The notes under the pieces are model-generated. The model did not search any database, was not told the DNA's origin, and saw only the letters and a program-made list of their open reading frames with translations. A stretch of 64,000 bases of DNA from Euzebya tangerina. GTDB lineage: Bacteria > Actinomycetota > Nitriliruptoria > Euzebyales > Euzebyaceae. The position numbers were made by a program, and so were the translations under genes. The DNA lies in contig NZ_PPDK01000001.1 in assembly GCF_003074135.1 (NCBI RefSeq), positions 1,178,001 through 1,242,000 of the forward strand. Reading direction: 5' to 3'. The first letter of the stretch is position 1. Every line of letters begins with the position of its first letter. This document shows positions 1 to 64,000 of the stretch, in pieces.

Positions 1-2467
1 CGAACGTGACGGTGGGGGCGGTGTCGTCGCCGCCGTTGGCCGTGCCGCCGTCGTCGCTGAGGACCACGGACACCGTTGCGGTGCCGGCCGCGTCGGCGGC
101 CGGGGTGTAGGTCAGCTCGCCGGATGCGCTGATCGCTGGCTGGGCGGTGAACAGGCCGTTGTTGTCGTTGCTGAGGCCGTAGGAGATCGTCTGACCGGAC
201 TCGTTGGCCGGGCCTGGTGAGGCGGCGGCGAAGGTTGCGACCGTCTGTGCACCGGCATCCTCCAGGACCGTCTGGTCGTCCCCGGCCGGGCTGGTCGTGA
301 AGCTCGGCTCGTCGTTGACGGCCGTGACGGTGATGGTGAAGGTGCGGTCGGGCCCGGTGTCATCGCCGCCGTTTGCCGTGCCGCCGTCGTCGCTGGCGGT
401 CACGGTGACGGTGGAGGTGCCGTTGGCGTTGGCCGCCGGGGTGTACGTCAGTTGTCCGGTGCCGTCGATGGCAGGATCCGCGACGAAGAGGCCGGCGTTG
501 GTGTTGGAGACCGCCAGGTCGACGGTCTGGCCGGCTTCGTCGGTGCCGCCTCCGGTGGAGGTGGTGGCGAAGCCTGCAACGGTCTGGGCACCAGCGTCCT
601 CGTTCACGGTCTGGTTGGCGCCCAGCGTGACGTCCGGCTCGTCGTTGACGGGGGTGACGTCCAGCGTGATGGTGCCGGTCACGGCAGCCGCGCCGTCCTC
701 GCCGCCGTCGGCGATGTTCACGGATGCGGTTGTGTCGGTCCCATTGTTGGCTGCGGGGGTGAAGGCGACACCAGCCAGGGCGGTGTTCACCTCGGCCACG
801 GTGCCGGAGATGGTCCACACACCGGTGCCGGCGGTGTAGGTCGCCCCGTCGTTCGCGGTGAACGCCCCGGTGGCGGTGTTGGCCAGTGTGATGGTGGCGG
901 TGATCTGCTCACCGGCGTCGGGATCGGTGACCACGATGTTGGTGATGGCCGCCGAGGCGTCATCCTCGGTGTAGGACACGGTCTGAGTGGTGTTGGTGGC
1001 CGTTGGTGCCGTGTTCGGGGGGACTCCGGTCAACCGGTAGAGCTCGCGGTCGGTGGGGGTGGCTTCGCGGGCGTTGAGGTAGAGGTCGCCGTTCAGGATG
1101 GGGAGGTTCTCGGTTTGGATGAGGGGGAAGCCGTCGTCGTTGCCGTTGAGGTTGGCCACGATGTTGAAGGCGCCGTTGGTGCCGTCGGTCTCGTCGTAGA
1201 CGAACAGTTCGCGGCCGACGTTGGATTCCATGACGGCGTAGAGGCTGCCGGCGTGGACGAACAGGTCGGTGAGGTTGGAGTCGGCGCCGCCGCTTGGTGG
1301 GGCGTTGTTGGTGATCTGACCGAAGGTGTCGGTGGCCGGGTCGTAGACGATGGGCTCGTCTTGTTCAGGGTCGGGGCCGAGACCGGCCTCGAAGTAGAGC
1401 TTGCCGTCGAAGGCGGTGAACAGGCCTGGTCGGGCGTTGCCGTCCGGGTTGATCTCGGCGACCTTCTCGAGGACGCCGGCTGCGGTGAGCCGGTACAGCT
1501 CGCGGTCCTGCGGGTCTGCTTCGCGGACGCTCATGTAGAGGTCGCCGTCGATGGTCTGGCTGGTGTCGATGGAGGTGGGGAAGCCGTCCCCGTTGCCGTT
1601 GATGTTGGCCACGATGTTGAAGGCGCCGTTGGTGCCGTCGGTCTCGTCGTAGACGAACAGTTCGCGGCCGACGTTGGATTCCATGACGGCGTAGAGGCTG
1701 CCGGCGTGGACGAACAGGTCGGTGAGGTTGGAGTCGTTGCCGGCCAGTGGGGCGTTGTTGGTGATCTGTCCGACGGTGTTTGCGACGGGGTCGTAGACGA
1801 AGGGTTCCTCGTTCTCGGCGGCGTCGTCGGAGGCTTCGAAGTACAGCTTGCCGTCGAAGACGGTGAGCAGGTTGGGGTCGCCGCTGCCGGCGTTGTTGAT
1901 CTCGATGACCTTCTCCAGCACACCGGCTGCAGTCAGCCGGTAGAGCTCGCGGTCGGTGGGGGTGGCTTCCCGGGCGTTGAGGTAGAGGTCGCCGTTCAGG
2001 ATGGGGAGGTTCTCGGTTTGGATGAGGGGGAAGCCGTCGTCGTTGCCGTTGAGGTTGGCCACGATGTCGAAGGCGCCGTTGGTGCCGTCGGTCTCGTCGT
2101 AGACGAACAGTTCGCGGCCGACGTTGGATTCCATGACGGCGTAGAGGCTGCCGGCGTGGACGAACAGGTCGGTGAGATTGGAGTCGGCGCCGCCGCTTGG
2201 TGCATCGTTGTTGGTGATCTGGCCGACGGTGCCCGCGACGGGGTCGTAGACGAAGGGTTCCTCGTTCTCGGCGGCGTCGTCGGAGGCTTCGAAGTACAGC
2301 TTGCCGTCGAAGACGGTGAGCAGGTTGGGGTCGCCGCTGCCGGCGTCGTTGATCTCGATGACCTTCTCCAGCACACCCTGGGCCGACGCGACACCCCCCA
2401 TCGCGACCACCATCATCAGACTGCCCACCCAGACGAATGCGAACTTCAGGACGGAGACAACCCTCAT
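1..2467 (-). CDS. Secreted repeat protein, ELYR/FVYDxxDGT repeats plus cadherin-like domains (C-terminus cut off by window)
   Basis: The frame is open from ATG 2467 to the window edge, so at least 822 residues are coded and the C-terminus is missing. Residues 1-29 are a classical signal peptide ending ASA, predicting export. Three near-identical repeats of about 150 residues follow (motifs FDGKLYFEA, GRELFVYDETDGT, DRELYRLT), similar in flavour to the ELWxxDGT repeat family of extracellular propeller-like proteins. After about residue 480 come roughly 100-residue cadherin/VCBS-like units, recognisable from VNDEP linkers and the phrases GTGQLTYTPAAN and SDDGGTANGGDDT. No catalytic motif is visible; a surface adhesin or structural role is inferred. 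It follows the ABC exporter operon on the same strand after a 158-nt gap. Domain class is secure, function is not. Confidence 0.8.
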   Translation of the reverse strand, partial: MRVVSVLKFAFVWVGSLMMVVAMGGVASAQGVLEKVIEINDAGSGDPNLLTVFDGKLYFEASDDAAENEEPFVYDPVAGTVGQITNNDAPSGGADSNLTDLFVHAGSLYAVMESNVGRELFVYDETDGTNGAFDIVANLNGNDDGFPLIQTENLPILNGDLYLNAREATPTDRELYRLTAAGVLEKVIEINNAGSGDPNLLTVFDGKLYFEASDDAAENEEPFVYDPVANTVGQITNNAPLAGNDSNLTDLFVHAGSLYAVMESNVGRELFVYDETDGTNGAFNIVANINGNGDGFPTSIDTSQTIDGDLYMSVREADPQDRELYRLTAAGVLEKVAEINPDGNARPGLFTAFDGKLYFEAGLGPDPEQDEPIVYDPATDTFGQITNNAPPSGGADSNLTDLFVHAGSLYAVMESNVGRELFVYDETDGTNGAFNIVANLNGNDDGFPLIQTENLPILNGDLYLNAREATPTDRELYRLTGVPPNTAPTATNTTQTVSYTEDDASAAITNIVVTDPDAGEQITATITLANTATGAFTANDGATYTAGTGVWTISGTVAEVNTALAGVAFTPAANNGTDTTASVNIADGGEDGAAAVTGTITLDVTPVNDEPDVTLGANQTVNEDAGAQTVAGFATTSTGGGTDEAGQTVDLAVSNTNAGLFVADPAIDGTGQLTYTPAANANGTSTVTVTASDDGGTANGGDDTGPDRTFTITVTAVNDEPSFTTSPAGDDQTVLEDAGAQTVATFAAASPGPANESGQTISYGLSNDNNGLFTAQPAISASGELTYTPAADAAGTATVSVVLSDDGGTANGGDDTAPTVTF
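1018..2385. repeat. Three tandem ~450-bp coding repeats
   Basis: Units repeat at 450-453 bp spacing; for example CGAACAGTTCGCGG recurs at 1201, 1654 and 2104, and about 70 bp downstream of it is identical in all three. The repeats lie inside the secreted protein gene and keep its frame. Near-identity at DNA level points to recent duplication or ongoing conversion and makes copy number prone to change or to misassembly. Confidence 0.9.
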
Positions 2468-2625
2468 GGTCTGACCTTCTCTAATGGCTGGAACGGGTCA
2501 CCGGTTCTGACCTCTCGGTTGCGGCGAACCAGGGGATCGGTGAACGTAACCCAGGAGTCGCCTTATCGGCACCTCCCCCGTGGAGTTGAGCCCTACCGCC
2601 CAGGTTCTTCGGTACACCCGCGCGG
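2468..2625 (-). promoter_or_regulatory. Leader of the secreted repeat protein, possibly structured
   Basis: This 158-nt gap separates the ABC ATPase stop from the secreted protein start. Read on the minus strand it is rich in short self-complementary runs (a CTCC/GGAG hairpin, GCC-GATAA-GGC, and CCTGGG twice) and ends with a plausible ribosome site, AGAAGG, before ATG 2467. It looks like a folded leader, but I could not match it to a named riboswitch class; a plain promoter/terminator region is equally possible. Confidence 0.3.
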
Positions 2626-3318
2626 CTATGCCGCGGCTGTCTCCGTCTGGAGCACGCCGTCGACGATCTCGACCGTACGGTCTCCGAAGTCCAGCACACG
2701 TTCGTCGTGCGTCACGACGATCGCCGCGACGCCACGGGACTTGATCTCATTCACCAGGAGCTTCATGACCTGTTGGCCCAACTCGGTGTCGAGCGCTGAC
2801 GTCGGCTCGTCGATCAGCACCAGCGCGGGGTCGTTCATGAGTGCCCGGCCGATGGCAACACGCTGCTTCTGCCCGCCGGACAGCTGGGCCGGCAGGTTGC
2901 CGGCCCGGTCGGCCAGGCCGAGTTCCTCCAACAACGTGTCTGCTCGCTCCTTCGCCGACTTGTCCACCGTTCCGCCGCCCAGATCCCGGACGGCCAGCAG
3001 GTTCTCCTTCGCCGTGAGGAAGGGGACGAGGTTGACGGACTGGAACACGAAGCCGACCTCCTCGCGCCGGAAGGCGGCGAGATCCTTCTCGCTCTCGCCG
3101 GAGATCTCGCGGCCGCCGACGACAACTCGTCCCTGGCTGGCGCGAAGCAGCGCGCCCGCCACCGTCAGCAGGGTCGTCTTCCCCGAGCCGGACGGACCGA
3201 CCAGGATCAGCATCTCGTCCGCAGCGAGCTCCAACGAGACGTCGTCCAAGGCGGTGACCTGGGTCTCCCCTTCGCCGTAGAACTTGCTGACACCAGTCAG
3301 CTCGAGTGCATTCGTCAT
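2626..3318 (-). CDS. ABC transporter ATP-binding protein (LolD/MacB type)
   Basis: A 230-residue ATPase with Walker A GPSGSGKTT near residue 42, signature LSGGQ near 147, Walker B VLIDEPTSALD and the switch His in VVTHDE. The order and length match the LolD/MacB/FtsE class, whose partners are FtsX-like permeases rather than classical importers. It is the last gene of a three-gene operon, 3 nt after the second permease. By family it powers extrusion of a lipid, lipoprotein, peptide or drug, or mechanical work across the envelope; the substrate cannot be read from sequence. Confidence 0.93.
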   Translation of the reverse strand: MTNALELTGVSKFYGEGETQVTALDDVSLELAADEMLILVGPSGSGKTTLLTVAGALLRASQGRVVVGGREISGESEKDLAAFRREEVGFVFQSVNLVPFLTAKENLLAVRDLGGGTVDKSAKERADTLLEELGLADRAGNLPAQLSGGQKQRVAIGRALMNDPALVLIDEPTSALDTELGQQVMKLLVNEIKSRGVAAIVVTHDERVLDFGDRTVEIVDGVLQTETAAA

Positions 3319-3321
3319 GGA

Positions 3322-4428
3322 TTATCCGATCGCTTCGGCCGGGTCGATGGCAAGGATTCGTCGGAGGGTGAACAGGCTGCCGATCAGCGCCGTCACGACC
3401 GTTCCGGCCGCGATGGCCGCGAGGCGGGTCGGCACCAGTCGCACCGGGAGGTCCGGCGGCAGAGCCGCGGAGAAGGCCAGGCTCAGACCGAGGCCGGCGA
3501 GGAGAGCGACCAGGCTGATGACGATCGCCTGGACGGAGATGCCGACCAGGAGATCCGTCGTCCGAGCTCCCAGTGCCTTCAGGACGGCATACAACGCGGT
3601 GCGCTCGAGGGTGATCAACGCGAAGAAGAGCGCCACCACCAGCAGGGTCACGGCAAACGTGACGCTGATGATCCCGGCGAACGTCGAGGACTGCTGCTGC
3701 ACGACGTCGAGCGACTCGATCGTGGTCGGGATGGTCGCCGCCTCCACCCCGTCGACTGCGTCGGTCACCTCGTTCGCCAGTTCGACGCCGGCAGCCTCGG
3801 AGAGATCTCCGGCCGGGCGGACCACCAGTGCCTGGGAGACGCCCGGAGGAGGGAGTGCGGTCGGGTTGGCCTGCTCGACCAGATTGCGCCAGTCGCCCTG
3901 GTCCAGCCAGATCGTGGCGGCACCCTGACTGAGGTCGTCGACGAGCGCGTCCACGGTGACCTGCACTGCTGTGGGCCCCACCTCGATGACGTCGCCGACC
4001 TGCAGTCCCAGCGTCTCCCCGAGCTGCTGGTCGACGACCGCCGCGCCACCGCCGGGCGGCGCCGGGATCACGTCCGTGGCCAGTTGGTACCCGAAGACCG
4101 CGACGCCGGTGACGTCCTGGTCGGCGGCAGCGGTTCCCGCGGTCGTGAGGATCTGGCTGAGTTGTCCGACCTCGGCCACCCCGTCCACGGCAGCCACGGC
4201 GTCGGCCAGTTCGGCGTCCACCCGGGAGCGTTGGATCTGCAGGTCGACGTCTTCGGTGAACGCCAAGAGATCACCGTCGTGTGCCCGGTAGGCGCCGGTC
4301 TGCCCTAACTCCAGGCCGTCCAGGAAGCCGCCGAGAACGACCAGGAGGACCACCAGCAGCGTCAGGGCGCCGCCGACGGGGACGAATCGACCCGGCTGTC
4401 GCAGCAGCTCCTTCAGCGCGATCCTCAT
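3322..4428 (-). CDS. ABC transporter permease, FtsX/MacB type
   Basis: A 368-residue membrane protein. A first helix near residues 15-35 is followed by a long extracytoplasmic domain of about 200 residues, then three C-terminal helices ending with the SLFTLRRILAIDPAEAIG tail seen in FtsX/MacB permeases. Its start overlaps the upstream permease stop by 4 bp and its stop lies 3 nt before the ATPase, so the three genes are very probably translationally coupled. Likely forms a heterodimer with the neighbouring permease. Confidence 0.9.
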   Translation of the reverse strand: MRIALKELLRQPGRFVPVGGALTLLVVLLVVLGGFLDGLELGQTGAYRAHDGDLLAFTEDVDLQIQRSRVDAELADAVAAVDGVAEVGQLSQILTTAGTAAADQDVTGVAVFGYQLATDVIPAPPGGGAAVVDQQLGETLGLQVGDVIEVGPTAVQVTVDALVDDLSQGAATIWLDQGDWRNLVEQANPTALPPPGVSQALVVRPAGDLSEAAGVELANEVTDAVDGVEAATIPTTIESLDVVQQQSSTFAGIISVTFAVTLLVVALFFALITLERTALYAVLKALGARTTDLLVGISVQAIVISLVALLAGLGLSLAFSAALPPDLPVRLVPTRLAAIAAGTVVTALIGSLFTLRRILAIDPAEAIG

Positions 4429-5537
4429 CTGACACCGCCACTTGTCGTCGCCTGGATCGGATCGATTGCAAGGACCCGTCGTACGGCCCCGATCGACGCC
4501 AGCAACCCGAGGACCGTGATCGCAGCCACGGTCGTCAGGGTCGTCGACAGATCGAGCTGCGCGCCGAAGGTGTCCCGAGCCGCAGCAAGCAGCCCCGTCG
4601 CCACGCCGGCTCCGAGCACCGCACCGACGCCGACGACCAGCAGGACCTGCAACAGCACCGGCTTGACCACATCGAACTTGCCGGCGCCGACTGCGCGGAG
4701 CAGCACCAGTGCGTCGGCTTTCTGCACCGTCAGGATGAGGAAGAAGACCCCGGTGACGATCGTCACCACGATGAACAGCAGGAGGTAGAGGATGCCGAAG
4801 GACTGGGAGATCTGGCCCGCGCCGGGCAGTTCGGCGACGGCCGTCGCTCGGTCGACCGCCTCCACGCCCGCGACGCTGCTGGTGATCCGCTCGGCCACGG
4901 TTGCGGCGTCCTCCCCTTGCCCGACCGTCACACCGATGAAGGAGGCCGGGACCTCGATCGCCGCTCCGGCCCGCTCCTGCACGGCTGCGGCGTAGGTCTC
5001 GAAGGGGACGTACAGGGTTGGCGCCACGTTGAACGGGGCGTCGTCGGCCACTCCGACGACGGTCACCGCGGTCGACCCGATCGCCACCTCATCGTCCAGG
5101 GCAAACCCGTCCGTGAGACTCGAGCCGCTGAACAGCGCCTCACCGGCAGCCTCGGCCTGCCGTCCCTCGCTGATCGTCCGGGGCGTGGCGGGGGAGTCAG
5201 GGGCAGCTCCGACGAGGGTCACATCGACGTCGCCGGAAGGTCCATCGCTCGCGAAGCTGCTGAGCCCGACCGCGGTCGCCTCCTCGACACCGTCGATGGC
5301 GCCCACCTCAGCGACGATGTCGACGGGAAGGATGCTGGCCTGCGGATTCAACTGGGCCCGCTCGTCGTACACGAAGACCTCGGACGAGCTGTTCTCCAGC
5401 CCGCCGATGAACCCCAACGTCAGCGTGCCGGCCACGGCCTGGAAGAACAGCAGGAGCAGCACCAGCAGTACGACCGCGGCGGTGAGCAACCCGAACCGGC
5501 CGATCGAGCGGCGGATCTCGCGAAGAGCGATGAACAC
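4425..5537 (-). CDS. ABC transporter permease, FtsX/DevC type
   Basis: First gene of the exporter operon, 370 residues. One helix at about residues 15-35, a periplasm-side domain with MacB-like core features, then three helices in the last 130 residues, closing with VRRVLAIDPIQATTSGG. The arrangement is the same as in the second permease, which suggests an ancient duplication and a heterodimeric transporter. It is transcribed away from a TetR regulator gene, with a palindrome in the intervening 114 nt, so it is the probable target of that regulator. Confidence 0.9.
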   Translation of the reverse strand: MFIALREIRRSIGRFGLLTAAVVLLVLLLLFFQAVAGTLTLGFIGGLENSSSEVFVYDERAQLNPQASILPVDIVAEVGAIDGVEEATAVGLSSFASDGPSGDVDVTLVGAAPDSPATPRTISEGRQAEAAGEALFSGSSLTDGFALDDEVAIGSTAVTVVGVADDAPFNVAPTLYVPFETYAAAVQERAGAAIEVPASFIGVTVGQGEDAATVAERITSSVAGVEAVDRATAVAELPGAGQISQSFGILYLLLFIVVTIVTGVFFLILTVQKADALVLLRAVGAGKFDVVKPVLLQVLLVVGVGAVLGAGVATGLLAAARDTFGAQLDLSTTLTTVAAITVLGLLASIGAVRRVLAIDPIQATTSGGVR

Positions 5538-5549
5538 GCGACCGATATT

Positions 5550-5564
5550 ACGACGTTGTGTCGT
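5550..5564. promoter_or_regulatory. Candidate TetR operator
   Basis: ACGAC-GTTGT-GTCGT is a perfect 5-bp inverted repeat with 5-nt spacer, 13 nt upstream of the permease start and within the divergent region shared with the TetR gene. Position and symmetry suit a TetR-family operator; this is inference only. Confidence 0.35.
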
Positions 5565-5651
5565 GAACGCAAGGACCAGGCCGGTCTCGACGCCACCCCT
5601 ACCCGAAGAGGGCTGGTCCTACCTGGTGCCTGCGGCCCGTACGCTGGGGGC

Positions 5652-6233
5652 ATGCCACAGTTGTGGGCCGACGATCTGCCCGCCCATCGCGCGCTGGTGC
5701 TGGGCCGGCTGCTGGATGCCTACGCGGAGCTGGTGGGGCAGGTGGGGTTCGACGGGGTGACCCTCGCCGCCGTGGCCGAGCGGGCCGAGATCGCCCGGAG
5801 CGCTGTCTACAACTACGTCTCGGACCGGCACGACCTGGCCCTCGCCCACGCCGAACGCGAGATGTCGCGCTTCCTCGGCGTGATGGCTGAGGCAGTCGGC
5901 GCAGAGGCCGACCCGGCCGGCCAGCTCCGAGCGTACGTGACGACGTCGCTGGCCCAGGCCGCGGACAGCGTCGGCGATGAGTTGATGCCGCTGTTGACCG
6001 ACGACGAGCGCGGACGGGTCATGATCATGCTCGCTCCGCTGCGCGACGTCCTCCATGACATCGTCGATCGCGGCGTCGCCCAGGGCGACTTCTCGGGGGA
6101 CGTCGACGCGCTCAGTGACCTGGTCTGGGCGACGATCGCCGGCTACCGGATGCCGATCGCCCACGGACAGGTCGACCCGGACACGGCCGCTGCGACGGCA
6201 TCCCACGTGCTGCTGGCAGGACTCGCGAGCTGA
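5652..6233 (+). CDS. TetR/AcrR family transcriptional regulator
   Basis: 193 residues from ATG 5652. The N-terminal 60 residues form the TetR helix-turn-helix (GFDGVTLAAVAERAEIARSA followed by VYNYVSDRHDLALAH), where YxYVxDR is the usual recognition-helix exit. The remainder is a helical ligand-binding domain without recognisable specificity. It is divergent from the ABC exporter operon, the usual arrangement for a local repressor of an efflux system. Earlier in-frame starts exist but only this one leaves a normal TetR length. Confidence 0.9.
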   Translation: MPQLWADDLPAHRALVLGRLLDAYAELVGQVGFDGVTLAAVAERAEIARSAVYNYVSDRHDLALAHAEREMSRFLGVMAEAVGAEADPAGQLRAYVTTSLAQAADSVGDELMPLLTDDERGRVMIMLAPLRDVLHDIVDRGVAQGDFSGDVDALSDLVWATIAGYRMPIAHGQVDPDTAAATASHVLLAGLAS

Positions 6234-6290
6234 TCGGGGTGCCCTCGGGCTCTTGGGAGCTCGGGCTCAAGAGAGCTCAGCTGACGTCCG

Positions 6291-7493
6291 ATGAGATGGC
6301 CCATGGAGGACGACGAGCAGCCGCAGTCGGCGATCGGCCAGGCACCGGCCACCAGCACCCCGGCCGGCCAACCACTCGACCGTGTTGCGGCCGCGCGTCT
6401 CGCGCTGCTCACTCCAACGATGCGCGCAGCCCTCATCCCCGCGCTCACGATCATCGTGGTCTTCGCGGCATTGCTTTTCCGCGCCGACCCGGCTGGAGTC
6501 ACCGCGTGGCTCGGGATCTGGATCGCCGCCGCGGCCATCTCCCTGCTGGCGCTGACTCGGATCGCCGGTCGCACCGTCACGCCGGAGTACACACGGCGGA
6601 TGTTGACGATGATCGCGGGCCTGGTCGGGATCGTATGGGGGAGCATCCCGATCGTGATCCGACCGGAGGAACCGCGTTGGTGGGCGATCCAGGGCCTGTG
6701 GATCGTGGCCATCCAGGGCTTGATCGCCACGGCAGCGCGCGCTGACCGGTCGGTGTTCGGTGCGGCGGTGCTGCCGATGACGCTCGTGTCGTCGGTGTCA
6801 ATGGGCCTGCGGGAGGACTCCTTCGCGCTCGTCCTCGCGGCCGTGATCGGCTTGGGTGGTGCCCTGTGCTGCGTCGTGTTCCTGAACCTGCACCGGATGG
6901 TCGAGGGCGCCATACAGCAGCAGTTCACCGTCGAGGGGTTGCAGCGGTCGGTCCAGGCCCAGCGCAGCCAACTGAGCAAGGCCACCGAGTCCCTCACCGA
7001 GCTGGCCACCACGGACGCGCTCACCGGTCTGCCCAACCGCGAGGGATTCATCACCTCGCTGGTCGACCACAGCCGCCGGGTCGTGACCGATGGCTGGCTG
7101 GGCATCATCGACCTGGACGGCTTCGAGGCCGTCAACGAGTCCTACGGCCACCACGTCGGTGACGAGGTCCTCATCACCGCGGCGAAGCGCTGGCGGCGGG
7201 TGCTCGGCAGCACGCTCATCGCCCGCACCGGCGGCGACGAGTTCGTCTTCACCATGAGCACCCACACCGATGCCGAGATGGTCGGCCACATGCTGGTGGA
7301 GCAGTTCGACATCCCGGTCCAGAGCAAGAACGACGGGCTGATCCGCCTCAACTGCTCCGTTGGCATCGGCCGCTTCAACCAGGGCGAGCCGCTCTCCGAG
7401 GTCATGGCCCGCGCGGACCGGGCGCTGTACAGCGCCAAGATCCAGGGCGGTGGCGGCGTGTCGGTGGACGGCACACCTCAACCCCAGCACTAG
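6291..7493 (+). CDS. Membrane-bound diguanylate cyclase (GGDEF)
   Basis: 400 residues (399 minus four if ATG 6303 is used). The first 210 residues contain about six hydrophobic helices forming an integral sensor or anchor region, followed by a short coiled-coil-like linker (QRSQLSKATESLTELA) and a GGDEF domain. The active-site loop is intact (GGDEF at about residues 314-318) with the DxLTGLPNR entry motif, so it should condense two GTP into cyclic di-GMP. The inhibitory I-site RxxD expected five residues before GGDEF is not present (the segment reads STLIART), suggesting no product inhibition through that site. No EAL domain. Nothing near it is an obvious effector. Confidence 0.92.
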   Translation: MRWPMEDDEQPQSAIGQAPATSTPAGQPLDRVAAARLALLTPTMRAALIPALTIIVVFAALLFRADPAGVTAWLGIWIAAAAISLLALTRIAGRTVTPEYTRRMLTMIAGLVGIVWGSIPIVIRPEEPRWWAIQGLWIVAIQGLIATAARADRSVFGAAVLPMTLVSSVSMGLREDSFALVLAAVIGLGGALCCVVFLNLHRMVEGAIQQQFTVEGLQRSVQAQRSQLSKATESLTELATTDALTGLPNREGFITSLVDHSRRVVTDGWLGIIDLDGFEAVNESYGHHVGDEVLITAAKRWRRVLGSTLIARTGGDEFVFTMSTHTDAEMVGHMLVEQFDIPVQSKNDGLIRLNCSVGIGRFNQGEPLSEVMARADRALYSAKIQGGGGVSVDGTPQPQH

Positions 7494-7529
7494 CACCACC
7501 GGACCGCGCCACTAGACTGTCCCGCCCTC

Positions 7530-9452
7530 ATGGCCGGGAACGTGGAGTGGGAGGATGACCAGCGCCGCCTGGATGAGGCGCTGCATGCCCGTGCGGTGCT
7601 CACCGAACGTCTCGGCGCCTCCACCATCCCCAACCTGGACCAGTACTCCGAGGCCATCATCCACTCGATCAGGTCCGATGTGGTCCGCAGGCTCCATCAG
7701 GAGTGGGTGCCCTTCTTCGGTGCGCTCGATGGCGAGGATGAGCCTGGCCGGACCTACATCGGTCCCTACGCGGTCCACGCCCCCGACGACGACCGTCTGC
7801 TGATCCAGTCCTGGCGGGCCCCGGACTCCGCCACCTTCTACGAGGCGACGGCCGATCAGCCACTCGGGATCACGCAGCGACGCCGGTATGCCTCCGACGG
7901 CGTGACGATCTCGGGCGTGGTCATCGAGGAGTTGGCCGGCGGGGAGGACGACCGGGATGGACTCCGGGCTGCCATCGTCCAACAGGTCCTCCAGACCAGG
8001 ACCGGGTCCATGCAGGACATCATGACCACCATCACCCCGGAGCAGCATCGGGTGATCCGTGACGACGCGCCCGTCACCGTCCTGCAGGGAGGACCCGGCA
8101 CCGGCAAGACCGCGGTGGGCCTGCACCGCATCGCCTACCTGCTCTTCAGCCGGCGAGGGATGGCCGCCCTGATCATCGGGCCCAGCGACCGGTTCATCGA
8201 CTACGTGGGCCAGGTGCTCCCAGCGCTCGGGGAGGAGGCCGTCGGCCACATGACCATCACGCAGCTGGGTGAAGATCCGACCGGGCTCGTGCTGACCGCT
8301 GCGGCGCCACGGCACCTGGTCGGCGACGCCCGCATGGCCGCGCTGCTGGACCACCACGCCTGGTCCCACATCTGTCCCCCGACGGAACCGACCGTCGTCA
8401 CGATCAGAGATCGGCGCGTCACCCTACGACCGCAAGTTGTGGCGGAGGCCATCGCAGCCGCCCGCACGGAGGACCCGCGGTACGGCGTCGCGCGGACGCG
8501 GTTCGTGGCCGCGCTGGTGGAGGAGGTGGCTGCCAGCCTCAAGCGGCGGGTCGGACTGCTGCCCTCCTCCGACGTGGTTGCCGAGATCCGCAGGAACCGG
8601 GAGTTGTCCAGACTGATCGCGTCCGTGTGGCCCACCGTCACGCCGTCGAGTTTGCTGCGGACGGCGCTGGCTGACGCCCGGCTCGTGGGCGAACACTACG
8701 GACAGAACTCTGGTGTGCACCGCGCCGTCCGGGGCACCAGGAAGCCCCGTCCCGTCGACAGCCTGCTGACGGCGCTGGTGGAACTGGCCGGCGAGATCAT
8801 GGGTCTCGAATTCGACGGTCGCCGGTATGACCACGTGGTCGTCGACGAGGCGCAGGAGCTGACGGCCGTGGAGCTGCGCATGATCAAGCGCCGGATCCGT
8901 GCCTCGGGGCACCTGACCCTGCTGGGGGACCTGGCCCAGCAGTTGGGGACGCCGCACACGGCTGACTGGTCCTCGCTGGTCACTGCGGCCACGCTGCGGA
9001 TGCCGGACGTCCGGACCCTGGACATCAGCTACCGAGTGCCGAGCGACCTGCTCGCCCTGGCTGCCCCCTTCGCACCTGATCGCGAGATCGTGCCGACCGG
9101 GGTCCGGCAGGCACTGGCTCCGACGGCGGTGCTGCACACGCCCGACCCGCTCCGGGAGGCGATTCGAGTGGCGGGGCATCACATCGACGACACGGTGGGG
9201 ATCATCGTGGCAGATGCCACCCACGTACGGGTGGTGGCGGATCCGCCGTCGCTCGCCGCCGGCCACAGCCTGGTCCCGCTCAGCGAATCACGCGGCCTGG
9301 AGTTCGGGCACGTCGCCCTGGTCGAGCCAGCAGACCTGCTGGATGAGGGGGGACCGGGCGGGCTCTACATCGCCCTGACCCGCGCCGTGAAGTCGTTGAC
9401 GATCCTGCATCGCAGGTCGCTCCCGACCGAGCTGCAAGCGGCCCTTCCCTAG
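7530..9452 (+). CDS. HelD/HelR-like superfamily 1 ATPase (RNA polymerase-associated helicase family)
   Basis: 640 residues. Motif I GGPGTGKTAVGLHRIAYLLF lies near residue 190, motif II VVVDEAQ near 435, the GDLAQQ motif III and the C-terminal RGLEFGHV and YIALTRAVKSL motifs of UvrD-like enzymes follow. The first 120 residues, with a coiled-coil start and the IGPYAV / LLIQSWRAP signature, match HelD/HelR proteins, which bind RNA polymerase and displace it from nucleic acid, rather than repair helicases. HelR members also confer rifamycin tolerance. Slightly shorter than typical members (about 700). Starts 36 nt after the cyclase gene. Confidence 0.85.
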   Translation: MAGNVEWEDDQRRLDEALHARAVLTERLGASTIPNLDQYSEAIIHSIRSDVVRRLHQEWVPFFGALDGEDEPGRTYIGPYAVHAPDDDRLLIQSWRAPDSATFYEATADQPLGITQRRRYASDGVTISGVVIEELAGGEDDRDGLRAAIVQQVLQTRTGSMQDIMTTITPEQHRVIRDDAPVTVLQGGPGTGKTAVGLHRIAYLLFSRRGMAALIIGPSDRFIDYVGQVLPALGEEAVGHMTITQLGEDPTGLVLTAAAPRHLVGDARMAALLDHHAWSHICPPTEPTVVTIRDRRVTLRPQVVAEAIAAARTEDPRYGVARTRFVAALVEEVAASLKRRVGLLPSSDVVAEIRRNRELSRLIASVWPTVTPSSLLRTALADARLVGEHYGQNSGVHRAVRGTRKPRPVDSLLTALVELAGEIMGLEFDGRRYDHVVVDEAQELTAVELRMIKRRIRASGHLTLLGDLAQQLGTPHTADWSSLVTAATLRMPDVRTLDISYRVPSDLLALAAPFAPDREIVPTGVRQALAPTAVLHTPDPLREAIRVAGHHIDDTVGIIVADATHVRVVADPPSLAAGHSLVPLSESRGLEFGHVALVEPADLLDEGGPGGLYIALTRAVKSLTILHRRSLPTELQAALP

Positions 9453-9640
9453 AGCGGCTGCGCCCGGCGTCGATCGTCGAGATAGGCAAGCACGGCAGCG
9501 ACGTCACGGTCGCAGAGGACGGGACGACAACCGAGGGGAGCGGCGAGCCCCACTTCATGCTCGGCATGATCTTCGAGTTCACCGTCCCCCAGCCATGCCC
9601 CGGTCCCGCTGGGACCCGGGGAACACCGGGGTCTGCGATC

Positions 9641-11209
9641 ATGCGGCTCGTGAGGGTCCCACTGGTGCTCGGCCTAGCTCTCCTGCTGCTGGCCTGCGTC
9701 GAACTGACCCCGGTCGAGCAGGACGATTCGACGGAACTCGACGCCACGGTTGTCACGGAGGCCGAGCAGGTCCCACAACGTCCGATCGCCGGGCCGGAGG
9801 TCACGGATGTCATCTGCCCAGACCCTCCACCGGCCCTCGACGACGGAGACGAGGCGGGCTCGGCGCGGGGTCTCCGGTGCGGGTTCATCGTCGTCCCGGA
9901 GGACCGCTCCCGACCCGACGGCCCGATCGTCGAGGTGGCCTTCACCGTGATCTCACCGGGCGCCGAGCCCATCCGGGGCCCACCGCTGATCGTGGTCCCG
10001 GACGGACCTGGCTTCCCGGGGCTCTCCCAGGTCGGAGTGTGGCGCGCCTCGCCGCTCAGCCTGGCTCGGCAGGTGGTGGTCTTCGACCCCCGTGGGGCCG
10101 GTCGGTCGTTTCCCTCACTCGACTGCGGACCGGGCGGGCTGGACCGGCTCACCGATCGGCGCGTGGGCGAGTGTCGTGACCAGCTGACCTCGCAGGGCAT
10201 CGACCTCGGCAGCTACAACACCTCGGCCATCGCGCAGGACGTGGTGGCACTGCTCCGCGCTCTCGGGCTGGACCGGGTCGATCTGTTGGGGGTCGGACAC
10301 GGTGCTCGCGTGATGCAAAGCATCCTCGCCCTAGCCCCTGACCGCGTGCGGGCGGTCGTGTTCGACTCGCCGATCCCCGATCTCGTTGATGTGTACTTCG
10401 ATGTGGGGCTGAATGCTCAGGCAGCCCTCAACCGACTGCTGGACGAGTGCGCCGGACAGCCATCCTGCGCGGAGCGGTTCGACGAGTCGATGGACCAGTT
10501 GCCCGATGCCCTCGCTGTGCTCGGCGGACCGACGGGGAGCGGTTCCGCGGGAGGTTCGCCGGACGGTTCGCAACGCCCGCCGACTGCAGACGAGTTCGCC
10601 CTGGCGCTCATCGAGGCGATGCGGGGAACCGCGAACCTCGGCCTGATCCCTTCCGTCATCGACCAGCTGGCGGTCGACCCTGCCGGCGCCCTGGAGCGTC
10701 TGACCAGCCCCGAGGAGGGCGAGCAGGATCAGGAGCAACCGGAGTCGTTGCTGAGCGAGGGTCTGCTCCTGTCCAGCGAGTGCCACGACGAGGTGCCCTT
10801 CTCGAGCTTCGACCCCGAGGATCCGCCCCCTGCACTGGATGTGATCGGTGGGGCAGTCAGCCGCCTCTACGCCCGGGTCCCCCGTGCCTGCGCCACGTGG
10901 GATGTCGCGGCTGGTGCCGAGCAGTCAGGTGGGGAGACCGAGGTCTTCGCGTTGGTCCTGAACGGTGAGTTCGACCCGCTGGTCAGCCCGGCATGGGCTG
11001 CGGAGGCCACGCGCGACATCGCCGAGGCGACGGTCGTCCAGATCGATGCGGCCGGCCACCGACTGTTCGATCTCGACGCCTGCACCGTCGGCCTCGTCGA
11101 CACCTTCCTGAGCCGACCGGGCCTGAGCACCGACGGGCTCCTGCGAGCAGCCGAGGACGTGGCGCCCGCGTGTGCCACGCCGCGAGCGGTCGAGTTCGAC
11201 CTCAGCTGA
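9641..11209 (+). CDS. Lipoprotein, alpha/beta-hydrolase (tripeptidyl aminopeptidase-like) homologue lacking the nucleophilic serine
   Basis: 522 residues from ATG 9641, chosen because it opens a lipoprotein signal (LLLLAC, lipidated Cys19); the longer frame upstream would bury this signal. The fold follows the actinobacterial SlpD/SlpE/TAP proteases: FDPRGAGRS oxyanion region, a lid with Cys pairs, and the C-terminal TAP-like domain with the acid in NGEFDPLVSP and His in DAAGHRLFD. At the nucleophile elbow, however, the sequence reads LLGVGHGAR: position 219 is Gly (codon GGA at 10295) where relatives have Ser in GGSYG. Either catalysis is lost and the protein acts in binding, or another residue substitutes. 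Surface-anchored in either case. Confidence 0.85.
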   Translation: MRLVRVPLVLGLALLLLACVELTPVEQDDSTELDATVVTEAEQVPQRPIAGPEVTDVICPDPPPALDDGDEAGSARGLRCGFIVVPEDRSRPDGPIVEVAFTVISPGAEPIRGPPLIVVPDGPGFPGLSQVGVWRASPLSLARQVVVFDPRGAGRSFPSLDCGPGGLDRLTDRRVGECRDQLTSQGIDLGSYNTSAIAQDVVALLRALGLDRVDLLGVGHGARVMQSILALAPDRVRAVVFDSPIPDLVDVYFDVGLNAQAALNRLLDECAGQPSCAERFDESMDQLPDALAVLGGPTGSGSAGGSPDGSQRPPTADEFALALIEAMRGTANLGLIPSVIDQLAVDPAGALERLTSPEEGEQDQEQPESLLSEGLLLSSECHDEVPFSSFDPEDPPPALDVIGGAVSRLYARVPRACATWDVAAGAEQSGGETEVFALVLNGEFDPLVSPAWAAEATRDIAEATVVQIDAAGHRLFDLDACTVGLVDTFLSRPGLSTDGLLRAAEDVAPACATPRAVEFDLS

Positions 11210-11219
11210 GCCCTGCGGT

Positions 11220-12668
11220 TCACACCGAAGCCGCCGAGCCGGCCCAGACCGACGGCGTCCGCTCTCCCCAGCTGGTCTGCTCCTCCAACTGTGCGCAGAG
11301 GCTCAACAGGATGTCCTCGCGGGCGGCGGCCGCGGCGATCTGGACGCCTGCAGGAAGCCCATCCGCCATGCCCGTCGGGACGGCGATCGCTGGCTGGCCG
11401 GTCATGTTGAACGGTGCGGTGCACGGGAACCGCTGGAACAGTTCGCGGTAGAAGTCCTCGCCGCTCCACTCCGGGTGGTTCTGGTCCAACTCGCCGATGG
11501 GCAGCCTCACGGTGGCGTACGGCGGGAGCACCACCGCGTCGTAGCCGGCGAAGAAGCCCGTGATCTGGTTGCTGATGCCGGCGGTCATCAGCAAAGCCTC
11601 CTCCATCTGTGGCGCGGTCAGCGCAGCCCCGCTGGTGGCGGCCCGAAGCGTGCAGGCCTCGAACATCGTGTCATCGGGTTCGATGTGCAGCGCCGCCGCA
11701 AGCCCGTAGACACCACTCGCCACGAAGGAGAACCACATGCGTCGGTTCGCCTCGTGGAAGGTCTCACCGTTGAACGGGATGACGCCGACGTCCTCCACCT
11801 CGTGGCCGCGCTCCTCCAACAGTCGTCCGACCCGTCGCACCTCATCCGTCAACTCGCCGTCGATGCGCCCCTCGCCGTCAAAGCCGTTCGGCGCCAGTGC
11901 CACGCGCAGCCCGGTCATCGGTGCGGCGACGACGTCGGTGTAGCTCCGCTCGTCTGATCGCAACGGAACGAAGCTCATGGCCTCGGGGCCCTTCACGGCG
12001 TCCAGGAGCCGTGCGGCATCGCGGGTCGAACGCGTGACCGCGAACTCGATCCCCATGCCGAACAGTGGTTGCTGGTACTCCGGACCCAGCGGCGTCCGGC
12101 CGCGACTCGGCTTCAGCCCGACCAGACCGCAGCGGGCGGCTGGGATGCGGACCGATCCTCCACCATCGTTGGCGTGTGCCATCGGAACGACCCCGGCCGC
12201 CACGGCGGCCGCCGAGCCTCCAGACGAGCCGCCGGGGCTGACATCGGTGTTCCACGGGTTGCGGGTTGGTCCGCTCGCCACGGGTTCGGTCGTGGCGTTG
12301 AATCCGAACTCGGGCGTGGCGGTCCGGGCGATGGTCGTGAGCCCGGCCGCGACGAAGCGGGTGAACAGCTCCGAGGAGACCGCAGGGACGAACTGGTCGC
12401 CGGCCAGGAGACGAGAGCCCATTGCGTGGGGGACGCCTGCCGCGTGGATCACCAGATCCTTGATGAGGAAGGGAACCCCGCCGAAGACGCCCTGCGGGTC
12501 GCCCTCCACCGGGTCAGCCAGATCTCGGACTCTGACGTTGAGCGCCCCGTCGATCTGCTCCATCGCCTCGCGGGCACACGCGACCAACTCCTGGCCGGTC
12601 ACCTCCCCTGCGCTGAGCAGATCGGTCAACGCCGTGGCGTCGTGGTCGCTGTACTCGTCCAGGTTCAT
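11220..12668 (-). CDS. Amidase (amidase signature family)
   Basis: 482 residues with the amidase-signature triad: catalytic Lys in GVPFLIKDLV near residue 88, and the cis-Ser/Ser pair within SPGGSSGGSAAAVAAG near 160-175. The GAT-A-like C-terminal region (PPYATVRLPIGELDQNHPEWS, PFNMTGQPAIAVPTG) is complete. No gatB or gatC neighbour, so a stand-alone amide hydrolase rather than the tRNA amidotransferase subunit. The gene is convergent with the lipoprotein gene (10 nt between stops). Confidence 0.92.
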   Translation of the reverse strand: MNLDEYSDHDATALTDLLSAGEVTGQELVACAREAMEQIDGALNVRVRDLADPVEGDPQGVFGGVPFLIKDLVIHAAGVPHAMGSRLLAGDQFVPAVSSELFTRFVAAGLTTIARTATPEFGFNATTEPVASGPTRNPWNTDVSPGGSSGGSAAAVAAGVVPMAHANDGGGSVRIPAARCGLVGLKPSRGRTPLGPEYQQPLFGMGIEFAVTRSTRDAARLLDAVKGPEAMSFVPLRSDERSYTDVVAAPMTGLRVALAPNGFDGEGRIDGELTDEVRRVGRLLEERGHEVEDVGVIPFNGETFHEANRRMWFSFVASGVYGLAAALHIEPDDTMFEACTLRAATSGAALTAPQMEEALLMTAGISNQITGFFAGYDAVVLPPYATVRLPIGELDQNHPEWSGEDFYRELFQRFPCTAPFNMTGQPAIAVPTGMADGLPAGVQIAAAAAREDILLSLCAQLEEQTSWGERTPSVWAGSAASV

Positions 12669-12805
12669 GTGTTCCAGTCCTGCCGTGGTCGGTCGCCGTG
12701 ACGCTAGGGCCCTGATCCGCTGCCGTCTACGGGCAACCGGAGGGGTACCGCTGGATGCCGACGATGCCTAGGCTCGACGCCCCAGCCCCACGGTCAGGAG
12801 CACCG

Positions 12806-13939
12806 ATGCAAGACGTACTGGACACCGCTGTCGAGCAGCAGGACGCGCCCTTCCTGGTCGCGATGACCGGGGACAGCGAGGGGGTGACGTGGTCAGGCAC
12901 CTCCGGCAGCGCCCGCGACGGGAGCGCCGCGACGCTCGACACCGCGTTCCGCATCTTCTCCATGACCAAGGCGGTTGGCGCCACCGCCGCCATGATCCTG
13001 ATCGAGCGGGGTGAACTGTCCTTCGACACGCCCGTGGCGGACGTGATCCCGGCGTTCGACGACCTCCAGGTCATCCAGAGCATCGAGGGCGGCGACGTGA
13101 GTTTGGTCGACGCCCGGGCCACCGCCACCGTCCGTCACCTGGCAACCCACACCTCCGGGCTGGTCTATGAGTACTGGGACGCCACGATGGCGGCGTACCT
13201 GGAGGCCACGGGTGCGACGCCGGTGCTGTCCGGGACCAAGGAGGGGTTGCGATATCCCCTGGCGTTCCAGCCAGGGGCGCGGTGGGGGTACGGGATCGGC
13301 ATCGACTGGCTGGGGCAGGTCGTGGAGGCGGTCGACGGACGTCGCATCGATGAGTTCTGCCAGGTTGAGATCTTCGACCCGTTGGCGATGGCTGACACCA
13401 GCTTCGAGCCGAACCAGCTCGTGGATCGGATGGCCGAGGTGAAGATGCGGGGTGAGGACGGGTCCTTCGGCCCCTACGAGATCGCTCCGCCGCCACATCC
13501 CGAGGTGTACGGCATGGGTCATGCGCTGTACTCAACCGCTCCGGACTACCTGCGCTTCCTCCGCATGTTCCTGCGCGGCGGAGAGCTGGACGGCAACCGG
13601 GTGCTCAGCCAGCAGTCGGTGGAGCAGATGTTGGCCAACCACATCGGTGACCTGCGGGTCACACCGATGCCCTCGCAGGCTCCGCCGCTGAGTGCCGACG
13701 TGACCCTGTTCCCCGATACGCCCAAGACCCACAGCTTCGGCTTCGTGCGGGTTGAGGAGGACGTACCAGGGATGCGGTCAGCTGGCTCACAGGGCTGGGC
13801 CGGCGTCCTCAACTCCCACTACTGGTTCGACCCCGCGGCGGACCTGGCCGCGGTCATCATGACCCAGTCATTGCCCTTCGCCGACCCGCGGTTCATGGCG
13901 ACGTACGAGGCCTTCGAGAAGGCGGTGTACGCCGCCTGA
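12806..13939 (+). CDS. Serine hydrolase of the class C beta-lactamase / family VIII esterase fold
   Basis: 377 residues from ATG 12806, preferred over ATG 12755 because CAGGAG lies 5-10 nt upstream. The SxxK motif is SMTK (IFSMTKAVGATAAM), and the second motif is the YGIGIDWLG form typical of family VIII esterases. A long C-terminal part with SQGWAGVLNSHYWFDP corresponds to the third motif region. There is no export signal, which argues for a cytoplasmic esterase rather than a beta-lactamase protecting the cell wall. Confidence 0.88.
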   Translation: MQDVLDTAVEQQDAPFLVAMTGDSEGVTWSGTSGSARDGSAATLDTAFRIFSMTKAVGATAAMILIERGELSFDTPVADVIPAFDDLQVIQSIEGGDVSLVDARATATVRHLATHTSGLVYEYWDATMAAYLEATGATPVLSGTKEGLRYPLAFQPGARWGYGIGIDWLGQVVEAVDGRRIDEFCQVEIFDPLAMADTSFEPNQLVDRMAEVKMRGEDGSFGPYEIAPPPHPEVYGMGHALYSTAPDYLRFLRMFLRGGELDGNRVLSQQSVEQMLANHIGDLRVTPMPSQAPPLSADVTLFPDTPKTHSFGFVRVEEDVPGMRSAGSQGWAGVLNSHYWFDPAADLAAVIMTQSLPFADPRFMATYEAFEKAVYAA

Positions 13940-13979
13940 ACCGCGGGTCGGCCGGGCTAGCTGGCCTCGGTGCAGTGAC

Positions 13980-16664
13980 CTAGGCGGCGTCGGCCAGGGC
14001 CAGTTCGAGCACCTCGCGGACGTCGTCGACCAGGTGGATCGTCAGCTCGTCGCGGATCTCCTGGGGCACCTCATCCAGATCGGCCTCGTTGCGCTTGGGC
14101 AGCAGCACGGTGTCGAGGCCTGCTCGGTGCGCGGCCAGCACCTTCTGCTTCACGCCGCCGATCGGCAGCACCTTGCCCTGCAGCGTGACCTCACCGGTCA
14201 TGCCGACGCCCTTCTTGACCCGCTGACCGGTCATCAGCGAGGCGAAGGCGGTCGTCATCGTGACCCCGGCAGAGGGGCCGTCCTTGGGGATGCCACCCGC
14301 AGGGAAGTGGACGTGGAACCGGCCGCCGGTCAGCGCATCACGGTCGAGGACCAGACCTCCGTCGGCCAGCTCGTCGGCGTGGGAGCGCAGGAACGACAGT
14401 GCGATGGATGCGGACTCCTGCATCACGTCGCCCAGCTGACCGGTCAGCTTGAGGCCTCCGTCACCGTCGCTCGATCCGGTCTGAGCCGTCTCGACGAACA
14501 GGACGTCGCCACCCACACCGGTCACCGCGAGCCCGGTCGCCACGCCGGGCACGTCGACCCGGGCCATGGCGTCCTCCTTGAAGACGCGCTGTCGGCCGAG
14601 GAGGTCGGCGGGGTCGGTGATCTGGATGGGGGTCTGGCTACCGCGGGCGATCTCGACAGCGGCCTTGCGGGCGATCTTGGCCAACTGGCGCTCCAGCTGG
14701 CGGACGCCTGCCTCGCGGGTCCACCCCTCCACGACCTTGCGGAGGATCTCGTCGCTGATCTGGACCTCGTCGGCCGACAGGCCGGCGCCGCCCAACTGGC
14801 GCCCGATCAGGTGGTCGCGTGCGATCGCGACCTTCTCGGCATCGGTGTACCCATCGAGCTGGACGACCTCCAAGCGGTCCAGCAGCGGGCCGGGGATGGT
14901 CTCCAGCACGTTGGCGGTCGCGATGAACAGGACGTCGGAGAGGTCGAGGTCGATCTCCAGGTAGTGGTCCCGGAACGTGTGGTTCTGGGCCGGGTCGAGC
15001 ACCTCGAGCAGCGCGGCCCTGGGGTCGCCGCGGTAGTCGCCGCCCACCTTGTCGATCTCGTCCAGCAGCATGACGGGGTTCATCGTCCCGGCCTCGGTCA
15101 TGGCCCGGACGATCCGACCGGGCTGGGCGCCGACGTAGGTACGTCGGTGGCCACGGATCTCGGCCTCGTCACGGACGCCGCCGAGAGCCACGCGGACGAA
15201 TGAGCGGTTCAGGGCACGGGCGATGGACTCACCGAGGGAGGTCTTGCCGACCCCCGGAGGTCCGACCAGGGCCAGGATGGCGCCCTGTCCACGACGCGTG
15301 CTCGTGGTTCGCGCGGGTGCATTGTCGGGCGTGTCGGCGTCGGGCGTGTCGGCGTCGGGGGTTCCGGGGCTGGCCGTGTCTGTTGTGGCCTCGTCTGTTG
15401 TGGCCTCCGCGGTCGTGTCTGTGGTCGTGTCAGCTGGTGATGCGTCGGTGCCGTCGTCGGTGCGGTCATCAGTCGGGCCGGGCTCGGCTGTCGAGAGATC
15501 GGCCGTCGAGAGGGTCGAGAGGTCAGCCGTCGAGAGGATGGTCTCCCCGTCCTGGCCCTCGTGCATCTCGGTCGCGTCGGACGAGTCGTCCAAGCCGCGC
15601 TCGACACGGAGCTTGCGCACCGCGAGCTGCTCGATCAGCCGCTCCTTCACCTCGTCGAGGCCGGTGTGGTCCTCGTCCAGGATGGTTCGGGCGGCGATCA
15701 GGTCGAGGGTGTCCTGTGAGGTGGTGCCCCAGGGCATCTCGAAGACGCGGTCCAGCCAGGTCCGGATCCACGACTGCTCGGGCGATTGCTCACCCACCCG
15801 CTCCAGTCGGTCGATCTCCTTGCCGACGAAGGTGCGAACCGCCTCGGGCAGCGGGAGTCGCTCGGCCCTGGCGCGGTAGGCGGCGATCGAGTCGCCATCC
15901 TCACCGTCCTCGGTGCCGGAGATCTCACGGAGCTCGGACTGGATCGCCTTCATCTGCTCACGCAGGATGAACTCGCGCTGTCGGTTCTCGACGGACTCGT
16001 TGACGTCGTCGCGGATCTTGGAGCGAACGTTCAGCTCGGCAAGCGTCTCGCGGGCCCAGCCGAGGGCCAGTTCCAGCCGCTCGCGGACATCGAGTGCCTC
16101 CAGGATCTGGACCTTCTGGGCGGCCTCCAGGTCGGGCGAGTACACCGCTGTGTCGGCCAGCTGGCCGGGGTCGCTGATCTCCTGCAGGGCGGCGGAGACC
16201 GACTGCCCGCCCCGGTGCTCGAGGATGCCGTCGACCACGGCGCGGTAGTCCTGTTCGAGGCCTGAGATGTCGCCGGTGAGCCGGTCGGCGACGGGGGTCA
16301 CCTCGACGAGGGTTGCCCCTGCGGCACCGGCCGCACCGACGCCGATGAGTCCGCGGGAGAGACCCCTGACGAGGATCCCGCGCCGACCGCCGCGCAGGCG
16401 GTCGTGCTGCTCGATGCTGGCGATGGTGCCGACGGTGGCGAAGCGCGCCTTGCCATCCTCGTCGGTTACCTTGGGGACCAGGACGACGCGGTCGCGGGAC
16501 TCGGCGGCAGCGTCGATGGCGGCCCGGGCGTCGCTCGACTCGATGGCGATGGTGACGACCATGCCGGGTACGACCACACCTCCCGGCAGGGGGAGGAGGG
16601 GCAGGGTGGCGGGAGAGTCGGCGGCGGGGTCGGGAGCAGTGGTGGAGCTGGACTGGTCAGCCAT
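13980..16664 (-). CDS. lon: ATP-dependent protease Lon
   Basis: 894 residues from ATG 16664; the frame extends 16 codons further but the MADQ start leaves the usual short tail before the LAN substrate-recognition domain (LPLLPLPGGVVVPGM). Then the helical middle, AAA+ core (GPPGVGKTSLG, LLDEIDKVG, arginine-finger region) and the S16 proteolytic domain with Ser in PKDGPSAG and Lys in GGVKQKVLAAHR. Residues about 356-460, directly before Walker A, are an extra segment rich in Thr, Asp, Ala and Ser with repeated STADLST and PDADTPDADT, absent from typical Lon where LVGPPGVGKT follows the preceding helix closely. Active-site residues are intact, so a working Lon with a flexible insert is the natural reading. 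Confidence 0.96.
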   Translation of the reverse strand: MADQSSSTTAPDPAADSPATLPLLPLPGGVVVPGMVVTIAIESSDARAAIDAAAESRDRVVLVPKVTDEDGKARFATVGTIASIEQHDRLRGGRRGILVRGLSRGLIGVGAAGAAGATLVEVTPVADRLTGDISGLEQDYRAVVDGILEHRGGQSVSAALQEISDPGQLADTAVYSPDLEAAQKVQILEALDVRERLELALGWARETLAELNVRSKIRDDVNESVENRQREFILREQMKAIQSELREISGTEDGEDGDSIAAYRARAERLPLPEAVRTFVGKEIDRLERVGEQSPEQSWIRTWLDRVFEMPWGTTSQDTLDLIAARTILDEDHTGLDEVKERLIEQLAVRKLRVERGLDDSSDATEMHEGQDGETILSTADLSTLSTADLSTAEPGPTDDRTDDGTDASPADTTTDTTAEATTDEATTDTASPGTPDADTPDADTPDNAPARTTSTRRGQGAILALVGPPGVGKTSLGESIARALNRSFVRVALGGVRDEAEIRGHRRTYVGAQPGRIVRAMTEAGTMNPVMLLDEIDKVGGDYRGDPRAALLEVLDPAQNHTFRDHYLEIDLDLSDVLFIATANVLETIPGPLLDRLEVVQLDGYTDAEKVAIARDHLIGRQLGGAGLSADEVQISDEILRKVVEGWTREAGVRQLERQLAKIARKAAVEIARGSQTPIQITDPADLLGRQRVFKEDAMARVDVPGVATGLAVTGVGGDVLFVETAQTGSSDGDGGLKLTGQLGDVMQESASIALSFLRSHADELADGGLVLDRDALTGGRFHVHFPAGGIPKDGPSAGVTMTTAFASLMTGQRVKKGVGMTGEVTLQGKVLPIGGVKQKVLAAHRAGLDTVLLPKRNEADLDEVPQEIRDELTIHLVDDVREVLELALADAA

Positions 16665-16854
16665 GAGAGAGGTTCCTGTTCGTGTGGGAAGTGGGGTCAA
16701 CCCAGGCTGCACGTGATCTATTCCTTGTGCACTCAGGTTTCCTGTTGTCGGTTACGACGTGGGGCGGATTCCTTACAGATCGTCAGCTCTGGCGGGGGCA
16801 CCGGTACCGTTTGGTGGACCAGTCGACCGTTTCATCAGCCCCGGAGCTCTTGCC

Positions 16855-17103
16855 ATGTCAGAAGCCACGCAGGCCGAACTGCTTCGCCTTGCCGACAAGA
16901 TCGAGACCGACGAGGACTTCGCCATGCACGTCGGCGAGGATGCTCGCGCGGCATTGGAGTCCGAGGGCATGCCGGACCGCACGATCGCCGCGATTCTGAA
17001 CGAAGCGGACGCCGACGTGATCGGCTTCGCGATGCCGGCCGACAACGTCGCCATGACGGTCAAGCGGATCGCGGAGGCCGCGCGCTCCGTGGCGGCTCGC
17101 TAG
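16855..17103 (+). CDS. Small protein of unknown function
   Basis: 82 residues from ATG 16855, divergent from lon (190 nt between starts, no motif I can name there). The composition is acidic and Ala-rich, with no signal peptide or membrane helix. The segment KIETDEDFAMHVGEDARAAL followed by ESEGM has the rhythm of the Nif11/Os1348-type domain (DPEFRxRLxxDPxAALxEAG) that precedes some peptide natural products, but no maturation enzyme is nearby and the C-terminus shows no core peptide. Coding is supported by its normal codon bias and a frame ending just before a tandem repeat. Confidence 0.6.
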   Translation: MSEATQAELLRLADKIETDEDFAMHVGEDARAALESEGMPDRTIAAILNEADADVIGFAMPADNVAMTVKRIAEAARSVAAR

Positions 17104-17105
17104 CC

Positions 17106-17250
17106 CCTCGTCGCGGGGAACCTGACCTCATGGCGGGGAACCTGACCTCGTGGCGGGGAACCTGACCTCGTCGTGGGGAACCTGACCTCGTCGTGGGGAA
17201 CCTGACCTCGTCGTGGGGAACCTGACCTCGTCGTGGGGAACCTGACCTAG
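17106..17250. repeat. Seven-copy 20-bp tandem repeat
   Basis: GGGGAACCTGACCT recurs every 20 bp (17115, 17135, 17155, 17175, 17195, 17215, 17235), with a short variable spacer (CGTCGT, CATGGC or CGTGGC). The last unit runs into the haloalkane dehalogenase gene and supplies its stop codon (17247-17249, CTA on this strand). A related motif occurs inside the QueA-like gene near 62650-62755. Confidence 0.95.
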
Positions 17251-18137
17251 TTCCTGATCAGCCGTGCCAGCGCCGCAGCCAACTCCGGGCCGGCATCCTC
17301 CTGGAGGAAGTGGCCGCCGGTCGGCGTGAAGTGGTCCTGACCAGCCGTCCCCGGGACCAGCTTGTGGAAGACCTTCTCCCCACCGCTGGTGATCGGGTCG
17401 TTGTCGCTGAAGGCCACCACAACCGGCTTGTCGAAGGCCATCAGGCTCTTCCAGGCTGCCCGCTGGGCCGCCGAGGCCGGGTCGTCCGGCGACGTCGGGA
17501 CCAGCGCCGGCATAGCTCGCGGGCCCTCCTTGAACGACTCGTCCGGGAAGGGCGCGTCGTAGGCGGCAACCTCTGCCTCCGACAACTCCCGCAACGTCGC
17601 GCCCTGCACCATCGAGCCGATCGGGAACTCCTCGACGGTCTGGCTGAACCGCTGCCAGGCCATGAACGCCTCCGACATCGACTGGTCTCCGGTCGGCAGC
17701 CCGGTGTTGGCCACCATGGCACGACCGAACCGGTCGGGGTTCTCGGCCAGGACGCGCAGGCCGATGAGGCCACCCCAGTCCTGGCAGAACAGCGTGATGT
17801 CGGTGAGGTCGAGACGCTCGACGACGAACTCCGTCATCCAGGCCACGTGGTCCGCGTAGGTGTGCGCTGAGCGGTCGGCAGGCTTGTCCGAGCGACCGAA
17901 CCCGATCAGGTCAGGTGCCACCACACGGTGCCCCGCCTCGAGCAGCGGCGGGATCATGAACCGGTACAGGTAGGACCAACTCGGCTCGCCGTGGAGCAGG
18001 AGGACCGGCGAGGCGTCCACCGGACCCTCGTCCACATACGCCATCGTCAGCCCGCTCCCAACAGACGCCTGGTGGGGCGCGTACGGCCAGTCGGGCAGAT
18101 CGGCGAAACGGTCCTCAGGGGTTCGGAGCAGATCCAT
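17247..18137 (-). CDS. Haloalkane dehalogenase (HLD-I type)
   Basis: 296 residues, alpha/beta-hydrolase. HGEPSW supplies the oxyanion residue; the nucleophile is Asp in FCQDWGG with the halide-binding Trp next to it; a further Trp in the cap (FMAWQRF) can be the second halide ligand; the acid is in FSDNDPIT and the base His in PTGGHFLQ. These are the features of haloalkane dehalogenases related to DhlA/DhmA, which hydrolyse carbon-halogen bonds to an alcohol and halide. Cytoplasmic, monocistronic. The terminal codons lie in the last unit of a tandem repeat, so the natural C-terminus may have been altered. Confidence 0.9.
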   Translation of the reverse strand: MDLLRTPEDRFADLPDWPYAPHQASVGSGLTMAYVDEGPVDASPVLLLHGEPSWSYLYRFMIPPLLEAGHRVVAPDLIGFGRSDKPADRSAHTYADHVAWMTEFVVERLDLTDITLFCQDWGGLIGLRVLAENPDRFGRAMVANTGLPTGDQSMSEAFMAWQRFSQTVEEFPIGSMVQGATLRELSEAEVAAYDAPFPDESFKEGPRAMPALVPTSPDDPASAAQRAAWKSLMAFDKPVVVAFSDNDPITSGGEKVFHKLVPGTAGQDHFTPTGGHFLQEDAGPELAAALARLIRN

Positions 18138-18173
18138 GACGTCAGGGTCGCACGTCTGGCACCATCAGACCCA

Positions 18174-19013
18174 ATGAGCCGCAGGTCAGCAGTCCACTCC
18201 TTTGTTCATGACGGGTACGAGCTGGCCTATGAGGTGTACGGCGACGGGCCCAACGTCGTGGTCTACATGAACGGGCTGCTGCTGGATGCCGGCATCAACC
18301 GGGGGATCGCGCGACGGCTGGCGCAGGTGGGCAACCGAGTGGTCCTGCTCGACCTTCTGGGCCACGGACGGTCCGACCGGCCGCGTCGTGCGGCCGCCCA
18401 TCGGATCGACTTCTACGCGAGGCAGTCCATCGGCCTGCTCGACCACCTCGGGATCGAACGCGCGGTTCTCGGGGGGGTGTCGCTTGGTGCCATGGCCGCG
18501 CTGTCGGCGGGCGCCCAGGCACCTGAACGGATCGAGGCCCTGCTGCTCGAGATGCCCGTCCTCGAGACGGCCGCACCGTTCGCGGCTCTGCTGTTCACCC
18601 CCGTCCTGCTGGGCATGACCTACGGTGGGCCGGTCGCGAGGCTGGGTACGGGGCTCATGCGGGCGCTTCCGCGTACGGGTGTGGACGCGCTGGACTCGTT
18701 CCTCGATGCCGGATCGATGCATCCGGAGGAGATCAGCTCCATCCTGCACGGCACGCTGATGGGGGCGCTCGGCCCCACCGAGGAGGAGCGCAAGGCGATG
18801 GACATCCCCACGCTGATCATCGGACACGATGGTGACCCGCTCCATCCGGGGGACGACGCACGGCGCCTGTCCCGCCAGATGCCCAACGCGACCATGGTTG
18901 AGGCGTACTCGATTGCTGAGATGCGCCTGCGTCCCGGACGACTCGTCGATGAGATGATCAGATTCCTCGATGCCACCTGGATGGCGGGGTCCGGCGTCTC
19001 GCGCGCGGGCTGA
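18174..19013 (+). CDS. Alpha/beta hydrolase
   Basis: 279 residues from ATG 18174. The nucleophile elbow is GGVSLGAMA near residue 103; the HG-like oxyanion loop is replaced by VVYMNGLLLD, and LLGHGRSDRP is the usual strand-4 loop. The acid appears to be Asp in IIGHDGDPLHP. In place of a catalytic His near the end the sequence reads EAYSIAEMRLRPGRL, so the base is not obvious. Substrate unknown. Divergent from the dehalogenase, starts 36 nt apart. Confidence 0.8.
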   Translation: MSRRSAVHSFVHDGYELAYEVYGDGPNVVVYMNGLLLDAGINRGIARRLAQVGNRVVLLDLLGHGRSDRPRRAAAHRIDFYARQSIGLLDHLGIERAVLGGVSLGAMAALSAGAQAPERIEALLLEMPVLETAAPFAALLFTPVLLGMTYGGPVARLGTGLMRALPRTGVDALDSFLDAGSMHPEEISSILHGTLMGALGPTEEERKAMDIPTLIIGHDGDPLHPGDDARRLSRQMPNATMVEAYSIAEMRLRPGRLVDEMIRFLDATWMAGSGVSRAG

Positions 19014-19031
19014 GTCCCGACCGGCGTCCGT

Positions 19032-19730
19032 TCAGACGCGTCGGCTTCGGCCCAGCGCGGACTCCAGCGACAGCGACCCGCCCGTCTCGACGTTGGCGGC
19101 CGAGCGGCCCGTCACCCACAGCAGCAGGTCCCCGACGGGACCGGTGACGGTGTAGACCTCGGCGCCAGGGGGCATCTCGCGCGTCGAGGTGGCGAGCCGG
19201 CCCCCGACGGCGACGTTCCTGGTCTTCGAGCCGTCCGTCAGGCTGATCACACCCTCGGCCTTCAACCCGCCGAGGGTCATCGTGGCGAAGCGCTTGAGAG
19301 CCTCCCACAGGAGCCCCGCGGTCTCGCTGTCGCCCGTGCCATCGTCGGGCTCCAAGGAGGCCGCGCCCTCCCCGGACACGGTCGCCGCGCCACCCCGACG
19401 AATGTCCTCGGTGTGGATGTAGTCCTCGCCCACCTGGATGCGGCCGAGCGGCCCGCGAGCCAGCGGCCACGGCGGACCGTCGCGGAGTTGCTGCGTCAGC
19501 GCCGTCCGGCCCTCCTCCTTCTTCTTGGCCATGGCCGACTCGTGCATCTTCTCCAGGGCTGGGACGAGGATGCCGGCTGAGTTCCACGGTTGCCGCTCTC
19601 GCACGAGCAGATGAGCGACCATGTCACCGGCATCCCAGCCGTCGCACAGCGTCTCTGCCTCCCACTGCTCTTGGCTGAGCGACCCCAGCAGGTCGCAGAG
19701 GATCGTGCGCTGGCGGTGTACTGCCTTCAT
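19032..19730 (-). CDS. DinB-like / mycothiol-dependent maleylpyruvate isomerase (MDMPI) N-terminal domain protein
   Basis: 232 residues from ATG 19730, 4 nt after the ogt stop. The N-terminal helical bundle with LCDGWDAGDMVAHLLVRER matches the actinobacterial TIGR03083/MDMPI group of the DinB metal-binding superfamily; His35-like and the later EDYIHTEDIRRG His are the expected metal ligands. C-terminal 100 residues resemble the SCP2-like half seen in these proteins. Members use mycothiol or bacillithiol as cofactor, and the placement with alkylation repair genes suggests thiol-dependent detoxification, which is inference. Confidence 0.75.
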   Translation of the reverse strand: MKAVHRQRTILCDLLGSLSQEQWEAETLCDGWDAGDMVAHLLVRERQPWNSAGILVPALEKMHESAMAKKKEEGRTALTQQLRDGPPWPLARGPLGRIQVGEDYIHTEDIRRGGAATVSGEGAASLEPDDGTGDSETAGLLWEALKRFATMTLGGLKAEGVISLTDGSKTRNVAVGGRLATSTREMPPGAEVYTVTGPVGDLLLWVTGRSAANVETGGSLSLESALGRSRRV

Positions 19731-19734
19731 GCAC

Positions 19735-20214
19735 TCAGTGGTGCCCGGACTCGTGTCGGAGCAACCAATCCTTGACGTCGAGGCCGTACAGGTACCCACC
19801 GAGCGATCCGTCGGTCCGGACCGCACGGTGGCAGGGGACGAACGGAGCGACGAGGTTGCGACCGCACGCCGTCCCGACGGCACGCACGGCGGCTGGTCGG
19901 CCGATCCGCTGGGCGAGCTCGCTGTAGGTGGCCGTCTCGCCGGCGGGGACGGCGCGGAGGGCGGTCCACACCTGCTGCTGGAACGCGGTGCCGGGCTGGT
20001 CGATGGCCAGCTCATCGAGCGCCGACAGGTCGCCGTCCAGGTAGCGCCGGATGGTCGCTGCCGTCGGGGTCCCGGTCCGGACGGGTGGTGGGTCGATCTG
20101 CATGCGGTCGGCGAGCACCTCAGGTGTGGTGAACCCGGCCGCGTGGACCACTTCGTCGTCGTCGACGATGGCGGTCAGAGTCCCGCGGGGAGTGGCATGG
20201 GTGGTGGTGTACAT
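19735..20214 (-). CDS. ogt: Methylated-DNA--protein-cysteine methyltransferase
   Basis: 159 residues from ATG 20214, preceded by AGAAGGA. The active-site PCHR (LVAPFVPCHRAVRTDGSLGG) accepts the methyl group from O6-methylguanine irreversibly; the helix-turn-helix and arginine finger (AAVRAVGTACGRN) are present. Lies 90 nt downstream of the Ada-AlkA gene on the same strand, so the two together restore the set of activities found in full Ada plus AlkA. A longer frame to 20280 has no better ribosome site. Confidence 0.95.
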   Translation of the reverse strand: MYTTTHATPRGTLTAIVDDDEVVHAAGFTTPEVLADRMQIDPPPVRTGTPTAATIRRYLDGDLSALDELAIDQPGTAFQQQVWTALRAVPAGETATYSELAQRIGRPAAVRAVGTACGRNLVAPFVPCHRAVRTDGSLGGYLYGLDVKDWLLRHESGHH

Positions 20215-20304
20215 GGGTCTGGTCCTTCTCTGATGAGCGGTCTTGGGATGGCCTCCGTCGCCCGACCGGGAGAGTTGCACGGGCTATTCGTGAGAAACGC
20301 ACCG

Positions 20305-21849
20305 CTAGTGGGGGAGCTGGTCCTCGAGGTAGTGGTGCCAGAGGGTCATCGCGGCGTAGCCGCGCCACGGTCGCCAGCGCTCGGCCAGCGTGTCGAGCTC
20401 TCGGTTGGAGTGGGCGATTCCGGTCAGCCCCTCGATCGCCCGCCGCAGCGCCAGGTCCCCCGAAGGCCAGGCGTCGGGCTCGCGTAGGACCAGGAGCCGG
20501 ATGACCCCCACGGTCCACGGTCCGACGCCGGGCAGGTCGAGCAGTGCATCCGCCGTCTCCTGAGGGGGTGCGACGGGTGAGAGGTCGAGGCCGTCCCGGA
20601 CGGCCCCAGCCAGCGCCCGCACGGCGCCCGCCCGTTGACGGGTCAAGCCGACGAGCGATTCCAGATCAGCGGTGGCCGTCCAGGCCGGATCGGGCAGGCC
20701 GGGACGATCGGTGAGTTCCGCCAGACGTGCCATCAGCGTGGTCGCACCCTTGGCCGAGACCTGCTGACCGAGGATCACGCGGATAGCGCCCTCGTAGGGG
20801 TCGGCCGCCCCGGGGATCCGGACACCGGGACGGGCGCCAAGGATCGGCGCGAGGAGTGGATCCGTCCCCAGCGCAGCCGCCATCGCGGTGACGTCGGCGT
20901 CGATGTCGAACACCTGTCGGGCGAGGGCGACGGGACCGCGGAGGTCGGCGACCTGATCGATGTCGACGGTGACCTCGACGTGGTCGCTGCGCGGGGTGAG
21001 GGTGACCGGCCCGTCGTCGGTGACCCGCGTCCAGGTCCCTGGGGGAGGGGGGTGGCCGGCGTGGTCGGAGGGAGGGGACGTGAAGGTGTCACGCGACGGT
21101 ATGGCGTGGAGTCGCGCCCACTCAAAGACGCCCCGGCCGTCGAATGGCTGGCGGACCGGAATGGCGATGGTGGCGGCAGTCTCTCCCTCGACCTCCTTCG
21201 GGACGTGGTGGGTGTTCCCCCGGCTTCGGCGCGCAGCGCTGGGCGTCGTGTGGAAGGTCTGCTTGAAGGCGTCGTTGAACTGGCGCACGCTGCCGAACCC
21301 GGCCGCGTAGGCGACACGGGTGAGCGGCAGGTCGGTCTGATCCACCAGCATCCGGGCCAGCCGGACCCGACGCATTCGGGCCAGCGCCGACGGTCCGACT
21401 CCGTAGGTGTCGACCAACACGCGCTGGAGGTGCCGGGGGCTCACGAAGAGCCGACCGGCCAGGTGGTCGATGCCGTGGTCTCCTTCGCCGTCGTCGATCA
21501 GGCGGAGCGCCCGTGCGGCGATCTCGGACGTGGGATCCTGGCCCGGAGCGTCCGGAGCCAGCTCTGGTCGGCACCGACGACAGGCGCGCAACCCCGACTG
21601 CTGCGCCGCAGCGGGCGAGGGATAGAACCGGACGTTCTTGCGGAGCGGAGTGCGCGCTGGGCACGAAGGACGGCAGAAGATCCCCGTCGTGAGGACCCCC
21701 GTCACGAACCGGCCGTCGAACCGGGTATCCCGGGAGGAGACGGCCGCGTAGCAGACTTCGAAGTTGGTGTGATCCAGCACGACGTGCAGTCTGGCACCCC
21801 AAGGTGTGGTGGTCTGGCGGAAATCGGCCATGACAGTGGTGGGGTGCAC
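20305..21849 (-). CDS. Ada-type regulator fused to AlkA-type 3-methyladenine DNA glycosylase
   Basis: 514 residues as drawn; the true start may be a GTG about 22 codons in, since the Ada domain normally begins just before CYAAVSSRDTRFDG. The N-terminus has the four-Cys methyl-phosphotriester/zinc site (FCRPSCPAR and RACRRCRPE), followed by an AraC helix-turn-helix (DLPLTRVAYAAGFGSVRQFN). The second half is an AlkA glycosylase: N-terminal beta domain, helix-hairpin-helix LLDLPGVGPWT, catalytic Asp in WPSGDLALRR. This is the common actinobacterial Ada-AlkA arrangement, with the methyltransferase half encoded separately by the downstream ogt. Probably self-inducing on methylation damage. Confidence 0.93.
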   Translation of the reverse strand: MHPTTVMADFRQTTTPWGARLHVVLDHTNFEVCYAAVSSRDTRFDGRFVTGVLTTGIFCRPSCPARTPLRKNVRFYPSPAAAQQSGLRACRRCRPELAPDAPGQDPTSEIAARALRLIDDGEGDHGIDHLAGRLFVSPRHLQRVLVDTYGVGPSALARMRRVRLARMLVDQTDLPLTRVAYAAGFGSVRQFNDAFKQTFHTTPSAARRSRGNTHHVPKEVEGETAATIAIPVRQPFDGRGVFEWARLHAIPSRDTFTSPPSDHAGHPPPPGTWTRVTDDGPVTLTPRSDHVEVTVDIDQVADLRGPVALARQVFDIDADVTAMAAALGTDPLLAPILGARPGVRIPGAADPYEGAIRVILGQQVSAKGATTLMARLAELTDRPGLPDPAWTATADLESLVGLTRQRAGAVRALAGAVRDGLDLSPVAPPQETADALLDLPGVGPWTVGVIRLLVLREPDAWPSGDLALRRAIEGLTGIAHSNRELDTLAERWRPWRGYAAMTLWHHYLEDQLPH

Positions 21850-21954
21850 ACAGCAGTCGCCCGGTGTGTGGCAAGGGCGGACCAGACCCGGATGTGCACA
21901 CGCCCGTTGGAGCCGGGACGGCTAGAGGGGCCGGGCTCCGGGCAGGGTGACCGC

Positions 21955-23514
21955 ATGCCTCCCACCGCAGTCATCGTCGGTGCCGGCCACAACGGCCTGG
22001 TTGCCGCCTGCTATCTCGCCAAGGCGGGCGTCCAGGTCACCGTCCTCGAGCAGTCGCACAAGCCAGGCGGCGGGTCCCGGACGGACGAGACCGTCCCCGG
22101 CTACCGATTCGACACCCACTCCGCCGCCCACAACATCATCAACATGACCGACATCCTGGCCGAACTCGAGCTGAGCGCGCTCGGCCTCGAGTACGTCGAG
22201 ATGGACCCGTTCGCGGTGTCCATCACCGAGCAGGGCGAGACCATCCGCTTCTGGCGGGACGTCGACAAGACCGTCGAGTCGATCCGTGCGGTCGCCCCGG
22301 AGGACGCGGACGGCTACCGGCGCTTTGTCGAGGACTCCTGGCCGATCGTCGAGCTGGCCGTGACCGGGGTCAACGCGGGCGCCTCGTGGCGCCGGGAGCT
22401 CGCGATGGTGCCCGACCGAGTCCGCCCGATCGGGCAGGCGCTCGCGAAGCACGGCGTCTTCGGACTGGTCGAGCTGATGTCGATGCCGTACGGGGCGATG
22501 CTGCGCCGCTACCTCTCGACCGACGCGGTGCTGGCGCCGATCGGCGCCTTCGCGGCGCACGGCAACGCAAGCCCCATCGACTTCGGGACTGCCTTCTCAG
22601 CCATCTGGCAGGCGGTGTACCACCGGCACGGTCAGTGGCACGCCGTTGGTGGCGCACAGGGGTTGACCGACGCCCTGGTGGCGCGGCTGGAGTCCCTGGG
22701 CGGCACCGTCCGCTGCGACGCACTCGTCGACCGCATCCTCACGCGCGACGGCACCGTCCAGGGCGTGGAGTTGGCGGACGGCGAGCGGGTCCCCGCACAC
22801 GTCGTGGTGACGGCGATCGACCCTCGGGTGGCGCTGCTCGATCTGCTGGACCCACCTCTCGGGGGCAAGCACGGGGCTGACCTGCGCAGCACCCACCATG
22901 GCAACGCCGTCCAGATGGTCGTGCACGTCGCCACGGATCGGCTGCCGCAGTACCGCAGCGCTGAGCCCGCGGACTTCACCGGTCTGCAGAGCTACGTCGA
23001 CACCTTCGCCTCCCTCGAACGGGCCTTCGCCGCTGCGCAGGATCGCCGGCTGCCGGAGGGGCCGGTGCCGACCTACGCCTTCACGACGTCGGCGCTCGAT
23101 GACACGCTCGCGCCGGAGGGGCATCACACCGTCTACCTCGCGTGTCCGGCGGCGCCGGCGGAGGTCCGCGGTGGCTGGGCGGTCCACCAGGAGGAGTTCG
23201 CCGACCGGATGATCGAGACCGTCGAGGCTCGAGCGCCCGGGTTCCGCGAGACCATCCAGGGCATCTCGATCCGAACGCCGGAGCTCATGGAGGCCGAGCT
23301 TCGCTGGGCCGGGGCCCACCCGATGTACCTGGACCTCTCCCTCGACCAGCTGGTCTCGGCCCGTCCGACGGTGGGCCTGGGGGACCACTCGACGCCCGTC
23401 CGCGGGCTGTTCATCTCGGGTGCCGGGACGGCTCCGGTCGGCGGGGTCGCAGGGACGCCGGGACGGGCGGCAGCGAAGGCGGTGCTGAAGCGGCACGGTC
23501 GTCCGCGCAACTGA
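21955..23514 (+). CDS. FAD-dependent oxidoreductase of the phytoene desaturase / PYROXD2 type
   Basis: 519 residues from ATG 21955. The N-terminal dinucleotide motif is VIVGAGHNGLVAACYLAKAG, followed by LEQSHKPGGGSRTDE and the C-terminal FISGAGTAPVGGVAGTPGRA FAD-binding motif of the CrtI/PYROXD2-like family. No carotenoid genes lie nearby, so a carotenoid role is unlikely; such proteins are widespread with unknown substrates. Divergent from the Ada-AlkA gene. Confidence 0.85.
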   Translation: MPPTAVIVGAGHNGLVAACYLAKAGVQVTVLEQSHKPGGGSRTDETVPGYRFDTHSAAHNIINMTDILAELELSALGLEYVEMDPFAVSITEQGETIRFWRDVDKTVESIRAVAPEDADGYRRFVEDSWPIVELAVTGVNAGASWRRELAMVPDRVRPIGQALAKHGVFGLVELMSMPYGAMLRRYLSTDAVLAPIGAFAAHGNASPIDFGTAFSAIWQAVYHRHGQWHAVGGAQGLTDALVARLESLGGTVRCDALVDRILTRDGTVQGVELADGERVPAHVVVTAIDPRVALLDLLDPPLGGKHGADLRSTHHGNAVQMVVHVATDRLPQYRSAEPADFTGLQSYVDTFASLERAFAAAQDRRLPEGPVPTYAFTTSALDDTLAPEGHHTVYLACPAAPAEVRGGWAVHQEEFADRMIETVEARAPGFRETIQGISIRTPELMEAELRWAGAHPMYLDLSLDQLVSARPTVGLGDHSTPVRGLFISGAGTAPVGGVAGTPGRAAAKAVLKRHGRPRN

Positions 23515-23552
23515 TTCGACACGATCGGGGCCCAACCCACACCACGGCCGGT

Positions 23553-23571
23553 TTCTGCACGATCGTGGACC
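23553..23571. repeat. Dispersed element with CTGCACGATCGTG core (copy 1)
   Basis: GTTTCTGCACGATCGTGGA matches the copy at 31783-31801 at 17 of 19 positions. Two partial copies flank it (ACACGATCGG at 23521 and CTCCACGATCGCG near 23592). It lies in the 150-nt gap between the oxidoreductase gene and tRNA-Arg. Either a small interspersed repeat or a protein-binding palindrome. Confidence 0.5.
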
Positions 23572-23664
23572 TATTCGCGCAGAGCCGAAGAACTCCACGA
23601 TCGCGCTACCACCCGGGAGGGAGTAGCCGGACCCTGGGTCCTCCGCTACTCTGACTCACCCACC

Positions 23665-23739
23665 CGGGGCCCTTAGCTCAGCTGGATTAGAGCGTCTGTC
23701 TACGGAACAGAAGGCCGGGGGTTCGAATCCCTCAGGGCC
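23665..23739 (+). tRNA. tRNA-Arg (anticodon ACG)
   Basis: Acceptor GGGCCCT pairs with AGGGCCC; D-stem GCTC/GAGC, anticodon stem TCTGT/ACAGA enclosing CTACGGA (anticodon ACG, read as ICG for CGU/CGC/CGA), and a T-arm GGGGG-TTCGAAT-CCCTC. Discriminator G; CCA is not encoded. All four arms are formed. Confidence 0.97.
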
Positions 23740-23757
23740 CGCCCACCCAACTCCGCG

Positions 23758-24768
23758 TCACAGCCGGTGGCGCAGAATGCCCCGCGATTCGAGCGACCCC
23801 ACGTACAGGTGGCCGTCGTGTTCCCGGGCGCCGGTCGCGACGATGAAGTCCCCGCCGTGGACCTGGAGGTTGTGGGTGAGCGTCCCATTGCTGTCGTACC
23901 CGAAGACCAGCGCCATCTTGGCGGGTGCGGGCTGGAGGGCGTCCGGCAGGTTCCAGACGGCCTTGCGCAGGCTCGGGTGCTTGGGGAACAAGCTGTCCAG
24001 CAAGCCGTTGCGGTCCGACGCGGCCGCACACCAGAAGGTGCCGGTCGGCCCGGTCGAGAGGTTGTCGGGGAATCCCGGCATCGTCGCGAAGGTCTCGGAG
24101 CGTCCGGCCATCGGCCCCTCCAGCCACAGCCGTCGGATCTCATAGGCCCCGGTCTCCGCGACCAGGACGAACTCCTCATCCGGTGAGAGCGCCACGCCGT
24201 TGGCGAACTGCAACCCATCCAGCAGGGTCTCGACCGTCCCGTCCGGCGCCCGACGGAGCAGCCGTCCGGTCCCGCTGTGCTCGATGATGTCGCCCTTGTA
24301 GTGCTCGACCGGGAACCGGCGGGAGGAGTCGGAGAAGTAGATCGACCCATCACGGGCCACGGCAGCGTTGTTGGTGCAGATCAGTCGCTCGCCGCCGACC
24401 TCGGTCACCAGCTCCTCGATGGCGCCCCTGTCCGGATCGATCGCCAGGAGACCGCGGTGGGTGTCACAGACCAGGACCCGCCCGTCCGGGAGGATCTCGA
24501 TGCCGAGCGGCCGCCCACCGGTCCGGACGACGCGCTCGATCCGGTCACCGCCGTGGCTGATCCGCAGGATCGAGGAATCCAGGGTCCCGGTGAACACCAC
24601 GCCGTCGGAGGTGACGGCCACGTCCTCGGGACCCTGGTCCGGCACCGGCCAGAACTCCGCCTCGGCCAGCACGTCGTTGCGCTCGTACAGCCCGGTCAGG
24701 CCGGGGTCGGGCGGTGGGGTCCAGACCTGCGGGTCGACCGGGGGCTTGGGGACGTCGGTGTGGGCCAT
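23758..24768 (-). CDS. SMP-30/strictosidine synthase-like beta-propeller hydrolase
   Basis: 336 residues without signal peptide. Propeller blades show as repeated LPDGRVLVCDTHRGLLAID and GSIYFSDSSRRF, with NGVALSPDEEFVLVAETGAYEIRRLWL typical of the strictosidine-synthase/APMAP branch; the metal-site Glu, Asn and Asp of gluconolactonase-like enzymes are plausibly E48, N-containing TNNAAV and the SPDE loop. Probably a calcium-dependent lactonase or arylesterase. Substrate unknown. Transcribed towards the tRNA-Arg gene. Confidence 0.82.
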   Translation of the reverse strand: MAHTDVPKPPVDPQVWTPPPDPGLTGLYERNDVLAEAEFWPVPDQGPEDVAVTSDGVVFTGTLDSSILRISHGGDRIERVVRTGGRPLGIEILPDGRVLVCDTHRGLLAIDPDRGAIEELVTEVGGERLICTNNAAVARDGSIYFSDSSRRFPVEHYKGDIIEHSGTGRLLRRAPDGTVETLLDGLQFANGVALSPDEEFVLVAETGAYEIRRLWLEGPMAGRSETFATMPGFPDNLSTGPTGTFWCAAASDRNGLLDSLFPKHPSLRKAVWNLPDALQPAPAKMALVFGYDSNGTLTHNLQVHGGDFIVATGAREHDGHLYVGSLESRGILRHRL

Positions 24769-24813
24769 GGGATTGGTGATCGTACCGGCGTGGAGTGCGG
24801 GCCGGAAGCGGGG

Positions 24814-25758
24814 TCAGGTCGCCTGCTTCCGCGACCGTCGGACCAGCCAGATGCACCCAGACGTCATCCCGATCCCGACCAGCAGGATCACGGTGGAGAG
24901 GGTGAAGATCTCGGGCGCAAGGTCGTAGGCCACTTCTGCGGTCACCAGCGTCGCGAGCAACGAGGCCACCACCTTCTCCCCGGGCCGACGACCGACGATC
25001 GCCGTCGCCGCCACGACCAGCAGCGCCGCCATGGTCGCCAGGATCAGCGCCGCGCCCGGGTCGAAGCCGACCACGGCCTGCGACGAGCCGAACAGCAGCA
25101 CCAGCACCGCGCCATAGCTGATCCGCGTTCGGTCCTCCGCTGCCAATGCCAGGGCCACGGCGATGACCGGGCCGGCCATCACCAGCCAGAACGCCCTGGT
25201 CTCGGGCGCGGCGGAGGCCAGGCTGGTGACCGAGAAGACCGCCAGGTTCATGGACAGGATCGCTCCGGCCAGCGCGTGGTCCTTGCCGGTCCGGACGTGG
25301 TAGGCCCCAAACATGCCGGTGGCCGCCAGTGATGCCGCCAACAGGGCCAGGAAGGTCCGGCCGTCGCTCAGCTCGGCGATGGCCACGTAGGTCGTGATCG
25401 TGCCGGCGATCCCGCTCATCCACCACAGCGCGACGGAGAGGTTCTCCGCCAGCGAGTCCGGATCCTCGGGACTGGTCAGCTCACCGACCACGAACGCAGC
25501 TACGGCCAGAACCGCCGTGGCGGCGGCGAGCAGGCCGACCAGAGCCCAGCCGGAGATGGACGACCAGAAGTCCCAGGTCACCGCGACCACACCGACGACC
25601 GTGAGGACCCCGCCGCCCCAGCCGAGCGTCTCGGCGGTGCTGGGCAGCCGCGACCGGCGTTGCGGGGGCTCCCCCGGGTTCCTGAACGGCGGCTGGGCGA
25701 CGTACGGCGTGTGTGGCGTCGACGAGGGCTGGGCGGGAGGTTCCTGTGTGGTGTTCAT
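24814..25758 (-). CDS. Integral membrane protein of unknown function
   Basis: 314 residues from ATG 25758 (preceded by GAGGG). The first 55 residues are Pro/Ser/Gln rich and likely cytosolic; the rest is about ten hydrophobic helices ending in the basic tail WLVRRSRKQAT, so the C-terminus should face the cytoplasm. No family motif recognised. It lies 46 nt upstream of the lactonase gene on the same strand, so the two may be co-transcribed. Confidence 0.7.
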   Translation of the reverse strand: MNTTQEPPAQPSSTPHTPYVAQPPFRNPGEPPQRRSRLPSTAETLGWGGGVLTVVGVVAVTWDFWSSISGWALVGLLAAATAVLAVAAFVVGELTSPEDPDSLAENLSVALWWMSGIAGTITTYVAIAELSDGRTFLALLAASLAATGMFGAYHVRTGKDHALAGAILSMNLAVFSVTSLASAAPETRAFWLVMAGPVIAVALALAAEDRTRISYGAVLVLLFGSSQAVVGFDPGAALILATMAALLVVAATAIVGRRPGEKVVASLLATLVTAEVAYDLAPEIFTLSTVILLVGIGMTSGCIWLVRRSRKQAT

Positions 25759-25845
25759 ACCCTCGACGATGCGCCTGGGCCGGGCCATGCGAATCAGGGT
25801 CCACCCCCAACCTCACCCTGAGACCCCCTCAGGGTTGGGTCAGCG

Positions 25846-26529
25846 CTACCCCTTGCCCAGGTGCTTCATCGCCTCGCGCTTGGACAGGGGGCTGAGCACC
25901 CCGTCGTTCTTCTCCACGAAGGTCCGGACGGCGTGCGGGTCGGTCCGGGCGTACTGCCGCAGGCTCCAGCCGATGGCCTTGCGGATGAAGAACTCGGTGT
26001 CCGTCGCGCGCTGGAGGCAGTAGGTGAACAGCCGCTCGGCGTCGGTGTCTTCCTTCGCCCCGAGTTGGTGCAGCAGCGCGGTCCGGGCCACCCAGATGTT
26101 GTCGGAGACGATCCAGCTGTCCATCTCCTGGACGCAGTTGTTCGCTCGCACGAAGGGTCCGATGCAGCCGCCGGCAAGGATGTCGACGGTGTCCCACCAG
26201 CTCTTCGTGACGATGAACTCGCGCCCGATGTCGAGGAAGCCGGGGTCCAGTCTGCGGTAGTGCTTGCGCAGGTAGTCGACCGCGAAGTACTGGAACTCCC
26301 GCTCCTTGCGTGTCCAGCAGCCCCGCGCCACCTTGACGAGGTAGTGGTGATCGGGCCGCTTGGGTCCGCGACCCCGGATCTCTCGATCGATGGTCCGCCG
26401 CTCCGGCGCCTTGATGCCGTGGAAGGGGAAGTGGTCGCGCATGTAGGCGCTCATCCCAGCGGCATTCTCGGGGTTGGCGGCCTCGGCGTACTCCCCGGCC
26501 AGGGCTTTGACCATCTCTGCAGGACTCAT
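25846..26529 (-). CDS. DNA alkylation repair protein, AlkD-like HEAT-repeat glycosylase
   Basis: 227 residues from ATG 26529 (MSPAEMVKAL). AlkD family: all-helical HEAT-like repeats, HGIKAPERRTIDREI N-terminal hallmark, and SWWDTVDILA carrying the Trp and Asp that contact the lesion, plus WIVSDNIWVARTALLHQL and FFIRKAIGWSLRQYA. Members excise N3- and N7-alkylated purines without base flipping. It is the third alkylation-repair locus within 7 kb. Confidence 0.9.
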   Translation of the reverse strand: MSPAEMVKALAGEYAEAANPENAAGMSAYMRDHFPFHGIKAPERRTIDREIRGRGPKRPDHHYLVKVARGCWTRKEREFQYFAVDYLRKHYRRLDPGFLDIGREFIVTKSWWDTVDILAGGCIGPFVRANNCVQEMDSWIVSDNIWVARTALLHQLGAKEDTDAERLFTYCLQRATDTEFFIRKAIGWSLRQYARTDPHAVRTFVEKNDGVLSPLSKREAMKHLGKG

Positions 26530-26585
26530 GGGGGCGCCCACGGTAGCGCCGCAGTCGGGTCCGGCTCCGGCATACTCCAGCGGCA

Positions 26586-27089
26586 ATGAATGAGGGAGAT
26601 TCGACGGAACCGCGGAACCGGCTGGCGATCATGCGGCACGCCGATGCCGCGCCCCCCGGGCCACGTACGTCCGACGCAGATCGCAGCTTGACCGAGCTGG
26701 GTCGACATCGAGCGGCAGACCGTCGCGGCATCGTCCGGGCGTTCGGACCCTCGCTCACGTTGTGCTCGAGCGCGCGCCGAGCGCAGGAGACCATGGCCGA
26801 GTTGGGCGACGCGGTCGGCGATCACCTGATCGAGGAGGGTCTGTACCACGCTTCGCCGACCAGCCTGCTCCAGCGGCTCAGTGCGGTTGAGGAGCACACG
26901 AGCCGGGTGCTCGTCATCGCCCACATGCCCACCGTCCGGATGCTGGCGGAGGGATTGATCGGCCGCGCCGCCGCGGACCGAGTGGGTGGTCTGCCGTTTG
27001 CGCCCGGTGCCGTCGCGGTGCTGGACGTGGACGTCAGCTGGGCGGCCATCGATGGTGGCGTGGCCTCGCTGGCCGCCTTCCACTCCTGA
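26586..27089 (+). CDS. Histidine phosphatase (SixA-like)
   Basis: 167 residues. The branch-1 histidine phosphatase motif is IMRHADAAP (RHA instead of RHG, as in SixA), second Arg in LCSSARRAQETMAE, and second His in VIAHMPTVRMLAEGL. SixA enzymes remove phosphate from phospho-His proteins. Divergent from the AlkD-like gene by 56 nt; no kinase adjacent. Confidence 0.88.
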   Translation: MNEGDSTEPRNRLAIMRHADAAPPGPRTSDADRSLTELGRHRAADRRGIVRAFGPSLTLCSSARRAQETMAELGDAVGDHLIEEGLYHASPTSLLQRLSAVEEHTSRVLVIAHMPTVRMLAEGLIGRAAADRVGGLPFAPGAVAVLDVDVSWAAIDGGVASLAAFHS

Positions 27090-27115
27090 GGCCGTCCACT
27101 CCCGAGAACGTGTCG

Positions 27116-28000
27116 CTACCCCGGCGGCGGGCCCGACCGGAGCAGCGCTCGCTCCGCGGTGCGGAGCCCGGCGTCCAGTTGGGCGCCGACATCGAGGCCA
27201 CCGGTCCGCGCCGCGAGGAATCCGGCGGTGAATGCGTCCCCTGCCCCGACGGGGTCCCCGCCCGGAACCGCTGGTGCTGACCGGCTGAGGATCTCGTTGC
27301 CGTCCGACCAGACCACGCCGTCAGCGCCGCAGGTCACCACCGCCTCGCCGCAGCGCGCTGCCAGTGCCGTCGCAACCTCCTCGGCGGTGTCAGCCGAGGT
27401 CAGCAGCCGGCCCTCGTCCAGGTTCGGGGTGAGCAGGACCGGACGGCCGACCCACTCCAGGAAGGCCTCGGCACCGACCTCGGCCAGCGGCGCGGTGGAG
27501 GCGGGGTCGACGCTGATCGGCACGCCCGCCGCACGAGCGGCCCCGATGGCGGCCAGTCCCGCGGACCGGCTTCCAGGGTGGAGCAGGGTGTAGCCGCTGA
27601 GGTGGACGTGGGTGGCCTGGGATCCGATGGCGTCGGTCAGGTCAGCCGGAGCCAACAGCCCGGAGGCGCCCCGGCTGGTGTACATGTCCCGGTCGTGGTG
27701 CTCCCCGGCGGAGGTGACGACCGCCACGACGGACCCCGTGGCCAGGCCGGGCTTGACGGCGAACGCGCAGGTCACGCCCAGCGTGGTCAGCTCGCCCCGG
27801 ATGGCTGTGCCCGGTCCGTCGTCCCCGACTGCTGCCACCAAGGTGACGGGGATGCCCAGCCGAGCCAGCCACGCCGCCGTGGAGGCTGCCGATCCGCCTT
27901 GCCGGGTGATGATGGTGGCGGGAGTGTCGCTGCCGCGAGCCGTCGGCCCGTCCGGCGTCACGACCACGTCCAGCAGGACGTCGCCGACCACGACGATCAT
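27116..28000 (-). CDS. psuK: PfkB-family kinase, probable pseudouridine kinase
   Basis: 294 residues from ATG 28000, where MIVVVGDVLLDVVV starts the usual PfkB strand; the longer frame upstream is Arg-rich and not protein-like. GGSAASTAAWLARLG is the substrate-side motif and GGDPVGAGDAFTAGFLA the ATP/anion-hole motif with catalytic Asp. Its immediate neighbour is psuG, so pseudouridine to pseudouridine 5'-phosphate is the likely reaction. Sequence alone would allow ribokinase. Confidence 0.82.
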   Translation of the reverse strand: MIVVVGDVLLDVVVTPDGPTARGSDTPATIITRQGGSAASTAAWLARLGIPVTLVAAVGDDGPGTAIRGELTTLGVTCAFAVKPGLATGSVVAVVTSAGEHHDRDMYTSRGASGLLAPADLTDAIGSQATHVHLSGYTLLHPGSRSAGLAAIGAARAAGVPISVDPASTAPLAEVGAEAFLEWVGRPVLLTPNLDEGRLLTSADTAEEVATALAARCGEAVVTCGADGVVWSDGNEILSRSAPAVPGGDPVGAGDAFTAGFLAARTGGLDVGAQLDAGLRTAERALLRSGPPPG

Positions 28001-28061
28001 CCGGCGGTGCAGCCTCGCCGGACCGTGCCAGCAGCGCTCGCCTGGCCCGCCACGCCCGGGC

Positions 28062-28991
28062 TCACGAGGAGGCGACCTGGACGGCGACCTCCGCTGCCAG
28101 GGCCGCGTTGCCCTCGACCACACGGATGTTGACCCGAAGGCTCTCGCCGCCGGTCGAGGTGTGGAAGTGGTCCAACAGGAAGGGCGTGACGTCCTTGCCC
28201 GTGATGCGACGACTGGTGAGCAGTGCCAGGCCGGAGTGCAGCACGCGGTCGTGCAGGGTCGGGTCCAGCTGGTCCTTCGCCGCGATCGGGTTGGCCAGCA
28301 CGATGGCGCGGTCTCCCAGGCCGAGGTGTCCCATGGCGGTGTGGACCTCGGCCACCTGCTCGGTGGACGAGACGGTCCAGTCGATGGGCTGGCCCGAGCT
28401 GCGCAGGTAGAAGCCCGGGAACTGGCTGGTCTGGTACCCGAGGACGGGAACGCCGTGGCTCTCCAGCCGCTCCAGCGTGGCGCTCACATCCAGGATCGAC
28501 TTGACGCCCGCGCAGACCACGATCATCGGGGTCCGGGCCAGCGCGGCGAGGTCGGCGGACTCGTCCCACGAGTCACGGGCCTCGCGATGGACGCCGCCGA
28601 GTCCGCCGGTCGCGAAGACCTTGATCCCGGCGACGGCGGCAAGGTGTGAGGTCGAGGCCACCGTGGTCGCGCCAGTCCTCCGAGTGGCCATGGCCGGGCC
28701 CAGGTCCCGTATTGACAGCTTCGCGACGTCGTCCTCCTGGGCGATGCGGGCCAGGCTGCTGCCGTCCAGGCCGATGTGCGGCTTGCCGTCGATGACGGCG
28801 ATCGTGGCGGGTACCGCCCCGGTGTTGCGGACGATCTTCTCCAACTGTTCGGCCACGTCCAGGTTCTGTCCGCGTGGCAGGCCGTGGGCGATCAGGGTGG
28901 ACTCAAGGGCAACCACACCGACGCCGTCGTGGAGGGCCTGCTGGACCTCGTCGTGAACGATGACGGCACCGCTTGACAGTGGATCGCTCAT
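28062..28991 (-). CDS. psuG: Pseudouridine-5'-phosphate glycosidase
   Basis: 309 residues. Recognised by ALESTLIAHGLPRGQN near the start, PATIAVIDGKPHIGL, ATGGLGGVHREA and LANPIAAKDQLD, all conserved in PsuG. It splits pseudouridine 5'-phosphate into uracil and ribose 5-phosphate using a catalytic Lys and a metal. The start overlaps the SDR stop by 4 bp and psuK follows 61 nt later, giving a three-gene transcription unit for nucleoside salvage. Confidence 0.95.
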   Translation of the reverse strand: MSDPLSSGAVIVHDEVQQALHDGVGVVALESTLIAHGLPRGQNLDVAEQLEKIVRNTGAVPATIAVIDGKPHIGLDGSSLARIAQEDDVAKLSIRDLGPAMATRRTGATTVASTSHLAAVAGIKVFATGGLGGVHREARDSWDESADLAALARTPMIVVCAGVKSILDVSATLERLESHGVPVLGYQTSQFPGFYLRSSGQPIDWTVSSTEQVAEVHTAMGHLGLGDRAIVLANPIAAKDQLDPTLHDRVLHSGLALLTSRRITGKDVTPFLLDHFHTSTGGESLRVNIRVVEGNAALAAEVAVQVASS

Positions 28992-29761
28992 GCGAGCTTT
29001 CCGAACCCACGGACGAGGGCCCGGGTGGCGCTGCGAGGGAGGCTCTGGGTGACGGCGGTTGCGGCCTTCCAGGTGCGTCCCGGGACCACGACGGCCTTGT
29101 TCTCGGCGACCCCGCGAAGGCTCTCGGCCACGACGGTCTCGGGGCTCAGCAGCAGTCGATCCGGAACCGCCGAGGTGCCCTCGGCGTCGCGCACCATCGG
29201 CGTGTCCACGAAGCCCGGGCAGACGGCCGTGACGTGGACGCCGGCGTTGATGTTCTCCAGCCGGACGGCCTCGGACCAGGTCGTCTCGTAGGCCTTGCAG
29301 GCGGCGTAGGTGGCCATGCCGGGCAGTGGCTGGAACCCGGCGATGGAGGAGACGTTGAGGATCCCACCACCCGCTCCGCTCGCGCGCATGGCCCGAAGGG
29401 CTGCGTGGGTGAGGGTCATCATCGCGGTGATGTGAATGCCGACCTGGCTCAGCTCGGCGTCCAGATCTGCTTTGTGATAGGGCCGGTCGCCGCCGAAGCC
29501 GGCGTTGTTGATCAGCAGGTCCACCGGTGGTGCCGCCCTCAATCGGTCGGCGACCTTCTGCAGGGCCGTCGGGTCCAGCAGGTCGGCGGTGATCACCTCG
29601 ACGTCCACATCGAGCTCGTCCCGCAGTGCCGTCAACTTGTCGGTCGACCGCGCGACGACCACCAGGTCGACCCCGTCAGCAGCCAGGGTCCGGGCATAGG
29701 TGTCGCCCAGTCCAGACGAGGCTCCGGTCACCAGGGCACGGGTGAAGGCGCGTGTGCTCAT
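28988..29761 (-). CDS. Short-chain dehydrogenase/reductase
   Basis: 257 residues from ATG 29761. Classical SDR: TGASSGLG cofactor loop, NNAG motif (LINNAGFGGD), catalytic Ser in ILNVSSIAG, Tyr-x3-Lys in TYAACKAYETT, and PGFVDTPM. TGASSGLGDTYAR and the ARSTDKL cofactor-end loop suggest NADP(H). First gene of the SDR-psuG-psuK unit, although a role in pseudouridine breakdown is not obvious. Confidence 0.92.
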   Translation of the reverse strand: MSTRAFTRALVTGASSGLGDTYARTLAADGVDLVVVARSTDKLTALRDELDVDVEVITADLLDPTALQKVADRLRAAPPVDLLINNAGFGGDRPYHKADLDAELSQVGIHITAMMTLTHAALRAMRASGAGGGILNVSSIAGFQPLPGMATYAACKAYETTWSEAVRLENINAGVHVTAVCPGFVDTPMVRDAEGTSAVPDRLLLSPETVVAESLRGVAENKAVVVPGRTWKAATAVTQSLPRSATRALVRGFGKLA

Positions 29762-29799
29762 GCGCCCGATGATAGGTCGTGAATTGCAGTCTAGGATTC

Positions 29800-29900
29800 G
29801 TCGCACGCCGGGGGAGCCATCGGCTGAGAGTGCACCGCCACGAAGGCGGCAGCAGACCCCACGAACCTGAACCGGTTAATGCCGGCGGAGGGAGTGCGAC
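29800..29900 (+). promoter_or_regulatory. TPP riboswitch (THI element)
   Basis: Conserved blocks are clear: CTGAGAGTG at 29824, then GAACCTGAACCGG and TTAATGCCGGCGGAGGGA before the gene. P1 is a perfect 7-bp helix, GTCGCAC (29800-29806) with GTGCGAC (29894-29900), and its 3' strand ends at the base before the start codon. The GGAGGGAG ribosome site (29887-29894) is therefore inside the aptamer edge, so thiamine pyrophosphate binding should block translation start directly. A TAGGAT element at 29792 could be a promoter -10. Confidence 0.96.
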
Positions 29901-31316
29901 ATGCTGGAACCACTGCTCGGAACGGTCCTGCTCGGGGCGGCCTTGCTGGTCTTCGTCGGATTGGGGCTCTCGGCTGGCCGGGACGACGACGTCGAGAGCT
30001 ACATCTCCGCTCGTGGGACACAAGGCCCGCTGTCGATCGGCCTCTCCTTCCTGGCGGCGGGTCTGGGCGCGTGGATCCTCTTCGCGCCGCCGGAGGTGGG
30101 TGCCGGTGTCGGCCTCCTGGGTGTCCTCGGCTACGCGGTCGGAGCGGGGCTGCCGGTCCTGCTGTTCGGCCTGCTCGGACGTCGGATCCGCCGGGCGGTG
30201 CCTGAAGGACACTCCATCGGCGAGTTCGCACGACTGCGGTACGGCCGCGGGTTCGCCGCACTGGTCTTCCTCATCAGCGTCGGCTACATGTTCTTCTTCG
30301 TCACTGCGGAGCTGACATCGGTCGCCGGTGTGACTGGCATCGTGGCCGGCGTCGACGCCCGCCTCACGGTGCTGGCCGTGGCAGGGGCGACGCTGGTGTA
30401 CACGACGTGGGGCGGGCTGCGGGCGTCGCTGGTGACCGACCGCTGGCAGGCCGGGCTGATCGTGGCCCTGGTCGCAGTCGGGTTCGTGGCCGCGTTCGGA
30501 GCGGTGGACGGTGGCGGGCAGGCGATCGGCGAGAGTGGTCTGCTCGGGGTGAGCCGCGTGGGGTGGGAGGTGGCGCTGACTCTGGTGATCGCCGTCGCCT
30601 CCGCCAACATGTTCCACCAGGGGTACTGGCAGCGGGTGTGGGCGGCGTCGGATGAGGGGGTGCTCCGGCGAGGTGCCGGGATCGGCGTGGCGCTGACCGT
30701 GCCGGTGGTGGTGGTGCTCGGCCTGTTCGGGATCCTGGCCGCGGGGAGCGGTCAGGGCCTCGATGTGTCTCCGGTGCCGTTCTTCGCGCTGACGACCGAG
30801 CTGTCGACCGGGATCGGAGCCGTGGTGCTGGTGCTCGGTGTGTCGTTGGTGGCCTCGTCGGTGGACACCTTGGAGACGGGGCTCTTCTCGCTCATCGCCG
30901 CCGAGGTGCCGGGGATGACGATGGGGACGGCGCGGCTCGTGACCGTGGCGGTCATGGTCCCCGCGGTGGTCGTGGCCTTCCAGGGCCTGAGCGTCCTGCG
31001 GCTGTTCCTGATCGCCGACCTGCTCTGTGCTGGAGTGGTGGTCCCGTTGCTGGCCGGGTTGTGGTCCCGGGTCAGCTCGGCGGCGGCGATGTCGGGGGCG
31101 CTGGCCGGCCTTGCGGGTGCGGTGGTCCCCGGGTTGATCTCGACGGGATCGCTGGTCGAGGCGCTCCGGCTGGCCTCGTTCCCGGGGGCCACGCCGACGT
31201 TGCCGCCGTTCCTCGGGGCATTGGGGCTGTCAGCGCTTGTCACGTTCGCGGTGTCGCTGGCCGGGGGCGACAGGCGGGACGGGGCCACCGTCGAACTGAA
31301 GACGACGGACGCCTAG
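29901..31316 (+). CDS. Sodium:solute symporter, predicted thiamine or precursor transporter
   Basis: 471 residues, about 13 transmembrane helices in the SSS arrangement; ATG 29901 follows the riboswitch ribosome site. The core helices contain TLVYTTWGGLRASLVTDRWQ and ANMFHQGYWQRVWAA, both SSS hallmarks. The TPP riboswitch ties it to thiamine supply, and SSS proteins under THI elements (called ThiV in comparative genomics) are predicted thiamine or thiamine-precursor importers. Substrate inferred from regulation, not sequence. Confidence 0.9.
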   Translation: MLEPLLGTVLLGAALLVFVGLGLSAGRDDDVESYISARGTQGPLSIGLSFLAAGLGAWILFAPPEVGAGVGLLGVLGYAVGAGLPVLLFGLLGRRIRRAVPEGHSIGEFARLRYGRGFAALVFLISVGYMFFFVTAELTSVAGVTGIVAGVDARLTVLAVAGATLVYTTWGGLRASLVTDRWQAGLIVALVAVGFVAAFGAVDGGGQAIGESGLLGVSRVGWEVALTLVIAVASANMFHQGYWQRVWAASDEGVLRRGAGIGVALTVPVVVVLGLFGILAAGSGQGLDVSPVPFFALTTELSTGIGAVVLVLGVSLVASSVDTLETGLFSLIAAEVPGMTMGTARLVTVAVMVPAVVVAFQGLSVLRLFLIADLLCAGVVVPLLAGLWSRVSSAAAMSGALAGLAGAVVPGLISTGSLVEALRLASFPGATPTLPPFLGALGLSALVTFAVSLAGGDRRDGATVELKTTDA

Positions 31317-31341
31317 CTCACGTGTGCTGCCCGTCGGCTCC

Positions 31342-31734
31342 TCACCGCGGGCGGCGGATCCGGATCGGCCCCTTTGCCGTCGAGGGGTCCACCACCTCGC
31401 CGCCCTGGGTTATCTCCGCCTGGCCCTTGGCGACCAGCCGCCGGGCGGCCTCCCGAACCGGCTCCATCAACGGCCGCCAGTCCTCCGGCCGCCTCTCGCG
31501 GGCCACGTCGGAGGGGCAGATCGAGCTGCTGGCCGGCCGCTGACCGAGCAGGTCGAGGACGGCGCGCTCCAGGGACTCGGTGTCCTCCCGCCGCCGACGG
31601 CGGCAGGCGTCGGAGCAGTACCTCACCTGCTCCCAGTCGTCGGCCCACTTCTTCCGCCACTCGATCCGTCGACCACAGATGGCGCAGGTCTTCTCGTCGG
31701 GCTCAGCCGCGGGACCACGTTGGCGGCCCATCAC
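31342..31734 (-). CDS. DUF2256-DUF3253 protein
   Basis: 130 residues. The first 45 contain the DUF2256 metal-binding pattern TCAICGRRIEWRKKW...RYCSDACRRRRR (CxxC and CxxxC), the remainder a DUF3253 winged-helix-like domain (LERAVLDLLGQRPASSSI, then VREAARRLVAKGQAEI). A small nucleic-acid-associated protein seems likely. It lies 82 nt downstream of the photolyase-like gene on the same strand, and DUF2256 genes are often found beside cryptochrome/photolyase-family genes, so a functional pairing is plausible. Confidence 0.85.
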   Translation of the reverse strand: MMGRQRGPAAEPDEKTCAICGRRIEWRKKWADDWEQVRYCSDACRRRRREDTESLERAVLDLLGQRPASSSICPSDVARERRPEDWRPLMEPVREAARRLVAKGQAEITQGGEVVDPSTAKGPIRIRRPR

Positions 31735-31782
31735 CCACCCCCTCCATTCGCCACAATCGGGGGCTAACCGACGCCATGGGCT

Positions 31783-31801
31783 GTTCCTGCACGATCGTGC
31801 A
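31783..31801. repeat. Dispersed element with CTGCACGATCGTG core (copy 2)
   Basis: GTTCCTGCACGATCGTGCA contains the perfect 14-bp palindrome TGCACGATCGTGCA (31788-31801) and resembles 23553-23571 at 17 of 19 positions. It sits between the photolyase-like gene and the DUF2256 gene. Confidence 0.5.
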
Positions 31802-31815
31802 ACGGACGACTCCCG

Positions 31816-33033
31816 TCATGACAGCGCCTTGCGCCACGCCGTGAACGACTGGATGGACCGGTCGTGGGGTGGCCGCAACCACGGCCAAGGATGCGTGGCC
31901 ACGACGGACACCTGTGCCGACCGCGACCGCCAGCCCGGGACCGGCGCGAACGTGGTGGCCACGTCGGTGCCGCGCAGGTCCTCGGCCGGGTCGCCCAGGC
32001 AGACCGTCATGTCACGACGAGTGGCCAGGTCTGCCAACGTCTGCGTCAGGAACACCAGCCGCTTCCCCGAGAGCCGGAGCCCCTCCAGCAGCGGCTCGTC
32101 GAACACGAACACGACGGGGACCTCGGGGTGGGCCTGGAGTGCGGGGTCAGCGTCGCCGAGCGACTCCGCCGTCAGCCACACCATCTCGGGAACGCCCGCC
32201 TGCTGGGTGACCAGCGGTCCGCGCGTGAACTCGAGGTCGGGGTCGCGCTTGATCAGCGGATCCACCCGGTCCAGCCGGGGTGCCTCCTTGCCGGCTGAGG
32301 GCCACGACTGGATGGGGCAGCTGTTTCGCAGGTCGCAGGACTGACACAGGTCGGGCGCCCGCTTCTCGACCTGCCAACGGCTGAAGCCGTACCGCTTCGT
32401 GGTGCCCGTGCCGATGGTCCACTGCCACCCCAGGCGGTTGGCGGCCCGCGAGCCGTCGAGGAGGTGGGTGAACATGCGATCCTCCCCCTCCCGCCAGGTG
32501 GCGCCGTGTCGGACTGACCACTGCGAGGCCGCCCACATCCGGGTCTGATTCACCATCCAGCCGTCGGTCTCGAGCTCCTCCATCACGACGTCCATGCATG
32601 CCATCCGACGGTCCCACGGGTCCTCCGGCGGGTCGGGGGAGACCACAGGCTCACCACGCAGTGGTTCGGCCAGCCGGTGGCCGAGGCGGGCGTAGGCGTG
32701 GCGGGCGAACTCCTGCCACAGCAACTCGTCTCGGAACTTCTTGACATCCCGCTGCGGACCTCCCGCGACGTGCTCCCAGACGCGCGGCAGCGGGAGCAGC
32801 GAGTACCGGATGTACGGCGACAGCTTCGATGCCCCTCGGCGTGATGGCGGCCACACCTCGTTGCGTTTGCCGGCGTACCCACGGACGTCGTAGTCGGCCA
32901 GAGCCTGGTCCGCCGCGGTCTGACCCCCGGTGAAGGCCTCGCTGGCCCTGGGCTCGTCCGAGCAGAGGTGCCCCAGGTGCTCGGCCACCCAGCTGACGGC
33001 GTCGCCCAGCGTCGGTGTGGGGAGTTGGGGCAT
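31816..33033 (-). CDS. Photolyase/cryptochrome-like flavoprotein with domains in permuted order
   Basis: 405 residues. Residues 36-226 are a photolyase FAD-binding domain: TGGQTAADQAL, KLSPYIRYSLL (70-80), ELLWQEFARHAYARLG (103-118), WMVNQTRMWAASQW (159-172), HLLDGSRAANRLGWQWTIGTG (190-210). A Cys cluster C230-C233-C239 follows. Residues 282-355 then resemble the alpha/beta domain that precedes the FAD domain in every standard photolyase: PEMVWLTAESLGDADPAL, VPVVFVFDEPLL, KRLVFLTQTLADL, LGDPAEDL, and SFTAWRKAL at the end. There is no such domain N-terminally, since the protein begins directly at the FAD domain. The natural reading is a circular permutation. FAD site motifs are complete, so DNA repair or light sensing is possible. 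Confidence 0.85.
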   Translation of the reverse strand: MPQLPTPTLGDAVSWVAEHLGHLCSDEPRASEAFTGGQTAADQALADYDVRGYAGKRNEVWPPSRRGASKLSPYIRYSLLPLPRVWEHVAGGPQRDVKKFRDELLWQEFARHAYARLGHRLAEPLRGEPVVSPDPPEDPWDRRMACMDVVMEELETDGWMVNQTRMWAASQWSVRHGATWREGEDRMFTHLLDGSRAANRLGWQWTIGTGTTKRYGFSRWQVEKRAPDLCQSCDLRNSCPIQSWPSAGKEAPRLDRVDPLIKRDPDLEFTRGPLVTQQAGVPEMVWLTAESLGDADPALQAHPEVPVVFVFDEPLLEGLRLSGKRLVFLTQTLADLATRRDMTVCLGDPAEDLRGTDVATTFAPVPGWRSRSAQVSVVATHPWPWLRPPHDRSIQSFTAWRKALS

Positions 33034-33097
33034 GAGTCGGGGATGCCCGGCCCGCCCTGGACCGAAACCGGCGGGAGGGGATGGCCGGGATGCCGGT

Positions 33098-33216
33098 CGA
33101 ACTGCCTCCAGCGCCGGCCAAACTGCCTCCGGATGACATGGCGGGGGGCCGGAACTGGCGTTCCCGTGAGGTGATTTGCCTCCACGCCTCGTCGTCGGCG
33201 GTCCATCTGGAGGCAG
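33098..33216. promoter_or_regulatory. Cluster of TGCCTCC motifs between divergent genes
   Basis: AACTGCCTCC occurs at 33100 and 33121 (exactly 21 bp apart, two helical turns), TTTGCCTCCA at 33175, and the inverted form TGGAGGCAGA at 33208. The last two can form a hairpin. The region separates the photolyase-like gene from tadA, so a shared operator is possible. No known regulator site matches. Confidence 0.3.
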
Positions 33217-33269
33217 AACGCCCTACGCCTCGCATCGGACGGCATCCCGCGCCCGTATACGGTGGCGAC

Positions 33270-33776
33270 GTGGTGGACCAACGCGTCAGACCTGGGGACG
33301 ACCAGGCGATGGCGGAGGCGATCCGGCAGGCGCAGGAGGCGCAGGCGCACGAGGACGTTCCGGTCGGCGCGGTTGTCCTGGACAGCCACGGCGAGGTGGT
33401 CGCAACGGGGGAGAACCGGCGCGAGGTCGACCAGGACCCGACGGCGCACGCTGAGATCGTGGCCCTGCGCCGGGCGTCGGAGGTGACGGGCAACTGGCAC
33501 CTCGACGGCTGCACCCTGGTGGTGACCCTCGAGCCCTGCATGATGTGCGCCGGCGCCATCGTCCTGGCCCGTGTCGACCGAGTGGTCTACGGGGCCAGCG
33601 ACCCCAAGGCGGGCGTGGTCTCCTCCGTCGCCAGCCTGCTGGACGCGTCGTTCCTGAATCACGCGGTAGCCGTGACCGGCGGGGTTCGGGCCGAGGCGTG
33701 CGGGCGGCTCCTGACGGACTTCTTCGCCGCGCGGCGCTCAGGACGGGCTGCGGGTCGGCGACGCCCGCCGGACTGA
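33270..33776 (+). CDS. tadA: tRNA-specific adenosine deaminase
   Basis: 168 residues from GTG 33270; ATG 33309 would remove the DDQAM helix start that aligns with other TadA proteins. Zinc motif is HAE (DPTAHAEIVALR) with PCxxC in TLEPCMMCAGAIV, and VPVGAVVLD precedes it. Converts A34 to inosine in tRNA-Arg(ACG), whose gene lies 10 kb upstream in this window. A tRNA-Ser gene follows 35 nt later. Confidence 0.93.
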   Translation: MVDQRVRPGDDQAMAEAIRQAQEAQAHEDVPVGAVVLDSHGEVVATGENRREVDQDPTAHAEIVALRRASEVTGNWHLDGCTLVVTLEPCMMCAGAIVLARVDRVVYGASDPKAGVVSSVASLLDASFLNHAVAVTGGVRAEACGRLLTDFFAARRSGRAAGRRRPPD

Positions 33777-33811
33777 CACGTCCGACGTCGGGCAGTACCA
33801 TCCGACCGCCC

Positions 33812-33900
33812 GGTGGAGTCGCATAGTCCGGCCTAGTGCGCTCGCCTCGAAAGCGAGTAGGGGTTCACGCTCCTCGAGGGTTCGAATCCCTCCTCCACCA
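33812..33900 (+). tRNA. tRNA-Ser (anticodon CGA)
   Basis: Acceptor GGTGGAG/CTCCACC, anticodon stem CTCGC/GCGAG enclosing CTCGAAA (anticodon CGA, codon UCG), a long class II variable arm, and T-arm GAGGG-TTCGAAT-CCCTC. No encoded CCA; the base after the acceptor is A, unusual for serine tRNA. Directly followed by IS110-related DNA. Confidence 0.95.
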
Positions 33901-34214
33901 CGCGGACCGACTCGCTGCGCTCGCGGTGTCCCGGTCCTTCGCACCTGCGGTGCTCAGTCGGGGAAGTCCGCGTGGTTGCACCAGGTGCCCTCCGCTCCGC
34001 TGTGAGGATGGTGGGGTGTCATCCCTGGCTGCTGTGGCTCACCGCTCCGCTGGCGTGCTGCCTTGCCTGAGATCTGCCCAGTGGCCGTTGGGATGGCATG
34101 CCCGGCAGCCACCTTCGGAGCGTGACCTGATAGGAGCTTGGTACAGAAGCCCCGTCACAGTGTTGTCCGCTCCTCCGGTGGTGCCTGCCGACCCACCAAC
34201 GAGAGAGGGCCAGC
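33901..34214 (+). ncRNA. Gene-free 5' region of the IS110 element, candidate bridge RNA
   Basis: About 310 nt lie between tRNA-Ser and the transposase start with no credible frame. A GGACCG/CGGTCC hairpin at 33903-33937 may end the tRNA transcript. From about 34020 on the sequence has compact hairpin potential (GGCATGCC near 34093; GGTGG/CCACC near 34177-34197) and the segment ATAGGAGCTTGGTACAGAAG near 34130, which I associate with the leader of Streptomyces-type IS110 elements. IS110 recombinases use a bridge RNA from such a region to select target and donor. Boundaries unresolved. Confidence 0.35.
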
Positions 34215-35300
34215 ATGACCAGCATCGCAGACCAGCATTCCGGCGTCACCATCGGGGTGGACACCCACAAGGACGCACACGTCGCGGCCGTGCTCGACCA
34301 CGCGGGGCGAGTCGTGGACACCCGCCAGTTCAGCGCTGACCGGCACGGCCACTGCGCCCTGCACGACTGGGCCATCAGGCACGGGGAGGTCGTGGCCGTC
34401 GGCATAGAGGGCACCGGCTCCTACGGCGCGGGACTGCACCGACACCTCGCTGGCGTCGGCCTGCCGTGCATCGAGGTCAACCACACGAACCGGCAGCACC
34501 GCCGCCGCCACGGCAAGTCAGACACCGCCGACGCGATCGGCGCGGCCCGCGCCGTGCAGTCCGGCCAGGCCGACGGGCGACCGCGGGGCAACGATGGGCT
34601 CGTCGAGGCCCTGCGGACCATCCGTGTCGCGCTGCGATCAGCGATCCGGTCCCGCTCTCAGGCGATCAACCAGCTTCGCGCACTGGTCGTGACCGCCCCC
34701 GAACCGCTCGCACAGCGGTTTCGTCACCTCACACGAGACGAGCTCGTCAGCCGCGCATCCGGCCTGCGGCCGAGCGCCGACAGCTCCGCGACCACCGCAA
34801 CCAAACACGCGATGCGCAGCCTCGCCCGGCGGATCCGCGTCCTCGACGTGGAGATCGAGGACCTGCGAGCCGAACGCGACCGCTATGTCTGGCTGGTGGC
34901 ACCCATCCAGCTCATGGACGAGCACGGGGTGGGCCCCGACGTGGCCTCCGACCTGCTGATCGCATTCGGTGACAACCCCGACCGCATCCGCTCGGAGTCC
35001 TCATTCGCCGCGCTCTGCGGCGTCTCACCCGTCGACGCCTCAAGCGGCAAGTCGCAGCGGCACCGCCTCAACCGCGGTGGTGACCGCCAGGCGAACAAGG
35101 CGCTGTACCGCATCGTCACCTGCCGCATGGCAAGCGACGAGAGAACCCAGCGCCACGTCGCGCAGACCATCGCCCGCGGCAAGACCAAACGAGAAGCAAT
35201 ACGAATTCTCAAGCGCTACGTCGCACGGCACATCTGGAGACTCCTGCAGCAGCACCCGCCCAGGCTTGACAACCCATAGGAGCATCTCGGGGCGTTCAGG
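34020..35300 (+). mobile_element. IS110-family insertion sequence (ends approximate)
   Basis: Defined by the transposase and its long 5' noncoding region. IS110 elements lack terminal inverted repeats and usually make no target duplication, so ends cannot be fixed from one copy. ATAGGAGC occurs on both sides of the gene (34130 and 35277), which may mark related end sequences. Inserted just downstream of tRNA-Ser(CGA). Confidence 0.6.
34215..35279 (+). CDS. IS110-family transposase
   Basis: 354 residues, full length for the family. The RuvC-like DEDD catalytic domain has Asp in IGVDTHKD, Glu in VGIEGTGSYG, and two Asp in GKSDTADAIGA; the C-terminal Tnp_20 domain carries the reactive Ser region ASSGKSQRHRLNRGGDRQAN. 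Nothing is truncated or frameshifted, so it may be active. Ribosome site GAGAGAGGG is 8-16 nt upstream of ATG. Confidence 0.96.
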   Translation: MTSIADQHSGVTIGVDTHKDAHVAAVLDHAGRVVDTRQFSADRHGHCALHDWAIRHGEVVAVGIEGTGSYGAGLHRHLAGVGLPCIEVNHTNRQHRRRHGKSDTADAIGAARAVQSGQADGRPRGNDGLVEALRTIRVALRSAIRSRSQAINQLRALVVTAPEPLAQRFRHLTRDELVSRASGLRPSADSSATTATKHAMRSLARRIRVLDVEIEDLRAERDRYVWLVAPIQLMDEHGVGPDVASDLLIAFGDNPDRIRSESSFAALCGVSPVDASSGKSQRHRLNRGGDRQANKALYRIVTCRMASDERTQRHVAQTIARGKTKREAIRILKRYVARHIWRLLQQHPPRLDNP

Positions 35301-35461
35301 CCACGCAGGCCAAGCGTGTTCGGCGCGGCGTTGATTCCAGGGGACGGCTGGGCCCGTGTTCGTGCTGGGGAAGGTTCGTGCCCGGTGGGGAAGATTCGTG
35401 CCGGTAGGCTCCCCGCCACCGTCGCCCCCACCCACTCAGCCCACACCGAAATGAGGCCCCG

Positions 35462-36235
35462 ATGTCCCGCCAAGCCAAGGTCGGAATCCAACTCCATCCC
35501 CAGGCAACCACCATGTCCGCGATCACCGACGCCGCGAAGGCCGCCGAGGACGCCGGTGCCGACAGCGTGTGGACCTGGGACCACTTCTTCCCGCTCTACG
35601 GTGACGCCGACGCCGAGCACTTCGAGGGGTGGATGACCCTCTCCGCGATCGCCCACGCCACCGAGCGGGTGCAGGTCGGTCACCTGGTCGTCTGCAACAG
35701 CTACCGCAACCCCGAACTGCTGGCCGACATGGCACGAACCCTCGACCACGCCGCCGGAGGCCGGGTGACCCTCGGCATCGGTTCAGGCTGGTTCGAGCGC
35801 GACTACACCGAGTACGGCTACGAGTTCGGAACGGCCATCGGCCGACTGCACGACCTGCGAGACGCCCTTCCCCGCATCAAGAGCCGACTGGCTGCCCTCA
35901 ACCCGGGACCCGTCGGAGACCTCCCCCTCCTGATCGGCGGAGGCGGCGAGAAGGTCACCCTCCGGTTGGTGGCCCAGCACGCCGATGCCTGGAACTTCGT
36001 CTCCGACGCCGACGACGCACTGGACGTGTTCACCCGCAAGATGGGGATCCTGGACCAGCACTGCGCCGACGTCGGCCGTGATCCGGCAGCGATCGAACGC
36101 ACGATGCTGCTCGGCCCCCAGCACGTCGAGCAGGCAGATGGCTTCATCGAAGCCGGGGCGCAGCACCTGATCCTGATGAGCGGGGCGCCGTTCGGCCTGG
36201 AACCCCTCGAGGATCTGATCGCGGCCGTCAGCTGA
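35462..36235 (+). CDS. LLM-class F420-dependent oxidoreductase (TIGR03560-like)
   Basis: 257 residues, luciferase-like TIM barrel. SVWTWDHFFPLYG and GIGSGWFERDYTEYGYEFG are typical of the actinobacterial F420-dependent branch, with LPLLIGGGGEKVTLRLVAQHADAWNF forming the second half of the cofactor pocket. Preceded by GAGGCCCCG 5 nt from the ATG. It lies between the IS110 element and the LysM gene and has chromosomal-type base composition, so it need not be part of any mobile unit. Substrate unknown. Confidence 0.9.
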   Translation: MSRQAKVGIQLHPQATTMSAITDAAKAAEDAGADSVWTWDHFFPLYGDADAEHFEGWMTLSAIAHATERVQVGHLVVCNSYRNPELLADMARTLDHAAGGRVTLGIGSGWFERDYTEYGYEFGTAIGRLHDLRDALPRIKSRLAALNPGPVGDLPLLIGGGGEKVTLRLVAQHADAWNFVSDADDALDVFTRKMGILDQHCADVGRDPAAIERTMLLGPQHVEQADGFIEAGAQHLILMSGAPFGLEPLEDLIAAVS

Positions 36236-36259
36236 CGGCCCCCGCCACCGGAACCTCGG

Positions 36260-36751
36260 TCAACTCCCGATGGGGACGCGCAGGACCTGACCCGGGATGA
36301 TCAGATCGGGATCGACGATGATGTCCGGGTTGGCCGTCACGATCCTGTGGTGGAGGCTGCCGTCACCGTAGTGCTGTTCGGCGATGCCCCACAGCGTCTC
36401 GCCCGCTGACACGGTGTGCTCGCGGTAGCCGATGTAGCCCGGGACGATGAGGGGTCCGTACAGGACCGGCCGGGTCACCTTGTTGATCTCACTGCCGTCT
36501 TGAGCGCTCTCCTCGTAGATCTCCACGAACAGTCGAGGAAGGGTGAACGACGCGCCGCTCACATCGATCTGCAGCTGGAACTGCCCGTGCTCACCGGTTC
36601 CCCCGCCCACGGTGAAGAACCCGACCACTTCGTCGTGGCCTTCGGTGACCCGGTAGTTGACCGTCGCCTCGAAGCCGTTGGCGGTCCCGGCCACCAGGAT
36701 CGGGTTTCCGACCAGGTCGAGGCGGTCTGGTTGCTGAATCTGATTGGTCAT
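36260..36751 (-). CDS. Gmad2 and LysM domain protein
   Basis: 163 residues from ATG 36751 (GGAGGACGTC upstream). Residues 15-105 form a Gmad2-like immunoglobulin domain (NPILVAGTANGFEATVNYRV ... GQFQLQIDV); residues 112-163 are a LysM (YREHTVSAGETLWGIAEQHYG ... IIPGQVLRVP) for peptidoglycan binding. There is no signal peptide visible at the start, which is odd for a wall-binding protein; an internal role or leaderless export is possible. Divergent from the CDGSH gene. Confidence 0.88.
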   Translation of the reverse strand: MTNQIQQPDRLDLVGNPILVAGTANGFEATVNYRVTEGHDEVVGFFTVGGGTGEHGQFQLQIDVSGASFTLPRLFVEIYEESAQDGSEINKVTRPVLYGPLIVPGYIGYREHTVSAGETLWGIAEQHYGDGSLHHRIVTANPDIIVDPDLIIPGQVLRVPIGS

Positions 36752-36832
36752 GACGTCCTCCGATCGACGGGCTTCTCCAGAGAGGAGCACCGCCACCGTC
36801 TCCTGATACCCGCTAAACCACAAGAGGCGCCT

Positions 36833-36844
36833 GAGAACGTTCTC
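36833..36844. promoter_or_regulatory. Perfect palindrome GAGAACGTTCTC
   Basis: 12-bp perfect dyad in the divergent region, 82 nt before the LysM gene start and 77 nt before the CDGSH gene start. The half-site GAAC/GTTC recalls LexA boxes but lacks the 4-nt spacer, so another dimeric regulator is more likely, if any. Confidence 0.35.
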
Positions 36845-36920
36845 GAGTCACGACGTGGCGGCCGGTTCCGCCGCCCTGCCGCTGGGAAGGTCTAGCGCAA
36901 CCGATCTCTGGAGGAGCACC

Positions 36921-37586
36921 ATGAGCGACGACACCACGATGTCAATCGAGACGCAGGCGGCGGGGCCCTACCTGGTCAAGGGGAACGTGCCGCTGCGACG
37001 CGTGCGACGGGTGGAGACCACCGCGGGTGAGCCGGTGGCCTGGCAGACCGTCGAGACCCACGAGAGCCAGAAGAATGCGGCGCTCTGCCGGTGCGGCCAG
37101 TCGTCCAACAAGCCCTTCTGCGACGGCACCCACAGCGATGCCGAGGTCGATCTTCAGGAGTCCGCGCCGAGGGACAGCTATGCCGACCGGGCCGAGGCGC
37201 TCGGAGGTGACCCTGTCACCGTCGTCGACGACCGCACGATCTGCGAGCACGCGGGCTTCTGCGGCAATGAGCGCTCGAACATCTGGGAGATGGCGGCGGG
37301 CGACACCGATGGCCCGACCGCACAACTCATGGCCGGCATGGTCGAGCACTGCCCTTCAGGTGCGCTGACCTACCGGGTCGGCGACGAGCAGGTCGAGGCC
37401 GACCTGGAGCAGGGCATCGGGGTGATCGAGGACGGACCGCTCTGGGTGACCGGCGGCATACCCGTCACGCGTGCCGATGGCGAGCCCTTCGAGACGCGAA
37501 ACCGGATGACGCTCTGCCGCTGCGGCGCATCGGGTATCAAACCGCTGTGCGACGGCTCCCACGCCGACATCGGGTGGAGCGGCTGA
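36921..37586 (+). CDS. Iron-sulfur protein with two CDGSH domains and a central Fer4_19-like domain
   Basis: 221 residues from ATG 36921, preceded by GGAGGAGC. CDGSH motif 1 is CRCGQSSNKPFCDGTH near residue 54; motif 2, CRCGASGIKPLCDGSH, is near 197. Each would bind a [2Fe-2S] cluster with three Cys and one His. Between them, RTICEHAGFCGNERSNIW with later VEHCPSGAL is the divergent ferredoxin-like Fer4_19 module. Soluble, probably an electron carrier or cluster-transfer protein. It is the last chromosomal-type gene before the low-GC patch. Confidence 0.92.
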   Translation: MSDDTTMSIETQAAGPYLVKGNVPLRRVRRVETTAGEPVAWQTVETHESQKNAALCRCGQSSNKPFCDGTHSDAEVDLQESAPRDSYADRAEALGGDPVTVVDDRTICEHAGFCGNERSNIWEMAAGDTDGPTAQLMAGMVEHCPSGALTYRVGDEQVEADLEQGIGVIEDGPLWVTGGIPVTRADGEPFETRNRMTLCRCGASGIKPLCDGSHADIGWSG

Positions 37587-37769
37587 GGGAATCGCAGGCG
37601 TTCGCATCGATCGCCGCCCCCGTCCGGCCAGGTGCCGACGGCACGGGCGCACCCGCCTGGCGCTCGCGCGGCCCTCAGGGACTACGTTCGCACCCGTCTC
37701 GATCGCTCTGGTCTGTTGATATAGGAAAGAGCCTGGAGAATAGATAGCGCTGGGTCTACGAAGAACTGC

Positions 37770-38180
37770 ACTAAGTGATTTCATCAGCCGTTGGGACTTG
37801 GTCTCCAGACTTCGGAGCTTGGCGCGGATGGAGTCAGGACTACGTCTTATGGTCTCGGCGATGACCTTGGGCTTCCAGTTGGCCCGGCGTAGAGCTGGAG
37901 GAAGCGGACTTCATCTTCATGCCAGGGCTTGCCGGTGTTGAAGTAGCGGACGTCTTTGTCCTCAGGCTCTACTCGGTCGGGAGGCTCGGCCATAGCCTCG
38001 TGGGCAGCCTGGAACCCGATGCTCCAGCCAGCATCTCGAGATCGGGGTTCTTCTTGCGAACCGTGACTATCCGAACAGGGAGAATGGCACGACCTGGACG
38101 CTTGGAGCTTCGTCCAACCAGTTGCCTACGACCAGTCCTTCGCCTCTTGGCACACTGGGAGGTCAAGCATGAGTACTGGG
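37770..38180 (-). pseudogene. Decayed gene for a small Myb/SANT-like helix-turn-helix protein
   Basis: No intact frame exists here, but minus-strand translation pieces join. From ATG 37993: MAEPPDRVEPEDKDVRYFNT, then GKPWHEDEVRFLQLYAG, then after a missing base around 37883-37887 ANWKPKVIAETIRRSPDSI and RAKLRSLETKSQRL. Together this is the pattern pWTxEEdxxLxxLYxxGxxWkxIAexlxRSpxsIraKLxxLe of Myb-like DNA-binding domains. A further frame change near 38030 separates an upstream part (KRPGRAILPVRIVTVRKKNP). At least two frameshifts, so non-functional. The rest of 37587-37770 shows nothing coding. Confidence 0.55.
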
Positions 38181-38249
38181 AAGTTAAGCATGGGTGTTGA
38201 AAAAGGGGGTGTACGGCAATCCCGGCCGAGTTGCTAAGGTGAGGGGCAT

Positions 38250-39794
38250 ATGGCAATCAACCGGAACAGACTAAACCGGGTCTATGGCTCTTCGGTGATG
38301 AAGTATCTTGAAGATAGCTTCTCAGATGGCCCAGCGGATCAGAGTGGATCGTATGCAGAGACGCTTCAAGCGCTAGAAGGAGTTCGTCGTCAAGCGGCTT
38401 TAGAGGGCATCGATCCGGAGCTCTTGCTAGGCATGAATTGGAGGGGCTTAGCACTGAATTCGCTATGCGGTGCACCTGCTAAACCTGAACTCACCGGGGA
38501 CAGTCTCGTTGACCCTCTCCTTGAGCTCGGGTGCGAAGTCTATCCGTACTTCCTGATTGCAGCTGATACTCAAAGCTTCACACGATCACGTGTGTCGATG
38601 CCAACGAGTCTGATGTATAAGCATGAGGCTGTTGAAAAATTTCAAGAGGTATTTCTTGACGATGACAACTTGCCGAAACTGTATCCATCCTCAGCAGACA
38701 GACTAGGACCCGAGGGCTATATTTCTGAATCAACTGGTCACGGAGGCACGGTCCAGCTGACAGGTCTCCCTTCGGAGCTGCTTCAGCTTGCTTTCTTCTT
38801 GAGTCGCATGCGTGGAAACGCAAGTCTTGAGAGTTTCCTGAGCGCTATCCCCGAAGTCGTAGCCATGCTCCGAGAAGTAGCAAGTACGGGCAGCTACCAG
38901 GGAAGCTCTTTCGTTCTTATCAAGAATATCTACCTTGACGGAATTGAGGAGATGAAGGTGGGCGAACTGACGCTGAGGCCCTGGGGCGATAATGTCTCCT
39001 CCTTCATCCCCTTAAGTGAGGCGCGGCCAAGTTCGCACGACGGAAGGATGGCAGGCGTTCTTGCGGAGATACCTATACATATCGTGATAGAGGTAGCTGA
39101 GTGGACTCGCGGGGCCGCGCCACAAACTGGTCGTCCGAAGGTTTGGGACCTCGGAACAATGGAGCAACTTAATCAGACCGTTGAAGATCTCCGGCTAGCG
39201 CTCCTGTGCACATTTGGAGACGAATTGGCCGCTCCGCTGGCGTCGTGGTCTGTGCAAACATCGCTGTTCAGGTCTATCGGCAACTATGGGATGCGTTCGG
39301 AGCGGACACATCCGTCCATCTCAACGATAGATGGATTTAACGCTCAAACGCTCGAAGCTTGGTATGAGCGCGTCACCGCTATCAACCGCAAAAAGTTCCA
39401 CATAGCAGTCAACCGGATTCTTGCTGCCGCATCAGAGCGGAGAAGTGCCGAGGATGGTCTCATTGATGCCATCATTGCGTGGGAGAATCTCTTCGGCTCA
39501 AAGGAGAGTGAGCTGATATTTCGAGTCACGGCCGCGATGACCGTGCTACTTGAGGGTGACGTACAGAAGCGGGAGGAAGTGCAAAGGCGACTCAAGAAAC
39601 TCTACGGAAGGAGAAGTAAGCTTGTTCATGGAGCAGACATGAAGCCGATTACTCTCGACGAGCGCGACGAAGCGCTTCAATACGTAGTTGAATGTCTCAG
39701 GGTTGTACTGAATTCTGATGAGCTCTTGGAGTTGGACGGCGGCAAGCGTGCAAGTCAAATTATCCTAGGGCTTCACACGACCAGTAGAGAATGA
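38250..39794 (+). CDS. HEPN-domain protein (Apea-like C-terminus) in low-GC island
   Basis: 514 residues, no signal peptide or membrane helix. Codon and base use differ sharply from neighbours (many A/T third positions; stretches near 45% GC). The last 130 residues look like an Apea/HEPN domain: AIIAWENLFGSKESEL, then LKKLYGRRSKLVHGAD containing an R-x4-H motif (RSKLVH), the RNase-type signature of HEPN proteins. The first 380 residues match nothing I know. HEPN proteins of this type occur in defence loci and toxin modules; no partner gene is visible. Start context AGGGGCAT is weak but no other ATG fits. Confidence 0.75.
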   Translation: MAINRNRLNRVYGSSVMKYLEDSFSDGPADQSGSYAETLQALEGVRRQAALEGIDPELLLGMNWRGLALNSLCGAPAKPELTGDSLVDPLLELGCEVYPYFLIAADTQSFTRSRVSMPTSLMYKHEAVEKFQEVFLDDDNLPKLYPSSADRLGPEGYISESTGHGGTVQLTGLPSELLQLAFFLSRMRGNASLESFLSAIPEVVAMLREVASTGSYQGSSFVLIKNIYLDGIEEMKVGELTLRPWGDNVSSFIPLSEARPSSHDGRMAGVLAEIPIHIVIEVAEWTRGAAPQTGRPKVWDLGTMEQLNQTVEDLRLALLCTFGDELAAPLASWSVQTSLFRSIGNYGMRSERTHPSISTIDGFNAQTLEAWYERVTAINRKKFHIAVNRILAAASERRSAEDGLIDAIIAWENLFGSKESELIFRVTAAMTVLLEGDVQKREEVQRRLKKLYGRRSKLVHGADMKPITLDERDEALQYVVECLRVVLNSDELLELDGGKRASQIILGLHTTSRE

Positions 39795-39810
39795 GTCTGC
39801 GAAATTTTCA

Positions 39811-39828
39811 ACCCCTACACATAGGGGT
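39811..39828 (+). terminator. Hairpin after the HEPN gene
   Basis: ACCCCTA-CACA-TAGGGGT, a 7-bp perfect stem 16 nt after the stop codon at 39794. No U-run follows, so termination is likely but not certain. Confidence 0.5.
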
Positions 39829-39929
39829 CGTATGCAATCGAAAGGGCGGCGGACTAAGTCAAAGGTTGGCGATCGGTCGAACGATCAACGGCCTCTGACC
39901 TCAAGATCTTTGTCAATAGTTGTGTAAAT

Positions 39930-40021
39930 TGGCGGAGTCGGAGGGATTCGAACCCTCGAGGGCATTGCTACCCAACTGCCATTCCAAGACAGCGCCATAG
40001 GCCGGACTAGGCGACGACTCC
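39930..40021 (-). tRNA. tRNA-Ser (anticodon GGA)
   Basis: On the minus strand: acceptor GGAGTCG/CGACTCC, anticodon stem CTGTC/GGCAG enclosing TTGGAAT (anticodon GGA), long variable arm, T-arm GAGGG-TTCGAAT-CCCTC, discriminator G and encoded CCA (39930-39932). Its 3' end faces the low-GC patch, the usual side for integration. Confidence 0.96.
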
Positions 40022-40150
40022 AGTTGTGGCCACGGTTGCCCGTGGGTCGGTGAGTGTAGCGTTCAGTCGGAGCACCCGTCAGCTGCGCGGCTGGTCAGCC
40101 CCAGCAGAGCCGTCGTCCTGTGCTGTCACAAGCTCCAACTCTCCCCAGCG

Positions 40151-40380
40151 TCACGCGGTGATCACGGCCGCGATCCTGCGGAGGCCCTCGACGATGGTCG
40201 ACTCCGCGGCGGCGAGCGAGATCCGAAGCGCCCCGACACCCGACCGGCCGAACGTGTCGCCCGGGGCGACGGCGACACCGTGCTGCGGGCTTTGATGGAG
40301 GAACGGGTCAGGCGAGCCGCAGTGGGACTGGAGCATCTCCGGCGGCTCTCACCCGAGCTCACCCAATCCGCCGGCCATGG
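40151..40380 (-). pseudogene. C-terminal remnant of a PLP aminotransferase
   Basis: The minus-strand frame ending at 40151 reads HGVAVAPGDTFGRSGVGALR then ISLAAAESTIVEGLRRIAAV, the typical last 45 residues of class I/II aminotransferases (GVAVxPGxxFGxxGxGxLRxSxA). Only about 60 residues remain and the PLP Lys domain is absent; the sequence upstream to 40380 does not continue the family. The surrounding 40022-40457 contains nothing else I can support. Confidence 0.6.
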
Positions 40381-40457
40381 GTACACGATGTGAGCCGGCG
40401 TCTCCCGGACCCTCGCAGCACCAGCTGCGGTGCGGACCGTTCATTGCACGCGGCCGC

Positions 40458-41234
40458 TCAGCCCTCGGGTCGCGTGAACACGGGCTGCTCGTCGGTTGAG
40501 CGGTCCTCGTCGTAGCGATAGCCGAGCCCGTCGAACTCGGTGATGGCCTTGTAGGTCCTGACGCGCTCGCGGACCAGCCAGCCGGCCATGGCCCCCCGTG
40601 CCCGCTTGGCGAAGAACGAGATCACCTTGTACGTCCCGTTCTTCTCGTCCTCGAACCGGGGGGTGATCAGGCGCCCGTCCAGGAGGTCGGTGTCCACCGC
40701 GCCGAAGTACTCGCCGGAGGCCAGGTTGACCACGCCCTCCGGCCCCGGCGACTCGGCCAGATCGGCGTTGAGCTGCTCGGTGATCGCGGTACCCCAGTAC
40801 TCGTACAGCGTCTCGCCCCGGTCCGTCTCGAGCTTGCTGCCCATCTCCAGGCGATACGGCTGCATCAGGTCCAGTGGTCGCAGCACCCCGTACAAGCCGG
40901 ACAGGATCCGCACGGTCTTCTGCGCCTCGGTGAAGTCCCGCTCGCCGAACGACCCGGCGTCCATCCCCTGGTACACATCCCCGTCGAACGCCAGGACCGA
41001 GGGTCGGGCGTTCTGCGGCGTGAACGGGGTCTCGAAGTCGGCGAAGCGCTGCACGTTCAGGACGGCCAGGTCCTCCGAGATGCCCATCAGCGACTGCAGG
41101 TCGGCGGGAGTCTTCTGGGCCATCACGTCGACGAGTTCGACGGACCGATCAAGCATGCGCGGCTCGGACCGCTTCTTGGTCGGCAGTCGCGACTCGTAGT
41201 CCAGGGACTTTGCGGGGGAGAGGAGTATCAGCAC
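40458..41234 (-). CDS. yaaA: Peroxide stress protein YaaA family
   Basis: 258 residues, full length. MLILLSPAKSLDYESRLPTKK at the start, LAFDGDVYQGMDAGSF, LSGLYGVLRPLDLMQPYRLEMG and ISFFAKRARGAMAGWLV are diagnostic for YaaA (DUF328). In E. coli YaaA limits intracellular free iron during peroxide stress and binds DNA. Divergent from the S16 protease gene. Confidence 0.95.
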   Translation of the reverse strand: MLILLSPAKSLDYESRLPTKKRSEPRMLDRSVELVDVMAQKTPADLQSLMGISEDLAVLNVQRFADFETPFTPQNARPSVLAFDGDVYQGMDAGSFGERDFTEAQKTVRILSGLYGVLRPLDLMQPYRLEMGSKLETDRGETLYEYWGTAITEQLNADLAESPGPEGVVNLASGEYFGAVDTDLLDGRLITPRFEDEKNGTYKVISFFAKRARGAMAGWLVRERVRTYKAITEFDGLGYRYDEDRSTDEQPVFTRPEG

Positions 41235-41322
41235 ACCGCAGTTCTACCCTCTCCTCATCCCTGCCATCCCCGCTGCTGCCGCCCCCACGACGCCACGCCG
41301 CCGCCTGCGGAGGCTGCTCGGC

Positions 41323-41988
41323 ATGGCCGCGATCCTGCTGCTGGTCCTCATCTCGCTGCGCATCCCGATCCCGGCCTACGTGGCGCTGCCCGGGCCGGCC
41401 TTCCCGCTCGCGGATGCAATCGAGATCGACGGGGTCGAGCCGATCGCCGGCGACTTCCTGTTCCTCACCGTCCAGTTGGACGACGCTCGCCTCGTGGACG
41501 TGGTCACGACGGTCGTGGCGCCGGAGGAGGACTTGGTCTCCCGCGCCTCGGTCCTGCAGGGGGAGTCCGAGGAGGACTTCATCGACCGGCAGTTGGCGCT
41601 CTTCGAGGAGGCAGAGGAGCAGGCCGTCACGATGGGTCTGGCGCTGGCCGGGAGCGAGCTGACGGCCGCGGACGTCACGGTCGACACCGAGGGCGTGGGT
41701 GGCCCCTCCGCCGGCCTGCTCACCGCTCTTGCTGTGGCGGACCTGGCCTCGCCGCTGGATGTGGCGGCCGGCCGCGTGATCGCCGGCTCGGGCACCCTTG
41801 AAGCCGACGGCTCGGTCGGCGTGGTCGGTGGGATCGAGGACAAGGTGCGGGCTGCGGTTGATGCTGGCGCATCGGTGTTCCTCGTCGCAGACGACTTGGC
41901 CGAGGCCGCCCGTGCGGCTGACCCGGACCTGACCGTCATTGGTGTGACGAGCGTCGAGGAAGCCTTCGACGCTCTGCTCGGCGGATGA
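41323..41988 (+). CDS. Membrane-anchored S16 (Lon-like) serine protease without PDZ domain
   Basis: 221 residues from ATG 41323, with GGAGG 10 nt upstream. One N-terminal helix (ILLLVLISL), then VALPGPAFPLADAIEIDGV as in YlbL-type proteins. The S16 catalytic Ser is S129 in GVGGPSAGLLTALAV and the Lys K174 in GVVGGIEDKVRAAVDAG, after VIAGSGTLEADGSVG. Standard YlbL proteins are about 340 residues with a PDZ domain between the N-terminal region and the catalytic part; here only about 45 residues lie in that place, so PDZ is missing. Extracytoplasmic protease, substrate unknown. Confidence 0.88.
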   Translation: MAAILLLVLISLRIPIPAYVALPGPAFPLADAIEIDGVEPIAGDFLFLTVQLDDARLVDVVTTVVAPEEDLVSRASVLQGESEEDFIDRQLALFEEAEEQAVTMGLALAGSELTAADVTVDTEGVGGPSAGLLTALAVADLASPLDVAAGRVIAGSGTLEADGSVGVVGGIEDKVRAAVDAGASVFLVADDLAEAARAADPDLTVIGVTSVEEAFDALLGG

Positions 41989-42015
41989 TTCTTGGAGGTA
42001 ATCGGACGAGAAATC

Positions 42016-42044
42016 CGGTCGGCCTTTAAAGAAGGCCCTGACCG
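42016..42044. terminator. Bidirectional hairpin between convergent genes
   Basis: CGGTC-GGCCTT (42016-42026) pairs with AAGGCC-CT-GACCG (42032-42044), an 11-bp stem with a 2-nt bulge and loop TAAAG. It lies between the S16 protease stop and the stop of the GNAT gene and can serve both. Confidence 0.6.
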
Positions 42045-42073
42045 CGGCGACCTGCCCTAGAGGGAACGGGCGC

Positions 42074-42646
42074 TCAGCGAGGATCGTTCCGCACCAGTCC
42101 GAAGACCAGGGTGTCCCGGTGGCCGTCGCCAACCTCGGCCTTCTCGCCACGAAGCGTGCCCTCGTGCCGCATACCAGCCTTCTCGGCCGTCCGACGTGAC
42201 GCGTGGTTGTCGCTGTCGCACAGCCAGGACAGGCGGTGCCACGGCCACTCGTCGAACCCCCACTCGAGAAGCGTTCTGAGCACACCCGTTCCCAGCCCGG
42301 CGCCGGCCGCGTCGGCCCGGATCCACATGCCGATCTCGGCCACCTTGTGGTCCATCGGCTTGCCGCGAAGGTGATAGCCGGTGCCACCGAGAAGCCGTGA
42401 CTCATCGGGTGTCCAGATACCGAGCACGAAGTCGGTGTTGCGCAAGTAGTCCGCGCGAAAGCTGCGCGATAGGCCCTCGGACTCCTCGACCGACTGGTCC
42501 TTCGACGCCCAGGACATCCACGGCGCCAGGTGCTCGTAGGAGCTCGTGACGGCATCTGCCAGCGCCTCGCCATCTCCAGGCCGGTACCCGCGGAGTACGA
42601 ACCCGTCGGCCTCGAACCGTTCCGGCGCGAAGAAGGTGTCCATCAC
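42074..42646 (-). CDS. GNAT acetyltransferase (RimJ/RimL type)
   Basis: 190 residues (189 from the second Met). FVLRGYRPGDGEALADAV at the start, GMWIRADAAGAGLGTGVLRTL as the acetyl-CoA loop (Q/RxxGxG/A variant), and SDNHASRRTAEKAGMRHEGTL at the C-terminus, as in RimJ/RimL N-alpha-acetyltransferases acting on ribosomal proteins or small molecules. The start lies 19 nt from a DosR-like box shared with the divergent DoxX operon. Confidence 0.9.
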   Translation of the reverse strand: MMDTFFAPERFEADGFVLRGYRPGDGEALADAVTSSYEHLAPWMSWASKDQSVEESEGLSRSFRADYLRNTDFVLGIWTPDESRLLGGTGYHLRGKPMDHKVAEIGMWIRADAAGAGLGTGVLRTLLEWGFDEWPWHRLSWLCDSDNHASRRTAEKAGMRHEGTLRGEKAEVGDGHRDTLVFGLVRNDPR

Positions 42647-42664
42647 CTCAGGCTACGCCGGTCG

Positions 42665-42684
42665 TTCGGGACCAAGGTCCCGAT
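42665..42684. promoter_or_regulatory. DosR/DevR box-like palindrome
   Basis: TTCGGGACCAAGGTCCCGAT fits the mycobacterial DosR consensus TTSGGGACTWWAGTCCCSAA at nearly all constrained positions and is a near-perfect dyad. It lies 101 nt upstream of the DoxX-oxidase operon. A DosR-like regulator is encoded 7 kb away. Confidence 0.75.
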
Positions 42685-42784
42685 GAGCCTGGGCGGTTCG
42701 ACCTGGGCGGATCCGGCCGCGAAACCAACACTGCGGGTGGTTCGGGTACCCGGGCCATGACAACAAGGAGGCAGGTGGTCCGCA

Positions 42785-43336
42785 GTGAGCACACTCAGCG
42801 AGTCAGTCGACACAGGTCGGCACGATGATCTGCGAATCGAGGTGACCCGCTCTCGGATCGCCGATCGATTACTGGCCGTCCTGCGGATCTCCATCGGATG
42901 GGTCTTCCTCTGGGCCTTCCTGGACAAGACCTTCGGCCTGGGCTTCGCGACCGCCAGCGAGGACGCCTGGATCAACGGCGGGTCACCGACCTTCGGCTAC
43001 CTGAACTTCGCGACCGAGGGCAAGACCTTCCACGAGTTCTTCTCCGGCTTGACGGGGACCGCATCTGACTGGCTGTTCATGATCGGCCTGCTCGGCATCG
43101 GCGTCGCGCTGATCCTCGGCATCGGCATGCGGATCGCGGCGGCCAGCGGTGCCCTGCTGCTGACCCTCATGTGGCTGGCTGCCCTGCCCCTCGAGAACAA
43201 CCCGTTCTTCGACGACCACCTGGCGTATGCCCTGGTGCTGATCCTGGTGGCGGTTGCTGACGCGGGCGACACCTGGGGACTGGGGCGAACGTGGTCGCGG
43301 ACCTCACTGGTCCAGCGCTACCCCATCCTGCGCTGA
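42785..43336 (+). CDS. DoxX-family membrane protein
   Basis: 183 residues from GTG 42785, with AAGGAGG upstream (42769). Four hydrophobic helices; LLAVLRISIGWVFLWAFLDK is the DoxX entry motif and the loop after it (NGGSPTFGYLNF) is longer than in minimal DoxX. DoxX relatives act with sulfur- or thiosulfate-quinone oxidation or in thiol stress complexes. First gene of a five-gene operon (DoxX, PPOX, multicopper oxidase, LVIVD lipoprotein, D-LDH) preceded by a DosR-like box. Confidence 0.85.
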   Translation: MSTLSESVDTGRHDDLRIEVTRSRIADRLLAVLRISIGWVFLWAFLDKTFGLGFATASEDAWINGGSPTFGYLNFATEGKTFHEFFSGLTGTASDWLFMIGLLGIGVALILGIGMRIAAASGALLLTLMWLAALPLENNPFFDDHLAYALVLILVAVADAGDTWGLGRTWSRTSLVQRYPILR

Positions 43337-43351
43337 CAGGGGCGACGACCG

Positions 43352-43930
43352 ATGTCCAGCTTGTCGCCCTCTCGCATCACCGAGCTCAGCCCCCGCGAGT
43401 GCTGGGAGAACCTGCGGCAAGCCCAACACGGCATCGGTCGGCTGGCCTTCATTGACCCGGCCAAGCCACCTGGCAGCGCCCCCGAACTCCTGCCCGTCAA
43501 CTTCATCCTCAACGGGCCGGAGGTGATCATGCGCACGGGCGGCGGGCTGATCAACGCCGCGGCCCGATCCGAGGTCGCCGGCACCTTCGAGATCGACTCC
43601 CTCCGGGTGTCCTCGACCGCCGCGCACGACATTGGCTGGAGCGTCGTCGTCCACGGCCGCCTCAATCGGGTCACCGACGCGATGGTTCGCCGCTACCTGG
43701 AACTCGGTCGCCTCGCACCGAGCGCCGGCGGGTTCAAGCCCAACTTCGTCCGTCTGGAGATCGAGAGCATCAGCGGTCGCAAGATCTGGCCCCTTGCGCT
43801 CGACGCAGCGGGAGCGCCACCCGGGCCAGCCACCGACGACCCCGCGACCCACGAGCCGGTCACCGACGGATCAGTCACCGACCTGCCACGCACCGAAGAC
43901 CCGATGCCCGACCAGAAGGACAGCGCCTGA
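43352..43930 (+). CDS. PPOX-type split-barrel flavoprotein
   Basis: 192 residues, 15 nt after the DoxX stop. RECWENLRQAQHGIGRLAFID then LLPVNFILNGPEVIMRTGGG and SWSVVVHGRLNRV are the FMN- or F420-binding split-barrel motifs of the pyridoxamine 5'-phosphate oxidase-like family. The last 40 residues are a Pro/Asp/Thr-rich tail with TDxPxTxEP rhythm. Stop and next start overlap in TGATG. A related protein lies at 49090-49491, so the regulon holds two of them. Confidence 0.87.
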   Translation: MSSLSPSRITELSPRECWENLRQAQHGIGRLAFIDPAKPPGSAPELLPVNFILNGPEVIMRTGGGLINAAARSEVAGTFEIDSLRVSSTAAHDIGWSVVVHGRLNRVTDAMVRRYLELGRLAPSAGGFKPNFVRLEIESISGRKIWPLALDAAGAPPGPATDDPATHEPVTDGSVTDLPRTEDPMPDQKDSA

Positions 43931-45549
43931 TGAGTCAACAGCTATCCACCCGTTCGCCCCTCGCCATCCTGCTGACGATGGTGTCCCTCGTGAGCATCCT
44001 GCTCGCCGGGCTGGCCTACGACCGGGCGTACTCCGGCGCTTCGGTCGGCACGGGCGGTGACACCGAACTCGTTGGTGAGGCCGACCTGCCGACCCCCACC
44101 GTCGACGTGGAGCTCTCCGAGTTCGCCTTCACCCCCGAACCCATAACGATCGCACCGGAGGGGGTGCTCCAGGTCAGCAACGTGGGGAGTGCCGAGCACA
44201 ACCTGAAGATCGAGGGCATGGAGGAGGCCTACGCCACCGCTGATCTGACCGCGGGCGACGTGGAGGCGCTGTCCCTCGGCGGTCTGGAGCCCGGCGAGTA
44301 CCCGATCTACTGCACGATCGCGGGGCACGCCGAGGCCGGCATGACCGGGACCCTGGTCGTCGACGCCAACGCCCCCGTCGACGTGGCGGAGGCTGATGGC
44401 GACACCGCGGGCGAGGGCGAGGCCGGCGGCGGCGAGGTGGAGGGGGACTCCCTCACGGGCATGGAGCGCGCCGAGTGGCTGCGGGCCAACTACGAGGCCA
44501 GCGTCAGCCAGTTCCCCGCCGAGACCGAGGCCATGGGCAACCAGCGGATGGAGCCCGAGATCCTCTCCGATGGCACCAAGGTCTTCGAGCTGACCATCGA
44601 CGAGACCCAGTGGGAGGTGGCCCCCGGCGAGTTCGTCGAGGCGGTCGCCTACAACGGGCAGGTCCCGGGGCCCTGGATCCACACCGAGGTCGGTGATCGC
44701 ATCACGATTCGCGTCATCAACGAGCTCGACAGCGAGGGCACCACCCTGCACCCGCACGGCATCTTCCGGCACCCCTTCGAGGTCGACGGGGTCGGGATGA
44801 TCTCGATGGACCCGATCATGCCGGGGGAGACCTGGGAGCAGACCTTCGTGACCCAGGAGACCTCCGTCGGCATGTACCACGGCCACGACAACGGGGTGCA
44901 CCAGGTCATCAACGGTGCCTTCGGTGCGTTCACGGTCGGGCAGGTCCCGCTCCCACCACAGGCTGACAACGTCGTCGCCGAGGACGTGATGATCCTGAAC
45001 GACGCAGGTGAGATCGGCCTGACGCTGAACGCCAAGTCGTTCCCGGCCACGCAGCCCTACGTGCTGACGGAGGGCGAGCAGATGATCCTCCACTACTACA
45101 ACGAGGGTCTGACTCCCCACCCGATGCACCTGCACAACAACGCGCAGATGGTGATCGCGAAGGACGGCTACCCGCTGGCCTCACCGATCGTGATGGACAC
45201 CGTGAACGTCGCTCCGGGTGAGCGGTACACGGTCGTGATCTTCGCCGAGGCACCGGGGACGTGGGTCTATCACTGCCACATCCTGAGCCACGTCGAACGT
45301 GATGATGGCAGCGTCTTCGGCATGTTCACCGCGCTCATCGTCGAGCCGAGTGATGACCCGGACGTCAACAGCGACCTGGACCGCGACCTCGGCCGGGACC
45401 AGATCCCGGTCTTCCCGGGTCAGTCGGCGGTCCAGTCAGACCAGACCGGCCAGACCGAGCAGCCAGACCAGGCTGATCAGACCGAGCAGCCAGACCAGGC
45501 CGATCAGGCCGAGTCGCCGCCGCAGGAGCCGGCGGACGACGCCGTCTGA
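43930..45549 (+). CDS. Multicopper oxidase with N-terminal plastocyanin-like domain
   Basis: 539 residues with an N-terminal membrane anchor (LAILLTMVSLVSILLAGLAY). Residues 57-146 form a cupredoxin with the full blue-copper set H90, C128, H133, M138. After an acidic linker, two further cupredoxin domains carry all four oxidase motifs: HPHG (274-277), HGH (317-319), HPMHLH (397-402), and HCHILSH (448-454). This is a two-domain laccase-like oxidase fused to its own plastocyanin-like electron carrier; nitrite reductase-like activity cannot be excluded. The C-terminus is a Gln/Asp/Pro repeat tail (TEQPDQADQ twice). Extracytoplasmic. Confidence 0.9.
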   Translation: MSQQLSTRSPLAILLTMVSLVSILLAGLAYDRAYSGASVGTGGDTELVGEADLPTPTVDVELSEFAFTPEPITIAPEGVLQVSNVGSAEHNLKIEGMEEAYATADLTAGDVEALSLGGLEPGEYPIYCTIAGHAEAGMTGTLVVDANAPVDVAEADGDTAGEGEAGGGEVEGDSLTGMERAEWLRANYEASVSQFPAETEAMGNQRMEPEILSDGTKVFELTIDETQWEVAPGEFVEAVAYNGQVPGPWIHTEVGDRITIRVINELDSEGTTLHPHGIFRHPFEVDGVGMISMDPIMPGETWEQTFVTQETSVGMYHGHDNGVHQVINGAFGAFTVGQVPLPPQADNVVAEDVMILNDAGEIGLTLNAKSFPATQPYVLTEGEQMILHYYNEGLTPHPMHLHNNAQMVIAKDGYPLASPIVMDTVNVAPGERYTVVIFAEAPGTWVYHCHILSHVERDDGSVFGMFTALIVEPSDDPDVNSDLDRDLGRDQIPVFPGQSAVQSDQTGQTEQPDQADQTEQPDQADQAESPPQEPADDAV

Positions 45550-45550
45550 G

Positions 45551-46762
45551 GTGACCACTCGCAACGTCCTCCCACTCGTCGCGCTGATCGTGGCGCTGTT
45601 GGCGACCGGCTGTGCGACCCGCGCGACGGCCGTGGGCAGGGGCGGTCTCGCACCGCCAGCTGCTGCTGAGCCGGCTGCCGAGAGGCCTGCCCTGATCGCG
45701 GAGACCGAGGTCCTACCCGAGCCTCAGGGTGTGTTCGGCGCAGCGCCGGGCAACCGCATGGTGCTGCAGACGGCCGAGGGTACGTGGGCGCTGGCCGACA
45801 CCTCGGTCTCAGCTGCGGGCACCACCGACCTCCAACTGCGCACGGCGGAGGCGGAGCCAGCCGCACGCTGGACCTGTGGCAGCGGCACCGACCAGGCCAC
45901 GCAGCTGGATGGCACATCGATCCTGGCCATCGCGACGCCGGAGGGACGCTGTGAGGTCATCGACCCCGCGGGTGCTCAGCTGACCATCGGCGGGGCGACC
46001 GGCCCGACGGTCCTCCTGATCGACATCGCCCAACCGCTCGAGCCCCGGTTGGTCGGCGCTGTCCGGACCGCGTCCGACGGAGTCACGCTGGCCGCTGACG
46101 CGGCCGCGTCGGTCCTGTACCTCGCCGACCGGATGCCCGACAGCCACCAGGGTGTCCTCCGCATGATCGACGTGACCGACCCATCCAGCCCGACCCAGAT
46201 CGGCCGGATCCCACTGGCCCACGGTGCTGAGCTCAAAGGTCTCGAGATCGACCAGGCCGACCAGCGCCTCTACGTGGCGGCGACGACCTATGTCCACGTC
46301 TTCGACATCAGCCAGCCGGCTGCACCGGCCCTGCTCGGCCGTCTCTACGACTCCATGGTGCGCAACTACGACCGCATCTCGGTCAACCGCATCTCCGACC
46401 CCCAGTTCGGGTATCGCACCTTCCTGACCGTCCGAGCTCGCCTGGGCGGCGGTCAGTCCTGTGAGACCGGCTTCGCCTACGTGTACGACATCACCGGCGA
46501 CCTGGTCGAGCGACCGTTGATGATCGCCGACTCCGAGGTGCCGCGACTGGCGGAGCACGGGCGGCCCGATCCCGCCGACCCGGTGATCGGGGAGTGTCCA
46601 GAGCTGCAGGTCCGACTGAACGGCACCACCTTCCGCATGGAGCTGTCCTGGGTGGTTGAGCACCACGATGAGTGGACACCACTGCGGCGGGATCACTTCC
46701 CGTACAACATCACGTCCGTGTTCCAGGAGCAGGCCGACTACTGCATCCTGGTGCCGGCCTGA
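45551..46762 (+). CDS. LVIVD-repeat beta-propeller lipoprotein
   Basis: 403 residues from GTG 45551, 1 nt after the oxidase stop. Lipobox LLATGC (Cys20) predicts anchoring at the outer face. Repeats with DVTDPSSPTQIGRIPLAHGA and VFDISQPAAPALLGRLY are LVIVD propeller blades; the ending VEHHDEWTPLRRDHFPYNIT is not shared by other families I know. Partner of the adjacent multicopper oxidase by position. Confidence 0.82.
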   Translation: MTTRNVLPLVALIVALLATGCATRATAVGRGGLAPPAAAEPAAERPALIAETEVLPEPQGVFGAAPGNRMVLQTAEGTWALADTSVSAAGTTDLQLRTAEAEPAARWTCGSGTDQATQLDGTSILAIATPEGRCEVIDPAGAQLTIGGATGPTVLLIDIAQPLEPRLVGAVRTASDGVTLAADAAASVLYLADRMPDSHQGVLRMIDVTDPSSPTQIGRIPLAHGAELKGLEIDQADQRLYVAATTYVHVFDISQPAAPALLGRLYDSMVRNYDRISVNRISDPQFGYRTFLTVRARLGGGQSCETGFAYVYDITGDLVERPLMIADSEVPRLAEHGRPDPADPVIGECPELQVRLNGTTFRMELSWVVEHHDEWTPLRRDHFPYNITSVFQEQADYCILVPA

Positions 46763-46789
46763 CCCCCGCCGCAACACCCGGAGGCCCCT

Positions 46790-47785
46790 GTGCGCATCGC
46801 CGTCTTCTCGACCAAGCCCTACGACGAGAAGGGACTGTCCGAGGCTGCCTCGGACAGCGGTCACGACCTGACGTACTTCGAGGCCCGGCTGACCGCCGCG
46901 ACCGCAACCCTCGCCGCCGACCACGACGCCGTCTGCGCCTTCGTCAACGACGAGCTGGACCGAGCCTGCCTGTCCACCCTGCGGGACCTCGGTGTCCAGC
47001 TGGTCCTGATGCGCTGCGCGGGCTACAACCGCGTGGATCTCGCCGCAGCTGACGAGTTCGGCTTGACCGTCGCCCGGGTCCCCGCCTACTCGCCGTATGC
47101 CGTCGCCGAGCACACCATCGCGTTGATGCTCGGCCTCAATCGGCGCCTGCACCGCGCCCACTCCCGCGTGCGGAATCAGGACTTCTCGTTGGACGGCCTG
47201 CAGGGCTTCGACATGCACGGCAAGACGATCGGGATCGTCGGCACCGGCACGATCGGCACCGTCTTCGCCCGACTGATGCGTGGTTTCCACTGCGAGGTGC
47301 TGGCCTACGACCCCTACCCCAACGACGAGGTGGTCCGACTGCGCGGTACCTACGTCGAGCTGGACGAGTTGTTCGAGCGGTCGAAGGTCATCTCGCTCCA
47401 CTGTCCCCTGACGCCCGACACCCACCACCTCGTCGACGAGCGCCGGCTGAAGCTGCTGCCCGAGGGCGCGCTCGTCGTCAACACCTCCCGCGGTGGCCTG
47501 ATCGACACCAAGGCCGCCATCGAGGCGCTCAAGTCGGGCGAGCTCGGGGGACTGGCACTGGATGTGTACGAGGAGGAGGCCGAGCTGTTCTTCGAGGATC
47601 GGTCCGAGCAGATCCTCACCGACGACGTGTTCGCGCGGCTGCTCTCCTTTCCGAACGTCCTGATCACCTCCCACCAGGCCTTCTTCACCAACGAGGCGCT
47701 GGCCAACATCGCCCAGACCACGATCGCCAACGCTGACGCCGTCGCCGCCGGTGAACCTCCCGAGGGTCTGGTCGAACCCGCCTAG
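46790..47785 (+). CDS. D-lactate dehydrogenase / D-2-hydroxyacid dehydrogenase
   Basis: 331 residues from GTG 46790 (CCGGAGG upstream). MRIAVFSTKPYDEK is the LdhA opening; GIVGTGTIGTVFARLMRGF binds NAD; catalytic Arg in VVNTSRGGLID, Glu in DVYEEEAELF, and His in ITSHQAFFT. The YEEE and YNRVDLAAA motifs match the fermentative D-LDH branch. It follows the LVIVD gene by 27 nt, so it probably shares the DosR-like promoter; lactate formation would fit oxygen limitation. Confidence 0.92.
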   Translation: MRIAVFSTKPYDEKGLSEAASDSGHDLTYFEARLTAATATLAADHDAVCAFVNDELDRACLSTLRDLGVQLVLMRCAGYNRVDLAAADEFGLTVARVPAYSPYAVAEHTIALMLGLNRRLHRAHSRVRNQDFSLDGLQGFDMHGKTIGIVGTGTIGTVFARLMRGFHCEVLAYDPYPNDEVVRLRGTYVELDELFERSKVISLHCPLTPDTHHLVDERRLKLLPEGALVVNTSRGGLIDTKAAIEALKSGELGGLALDVYEEEAELFFEDRSEQILTDDVFARLLSFPNVLITSHQAFFTNEALANIAQTTIANADAVAAGEPPEGLVEPA

Positions 47786-47908
47786 CAGACGCGCTGCTCG
47801 ACTGACCTCGCCGGGACCATCGGCCGTACCGGATCGGGACCTCGGGCCTGTCGGCGACCCGGCCGGCCAACCACACTGAGACCACGAACTCGGCGAGAGG
47901 TGTCAGCC

Positions 47909-49084
47909 ATGAAACGCGGTGTCTGCGCACGACGGACCATTGCCGGCCGTCCCTTCGCCCTGCAAGAGCGGCTGGTGCACAACACGCCACGACTGCTGCA
48001 GCAGGCGTCGGGCCGTGAGGTGCAGCCACCCGACGGCGACGGGTGGTTCCTGGTGGACCTGAGCGCCCATGTGGCGGGCAGCGTGAAGGAGCGGACCGTC
48101 CGCGTCCGCCTCGGGCAGGCGGCTCCCTACCCGCTCGGGTTGCGCATCCCACTGCGGTGGGTCGCCGCCGACGCGCAGGCGCTGTTCCCGACCTTCGAGG
48201 GCGCGATCGAGATCGAGGATGCCGACGTCAACCGGCTGACCGTGGCCCTGGTCGGCAGCTACGAGCCTCCTGGTGGACTGGTCGGCGCCGCACTTGACCG
48301 GACGGTGCTGGCCACGGCCGCCGAGGAGAGCGTCGAACGACTGCTCACCGGTCTGGTGCAGGAGCTCAGCGACACCGCCCAGGAGCCGGAGATCGACCCG
48401 ACCGTGGTCGAGCAGCTCTCCGTCGCCGATGTGATGACGCCGAACCCGTTCCTGCTTGACGCCTCCATGAGCCTGCGGACCGGCGCCAACCTGCTGCTGC
48501 AACAGCAGATCAGCGGAGCACCTGTGGTGGACCCCGAGGGGCACATCGTCGGCGTCCTGTCCGAGAGCGATCTGCTGGACAAGGTCGCGCCGATTCGCTA
48601 CGGCCTCACCCAGGACACGGTGAAGTCGTGGCGCAACCACGCCGCGACCACCGTCGGCATGGCCTGCAGTAGGCCGGCGCACACCACGCAGAGCTCCACG
48701 CCGCTCCGCGACGCAGCCAAGGTGATGGCGGCGAAGCGGATTCGCCGCCTCGTGGTCATGGAGGGCGGGGCACTGGTTGGCATCCTCACCAAGCGGGACG
48801 TCGTCAAGGCGCTGCTGCGTGCCGATGCCGAACTGGCTGCTGCCGTCGACGCGGTGCTCCACGACTCCCGCTTCAAGGGACTCCGCGGACAGGTGGCCGA
48901 CGGCGTCGTGCACGTGACCGGGGTGACCCATCGGCGTAGTCGGCTCGTGGAACTCGAGGAGCGCCTGGACACCATCGACGGGGTCATCGGCGTCATCACC
49001 AGCGACGTGGCCTCCAATCTCGACGACCTCGGCTCGGTGGGCCGGTCGGATCAGGAGTCGGACACGCCGGCTTCCATGCGCTGA
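47909..49084 (+). CDS. Protein with SRPBCC-like N-terminus, CBS pair and BON domain
   Basis: 391 residues from ATG 47909 (GAGAGG upstream; GTG 47900 also possible). Residues about 50-155 form a domain also seen in the protein at 51501-52022: compare FEGAIEIEDADVNRLTVALV, SYEPPGG with GTYQPPGG. CBS 1 is VADVMTPNPFLLDASMSL ... GVLSESDLLDKV, CBS 2 RDAAKVMAAKRIRRLVVM ... ILTKRDVVKALL, and a BON domain (GQVADGVVHVTGVTHRRSRL) follows. The Mycobacterium DosR regulon includes the CBS protein Hrp1, which supports membership of the hypoxia set. A weak box-like sequence lies at 47833. Confidence 0.85.
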   Translation: MKRGVCARRTIAGRPFALQERLVHNTPRLLQQASGREVQPPDGDGWFLVDLSAHVAGSVKERTVRVRLGQAAPYPLGLRIPLRWVAADAQALFPTFEGAIEIEDADVNRLTVALVGSYEPPGGLVGAALDRTVLATAAEESVERLLTGLVQELSDTAQEPEIDPTVVEQLSVADVMTPNPFLLDASMSLRTGANLLLQQQISGAPVVDPEGHIVGVLSESDLLDKVAPIRYGLTQDTVKSWRNHAATTVGMACSRPAHTTQSSTPLRDAAKVMAAKRIRRLVVMEGGALVGILTKRDVVKALLRADAELAAAVDAVLHDSRFKGLRGQVADGVVHVTGVTHRRSRLVELEERLDTIDGVIGVITSDVASNLDDLGSVGRSDQESDTPASMR

Positions 49085-49089
49085 GCTGT

Positions 49090-49491
49090 CTAGGCGGGAA
49101 GGAGTTCGCGCCCCGTCATCTCCGTTGGATCGATCCGGATGAACACCGGGCGGTCACGGCCGATCCACCCGCTGACGTTCACCGTCTCGAGGGTCGAGGC
49201 GCCCGAGGCGTCGGGCATCACGTCAGCGGTTCCGCGGAGCAGCACCGACCACGAGTGGTCCTGCGGACCCGTGTCGCCCGAGTCGATCTCGAAGGCGACC
49301 GACTGGCGTCTGGCAGCGCTGGCCAGCTTGGACCCCGCGCCCGTCCGGATGAGCACACCCTCCCCGTCCCAGTGGTAGTTGACGGGCAGGACCGTCAGTC
49401 GGGACTCGGCATCGGTGAAGGCCAGGCGACCGAGCGAGGTCTCGGAGAGGAAGCGGACACAAGCGTCGTGGTCCAGGTCCTGCCAGCTCAT
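49090..49491 (-). CDS. PPOX-type split-barrel flavoprotein (second copy)
   Basis: 133 residues. CVRFLSETSLGRLAFTDAES, VLPVNYHWDGEGVLIRTGAGSK, SWSVLLRGTADVM are the PPOX-like split-barrel motifs; compact form without tail. It is downstream of a DosR-like box (49573-49592), 81 nt upstream of its ATG. Related to 43352-43930 in the same predicted regulon. Such proteins bind FMN, heme or F420; the exact cofactor is unknown. Confidence 0.87.
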   Translation of the reverse strand: MSWQDLDHDACVRFLSETSLGRLAFTDAESRLTVLPVNYHWDGEGVLIRTGAGSKLASAARRQSVAFEIDSGDTGPQDHSWSVLLRGTADVMPDASGASTLETVNVSGWIGRDRPVFIRIDPTEMTGRELLPA

Positions 49492-49572
49492 GGTGTTCAG
49501 TCCTCTCAGAGATGCGTCGGCCCAGTCTCATGAGGGTGGGAGCCCTGTCTAAAGGCCAAGTGGCCGTGTTGG

Positions 49573-49592
49573 CTCGGGTCCAAGGTCCCGAA
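49573..49592. promoter_or_regulatory. DosR/DevR box-like palindrome
   Basis: CTCGGGTCCAAGGTCCCGAA, a 20-bp dyad with the DosR half-site GGGAC(C/T) on both strands. Upstream of the second PPOX gene and directly after the response regulator stop codon. Confidence 0.7.
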
Positions 49593-49600
49593 CAGACCCC

Positions 49601-50254
49601 TCAGGGGCGGTCCCGGTGCTCCACCAGGTAGGCGGCTGCTTCTGCGCGCCGCGCCACGTGGAGCTTCGACAGGATGGTCGACACGTAGTTCTTGATGGTC
49701 TTCTCGGCCAACCCGAGCGTCTCGCCGATCTCCCGGTTCGTGGCGCCGGTGGCGATTCCGTCCAAGATCCGGCGTTCCGTGGGGGTGAGGCGGGCGAGCC
49801 CGGGATCGCCGACGGGAGCACCGTCGCGGACCCGTTCGAGGACCTTGGCCGTGACGGCCGGGTCCAGGAGTGACTCGCCACCCGCCACCCGGCGGATGCC
49901 GTCGACCAGCTCGGTACCCCGGATCTGCTTGAGCAGATAGCCGGCGGCACCGGCCATGATCGCCTCGAACAGCGCGCGGTCGTCGTCGAAGGAGGTGAGG
50001 ATCAGCACACGGGACTCGGGCCGCTCGCTCCGGATGGCGCGACACGCCTCGACCCCGGTCCCATCCGGGAGTCGGACGTCCATCACCACCACATCCGGCT
50101 TGTAGGATCGCGCGCGCAGGATGGCGTCGGCGACGGTTCCCGCTTCGGCCACGACGGTCAGGTCCTCGGTCGCCTCGAGCATGGCGACCAGCCCCTGACG
50201 GACGACCTCGTGGTCGTCGACCAGCATCACGCGGACCTCTGACACGGTCATCAC
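49601..50254 (-). CDS. Response regulator, DosR/DevR-like (NarL family)
   Basis: 217 residues. Receiver domain with VMLVDDHEVVRQGL, phospho-acceptor Asp in VVMDVRLPDGTG, switch Thr in ILTSFDDDR and Lys in YLLKQIRG; C-terminal LuxR-type helix-turn-helix (LTPTERRILDGIATGATNRE, then AEKTIKNYVSTIL). AEKTIKNYVS is the recognition-helix sequence of M. tuberculosis DosR, which explains the matching boxes in the window. Overlaps its sensor kinase by 4 bp (kinase first). Confidence 0.93.
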   Translation of the reverse strand: MMTVSEVRVMLVDDHEVVRQGLVAMLEATEDLTVVAEAGTVADAILRARSYKPDVVVMDVRLPDGTGVEACRAIRSERPESRVLILTSFDDDRALFEAIMAGAAGYLLKQIRGTELVDGIRRVAGGESLLDPAVTAKVLERVRDGAPVGDPGLARLTPTERRILDGIATGATNREIGETLGLAEKTIKNYVSTILSKLHVARRAEAAAYLVEHRDRP

Positions 50255-51393
50255 ACTCCTGCCCGGGGTAGGGGGACCCGAAGCGCGACCGAGGTCCCAG
50301 CCGACGGCCGCGAGTCGAGGGTGAGGTCGGCCCCGAGGATCGCGGCGCGCTCGGCCATGTTGCCGAGGCCGTGTCCGAGGACCACGGCGTCCTTGCGGAA
50401 CCCCCGGCCGCTGTCGTTGACCTCCACGATCAGCAGCTCCCCATCCACGGTCGCCTTGACCGAGACGGACTCGGCATCGGCGTGTCGCATCGCGTTCGAG
50501 AGCGCTTCCCGAACGATGTGCAGGACATCGGGTACCAACTCCGGGGCCACCAGTTGATCAAGGCGCGAGCCGATGTCCAGGGACGGTGCGGTGTGCCCTC
50601 CGGAGCGGAACTCCTCGGCCAACTCGATGAGTCCTCGGCGCAGGCTCAGCTTGCCGGACGTCTCGCCGCGCAGCGTGTAGATCACGGTGCGGATGTCGCG
50701 GATCGCCGAGTCGATCTGATCGATGCTGGTGTCGATGCGGGCCTGGACCTCGTCGGGATGGGTCCTGATCAGCGGCCATGCGCTCTCGAGAGCCATGCCG
50801 ACGCTGAACAGGGACTGGATCACGCTGTCGTGCAGATCGCGTGAGATCCGGTCTCGTTCGTCCTGGATCGCGCCGATGCGGGCGCGCTCGGCCAACCGTG
50901 CGGCCTGGATCGCCATCCCGGCCTGCGCTGCCAGGACGGTGGTGACATCCACGTCGAACTGGGTGAACCCACCCGGCTTCTCGGTGAGGTACAGATTCCC
51001 GAAGACGGTGTTGCCGGCTCGAACCGGGAGGCCGAGGAAGTGTCGCATGGGCGGGTGGTGCTCCGGGAATCCCGCCGACGCCGGGTGGCTGGCGAGGTCG
51101 TCGGTCACGACCAGCTCCTGCCGTCGGATCAACTCACCCAGGAGACCACCACCCGTCGGGGTTCGCCCGATCTGCCGCACCGTCGCGGCATCGATTCCCT
51201 GGTGGACGAACTGCACGATGAGGTCGGAGTCCTCACCGAGCACGCCGAGCGCGCCGTACTCCGCGCCCGTGATGCGTCTTGCAGCCGTCACGATCAACGG
51301 CAGCAGCTGCTCGAGGTCGAGCTCACCGTGGAACGCCTGCGCCACGTCTGCCAGCTCAGCGAACGGTTCACTCGTGGCCGTCGGGACGTCCAT
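50251..51393 (-). CDS. GAF-domain sensor histidine kinase, DosS/DosT-like
   Basis: 380 residues from ATG 51393; the frame upstream is Arg/Pro/Gly-rich and unlikely to be translated. One GAF domain at residues about 25-165 with ASHPASAGFPEHHPPMRHFL and FGNLYLTEKPGGF, closely like the heme-binding GAF-A of DosS/DosT, though those kinases have two GAF domains. His-kinase dimerisation box ERDRISRDLHDSVIQSLFSV with H188, then HATPase motifs (REALSNAMRHA, NDSGRGF, GHGLGNM). Candidate heme ligands are H103, H112, H113 and H118. Probably senses O2, NO or CO and drives the adjacent regulator. Confidence 0.9.
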   Translation of the reverse strand: MDVPTATSEPFAELADVAQAFHGELDLEQLLPLIVTAARRITGAEYGALGVLGEDSDLIVQFVHQGIDAATVRQIGRTPTGGGLLGELIRRQELVVTDDLASHPASAGFPEHHPPMRHFLGLPVRAGNTVFGNLYLTEKPGGFTQFDVDVTTVLAAQAGMAIQAARLAERARIGAIQDERDRISRDLHDSVIQSLFSVGMALESAWPLIRTHPDEVQARIDTSIDQIDSAIRDIRTVIYTLRGETSGKLSLRRGLIELAEEFRSGGHTAPSLDIGSRLDQLVAPELVPDVLHIVREALSNAMRHADAESVSVKATVDGELLIVEVNDSGRGFRKDAVVLGHGLGNMAERAAILGADLTLDSRPSAGTSVALRVPLPRAGV

Positions 51394-51448
51394 GGCTCGA
51401 ACGGTACGCGATCGACCCACCTCCCCTCCCGTCCTTCGACCCGAGCGC

Positions 51449-51468
51449 GGAGGGACCAACGGCCCTCC
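51449..51468. promoter_or_regulatory. DosR-box-like palindrome in the divergent promoter
   Basis: GGAGGGACCAACGGCCCTCC, weaker than the other two boxes but with GGGACC in the left half and GGCCC in the right. It lies 33 nt before the gene at 51501 and 56 nt before the kinase start, so it could give autoregulation. Confidence 0.45.
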
Positions 51469-51500
51469 CGCCGGGCCATCGGCTGGCGCAGCATCACGGG

Positions 51501-52022
51501 GTGAGCACGAGCCTCGACGTCCACGTACCGATCCGGCCGGATCAGTGCTCGGTCGCGCAACGGCGCTTCGTCGGGTCACCGCGAGTCCTGCTGGGCGACG
51601 GCGCTCGTCGGACCGTGGACCTGTGGCAGACCCACGTCCGGGTAGGGCGGATCAGGCGGCCGGTGGTCGTCAGTCTGGGACCAGTCCGCACACCGATGCG
51701 GGGTGTCGGCTCTGCGGGGCAGAACGAACACGTCCGGAGCATGCGGTGGCGCCCCGAGCGGTCGGGATTGGAAGGTGGAATGATCCTGGATCCACGATTC
51801 CCGAGCTTCGTGGGAAGCATCGGTCTTGAGGTCGAGGGGAGTGGGGTGCTCAGACTCCGGGGCACGTACCAGCCGCCGGGTGGCCACCTGGGAAACGTGG
51901 TCGATGGGCTGTTCCTGCACAAGGCGGCGGAGGCCACCGCGCTGGACCTCCTGCGGGACATCCGGGCGCGACTCGTGGCGGATGAGGAAACCGCCTCGAC
52001 GAGTGTGGTGGAGAACCGGTGA
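51501..52022 (+). CDS. SRPBCC-like protein of the predicted DosR regulon
   Basis: 173 residues from GTG 51501. No signal peptide. The last 80 residues (FPSFVGSIGLEVEGSGVLRL, GTYQPPGGHLGNVVDG) resemble the N-terminal domain of the CBS/BON protein at 47909. The family looks like a START/SRPBCC-type fold by pattern (Phe-x-Gly strand, GTYQPPGG turn, final amphipathic helix), but that is an inference. Function unknown; divergent from the sensor kinase. Confidence 0.7.
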   Translation: MSTSLDVHVPIRPDQCSVAQRRFVGSPRVLLGDGARRTVDLWQTHVRVGRIRRPVVVSLGPVRTPMRGVGSAGQNEHVRSMRWRPERSGLEGGMILDPRFPSFVGSIGLEVEGSGVLRLRGTYQPPGGHLGNVVDGLFLHKAAEATALDLLRDIRARLVADEETASTSVVENR

Positions 52023-52073
52023 GCTGACCGAGTCCCGCAGGTTGCCCCGCGGGACAGCGGGTGGTGCGGCGGC

Positions 52074-52373
52074 CTACGAGCCCTGGAAGTGCTTCAGCTT
52101 CGGTGACGCCTTCACCCAGTCGGCGATCCGGTCGACGTGGATCTCCTTCTGGGCCGCGTCGATGGCCGATACGACCGTCGTCTCGACGACGACGTCGTTG
52201 CCCCGAAGTCGACCACCGACGCGCACGATCAGGTGGTTGTCGCCCACCCGATCCTGGTCGCCGGCAATCTTCCCGGCGACGCCATCGCGCGCCAGGACGG
52301 TGAACCCTCCTAGCGCATCGGCCTGGTCGTGGATGATCCGATCGATGCTGCCACGGTCCTTTACCTTACTCAT
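52074..52373 (-). CDS. Small PRC-barrel/DUF2171-like protein
   Basis: 99 residues from ATG 52373 (GAGGTG upstream). GGFTVLARDGVAGKIAGDQD and NHLIVRVG with EIHVDRIADWV resemble DUF2171/PRC-barrel-like proteins, small beta-sheet folds common in actinobacteria and often stress induced. No membrane helix. Convergent with the gene at 51501. Confidence 0.7.
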   Translation of the reverse strand: MSKVKDRGSIDRIIHDQADALGGFTVLARDGVAGKIAGDQDRVGDNHLIVRVGGRLRGNDVVVETTVVSAIDAAQKEIHVDRIADWVKASPKLKHFQGS

Positions 52374-52531
52374 GGAAAACACCTCGTTTCCGGTAGGGTA
52401 ACTAGTCACGATGACGAGATGGTCGGAGTGGCGCTACCGGCCAATCGGACGCCGTGCGGACGGGCACGCACGCGACCCGATTCTCCGCTAGAGTGGAAGG
52501 CCCGCCGTGGACAGTATCGGGCGGGTTCGAG

Positions 52532-52612
<81 letters not shown>

Positions 52613-52647
52613 ACGCCGCGAACCCGTCCGGTAGTGCCCGCGGCGGC

Positions 52648-53481
52648 TCAGGTGAGCTGACCTCGGAGGATCGTGGTGGTCCGGCCTCCCACCAGCAAAC
52701 TGCCGTCGGCCGCCAGGCGCACGCTGACCCGTCCAGCGCGACCCATGGCCGTGCCCTGTGCGGCGGTGAACGGCGGCGTCAGTTCGGCTCGATCGATCAA
52801 CCACTGACCGGCGGACGCATTGAGCGACCCGGTCACGGGGTCCTCCCGGAGGACACCCTGCGCGTCGGTGAAGAACGCGCGGACCTCGACGTCTGCCTCA
52901 CCACCGTCACCGTAAAGGCCGACGACGCCGATGTCGATCCGGTCGCCGTCGCCGCGAGGGTCCAGTGCCAGGACCGCCTCGGCATCCTGCAGTTGCACCG
53001 TGACCCATCCCGGTCCGTTGTCCGTCCAGGCGGCCGCCTGCACAGCGGTGCGGTCGATGCGCAGGATCGCACAGACGCGGTCCAGGTCCGCCTCGTCGAC
53101 CGGACCCTCGCGGAGCAGTGGTGGGGCGGCGAAGGAGATGGTCCCCTCGTCCAGATCGAGCGGGACCAGTCCCGCGCCGCACTGCTGCAGGACCACCCCG
53201 GGGGTGCTGGGAGTCCCGCCGGCCTCCAGCCATGCGTGGCAGGTGCCCAGGGTGGGGTGACCGGCGAACGCCATCTCGCGATCGGGCGTGAAGATCCGGA
53301 CGTGGTAGTCAGCCTCATCGGCGGTCGGGCGGACCAGGAAGGTGCACTCCGACAGGTTCATCCACTGCGTGAACGCGAGCATCTGCTCGGCACTCAAACC
53401 GTCGGCATCGTGGACCACCGCCACGGGGTTGCCCGACAGTCCGCCGGATCCGAACACGTCCACCAATCGAACCTCGTTCAT
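52648..53481 (-). CDS. PhzF-family isomerase/epimerase
   Basis: 277 residues from ATG 53481. NEVRLVDVFGSGGLSGNPVAV opens the PhzF fold; the catalytic Glu is in MNLSECTFL (NxSE), with FTPDREMAFAGHPTLGTCH and EDPVTGSLNASAGQWL as second-domain motifs. PhzF-like proteins catalyse proton shifts on small molecules; the substrate here is unknown, as no phenazine genes are present. Opposite in direction to the flanking SRP RNA and dnaX. Confidence 0.93.
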   Translation of the reverse strand: MNEVRLVDVFGSGGLSGNPVAVVHDADGLSAEQMLAFTQWMNLSECTFLVRPTADEADYHVRIFTPDREMAFAGHPTLGTCHAWLEAGGTPSTPGVVLQQCGAGLVPLDLDEGTISFAAPPLLREGPVDEADLDRVCAILRIDRTAVQAAAWTDNGPGWVTVQLQDAEAVLALDPRGDGDRIDIGVVGLYGDGGEADVEVRAFFTDAQGVLREDPVTGSLNASAGQWLIDRAELTPPFTAAQGTAMGRAGRVSVRLAADGSLLVGGRTTTILRGQLT

Positions 53482-53626
53482 GCCGGGATCGTGCCATCCG
53501 GCCACCAGCCACGCGGCGGGCCAACCGGCTCTGGCCGTCACGACGGTGCCGGTGTCACATGTGGCCTCTAGGGTTTGGTTTCCCACACGTCGTCCCGACC
53601 ACGCAAGCCAAAGGACCCAGCCGCAC

Positions 53627-55585
53627 GTGGCGCACGTCTCGCTCTACCGCAAGTACCGGCCGCAGACCTTCGACGAGGTCGTCGGCCAGGACCACGTGAC
53701 GACCACGCTGGCCCGCGCGGTGGACAGCGGCAGCTGGCATCACGCCTACCTCTTCACCGGTCCACGCGGGACGGGAAAGACCTCCTCGGCTCGGCTGCTC
53801 GCCATGGCCATCAACGCCACGGACGGCCCGACCTCCACGCCTCCTGCGGACGACCCGATCGTGACCGCGATCAGAGAGGGGACGTGCCCGGACGTCATCG
53901 AGATCGATGCCGCCTCCAACAACGGGGTCGACGACGTCCGTGACCTGCGAGAGCGTGTGGCGTTCTCTCCAGCACAGGCGCGGGTCAAGGTCTACATCGT
54001 GGACGAGTGCCACATGCTCTCCAACGCAGCGTGGAACGCCTTCCTCAAGACCATCGAAGAGCCGCCCGACCACGTCGTGTTCGTCTTCGCCACGACCGAG
54101 CCGCACAAGGTGCTGCCCACGGTCCTGTCCCGAACCCAGCGGTTCGACCTCCGTCGGATCCCGGCAGCCGAACTCGCCGATCACTGCCGCCACATCGCGG
54201 ATCTGGAGGGCTTCACCTTCGAGGGCGACGCCCTGCAGTCCATCGTCAGGGCCGGTGACGGGTCGGCCAGGGACACCCTGTCCGTGCTCGATCAGGTGGT
54301 GGCGTTCACAGGCCCCACCGTCACCGCAGCGGGTGTGGCCGAGGTCCTCGGCTCAGTCCCCGCGGTCCTGCTGGACCGGCTGGCGGGCCTGCTGGCCGAC
54401 TCCGACGTGGCGGGCGTCCTGGGGCTCGTCCAGGAGGTCGCGGACGGCGGAACCGACCTGCGGCAGTTCGCCACGGACGCGGTGGAGCACCTGCGGTCGC
54501 TGCTGCTGCTGGCCGCCGCGCCGGAGGCCGGGCTCGTCGACGCCACGCCCGACCGGGTGGCCGAGCTCACAGCGCAGGCGTCGCGGACCGGCCCGGCGGA
54601 TCTGCTCCGCGCCGTGGAATTGCTGAACGACGCCCAGCCCAAGATGCGTCGCGGTAACACCCAGTTGCCGCTCGAGATCGCGCTGGCCAAGGCTGCACTA
54701 CCCGAGTCCGGCGGTGACCCGGAGGCTCTCGCGGCACGGCTGGACCGTGTAGAGTCGGCGCTGTCGGAGTGGCCAGCCGCTGCTGCTGCACCGGCAGGTG
54801 CGAGCGCCGCTCCGGCCGGTGACGAGCCCGATCGGAGCGCCCGCGAGGCACCGGCGACGGACCGGGGCCCTGATCACGACCCGAGCGACGCCGCCCCGGA
54901 CGAACCGGAGCCGTCTGAGCCCAGTCGATCCGCACCCGGCCAGTCCGAACCAAGCGAGTCCGAACCCCGCCAATCCGAACCCCGCCAATCCGAACCGAAG
55001 CCCGAAGGGCCCGAAGCCGTAGAGCCCGGGGCTGCCGCGGCTGACCCAGTTGCCCCGACCGGTCCGTCCACCGCGCCGGACCAGGACGCCGGACCAGCAG
55101 CGGCCGACTCCGCGCCCGAACCAGCCCCGCAGGAGTCTGCCTCCGACACCCCCGACCCTGTCGACGACCTGACCCGCATAATCGACGCCTGGCCGGCGGT
55201 CCTGACCACCCTCGGCCGGACCTCCAAGCGGGTCTCGGCCGTGGTCGGTGAGGGGCGCCCCACGTCGATCACGGGCGACGCCCTGATGCTGCACTTTCCC
55301 TTCGAGTTCCACGCCGAGCAGGCCCGTGACGCCGAGACTGCGCAGGCGATCGGAGCCGCCGTCGAAGCCGTCACCGGTACGCGGTACCGCATCAACGCCG
55401 TGGTCGGGTCCGACCCTCCAGCGGCGTCCGTGGAGGTGGTTGATGACGAGGCGTCGGCGGTCATCAACCACGAAGCCGCTGAAGCTGCCGGCGACGTCGC
55501 CGACGACGACGAGGCCCACGATCAGGCCATCGCCGCACTCAGTCAGGGGCTGGGCGCAACCGTCATCAGTGACAGCCGCGAGTGA
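53627..55585 (+). CDS. dnaX: DNA polymerase III subunit gamma/tau
   Basis: 652 residues from GTG 53627 (SLYRKYRPQTFDEVVGQDHV). Walker A GPRGTGKTSSARLLA, Walker B KVYIVDECHMLS, and the SRTQRF sensor are intact. The zinc module between them is gone: where other DnaX have about four Cys (NCxxGPTATPCGVCxxC) this protein has NATDGPTSTPPADDPIVTAI. After about residue 385 is a long Pro/Glu/Ser linker (PRQSEPRQSEP at 535-545), then a folded C-terminal domain of about 120 residues. Clamp-loader ATPase core of DNA polymerase III. ybaB and recR follow. Confidence 0.95.
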   Translation: MAHVSLYRKYRPQTFDEVVGQDHVTTTLARAVDSGSWHHAYLFTGPRGTGKTSSARLLAMAINATDGPTSTPPADDPIVTAIREGTCPDVIEIDAASNNGVDDVRDLRERVAFSPAQARVKVYIVDECHMLSNAAWNAFLKTIEEPPDHVVFVFATTEPHKVLPTVLSRTQRFDLRRIPAAELADHCRHIADLEGFTFEGDALQSIVRAGDGSARDTLSVLDQVVAFTGPTVTAAGVAEVLGSVPAVLLDRLAGLLADSDVAGVLGLVQEVADGGTDLRQFATDAVEHLRSLLLLAAAPEAGLVDATPDRVAELTAQASRTGPADLLRAVELLNDAQPKMRRGNTQLPLEIALAKAALPESGGDPEALAARLDRVESALSEWPAAAAAPAGASAAPAGDEPDRSAREAPATDRGPDHDPSDAAPDEPEPSEPSRSAPGQSEPSESEPRQSEPRQSEPKPEGPEAVEPGAAAADPVAPTGPSTAPDQDAGPAAADSAPEPAPQESASDTPDPVDDLTRIIDAWPAVLTTLGRTSKRVSAVVGEGRPTSITGDALMLHFPFEFHAEQARDAETAQAIGAAVEAVTGTRYRINAVVGSDPPAASVEVVDDEASAVINHEAAEAAGDVADDDEAHDQAIAALSQGLGATVISDSRE

Positions 55586-55676
55586 ACCGGTCCTCAACTC
55601 GTACCGGACCGGCACGGCCCACCGTTACCATCACACGCAACCGACCACCACGCACACCGACCACGAGGAGAGCCCC

Positions 55677-55991
55677 ATGGGCAACCAGCAGGCCATGATG
55701 CGCCAGGCGCAGGCCATGATGAAGAAGATGCAGAAGGCTCAGGACGAGCTGGCGGCCAAGACCGTGACGGGCAGCGCTGGCGGCGGCATGGTCGAAGCCG
55801 TGGTCAACGGCGCCGGCGAGTTCCAGTCCATCACCATCAACCCGGACGCGGTCGACCCCGATGACGTCGAGATGCTGCAGGACATGGTGGTTGCCGCGTG
55901 CAACGAGGCGGTCCGTGCCTCGAAGGAGCTGGAGGGTGAGATGATGGGCGGCATCGCCGGCGGCCTCGGTCTGCCCCCCGGGCTGCTGTAG
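55677..55991 (+). CDS. ybaB: YbaB/EbfC nucleoid-associated protein
   Basis: 104 residues from ATG 55677, with GAGGAGAG upstream. MRQAQAMMKKMQKAQDELAA is the Met/Gln-rich helix of YbaB and GMVEAVVNGAGEFQSITINP the central strand region; the tail GGIAGGLGLPPGLL is typical. DNA-binding dimer; the dnaX-ybaB-recR order is widely conserved. Confidence 0.96.
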   Translation: MGNQQAMMRQAQAMMKKMQKAQDELAAKTVTGSAGGGMVEAVVNGAGEFQSITINPDAVDPDDVEMLQDMVVAACNEAVRASKELEGEMMGGIAGGLGLPPGLL

Positions 55992-56009
55992 ACCTCCGAG
56001 AACCCACTG

Positions 56010-56606
56010 GTGTACGAAGGCCCGGTCCAGAACCTGATCGACGAGCTCGGACGACTGCCCGGTGTCGGTCCGAAGAGCGCCCAGCGGCTCGCGTTCCACC
56101 TGCTGCAGGTCGAGCGGATCGACGCCGAGCGCCTCGCCAAGGCGATCCTCTCCGCCGCGCAGGACATCACGTTCTGCTCGCGCTGCTTCAACGTGTCGGA
56201 AGGTGAGCTGTGCCGGATCTGTCGCGATCCGAAGCGGACGGACGACGTCCTCTGCGTGGTCGCCGAGCCCAAGGACGTGCAGGCCATCGAGAAGACCGGC
56301 GAGTTCCGAGGTCGGTACCACGTCCTCGGGGGCTTGATCGTCCCGATCGACGGGATCACCCCCGACAAGCTGCACATCGCCGAGTTGGTGCGCCGGCTTG
56401 GCGAGGAGCAAGTCACCGAGGTGGTCATCGCCCTCAACCCGACGGTGGATGGAGAGACCACGGCGAGCTACCTCCGCCGGCAACTCCAGACCCTCGGCCT
56501 CAGCGTCACGCGCATCGCCAGTGGCCTCCCCGTCGGCGGCGATCTCGAGTACGCCGATCAGGTGACGCTGGGACGGGCCTTCGCCGGCCGCACGTCGATG
56601 GGCTGA
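56010..56606 (+). CDS. recR: Recombination mediator RecR
   Basis: 198 residues from GTG 56010. Helix-hairpin-helix [18 protein letters not shown], four-Cys zinc finger [19 protein letters not shown], Toprim domain ([35 protein letters not shown]) and Walker-like C-terminus with [11 protein letters not shown]. Loads RecA via RecFOR at gaps. Confidence 0.97.
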
Positions 56607-56640
56607 ACGCCATCATCTGAGCAGAGACGGAGCAAAGGAA

Positions 56641-56674
56641 ACGGGGTCGTCGGCTGCATCGTCGACGACCCCGT
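56641..56674 (+). terminator. Strong hairpin after recR
   Basis: ACGGGGTCGTCG (56641-56652) pairs perfectly with CGACGACCCCGT (56663-56674), 12 bp with a 10-nt loop, 34 nt after the recR stop. No T-run, as is usual in high-GC actinobacteria. Confidence 0.7.
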
Positions 56675-56679
56675 GTGTA

Positions 56680-56705
56680 CCTCAGCACTGAGGGGGGTGC
56701 TGAGG
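56680..56705 (+). terminator. Second hairpin after recR
   Basis: CCTCAGCAC (56680-56688) pairs with GTGCTGAGG (56697-56705), a 9-bp perfect stem directly after the first hairpin. The remaining 56706-56822 is the promoter region of the peptidase gene, without clear elements. Confidence 0.6.
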
Positions 56706-56822
56706 AAGTGTGTCCTTGTCACCAAGCTATATCCGCATCCCGTGCAACCCACACATTGCACCAGTATTCCTTCGCCAGCCATTGGCCAGCGGATCAGGTC
56801 CACCTCCGTAGGATCGGGCCGC

Positions 56823-58847
56823 ATGACTCCTCCCACGGCAAAGCGCGTGCCCCACGTCTGGTCACGCCCGACCGGTGATGTGACCGACCACTACGCCTGG
56901 CTGGCCGATCGGGACAACCCGGACACCATCGACTACCTCGAGGCCGAGAACGCCTACGCCGACGCGTTCTTCGCCGATCACGAGGAAACCATCGAGGCCG
57001 TCTATGGCGAGATCAGGTCGCGCGTGCAGGAGACGGACCAGAGCGCTCCCGTTCCACACGACGACTGGTTCTACGCCCGGCAGACGGAGGAGGGAAAGGA
57101 CTACGTCGTCATCTCCCGAGGTCGCACGGCGGAGACCGCCACCGAGCAGGTCGTCCTCGACGTGAACGCCGAGGCGGAAGGACATGACTTCTTCTCCCTC
57201 GGCATGGTGGACATCAGTCCTGACCACACACGCCTCGCCTGGTCCTCGGACACCGATGGCGCCGAGTTCTACGACGTCCGGATTCGTGACCTCCACCAGG
57301 GCACCGAACTGGACGACGTGATCCCGCGCACCTCGGCGGGTGGGTCCGCCTGGTCAGCTGATGGGTCATACCTCTTCTACGTGCTCCCCGACGAGCAGCA
57401 CCGTCCCTTCCGGGTCATGCGTCATGCGCTCGGCACCCCGGTGGAGGATGACGTCGAGGTCTACATCGACACCGATGAACGGTTCTTCGTCGGCGTGGGA
57501 GCCAGCCGCAGCGGCGAGTGGATCATGATCGGCAGCGGGTCGAAGCTGTCGAGTGAGGTGTGGGTCCTCCCCGCCAGCGCCCCCACGACCGACCCCGTCC
57601 TGGTCCGGGCGCGCGAGGACGATCTCGAGTACAGCGTCAGCCACTGGGGTGAGCAGTTCGTCATCACCACCAACGAGGCCGCCGAGGACTTCCGCATCAT
57701 GACCGCGCCGGTGGAGGCGCCGGGGGCGTGGACCGAGTTGGTCCCCCACGAGCCGGGCCGGCGGATCGTCTCCGTCCAGACCTTCGCCGATCATCTGGCG
57801 ATCCTCTCGTGGAAGGACATGCAGCGACGGGTCGAGGTGCGCTTCCGCGATGGGACGACCACGCAACTCGATGTGCTCGACGAGCCGCACGACACCTCCT
57901 TCGGCGCCAACCGCAACTACGACACCCGGATCCTCCGCGTCGCGGTGGAGTCGATGTCGGTGCCGCGGACCATCTACGACGTCGATGTGGTCACGCGTGA
58001 ATCGACCCTCGTCAAGCGCACCCCGACCCCCAACGTCGATCTGGACGCATACGTGGCCGAGCGACTCTGGGCGACCGCGGAAGACGGAACCCGGGTGCCG
58101 GTGGATGTGGTGCGGCACACCGACACCCCGGTGGACGGGACGGCGCCGTGCCTGCTGTACGGCTACGGCTCCTACGAGATCTCGATCCCGACAGCGTTCA
58201 GCGTCGTCCGACTCTCACTGCTCGACCGCGGTGTCATCTTCGCCCTGGCCCACCCTCGCGGCGGCGGCGAAGGCGGACGCCGGTGGTACACGGGCGGGAA
58301 GCTGCTGAACAAGCGCAACACGTTCACCGACACCCTGGCGGTGGCGGACCACCTGGTGGACACCGGCTGGTCGCATCCGGACCGCCTGGGCATCCGGGGT
58401 GGCTCGGCCGGCGGGCTGCTGGTCGGCGCCTGCATGACCATGCGCCCCGGACGCTTCGCCGCGGTGGTCGCCGACGTCCCGTTCGTCGACATCGTGACCA
58501 CGATGAGCGACCCCACGCTGCCGCTCACGGTGACGGAGTGGGAGGAGTGGGGCGACCCACGGTCCGAGCCGTTCGCCTCGTACATGCTCAGCTACTCGCC
58601 GTACGACAACACGGTTCCGGCCGACTATCCCGCGGTCTACATCACCGCCGGCCTCAACGACCCGCGCGTGCAGTACCACGAGCCGGCCAAGTGGGTCGCC
58701 CGCCTCCGGGAGGTGGGTACCGGAAGCCGCCCGATCCTGATGAAGACCGAGATGGGTGCCGGCCATCAGGGGCCGAGCGGCCGATACGGCGCGTGGCGCG
58801 ACCAGGCTCGGACCCTGACGTTCATCCTGGTGGCGCTCGACGCCTGA
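56823..58847 (+). CDS. Oligopeptidase B (S9A family)
   Basis: 674 residues from ATG 56823; the 50 codons upstream overlap the recR hairpins and are not protein-like. N-terminal propeller (HYAWLADRDNPDTIDYLEAE as in PtrB), catalytic domain with Ser in IRGGSAGGLLVGA, Asp in AGLNDPRVQYHEP, and His in GAGHQGPSGRY. HPRGGGEGGRRWYTGGKLLNK is the PtrB hallmark. Cytoplasmic peptidase cleaving after basic residues in short peptides. Confidence 0.95.
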   Translation: MTPPTAKRVPHVWSRPTGDVTDHYAWLADRDNPDTIDYLEAENAYADAFFADHEETIEAVYGEIRSRVQETDQSAPVPHDDWFYARQTEEGKDYVVISRGRTAETATEQVVLDVNAEAEGHDFFSLGMVDISPDHTRLAWSSDTDGAEFYDVRIRDLHQGTELDDVIPRTSAGGSAWSADGSYLFYVLPDEQHRPFRVMRHALGTPVEDDVEVYIDTDERFFVGVGASRSGEWIMIGSGSKLSSEVWVLPASAPTTDPVLVRAREDDLEYSVSHWGEQFVITTNEAAEDFRIMTAPVEAPGAWTELVPHEPGRRIVSVQTFADHLAILSWKDMQRRVEVRFRDGTTTQLDVLDEPHDTSFGANRNYDTRILRVAVESMSVPRTIYDVDVVTRESTLVKRTPTPNVDLDAYVAERLWATAEDGTRVPVDVVRHTDTPVDGTAPCLLYGYGSYEISIPTAFSVVRLSLLDRGVIFALAHPRGGGEGGRRWYTGGKLLNKRNTFTDTLAVADHLVDTGWSHPDRLGIRGGSAGGLLVGACMTMRPGRFAAVVADVPFVDIVTTMSDPTLPLTVTEWEEWGDPRSEPFASYMLSYSPYDNTVPADYPAVYITAGLNDPRVQYHEPAKWVARLREVGTGSRPILMKTEMGAGHQGPSGRYGAWRDQARTLTFILVALDA

Positions 58848-58851
58848 GGCG

Positions 58852-59898
58852 TCACATCATCGCGATCTCGCGGTTGGCGAACCGGCCCCCGTAGAGCTCC
58901 TGCAAGCGAACCTTGTGCCTGAGGTCCCGGAGGACCGCCCCGGAGAAGTCGATTCCGGTCAGGTCCTCCGCCTGCCCGATCCCCCCGGGCGTGTCGACGT
59001 TGATCTCCATCATCGTTGCCCCCACGATGTCGAGGCCGGCCAGGTACATACCGTCGCGGACCAGCTTCGGTGAGGCGATCTCGGCGACGTTGATGGCGTC
59101 CTCGTCCGGCTCGGCCATCTCGATCGCCCCTCCGGCCGTGATGTTCGACCGGGCGTCCTCGGTCTCGTTGTAGCGGCGGAAGCAGGCGTAGGTCCCGTCG
59201 ACCTGAAGGGGGCGGCCGTTCAGGGTGATGAGTCGGAGATCGCCATCGGCGGCAGCCGGCAGGTACTCCTGGACGATCGCGTACCCGAAGCGGACCGTTG
59301 CTTCGATCATCTGATTCAGGTTCGAACGGCCGCCGTCGGTGATGACGAAGACGCCCTCGCCGCCGGAGCCCTGCAGTGGCTTGATGACCGCTCGGCCGTC
59401 CTGGTCCTCGATGAAGGCTCGGATCGTCTGCGCATCACGGGTGATGCAGGTGCGGGGCCGTATGGCCTCGGGGTACTGCTGGAAGTAGGTCTTGTTCGAG
59501 GCGTCCGTCAGCCTCCTCGGGTCGTTCACGACGATCACACCGCTGTCGGCGATGAGTTGGGCGAAGAGCAGCCCCGAGGGATGGGCCCACGGCCGCTCCA
59601 CGATCTCCTTGGCCGGGTCGGCCCGCAGCATCAGCACGTCCACCTCGTTGAGGGTGACCACGTGGCGTCGGTTCTCGGGCTCCTGGAGGTCGGCGAGGAT
59701 CTCGGTGTCGTCGGCGTACCCGGTCGTCGACGGTCGAGATGCCGGTGCGCAGAGGGCGCCACCGGGCATGTAGCTCAACTCGCTCTGCGAGACCAGCGAC
59801 ACGTCGATACCCATCTCAACGCAGCGGCGGGTCAGGCGGATGGTGCTGTAGTTGTCCTGCTCGGTGGCGATGTCGTTGATGACGAAAGCAAGCTTCAT
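58852..59898 (-). CDS. GshB-like ATP-grasp ligase
   Basis: 348 residues. KLAFVINDIATEQDNYSTIR and the ATP-grasp elements RAVIKPLQGSGGEGVFVI, AIVQEYLPAAADGDLRLI, MEINVDTPGGIGQ match the glutathione-synthetase subfamily. Actinobacteria generally make mycothiol, and no gshA is nearby, so glutathione synthesis is unlikely; a carboxylate-amine ligation on an unknown substrate is more probable. Last of three genes with 4-bp overlaps, after the QEGLA metallopeptidase and N-formylglutamate amidohydrolase-like genes. Confidence 0.85.
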   Translation of the reverse strand: MKLAFVINDIATEQDNYSTIRLTRRCVEMGIDVSLVSQSELSYMPGGALCAPASRPSTTGYADDTEILADLQEPENRRHVVTLNEVDVLMLRADPAKEIVERPWAHPSGLLFAQLIADSGVIVVNDPRRLTDASNKTYFQQYPEAIRPRTCITRDAQTIRAFIEDQDGRAVIKPLQGSGGEGVFVITDGGRSNLNQMIEATVRFGYAIVQEYLPAAADGDLRLITLNGRPLQVDGTYACFRRYNETEDARSNITAGGAIEMAEPDEDAINVAEIASPKLVRDGMYLAGLDIVGATMMEINVDTPGGIGQAEDLTGIDFSGAVLRDLRHKVRLQELYGGRFANREIAMM

Positions 59899-61097
59899 GT
59901 GGTGCAGTCGATGTCGTAGAGGGCGGTCAGGGGGCGCTCCGCGGCGTCGGCCAGACGGGCCACGCCGTCACCGCTGGAAAGGCAGTTGGGCAGGAGGGCG
60001 GGAGGGCGGAGGAGGCCTCGGTCCAGCAGGTCGACGATGAGGTGGTGGTGCCGCAGGGCGAACTTGCCCACGAACAGTTCCGTCAGGTCGCCGCCGCGTC
60101 CCAGCCAGCTGAGCAGGTTTCGGAGACCGGCCAGGTACACGGCGTCCTTGGTGAGTCCGCCACCGCGCTTGGCTCGCACCGCGACCTCGAAGGCCGGCTC
60201 GACGGGCAGGCCGTGGCTTCGGTGCAGCACGTCGAAGATCTCCTCCAGCGGGGTCGCACGCGTCGCCAGGTCGGCGGCGACGACGCGCGCAGCGAGCACA
60301 CGAAGTCGAGACGGCGGCAGGCAGCCCTCGAGGAACTCGCAGAACGTCGCCAGCCCCTCCTGCAGGGCGTCGTAGTGACCGAAGCCGCTCTGCAGCAGGG
60401 CCAGTGGCTGGCGGCGACCGTTGAACCACGTCAGCACGTGGACGCCGACCTCGTGGGCCACCAGGGGTCGCACGCGGTGGGTGGAGATGTCCAGCCGGGC
60501 GTCCACGTACAGATCGCCAGCCCGGACCATCAGCTTGTAGTCGGTGTCCGGCACGACGTGGATCTCGAACGCGAACTCCGGAGCCGCCTCGGCGTACTCG
60601 GCCCGGCAGCGTTGGGCTTCGGCCAACACGTCGTCCGCGCCCGCCCGGGGCCCGGTGGGGGACCGCTCTGGGACGTCGGAGAGGATCGTCTCCGCATCGT
60701 CCAGCAACGTCCGGTCGATCTCGCCGAAGAGGTCGATGGAGGCCGCGACGAAGGCCGGCGTGTCCCGACACTCGAGCAGACGGACCTGTCGGCGCAGTTC
60801 GTCGGCCTTCTCGGCCAGCAGGACGGCGAAGGTGGGCTCGTCGATCTCGGCGAGCGGCAGCGAATCCAGCCGGTACCGGACAGCCTCGCAGTCGAGTTCG
60901 AGGGGCTCATAGGTGAGCGGCGGTGCGAACTGGAAGTCGTTGGCCACGAACGTCCGCCATCTGGCGTCGTTGCCCGTGGGGGACACGCGCGCGAGCCAGT
61001 CGATCTCGCGGTCGAGATCGACCAGGGCCGCGTCGACCGCTCGTGCCGCGGCTCCTGGCTGCGGCGGCGTCGGTTGCGACGTCGAGAGGTGGTTCAT
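59895..61097 (-). CDS. DUF1704 / QEGLA-motif (MATCAP-like) metallopeptidase
   Basis: 400 residues. The zinc site is HEVGVH at 215-220 (HExxxH form) with the second conserved block LQEGLA at 245-250, the defining pattern of DUF1704, annotated as flavohemoglobin expression-modulating QEGLA motif proteins. The same fold includes eukaryotic MATCAP enzymes that remove C-terminal Tyr from tubulin. Start overlaps the amidohydrolase stop (ATGA) and the stop overlaps the ATP-grasp start. No export signal. Target unknown. Confidence 0.87.
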   Translation of the reverse strand: MNHLSTSQPTPPQPGAAARAVDAALVDLDREIDWLARVSPTGNDARWRTFVANDFQFAPPLTYEPLELDCEAVRYRLDSLPLAEIDEPTFAVLLAEKADELRRQVRLLECRDTPAFVAASIDLFGEIDRTLLDDAETILSDVPERSPTGPRAGADDVLAEAQRCRAEYAEAAPEFAFEIHVVPDTDYKLMVRAGDLYVDARLDISTHRVRPLVAHEVGVHVLTWFNGRRQPLALLQSGFGHYDALQEGLATFCEFLEGCLPPSRLRVLAARVVAADLATRATPLEEIFDVLHRSHGLPVEPAFEVAVRAKRGGGLTKDAVYLAGLRNLLSWLGRGGDLTELFVGKFALRHHHLIVDLLDRGLLRPPALLPNCLSSGDGVARLADAAERPLTALYDIDCTT

Positions 61098-61909
61098 CGC
61101 ACCAGGTGCCGCACCGCGTCGACCGCACGGCGAAGTCCACTGTGGAGGGCGTGCAGTGCCTGGATGTCAGCGGTGCCGGCCCACTCGTCCATGAACACCT
61201 TCTTGTACTCCAGGGTGACGGTGCAGACGTGCTCGCCGTACTGCTCGAACACCCACTCGGGCCAGTGACCACCGTCGACGAAGCGCGCGTTCCGGTCCAC
61301 CTCGACGGCACGGTCGGCGTCGCCTGCAGCGGGCATCCGCGTCCGCGTCAGTTCGGTCCACAACGTCTCGACCAGCTCGCCGAAGCGGTCCTCGTCTGCG
61401 GTGGTGAGCCCGAGGTCGATGTCCGGGTGATCAGTCGGCGGGCCGGGCTCACCGTCCCCGTCCGCGGGACGGTGGTTGAAGCTGTGGACGTCGAGGACGA
61501 GGACGGCGCCGTAGGTCGTGATCAGCTCCTCGAGCCACACCCGCATCAGCTGGTAGTACCGCTCGCGGGCCGCCAGCGAGCGGGCCACCTCCGCCTCCTC
61601 CAGTTGACGGCTCCAGGGCTCCAGTCCCCAGGCGTAGTACCCGTTGAGGTACACCGCCTCGTCGGCCGGCCGGTTCAGGTCGACCTCGAAGCGGGATGCA
61701 GCGGGCACGAAGAGGTGGTCGCCGACGCTGGCCAGCACGTCGGTGAGGGGATCTTCCTCGCGCAGACGTGTGGCAGCGTCGAGAGCGGAGAGTGCGGCGA
61801 GTTCGGGTCGCAGGTCGTGGCCGGCATGAAGTGCGGTGGCCAGGACCGGGCCGTTCCCGCGACGTATCTCCCAGCGCTGGTCCAGTGCGATCGGGGATGG
61901 AGGGCGCAT
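61094..61909 (-). CDS. N-formylglutamate amidohydrolase family protein
   Basis: 271 residues from ATG 61909. The FGase pattern is HAGHDLRPELAAL near residue 28, FEVDLNRPADEAVYL, VLVLDVHSFNHRP and VTLEYKKVFMDEWAG, giving the metal-binding His/Glu/His set of this zinc peptidase-like family. No hut genes lie nearby, so histidine breakdown is unlikely. First of three overlapping genes with QEGLA peptidase and ATP-grasp ligase; likely acts on the same unknown amide compound. Confidence 0.85.
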   Translation of the reverse strand: MRPPSPIALDQRWEIRRGNGPVLATALHAGHDLRPELAALSALDAATRLREEDPLTDVLASVGDHLFVPAASRFEVDLNRPADEAVYLNGYYAWGLEPWSRQLEEAEVARSLAARERYYQLMRVWLEELITTYGAVLVLDVHSFNHRPADGDGEPGPPTDHPDIDLGLTTADEDRFGELVETLWTELTRTRMPAAGDADRAVEVDRNARFVDGGHWPEWVFEQYGEHVCTVTLEYKKVFMDEWAGTADIQALHALHSGLRRAVDAVRHLVR

Positions 61910-61965
61910 TGTGGGAGCCGTACCCGAACACGTCGTGGGGAATCCGGCAACTCGGCATCCAGACG

Positions 61966-63360
61966 TCAGGGCAGCAGCAGACAGCTGTCCCCGAACTCGT
62001 GCCACAGGTAGGGCCCCGCCACGGCCGCCTGGTAGGCGGCTCCGACCAGACCCGGTCCTGCCACCGCTTCGAGCAGCAGCAGGTGTGAGGCGTCCGACTC
62101 GTGCCAGCCGGTGACCAGCCCGGAGACGATCTTGACGCCGCGTTGCGGGGTGATGACGAGGTCGGTCCACCCGCTGGCGGCCGCCAGCTCGCCCTCGCCG
62201 GTCGCGGCCGACTCGAGGGCTCGCGTGACCGTGGTCCCAACAGCGACGACCCGATGCCCGCCCGACCGGGCATGATTGACCAGGCTGGCTGTCACCTCGG
62301 GAACCTCGAACCACTCCGGCTGGGGAGCTTCGCCTGCCGTCTGCGACGACACGCCGGTGTGCAGCACGATCGGCGCGATCTGGATGCCTTGCACGACCAG
62401 TCGGGTGACGAGTTCGTGGCTGAAGGGACGGGCGGCGGACGTCATCTCGGCACTGCCCCAGGGTCCTGGGAAGCCGCCGGGGTCGGTTGGCGCTGGGCGG
62501 GCGAAGACCGTCTGGTAGGCGCCTAGATGGGCAGGTGGATCGGGCGAGTAGGTGATCGGGCGGCCGTGGGAGTGGAGGTGTGCGGCGAGTGATGCGCGGC
62601 TGCGGTCGGCCCCGACGTGGACCTCGGCCCTCCAGAGCCGGACACCGGCGACGTGAGGTTCCCCACCCGCGAGGTTGGGTTCGTCACCCGCGAGGTTGGG
62701 TTCGTCACCAGCAGAGTGAGGTTCCCCACCCGCGAGGTGAGGTTCCCCACCGGGGCGGTCGGTCCGCCGGGTCGTGTCGGGCGGCGGACCGGCGGCGACC
62801 GGATGGCGCAGGGACACCTCTGCGCCTCCCGTCAGGCGGACCGTGTCTCCGACCTGCGCCTGCAACACCGGCCCCGACTGGTCCGGATGGCGCAGCTCGA
62901 CCACCCAGCCTCGACCGCGGGAGGGGCCGGCGACGTGCACGACGACTGGGTACGACCGGGCCGATCCTGGACCGGAGGTCACACGCTGCATGCCGCCGGT
63001 AGGCCGCGGTAGCCAGGTCCCAGCGATCGCTGCCGGAAGCGTGGGAGAGGTGTTGACGACCAGCAGATCGCCGGCTTCCAGCCCCTCACCCAACTGGCTG
63101 AAGCGGGTGTGGCGGAGCTGCGCCACACCGGACTCGTCCTGGGAGGCGATCATCAGTCCCACCTGGTCGCGCTCCAGGCCGCGTTCCTCTGGCGGGGTCG
63201 ACGCGTGGCGGGCCGGGTCGAGCGAGAACCGGGTCGAGGGACGCGGGAGGGTCGGGCCCTCCACGGTCTGGATCGACCTCACCTCGGCCTGCGTGTCGTC
63301 CCGGTCGCGCATGTGGAACTGCGGGGACACGCAGGCGGGCACCGTGGTCAGGCCGGTCAC
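61966..63360 (-). CDS. QueA-like protein (S-adenosylmethionine:tRNA ribosyltransferase-isomerase family), divergent, with repeat insert
   Basis: 464 residues from GTG 63360, which overlaps the SDR stop (GTGA); ATG 63312 is an alternative. QueA family by GLERDQVGLMIASQ, FSQLGEGLEAGDLLVVNTS, SHELVTRLVVQGIQIAPIVLHTGVSS, GHRVVAVGTTVTRALESA, and SHLLLLEAVAG. Longer than canonical QueA (about 345). Residues about 200-240 are an insertion of 7-residue units (GGEPHLA, GDEPNLA) encoded by a 21-bp repeat. Queuosine synthesis genes are not otherwise seen. This actinobacterial QueA-like branch has no proven role. Confidence 0.75.
   Translation of the reverse strand: MTGLTTVPACVSPQFHMRDRDDTQAEVRSIQTVEGPTLPRPSTRFSLDPARHASTPPEERGLERDQVGLMIASQDESGVAQLRHTRFSQLGEGLEAGDLLVVNTSPTLPAAIAGTWLPRPTGGMQRVTSGPGSARSYPVVVHVAGPSRGRGWVVELRHPDQSGPVLQAQVGDTVRLTGGAEVSLRHPVAAGPPPDTTRRTDRPGGEPHLAGGEPHSAGDEPNLAGDEPNLAGGEPHVAGVRLWRAEVHVGADRSRASLAAHLHSHGRPITYSPDPPAHLGAYQTVFARPAPTDPGGFPGPWGSAEMTSAARPFSHELVTRLVVQGIQIAPIVLHTGVSSQTAGEAPQPEWFEVPEVTASLVNHARSGGHRVVAVGTTVTRALESAATGEGELAAASGWTDLVITPQRGVKIVSGLVTGWHESDASHLLLLEAVAGPGLVGAAYQAAVAGPYLWHEFGDSCLLLP
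62650..62755. repeat. In-frame 21-bp repeat in the QueA-like gene
   Basis: Units such as GTGAGGTTCCCCACCCGCGA recur about every 21 bp, five in all, two carrying the GTTGGGTTCGTCAC variant. The core GAGGTTCCCCAC is nearly the reverse complement of the GTGGGGAACCTGACCTC array at 17106-17250, 45 kb away. In protein it encodes (G/D)EP(H/N)(L/S/V)AG. Confidence 0.85.
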
Positions 63361-64000
63361 GCCAGCACCCCCTCGGCGGTGATGCGATCGGCCGCGAGCA
63401 GGTCCGCGGCCAGGTACCGACCCGATGGCGGCCGCTCGGCGATCAGGCGCTGGATTGCGGGGACCACCGTGTCGGGGAGCGGTCGGTCGCTGATGTCCTC
63501 GCCCGGGAACGCCTCCTGGTGCATCTGGGTGCGCATGTCGCCAGGATCGAGGGCGTAGACCGCCAGCTCGGGGTGCTCGGCACCGAGCACGTTGCTGACC
63601 TGATCGAGCGCAGCCTTCGATGACCCGTAGACACCCCATCCCTCGTACGGGCCGGTTGCCGCGTCAGAGGAGATGTTGATGACGACGCCCTCCGCGGCAC
63701 GCAGCGATGCCAGCAGGTCGGTGACGAGGGCCACGGGCGCCAGCACGTTGACGTCGTAGACGAACCGCAGGTCGGCTGGTCGTGCGTCCTCGAGGCGGGT
63801 CAGTCCGCCGCCCGGTCGGGAGAGCGCGCTGGCGTTGTTGACCAGCACATCGACGCGGCCGCCTGCCGCCTGCACGATGGTGCGCCGATGGTCGGCATCG
63901 CTGACATCGCCCGTGACGGTGACCACCTCCCCCGATGTCGGCGAGTTCGGCTGACGCGGTCCACTGATCTGGTCCGTCAGGGCTTGCAGATCGGCGGCGG
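63357..64000 (-). CDS. Short-chain dehydrogenase/reductase (N-terminus beyond window)
   Basis: At least 214 residues. VTVTGDVSDADHRRTIV, NNASALSRPGGG (NNAS variant of NNAG), catalytic Ser in VINISSDAATG, YGSSKAALDQVSN (YxxxK), PGDMRTQMHQEAF. The nucleotide-binding glycine loop would be upstream of position 64000. Ends with GTGA overlap onto the QueA-like gene, suggesting one transcript for SDR, QueA-like protein and the FGase/QEGLA/ATP-grasp genes. Confidence 0.88.
   Translation of the reverse strand, partial: AADLQALTDQISGPRQPNSPTSGEVVTVTGDVSDADHRRTIVQAAGGRVDVLVNNASALSRPGGGLTRLEDARPADLRFVYDVNVLAPVALVTDLLASLRAAEGVVINISSDAATGPYEGWGVYGSSKAALDQVSNVLGAEHPELAVYALDPGDMRTQMHQEAFPGEDISDRPLPDTVVPAIQRLIAERPPSGRYLAADLLAADRITAEGVLA

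Follow-up and report, generated by a model that had tools for sequence, protein, structure and literature searches.

A TPP riboswitch that probably controls translation of a ThiV/SSSP-type importer directly in Euzebya tangerina

Introduction

In the 64,000-nucleotide stretch of the Euzebya tangerina genome analysed here (hereafter the window), a candidate TPP aptamer runs up to the start codon of a transporter gene, which raises the question of how such an element could act on its gene and what the transporter carries. The answer we consider likely is that a TPP riboswitch directly controls translation of a ThiV/SSSP-type importer, with HMP as its most likely substrate. The features on which the argument draws are as follows, all on the forward strand.

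29792-29797, +: TAGGAT, predicted promoter -10 element, from comparison of TANNNT motifs; predicted transcription start at about 29803-29805
29800-29806, +: GTCGCAC, P1 5' strand of the sequence-only reading, pairing with 29894-29900; 29800-29802 are possibly upstream of the transcript (sequence)
29806-29808, +: CGC, P1 5' strand in the register that the family conserves, pairing with GCG 29896-29898; only 3 bp in this genome
29811-29814, +: P2 5' strand, pairing with 29857-29860 (alignment counts, fold)
29816-29818, +: P3 5' strand, pairing with 29822-29824 (pair counts, sequence)
29824-29829, +: conserved CTGAGA, directly after P3 (sequence)
29831-29854, +: variable extra stem-loop, TGC/GCA and CCGCC/GGCGG (sequence, fold)
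29866-29868, +: CCT, P4 5' strand, partner of the Shine-Dalgarno bases AGG 29889-29891; the pairing holds in all 41 aptamers
29872-29885, +: P5 hairpin, CCGG/CCGG; paired in 41 of 41 aligned aptamers
29887-29891, +: GGAGG, Shine-Dalgarno, 9 nt before ATG, made up of core bases (3' strand of P4 and the joiner next to it) (sequence, core conservation in alignment A2)
29894-29900, +: GTGCGAC, P1 3' strand, spacer from Shine-Dalgarno to ATG (sequence, core-to-start distance)
29901-31316, +: 471-aa sodium:solute symporter of the SSS family, ThiV/SSSP-like and predicted to import HMP (PF00474, PDB profiles, predicted fold)

An aptamer that ends at a start codon

The element is almost certainly a TPP aptamer, with ligand binding predicted from its sequence and conservation. 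A permissive cmscan matched RF00059 at 29800-29911 (+) with 52.3 bits and an E-value of 1.8e-9, which confirms the aptamer of the TPP riboswitch proposed by an earlier, sequence-only reading of the locus; that span belongs to the model, and the aptamer proper stops at 29900. An Rfam scan at the curated gathering threshold misses the element by two bits (52.3 vs 54.3); as this cut-off is a curation threshold and no defining trait, we base membership on the E-value, the core motifs and conservation. The CUGAGA, GAACCUGA and AGGGA core and the P1-P5 architecture are all present, as judged from the sequence, the model alignment and pair counts over 41 sequences, and the association of the aptamer with thiamine-related genes is kept across relatives in our genus, class and order comparisons. 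Over the whole structure, 93.3% of cells in the 41 aptamers are paired and 41 cells have both sides changed, exceeding all slid controls; folding energy (z -0.53 relative to shuffles) is by itself no evidence for an element. The 41 aptamers of alignment A2 were taken from 73 distinct ones, those from gammaproteobacteria being deliberately thinned; A2 and A4 take 20 of the 23 symporter holders found in the class, leaving out L164 (no P2 anchor), L173 (missed by the script) and G019 (degenerate), and L073 is also omitted.

The helix that carries the aptamer to its gene calls for some correction. GTCGCAC is complementary to GTGCGAC, and the latter ends one base before the ATG at 29901, just as first read; this 7-bp register is, however, peculiar to this genome, with 40.8% of cells paired in the 41 relatives, a figure equalled by shuffles, and we rejected it as a conserved feature. 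The P1 that relatives keep is shorter and differs in register (alignment columns 7-11 with 130-134); there, 85.9% of cells across the 41 aptamers are paired, more than in any slid control, and one column is compensatory, U-A being swapped for A-U or G-C in 14 cells. Since the family register amounts to only 3 bp here, the 7-bp helix may replace it in this genome, though it may be transcribed only in part, its first three bases possibly lying outside the RNA.

The same reading had placed the ribosome site in the 3' side of P1, and this is the wrong helix. GGAGGGAG, at 29887-29894, shares one base with the P1 3' strand, and GGAGG sits in P4 and its joiner, where A29889, G29890 and G29891 pair with CCU 29866-29868. 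The coordinates, together with a P4 pairing that all 41 relatives keep, rule out a site within P1 and place it in the aptamer's conserved 3' core; in 35 of the 41 aligned relatives, exactly 7 nt separate that core from the start codon.

At its other end, too, the element appears to leave little to spare. TANNNT stands just 5' of P1 in 20 of 20 symporter aptamers from Actinomycetota (2.2 expected from shuffles), exactly 6 nt from P1 in 11 of them, and at most 30 nt upstream of P2 in 38 of 44 TPP matches in the order (4.6 expected; 45 matches, one lacking an anchor). With the usual spacing between -10 element and start, TAGGAT suggests that transcription begins near 29803-29805, in which case 29800-29802 would be outside the RNA and the leader would probably comprise nothing beyond the aptamer. 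A sigma-70 two-box scan of 29650-30000 returned no promoters, so the -10 element stays a prediction drawn from the one-box comparison; beside the gammaproteobacterial aptamers a conserved -10 was not found (21 of 53, 16.2 expected).

The symporter and its predicted substrate

The gene behind the aptamer scores 22.4 bits against PF00474, just below the cut-off of 22.8, and 48.8 against NCBIfam TIGR00813 (threshold 184). Thresholds of this sort being a matter of curation, we base membership of the SSS family on profile and fold evidence: there are matches to solved SSS proteins (DUR3, E 2.4e-12; SGLT1, 6.3e-8), and the predicted structure (pLDDT 86.6) matches the fold of CHT1, SiaT, DUR3 and SGLT, the best alignment being with CHT1 (Z 45.2, 440 residues, rmsd 2.6), with SiaT 5nva at Z 37.5 (435 residues, rmsd 2.8). 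On these grounds the sodium symporter of the sequence-only reading stands. None of the 30 aligned relatives departs from Tyr78, Glu137 and Phe238-His239, residues that resemble, and may correspond to, the HMP/thiamin symporter signature described in the relevant part of PMC11452348 (Tyr at SiaT position 78, an acidic residue at 139, and Phe at 254 followed by His or a polar residue). We would place the gene, as far as sequence features can tell, with the ThiV/SSSP symporters.

What such a protein might import is suggested by the genes around which it would have to work. The genome carries an operon thiO-thiS-thiG-orf-thiE (L181:5768-9095; C1, about 3218767-3222094), with ThiG at 351 bits and ThiD at 326 bits, and searches of the same genome for ThiC and for TPK gave no match to either. 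Apparently, then, the cell makes thiazole phosphate and joins the two halves of the vitamin but cannot make HMP. Because one half would be made and the halves joined while ThiC is lacking, we predict import of HMP, which is our best single guess for the main substrate and a fairly probable one, with thiamine as its rival.

Comparison of genomes lends this prediction some weight. Among 30 genomes of the order, ThiG exceeds 300 bits in all 14 symporter holders vs 7 of 16 non-holders (p 0.0009, uncorrected for kinship), and across the class TPK is found in 4 of 23 holders vs 27 of 43 others (p 0.0006, likewise uncorrected); both associations weaken within families (p 0.09 and 0.48 in f2, 0.16 in f5). 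ThiC is missing from 63 of the 66 class genomes, holder or not (Fisher p 0.55), so that its absence alone does not point to the symporter in a class that mostly does without it, and symporter and ThiC occur together in 30 of the 35 genomes searched behind named loci, chiefly of gammaproteobacteria. For both reasons we set aside HMP specificity as a conclusion from the absence of ThiC alone.

The alternative that best survives keeps the same riboswitch and has the transporter import thiamine or a breakdown product (for example aminopyrimidines) in place of HMP. It draws on several lines: among the SSS relatives are the Dur31 thiamin transporters of fungi, which TPP riboswitches control, in the account of PMC5997356; McRose et al., in the passage concerned, left thiamine or HMP open and cite an HMP/AmMP proposal (PMC4260697); TPK is, after all, present in 4 of the 23 class holders; and most gammaproteobacterial holders possess ThiC, so the transporter would there serve salvage. 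Against it, our own genome and all 14 holders of the order are without a TPK match and keep ThiG, so that a TPK to pyrophosphorylate imported thiamine would be lacking and the thiazole branch would be superfluous. We consider thiamine import unlikely, if a serious contender, and continue to favour HMP.

A whole-genome search (genome rated 98.3% complete; 150 of 238 first-look candidates scored) gave one TPP match only, that before the symporter, and no TPP aptamer match was found upstream of the genome's own thiO operon; in this genus, the importer alone keeps a TPP switch. In ten related genomes of the order, thiO is preceded by a TPP aptamer.

Mode of control

We propose a direct translational OFF switch, and hold this to be very likely, with TPP binding and OFF logic predicted from the arrangement of the sequence. 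When TPP is plentiful, the aptamer would be bound and P4 and P1 would close, so that the GGAGG of the core and the spacer to the AUG would be held in structure and translation would stop; when TPP is scarce, a 30S subunit would be able to bind. The start codon stands no more than 15 nt from the end of the aptamer (7 nt from the core), the ribosome site lies within the core, and 29650-30000 contains no terminator-like sites; a switch without an expression platform, as first proposed, is a prediction well supported by anatomy and conservation. In energy folding without ligand, P4 is already largely formed and, whichever start is tried, about 40% of the Shine-Dalgarno is unpaired, so that such folding does not show switching.

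Translational riboswitches can also alter mRNA levels, as noted in the portion of PMC11487190 that treats them, and one could imagine that transcription or mRNA stability is the main target of this switch (for instance by Rho-dependent termination once translation stops), with the block on translation being secondary. The region is without an intrinsic terminator, and the gap from aptamer to start codon leaves no room for a platform; we regard such a scheme as improbable and retain direct control of translation.

Distribution, decay and possible transfer

Each of the four genomes of the genus yields just one TPP match, and it stands directly before the symporter gene. Across the class, the symporter orthologue is found in 23 of 66 genomes (25 matches at threshold, two weak ones of 83-90 bits being set aside), and an aptamer abuts the gene in 22 of these 23; in the remaining one, G019, it is degenerate (L062 1141-1231; R1: 22.6 bits, E 0.0028), with CCGAGA for CUGAGA and a shortened 3' core, and the symporter gene behind it is intact. 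Within the order, 37 of 45 TPP matches have a start codon at most 15 nt from the core, making the direct design the rule there. The sequence-only reading had further held a symporter to be a rarer target than thi genes; in the order no other assigned target is as common (14 of 41, one truncated copy included; no target could be given to 4 of the 45 matches, and the start codons chosen in G003, G011 and G016 are doubtful).

Variants were seen along the way. One genome, G006, carries another such TPP aptamer (L017 874-983) before a truncated, 189-aa copy of the symporter, with the full-length pair also present. In G015 (L058; C15:327033-327144) the aptamer abuts the start of an unusual target, presumably a zinc-type alcohol dehydrogenase-like gene. 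G004 (L006; C1:931324-931427), from the same family as the window genome, has its start codon about 51 nt past the core, and its spacer can fold a GTGTGC/GCACAC hairpin over the ribosome site, i.e. a classical platform. Elsewhere in the window there is an ORF at 34215-35279, which we take to resemble an IS110-type transposase, and, on the minus strand at 27116-28991, a PfkB kinase beside an Indigoidine_A (PsuG-type) protein, a pair that we assume is likely to serve pseudouridine catabolism.

Beyond the class, 80 named relatives were kept from 301, mostly Halomonadaceae and Marinobacteraceae, and the fusion of riboswitch and start codon recurs in Halomonas and Marinobacter. An aptamer lies upstream in 62 of the 80; the 18 without a recognised one are the G019 contig and 17 Marinobacter loci (L074, L076, L080, L081, L092-L095, L103, L112, L136, L140, L145, L147, L149, L150 and L152). 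In several of the latter a short GGCGGAG remains immediately ahead of the start; it may be what is left of the aptamer core, now used as an ordinary ribosome site. Such decay within the family, together with a score slightly under the gathering threshold, might be taken to mean that the window element is itself a non-functional remnant beside a constitutive transporter, a reading we judge very improbable given that P2 (4 bp), P3, P4, P5, CUGAGA and the core are all intact and that congeners of identical anatomy score 46-52.2 bits.

Most of the gammaproteobacterial aptamers share the GCGGAGGAAGNGCGAC-ATG ending, and 13 of the 21 Pseudomonadota rows in the alignment have a P1 that takes in base one of the start codon. 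Between the two phyla, symporter aptamers share a mean identity of 0.731, vs 0.658 to other TPP aptamers of the same order, and 14 of 20 aptamers have their nearest neighbour from outside in the other phylum, that group being the larger (53 vs 31). This suggests that aptamer and gene may have been transferred jointly between phyla. A quick tree groups the 72 Pseudomonadota rows in a single clade (SH-aLRT 100) next to actinobacterial rows, the outgroup being very distant and long branches flagged; it comprises 20 of the 23 class proteins (the split G010 and G013 and the partial G052 left out), 73 of the 80 named loci (seven duplicate G genomes left out) and two outgroup rows. As no host-specific platform is needed, a closed unit of promoter, aptamer, ribosome site and start codon, transcribed from the start of P1 and translated from its end, would be able to travel as a ready-made regulated cassette, and we offer tentatively the idea that it moved with the transporter gene between Actinomycetota and Pseudomonadota.

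Comparison with known systems

The mechanism itself is already known, and both the switch design and its pairing with this kind of gene are in print. Direct translation attenuation is a published TPP design, and in the sections of Barrick and Breaker 2007 (PMC2258182) that bear on it, it has the traits seen here: a start codon at most 15 nt from the aptamer end, a purine-rich 3' core as ribosome site, no further platform, and occurrence in Actinomycetota. Nothing essential differs, the extra 7-bp P1 register being specific to this genome. Leaders that begin at the aptamer, as we predict for the window, are likewise on record in Corynebacterium glutamicum, where Table 2 of PMC3890552 has five TPP leaders whose starts, measured by RNA-seq, range from 9 nt upstream of the Rfam aptamer start to 5 nt within the aptamer; the targets in that table differ, being cg0825, cg1227, thiC, thiM and thiE, with no SSS symporter among them.

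ThiV/SSSP symporters under TPP riboswitches are described, in the parts of each source that concern them, from metagenomes (PMC2211319), from SAR11 (PMC11452348, PMC2704228), and from Methylobacillus, Marinobacter and algae (McRose et al., PMC4260697). The window system shares with these, as far as the same parts describe them, the SSS family and a TPP riboswitch upstream of the gene, and with SAR11 a gene set that is without HMP synthesis and retains the thiazole branch; it differs in belonging to an actinobacterial clade, the comparison with SAR11 ThiV being one by description, and the window protein shares about 50-54% identity with its Marinobacter relatives. Literature searches on this locus (Euzebya with thiamin; Marinobacter symporter riboswitch) found nothing beyond McRose et al. 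The fungal thiamin transporter Dur31/NCU01977 also joins an SSF domain to a TPP riboswitch, and differs, in the passages of PMC5997356 devoted to it, in being eukaryotic and controlled by splicing.

What is new here is a sole TPP match in the genome, the contrast between ThiC and TPK, which were not found, and a retained thiO-thiS-thiG-thiE set with ThiD, and the same fusion of riboswitch and start codon in Halomonas and Marinobacter. The pairing of ThiV/SSSP with a TPP switch is thereby extended to the Nitriliruptoria (Actinomycetota), where 63 of 66 genomes show no ThiC, with the prediction that the host depends on environmental HMP; and the locus provides a concrete case for asking whether platform-free riboswitches cross phyla as intact cassettes.

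What the first reader, a model, noticed from the sequence alone, without database searches (positions are those of the whole stretch)
31816..33033. Photolyase/cryptochrome-like protein with circularly permuted domains
The protein starts directly with the FAD-binding domain (residues 36-226, all usual motifs) and carries an alpha/beta antenna-type domain at the C-terminus (282-405; PEMVWLTAESLGDADPAL, VPVVFVFDEPLL, KRLVFLTQTLADL, LGDPAEDL). Every standard photolyase or cryptochrome has the opposite order. A Cys cluster (230, 233, 239) lies at the junction, where an Fe-S cluster could sit.
Basis: partly seen in the sequence, partly recalled or inferred. Interest (0 to 1): 0.85.

Follow-up and report, generated by a model that had tools for sequence, protein, structure and literature searches.

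The report
Inverted-order Fe-S photolyase (SPL/Phr6 type)
This is a light-driven DNA-repair enzyme whose two halves sit in the opposite order from ordinary photolyases and which carries four invariant cysteines suited to an iron-sulphur cluster; the reversed order is real, but this kind of enzyme has been in the literature since 2020-2022, so the gene is a good new example rather than a discovery.

Summary
The 405-aa gene lies on the minus strand (33033→31816). Residues 36-226 are a photolyase FAD domain. Residues 282-405 are a genuine α/β domain homologous to the N-terminal domain of ordinary photolyases. Three lines support this: profile-profile comparison (95%, score 54 versus at most 18.7 in 50 column shuffles), direct Pfam hits in Deinococcus relatives, and a confident model of the isolated domain whose 23 best PDB matches are all photolyases or cryptochromes. 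The order is conserved in 78 actinobacterial loci. C146 is a fourth invariant cysteine, and the 84-3-6 spacing resembles the Fe-S motif of Synechococcus Phr4 (85-3-6).

The claim of novelty fails. Inverted-order photolyases are published as NewPHL (Emmerich 2020), SPL (Xu 2021) and cyanobacterial Phr4/5 and Phr6 (mBio 2022); the last has the same order and cysteines. This is the actinobacterial branch of that class. Its most likely job is FADH⁻-driven repair of UV lesions, probably CPDs, as an accessory to the canonical photolyase elsewhere in the genome. Still open: whether the C-terminal domain binds an antenna pigment or only seals the FAD pocket, and whether the lesion is CPD or 6-4.

The parts
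31816..33033 (-). Inverted-order Fe-S photolyase (SPL/NewPHL/Phr6 class), 405 aa
   Evidence: Open frame; PF03441; 78 relatives with the same layout; AF2 pLDDT 94.1, pTM 0.92
32356..32928 (-). FAD-binding catalytic domain, about residues 36-226: N162, D193, N199 (FAD N5 Asn), E103/W106/W205 (lesion side), W203-W180 electron-transfer pair
   Evidence: phmmer/hhalign to class I photolyases; residue mapping to A. nidulans photolyase; these residues are invariant
32596..32598 (-). C146, fourth invariant cysteine, proposed Fe-S ligand
   Evidence: Invariant in 75 actinobacterial and 3 Deinococcus sequences, absent from alphaproteobacterial NewPHL-like proteins
32317..32346 (-). C230-x2-C233-x5-C239, the other three proposed Fe-S ligands
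   Evidence: Invariant; spacing 84-3-6 compared with 85-3-6 in Synechococcus RS9916 Phr4
31819..32190 (-). C-terminal photolyase-type alpha/beta (Rossmann-like) domain, residues 282-405
   Evidence: hhalign 95% to canonical alpha/beta domains, controls below 19; PDB profile hits only photolyases/cryptochromes; AF2 model of the domain pLDDT 92.8 and Foldseek top 23 all photolyase/cryptochrome
31342..31734 (-). DUF2256-DUF3253 protein, next gene downstream on the same strand (about 80-base gap); associated gene, not part of the enzyme
   Evidence: PF10013 60.5 bits, PF11625 95.9 bits; a homologue is in 7 of the 78 relative loci

Best explanation
The gene encodes an actinobacterial member of the inverted-topology photolyase class (NewPHL/SPL; closest published layout Synechococcus/Cyanobium Phr4/5 and Phr6). 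The N-terminal FAD domain binds reduced FAD in the usual pocket, takes a UV lesion into it and splits it by light-driven electron transfer. FAD is photoreduced through a Trp dyad (W203, W180). Four cysteines (C146, C230, C233, C239) hold an Fe-S cluster, probably [4Fe-4S]. The C-terminal alpha/beta domain, homologous to the N-terminal antenna domain of ordinary photolyases, packs on the FAD domain, closes the FAD site and may hold an antenna such as 8-HDF. Shown by sequence and predicted fold: domain identities, domain order, conservation, cysteine pattern. Inferred from published relatives: FAD chemistry, Fe-S cluster, CPD repair (possibly on single-stranded DNA). Guess: an antenna pigment.
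For: FAD domain by HMM. Catalytic residues invariant and mapped to A. nidulans photolyase N349, D380, N386, E283, W286, W367, W390, W392. C-terminal alpha/beta homology. Full-to-full profile alignment gives two blocks in reverse order: 14-216 to 179-386 and 279-354 to 6-89. Full-length profile similarity to Deinococcus relatives (100%, 20-379; alpha/beta domain separately 98.3%) and colinear alignment to alphaproteobacterial NewPHL-like proteins (99.8%, 55-408, driven mostly by the FAD domain). Literature: PMC9426592, PMC13274461, PMC9649867, and the Trp dyad of D. shibae NewPHL in PMC8948257.
Against: No biochemistry exists for this protein. FAD-side changes from class I (D382 to S195, R287 to Q107, T240 to A68) leave room for altered function. 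The authors of PMC9426592 guessed 6-4 rather than CPD repair for the Fe-S-bearing Phr4/Phr6. In the FAD-domain tree the actinobacterial clade, the Deinococcus rows and the alpha NewPHL-like rows do not form one supported clade apart from canonical photolyases (midpoint root, few rows).
Confidence: 0.8

Rival explanations
1. It is a blue-light receptor (cryptochrome-like) of the same inverted layout: FAD photoreduction signals to a partner instead of repairing DNA.
For: Same family; substitutions near FAD; the same genome already has a canonical photolyase; a neighbour of unknown function, DUF2256-DUF3253, is shared by some relatives.
Against: Lesion-side residues E103, W106, N162, M166, W205 are kept. 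Published members of the class have repair activity (PMC9649867 on SPL) or a UV phenotype (PMC9426592: phr4 mutant 20-30 fold less UV-C survival).
Confidence: 0.12
2. It is a (6-4) photolyase of inverted order, as PMC9426592 proposed for Phr4/5 and Phr6 because of the Fe-S cysteines.
For: Four Fe-S cysteines as in FeS-BCP (6-4) photolyases.
Against: The FAD domain scores with class I/III CPD photolyases and hardly with FeS-BCP PhrB (4dja E=0.15 against 1owl E=1.9e-23). SPL is described as a CPD photolyase with an Fe-S cluster (PMC9649867).
Confidence: 0.2
3. The C-terminal region is an unrelated Rossmann-like domain, and the resemblance to the antenna domain is generic.
For: The window sequence alone has no PF00875 hit; TM-scores are moderate (0.48-0.64).
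Against: Only photolyases/cryptochromes are hit by the profile; the top 23 structural hits are all photolyases/cryptochromes before other folds appear with lower probability; Deinococcus relatives hit PF00875 directly at E=7e-4 and 2.3e-4; shuffled and reversed controls fail.
Confidence: 0.03

Closest known systems
Phr4/Phr5 and Phr6 of marine Synechococcus/Cyanobium (PMC9426592)
   Same: FAD domain first, photolyase alpha/beta domain last; four Fe-S cysteines with spacing 85-3-6 (here 84-3-6)
   Different: Another phylum; Phr4/5 is split in two ORFs, whereas this gene is a single ORF. Sequences were not aligned here (not held)
SPL, short photolyase-like (Xu 2021, cited in PMC9649867; from memory the tested member is from Rhodococcus fascians)
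   Same: Fe-S cysteines, class I-like FAD domain, no N-terminal alpha/beta domain; full-length relatives in 21 of 37 genomes of the genus of L023, Rhodococcoides
   Different: [quoted passage not shown] here such a domain is present at the C-terminus
NewPHL (Emmerich 2020; Dinoroseobacter shibae, Methylobacterium mesophilicum; cited in PMC13274461 and PMC9426592)
   Same: N-terminal FAD domain, C-terminal second domain, colinear over most of the length, Trp dyad
   Different: The alphaproteobacterial NewPHL-like proteins lack the four cysteines, and their C-terminal domain (the published 'Z-domain') is not found by our C-terminal profile on its own (0.3%)
Class I CPD photolyase (A. nidulans 1owl, T. 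thermophilus 1iqr)
   Same: FAD pocket and lesion-side residues
   Different: Opposite domain order, no Fe-S cysteines, Trp triad rather than dyad
FeS-BCP / prokaryotic (6-4) photolyase (PhrB 4dja)
   Same: Four-Cys Fe-S motif
   Different: Opposite order; weak sequence match (E=0.15)

Membership tests
SPL / Phr6-type inverted Fe-S photolyase | PF03441 FAD domain at the N-terminus with no alpha/beta domain before it | tested here: met
   homologues align from the same N-terminal region
SPL / Phr6-type inverted Fe-S photolyase | Photolyase alpha/beta domain at the C-terminus (Phr5 or C-terminal Phr6) | tested here: met
SPL / Phr6-type inverted Fe-S photolyase | Four conserved cysteines for an Fe-S cluster | tested here: met
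   C146, C230, C233, C239 invariant; spacing close to RS9916 Phr4
SPL / Phr6-type inverted Fe-S photolyase | Light-dependent CPD repair, FAD and Fe-S in the purified protein | not testable with these tools
   Needs purified protein
SPL / Phr6-type inverted Fe-S photolyase | Phylogenetic grouping with named SPL/Phr6 sequences | not tested
   Named reference sequences were not held; full-length relatives in the genus Rhodococcoides found
NewPHL (Emmerich 2020) | Inverted topology: N-terminal FAD domain followed by a second C-terminal domain | tested here: met
   colinear profile alignment 55-408 to alphaproteobacterial NewPHL-like proteins, 99.8%
NewPHL (Emmerich 2020) | C-terminal domain of the Z-domain kind, covering the FAD site | tested here: inconclusive
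   C-terminal profile alone does not match the alpha C-terminal region (0.3%); covering of FAD not tested
NewPHL (Emmerich 2020) | Trp dyad in place of a triad | tested here: met
   W203 and W180 kept, W314 equivalent is V130; dyad in D. shibae NewPHL from PMC8948257
NewPHL (Emmerich 2020) | Specificity for single-stranded DNA | not testable with these tools
   Needs an assay
Class I CPD photolyase | N-terminal alpha/beta domain then FAD domain | tested here: not met
   Order reversed
FeS-BCP (6-4) photolyase | N-terminal PhrB-type alpha/beta domain then FAD domain, with Fe-S cluster | tested here: not met
   Order reversed; only weak similarity to 4dja

The most novel reading that the evidence does not exclude
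The C-terminal domain of the actinobacterial/Deinococcus Fe-S members is a complete, pigment-binding antenna domain (for example 8-HDF, which this genome appears able to make), placed in the same 3D position as in ordinary photolyases. The published description of SPLs as lacking an alpha/beta antenna domain would then be misleading for this branch: they would be true permuted photolyases rather than antenna-less ancestors, which bears on how the family is rooted.
Probability: 0.35. Interest if true: 0.45.

Novelty: new member of a known kind. Interest (0 to 1): 0.27.

Why it matters
Short, inverted-order photolyases have been proposed as the ancestral form of the photolyase/cryptochrome family, partly because SPLs were described as lacking the antenna domain. 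Here a confident predicted fold and profile comparisons show that the actinobacterial Fe-S branch keeps a real antenna-type domain at the C-terminus, which favours rearrangement over a domain-poor ancestor and can be tested directly. For this gene alone, the result is a better annotation than 'FAD-binding domain-containing protein'.

Tried and rejected
(1) Internal TGA codons reported in many Rhodococcoides homologues suggested selenocysteine at a cysteine position; the aligned sequences of eight of them show no internal stop, so the TGA is taken to be the natural stop just past the match. (2) Actinomarina rhodopsin is reported next to a 'photolyase' (PMC7771536); in the two Actinomarina loci inspected the inverted gene sits elsewhere (beside a recG-like gene and an F420H2-quinone-reductase-like gene), so the rhodopsin neighbour is probably a different photolyase. 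(3) A frameshift or rearrangement artefact: rejected, since 78 loci have the same layout. (4) The first hhalign run used wrongly oriented canonical loci and was discarded; one search uses corrected sequences, but only 5 of the 21 canonical loci passed its motif filter. (5) Emmerich 2020 and Xu 2021 themselves are not in the library, so their content comes from citing papers and memory. (6) Gene-calling by longest ORF in the G+C-rich loci gave unreliable neighbours, so no general neighbourhood claim is made beyond the DUF2256-DUF3253 match.

Full report
What is there. The finding is a 405-aa open frame on the minus strand, 33033 to 31816. Pfam gives one domain above its cut-off, PF03441 FAD_binding_7, at residues 103-216. 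phmmer aligns residues 28-211 with the second half of class I photolyases (1tez/1owl, E about 5e-14), and nothing matches before it. Mapping onto A. nidulans photolyase from that alignment shows N349=N162, D380=D193, N386=N199, E283=E103, W286=W106, W390=W203, W367=W180 and W392=W205. The distal Trp of the triad (W314) is V130, which leaves a dyad, as reported for Dinoroseobacter shibae NewPHL (PMC8948257).

It is a conserved family. A scan of one genome per species returned 78 relatives, nearly all full length and all in Actinomycetota by their titles (Acidimicrobiales, Nitriliruptoraceae, Nocardioides, Rhodococcoides, Patulibacter, Modestobacter, Actinomarina and others). One locus labelled Bifidobacterium breve is most likely a mislabelled MAG. 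In an even sample of the phylum, 17 of 246 genomes carry it, and 21 of 37 genomes of the genus of L023 (Rhodococcoides) do. More distant relatives occur on Deinococcus plasmids (28-34% identity) and, as NewPHL-like proteins without the cysteines, in alphaproteobacteria.

The C-terminal domain is a photolyase alpha/beta domain. A profile of residues 276-405 from 52 sequences (A2) was compared with canonical actinobacterial alpha/beta domains: hhalign probability 95%, score 54, against a maximum of 18.7 in 50 column shuffles and 11.5 for the reversed profile. Full against full gives two blocks in reversed order: 14-216 to 179-386 and 279-354 to 6-89. The same profile against the PDB hits only photolyases and cryptochromes, in their N-terminal domain, although each hit is weak (best E=0.075). 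15 of 52 members touch PF00875 (best E 0.012). A Deinococcus relative hits PF00875 directly (E=7e-4 at 300-395), and in Deinococcus sp. QL22 the domain is a separate 173-aa ORF that hits PF00875 at 2.3e-4; both are below Pfam's curated cut-off. AlphaFold2 gives pLDDT 94.1, pTM 0.92 for the whole protein and 92.8, 0.83 for the domain alone. Foldseek of the domain alone ranks 23 photolyase/cryptochrome structures first (TM-score 0.48-0.64) before other folds appear at lower probability.

The cysteines. C146, C230, C233 and C239 are invariant in 75 actinobacterial sequences and present in the three intact Deinococcus ones, but not in the alphaproteobacterial NewPHL-like proteins. The spacing 84-3-6 compares with 85-3-6 for C169/C254/C257/C263 of Synechococcus RS9916 Phr4 (PMC9426592).

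Already known. [quoted passage not shown] PMC13274461 summarises NewPHL/SPL as repairing CPDs in single-stranded DNA with inverted topology, citing Emmerich 2020. [quoted passage not shown] From memory, the SPL tested by Xu et al. is from Rhodococcus fascians, which would be a close relative of our Rhodococcoides hits; that paper is not held. The statement that every photolyase has the opposite order is therefore out of date.

How it probably works. FADH- in the N-terminal domain, excited by blue light, donates an electron to a UV lesion held in the pocket; the Trp dyad reduces FAD; an Fe-S cluster is held by the four cysteines; the C-terminal domain closes the FAD side and may carry an antenna. 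The host genome encodes a canonical 474-aa photolyase and an FbiC-type protein for 8-HDF (FO) synthesis (872-aa frame, 513 bits to TIGR03551), so 8-HDF is probably available. Pigment binding, lesion type and strand preference are inferences. The CPD reading rests on the affinity of the FAD domain to class I rather than FeS-BCP sequences and on published SPL activity; the Phr4/Phr6 authors guessed 6-4 repair.

What stays open. The FAD-domain tree does not settle whether actinobacterial, Deinococcus and alpha members form one clade apart from canonical photolyases. The alpha NewPHL-like C-terminal domain aligns colinearly when the whole protein is used, but is not found by our C-terminal profile alone (0.3%), so its homology to the alpha/beta domain is suggestive only.

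Context in the window. The next gene downstream on the same strand is a DUF2256-DUF3253 fusion (31342-31734), with homologues in 7 of the 78 loci. Upstream and divergent is a TadA-like deaminase (33081-33776).

Noticed in passing
31342-31734 (-): DUF2256-DUF3253 fusion protein directly downstream of the photolyase; homologues in 7 of 78 relative loci, so a possible functional partner of unknown role.
   Followed up: partly
L087:3001-4292: Deinococcus sp. QL22 plasmid carries the inverted photolyase split into two ORFs overlapping by 4 bases (FAD part and alpha/beta part), parallel to Synechococcus Phr4/Phr5.
   Followed up: partly
L043:6158-6577: In an Actinomarina locus the inverted photolyase is followed directly by an F420H2-dependent quinone reductase-like gene (PF04075, 132 bits); a 149-aa ORF lies at the same place in L040.
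   Followed up: partly
34215-35279 (+): Transposase-like ORF with a GVDTHKD motif near its start (IS110-like from its sequence, not searched).
   Followed up: no
L026: Record titled Bifidobacterium breve MAG holds a gene 61% identical to the window's with a DUF2256-DUF3253 neighbour; very likely a mislabelled or contaminated MAG.
   Followed up: no
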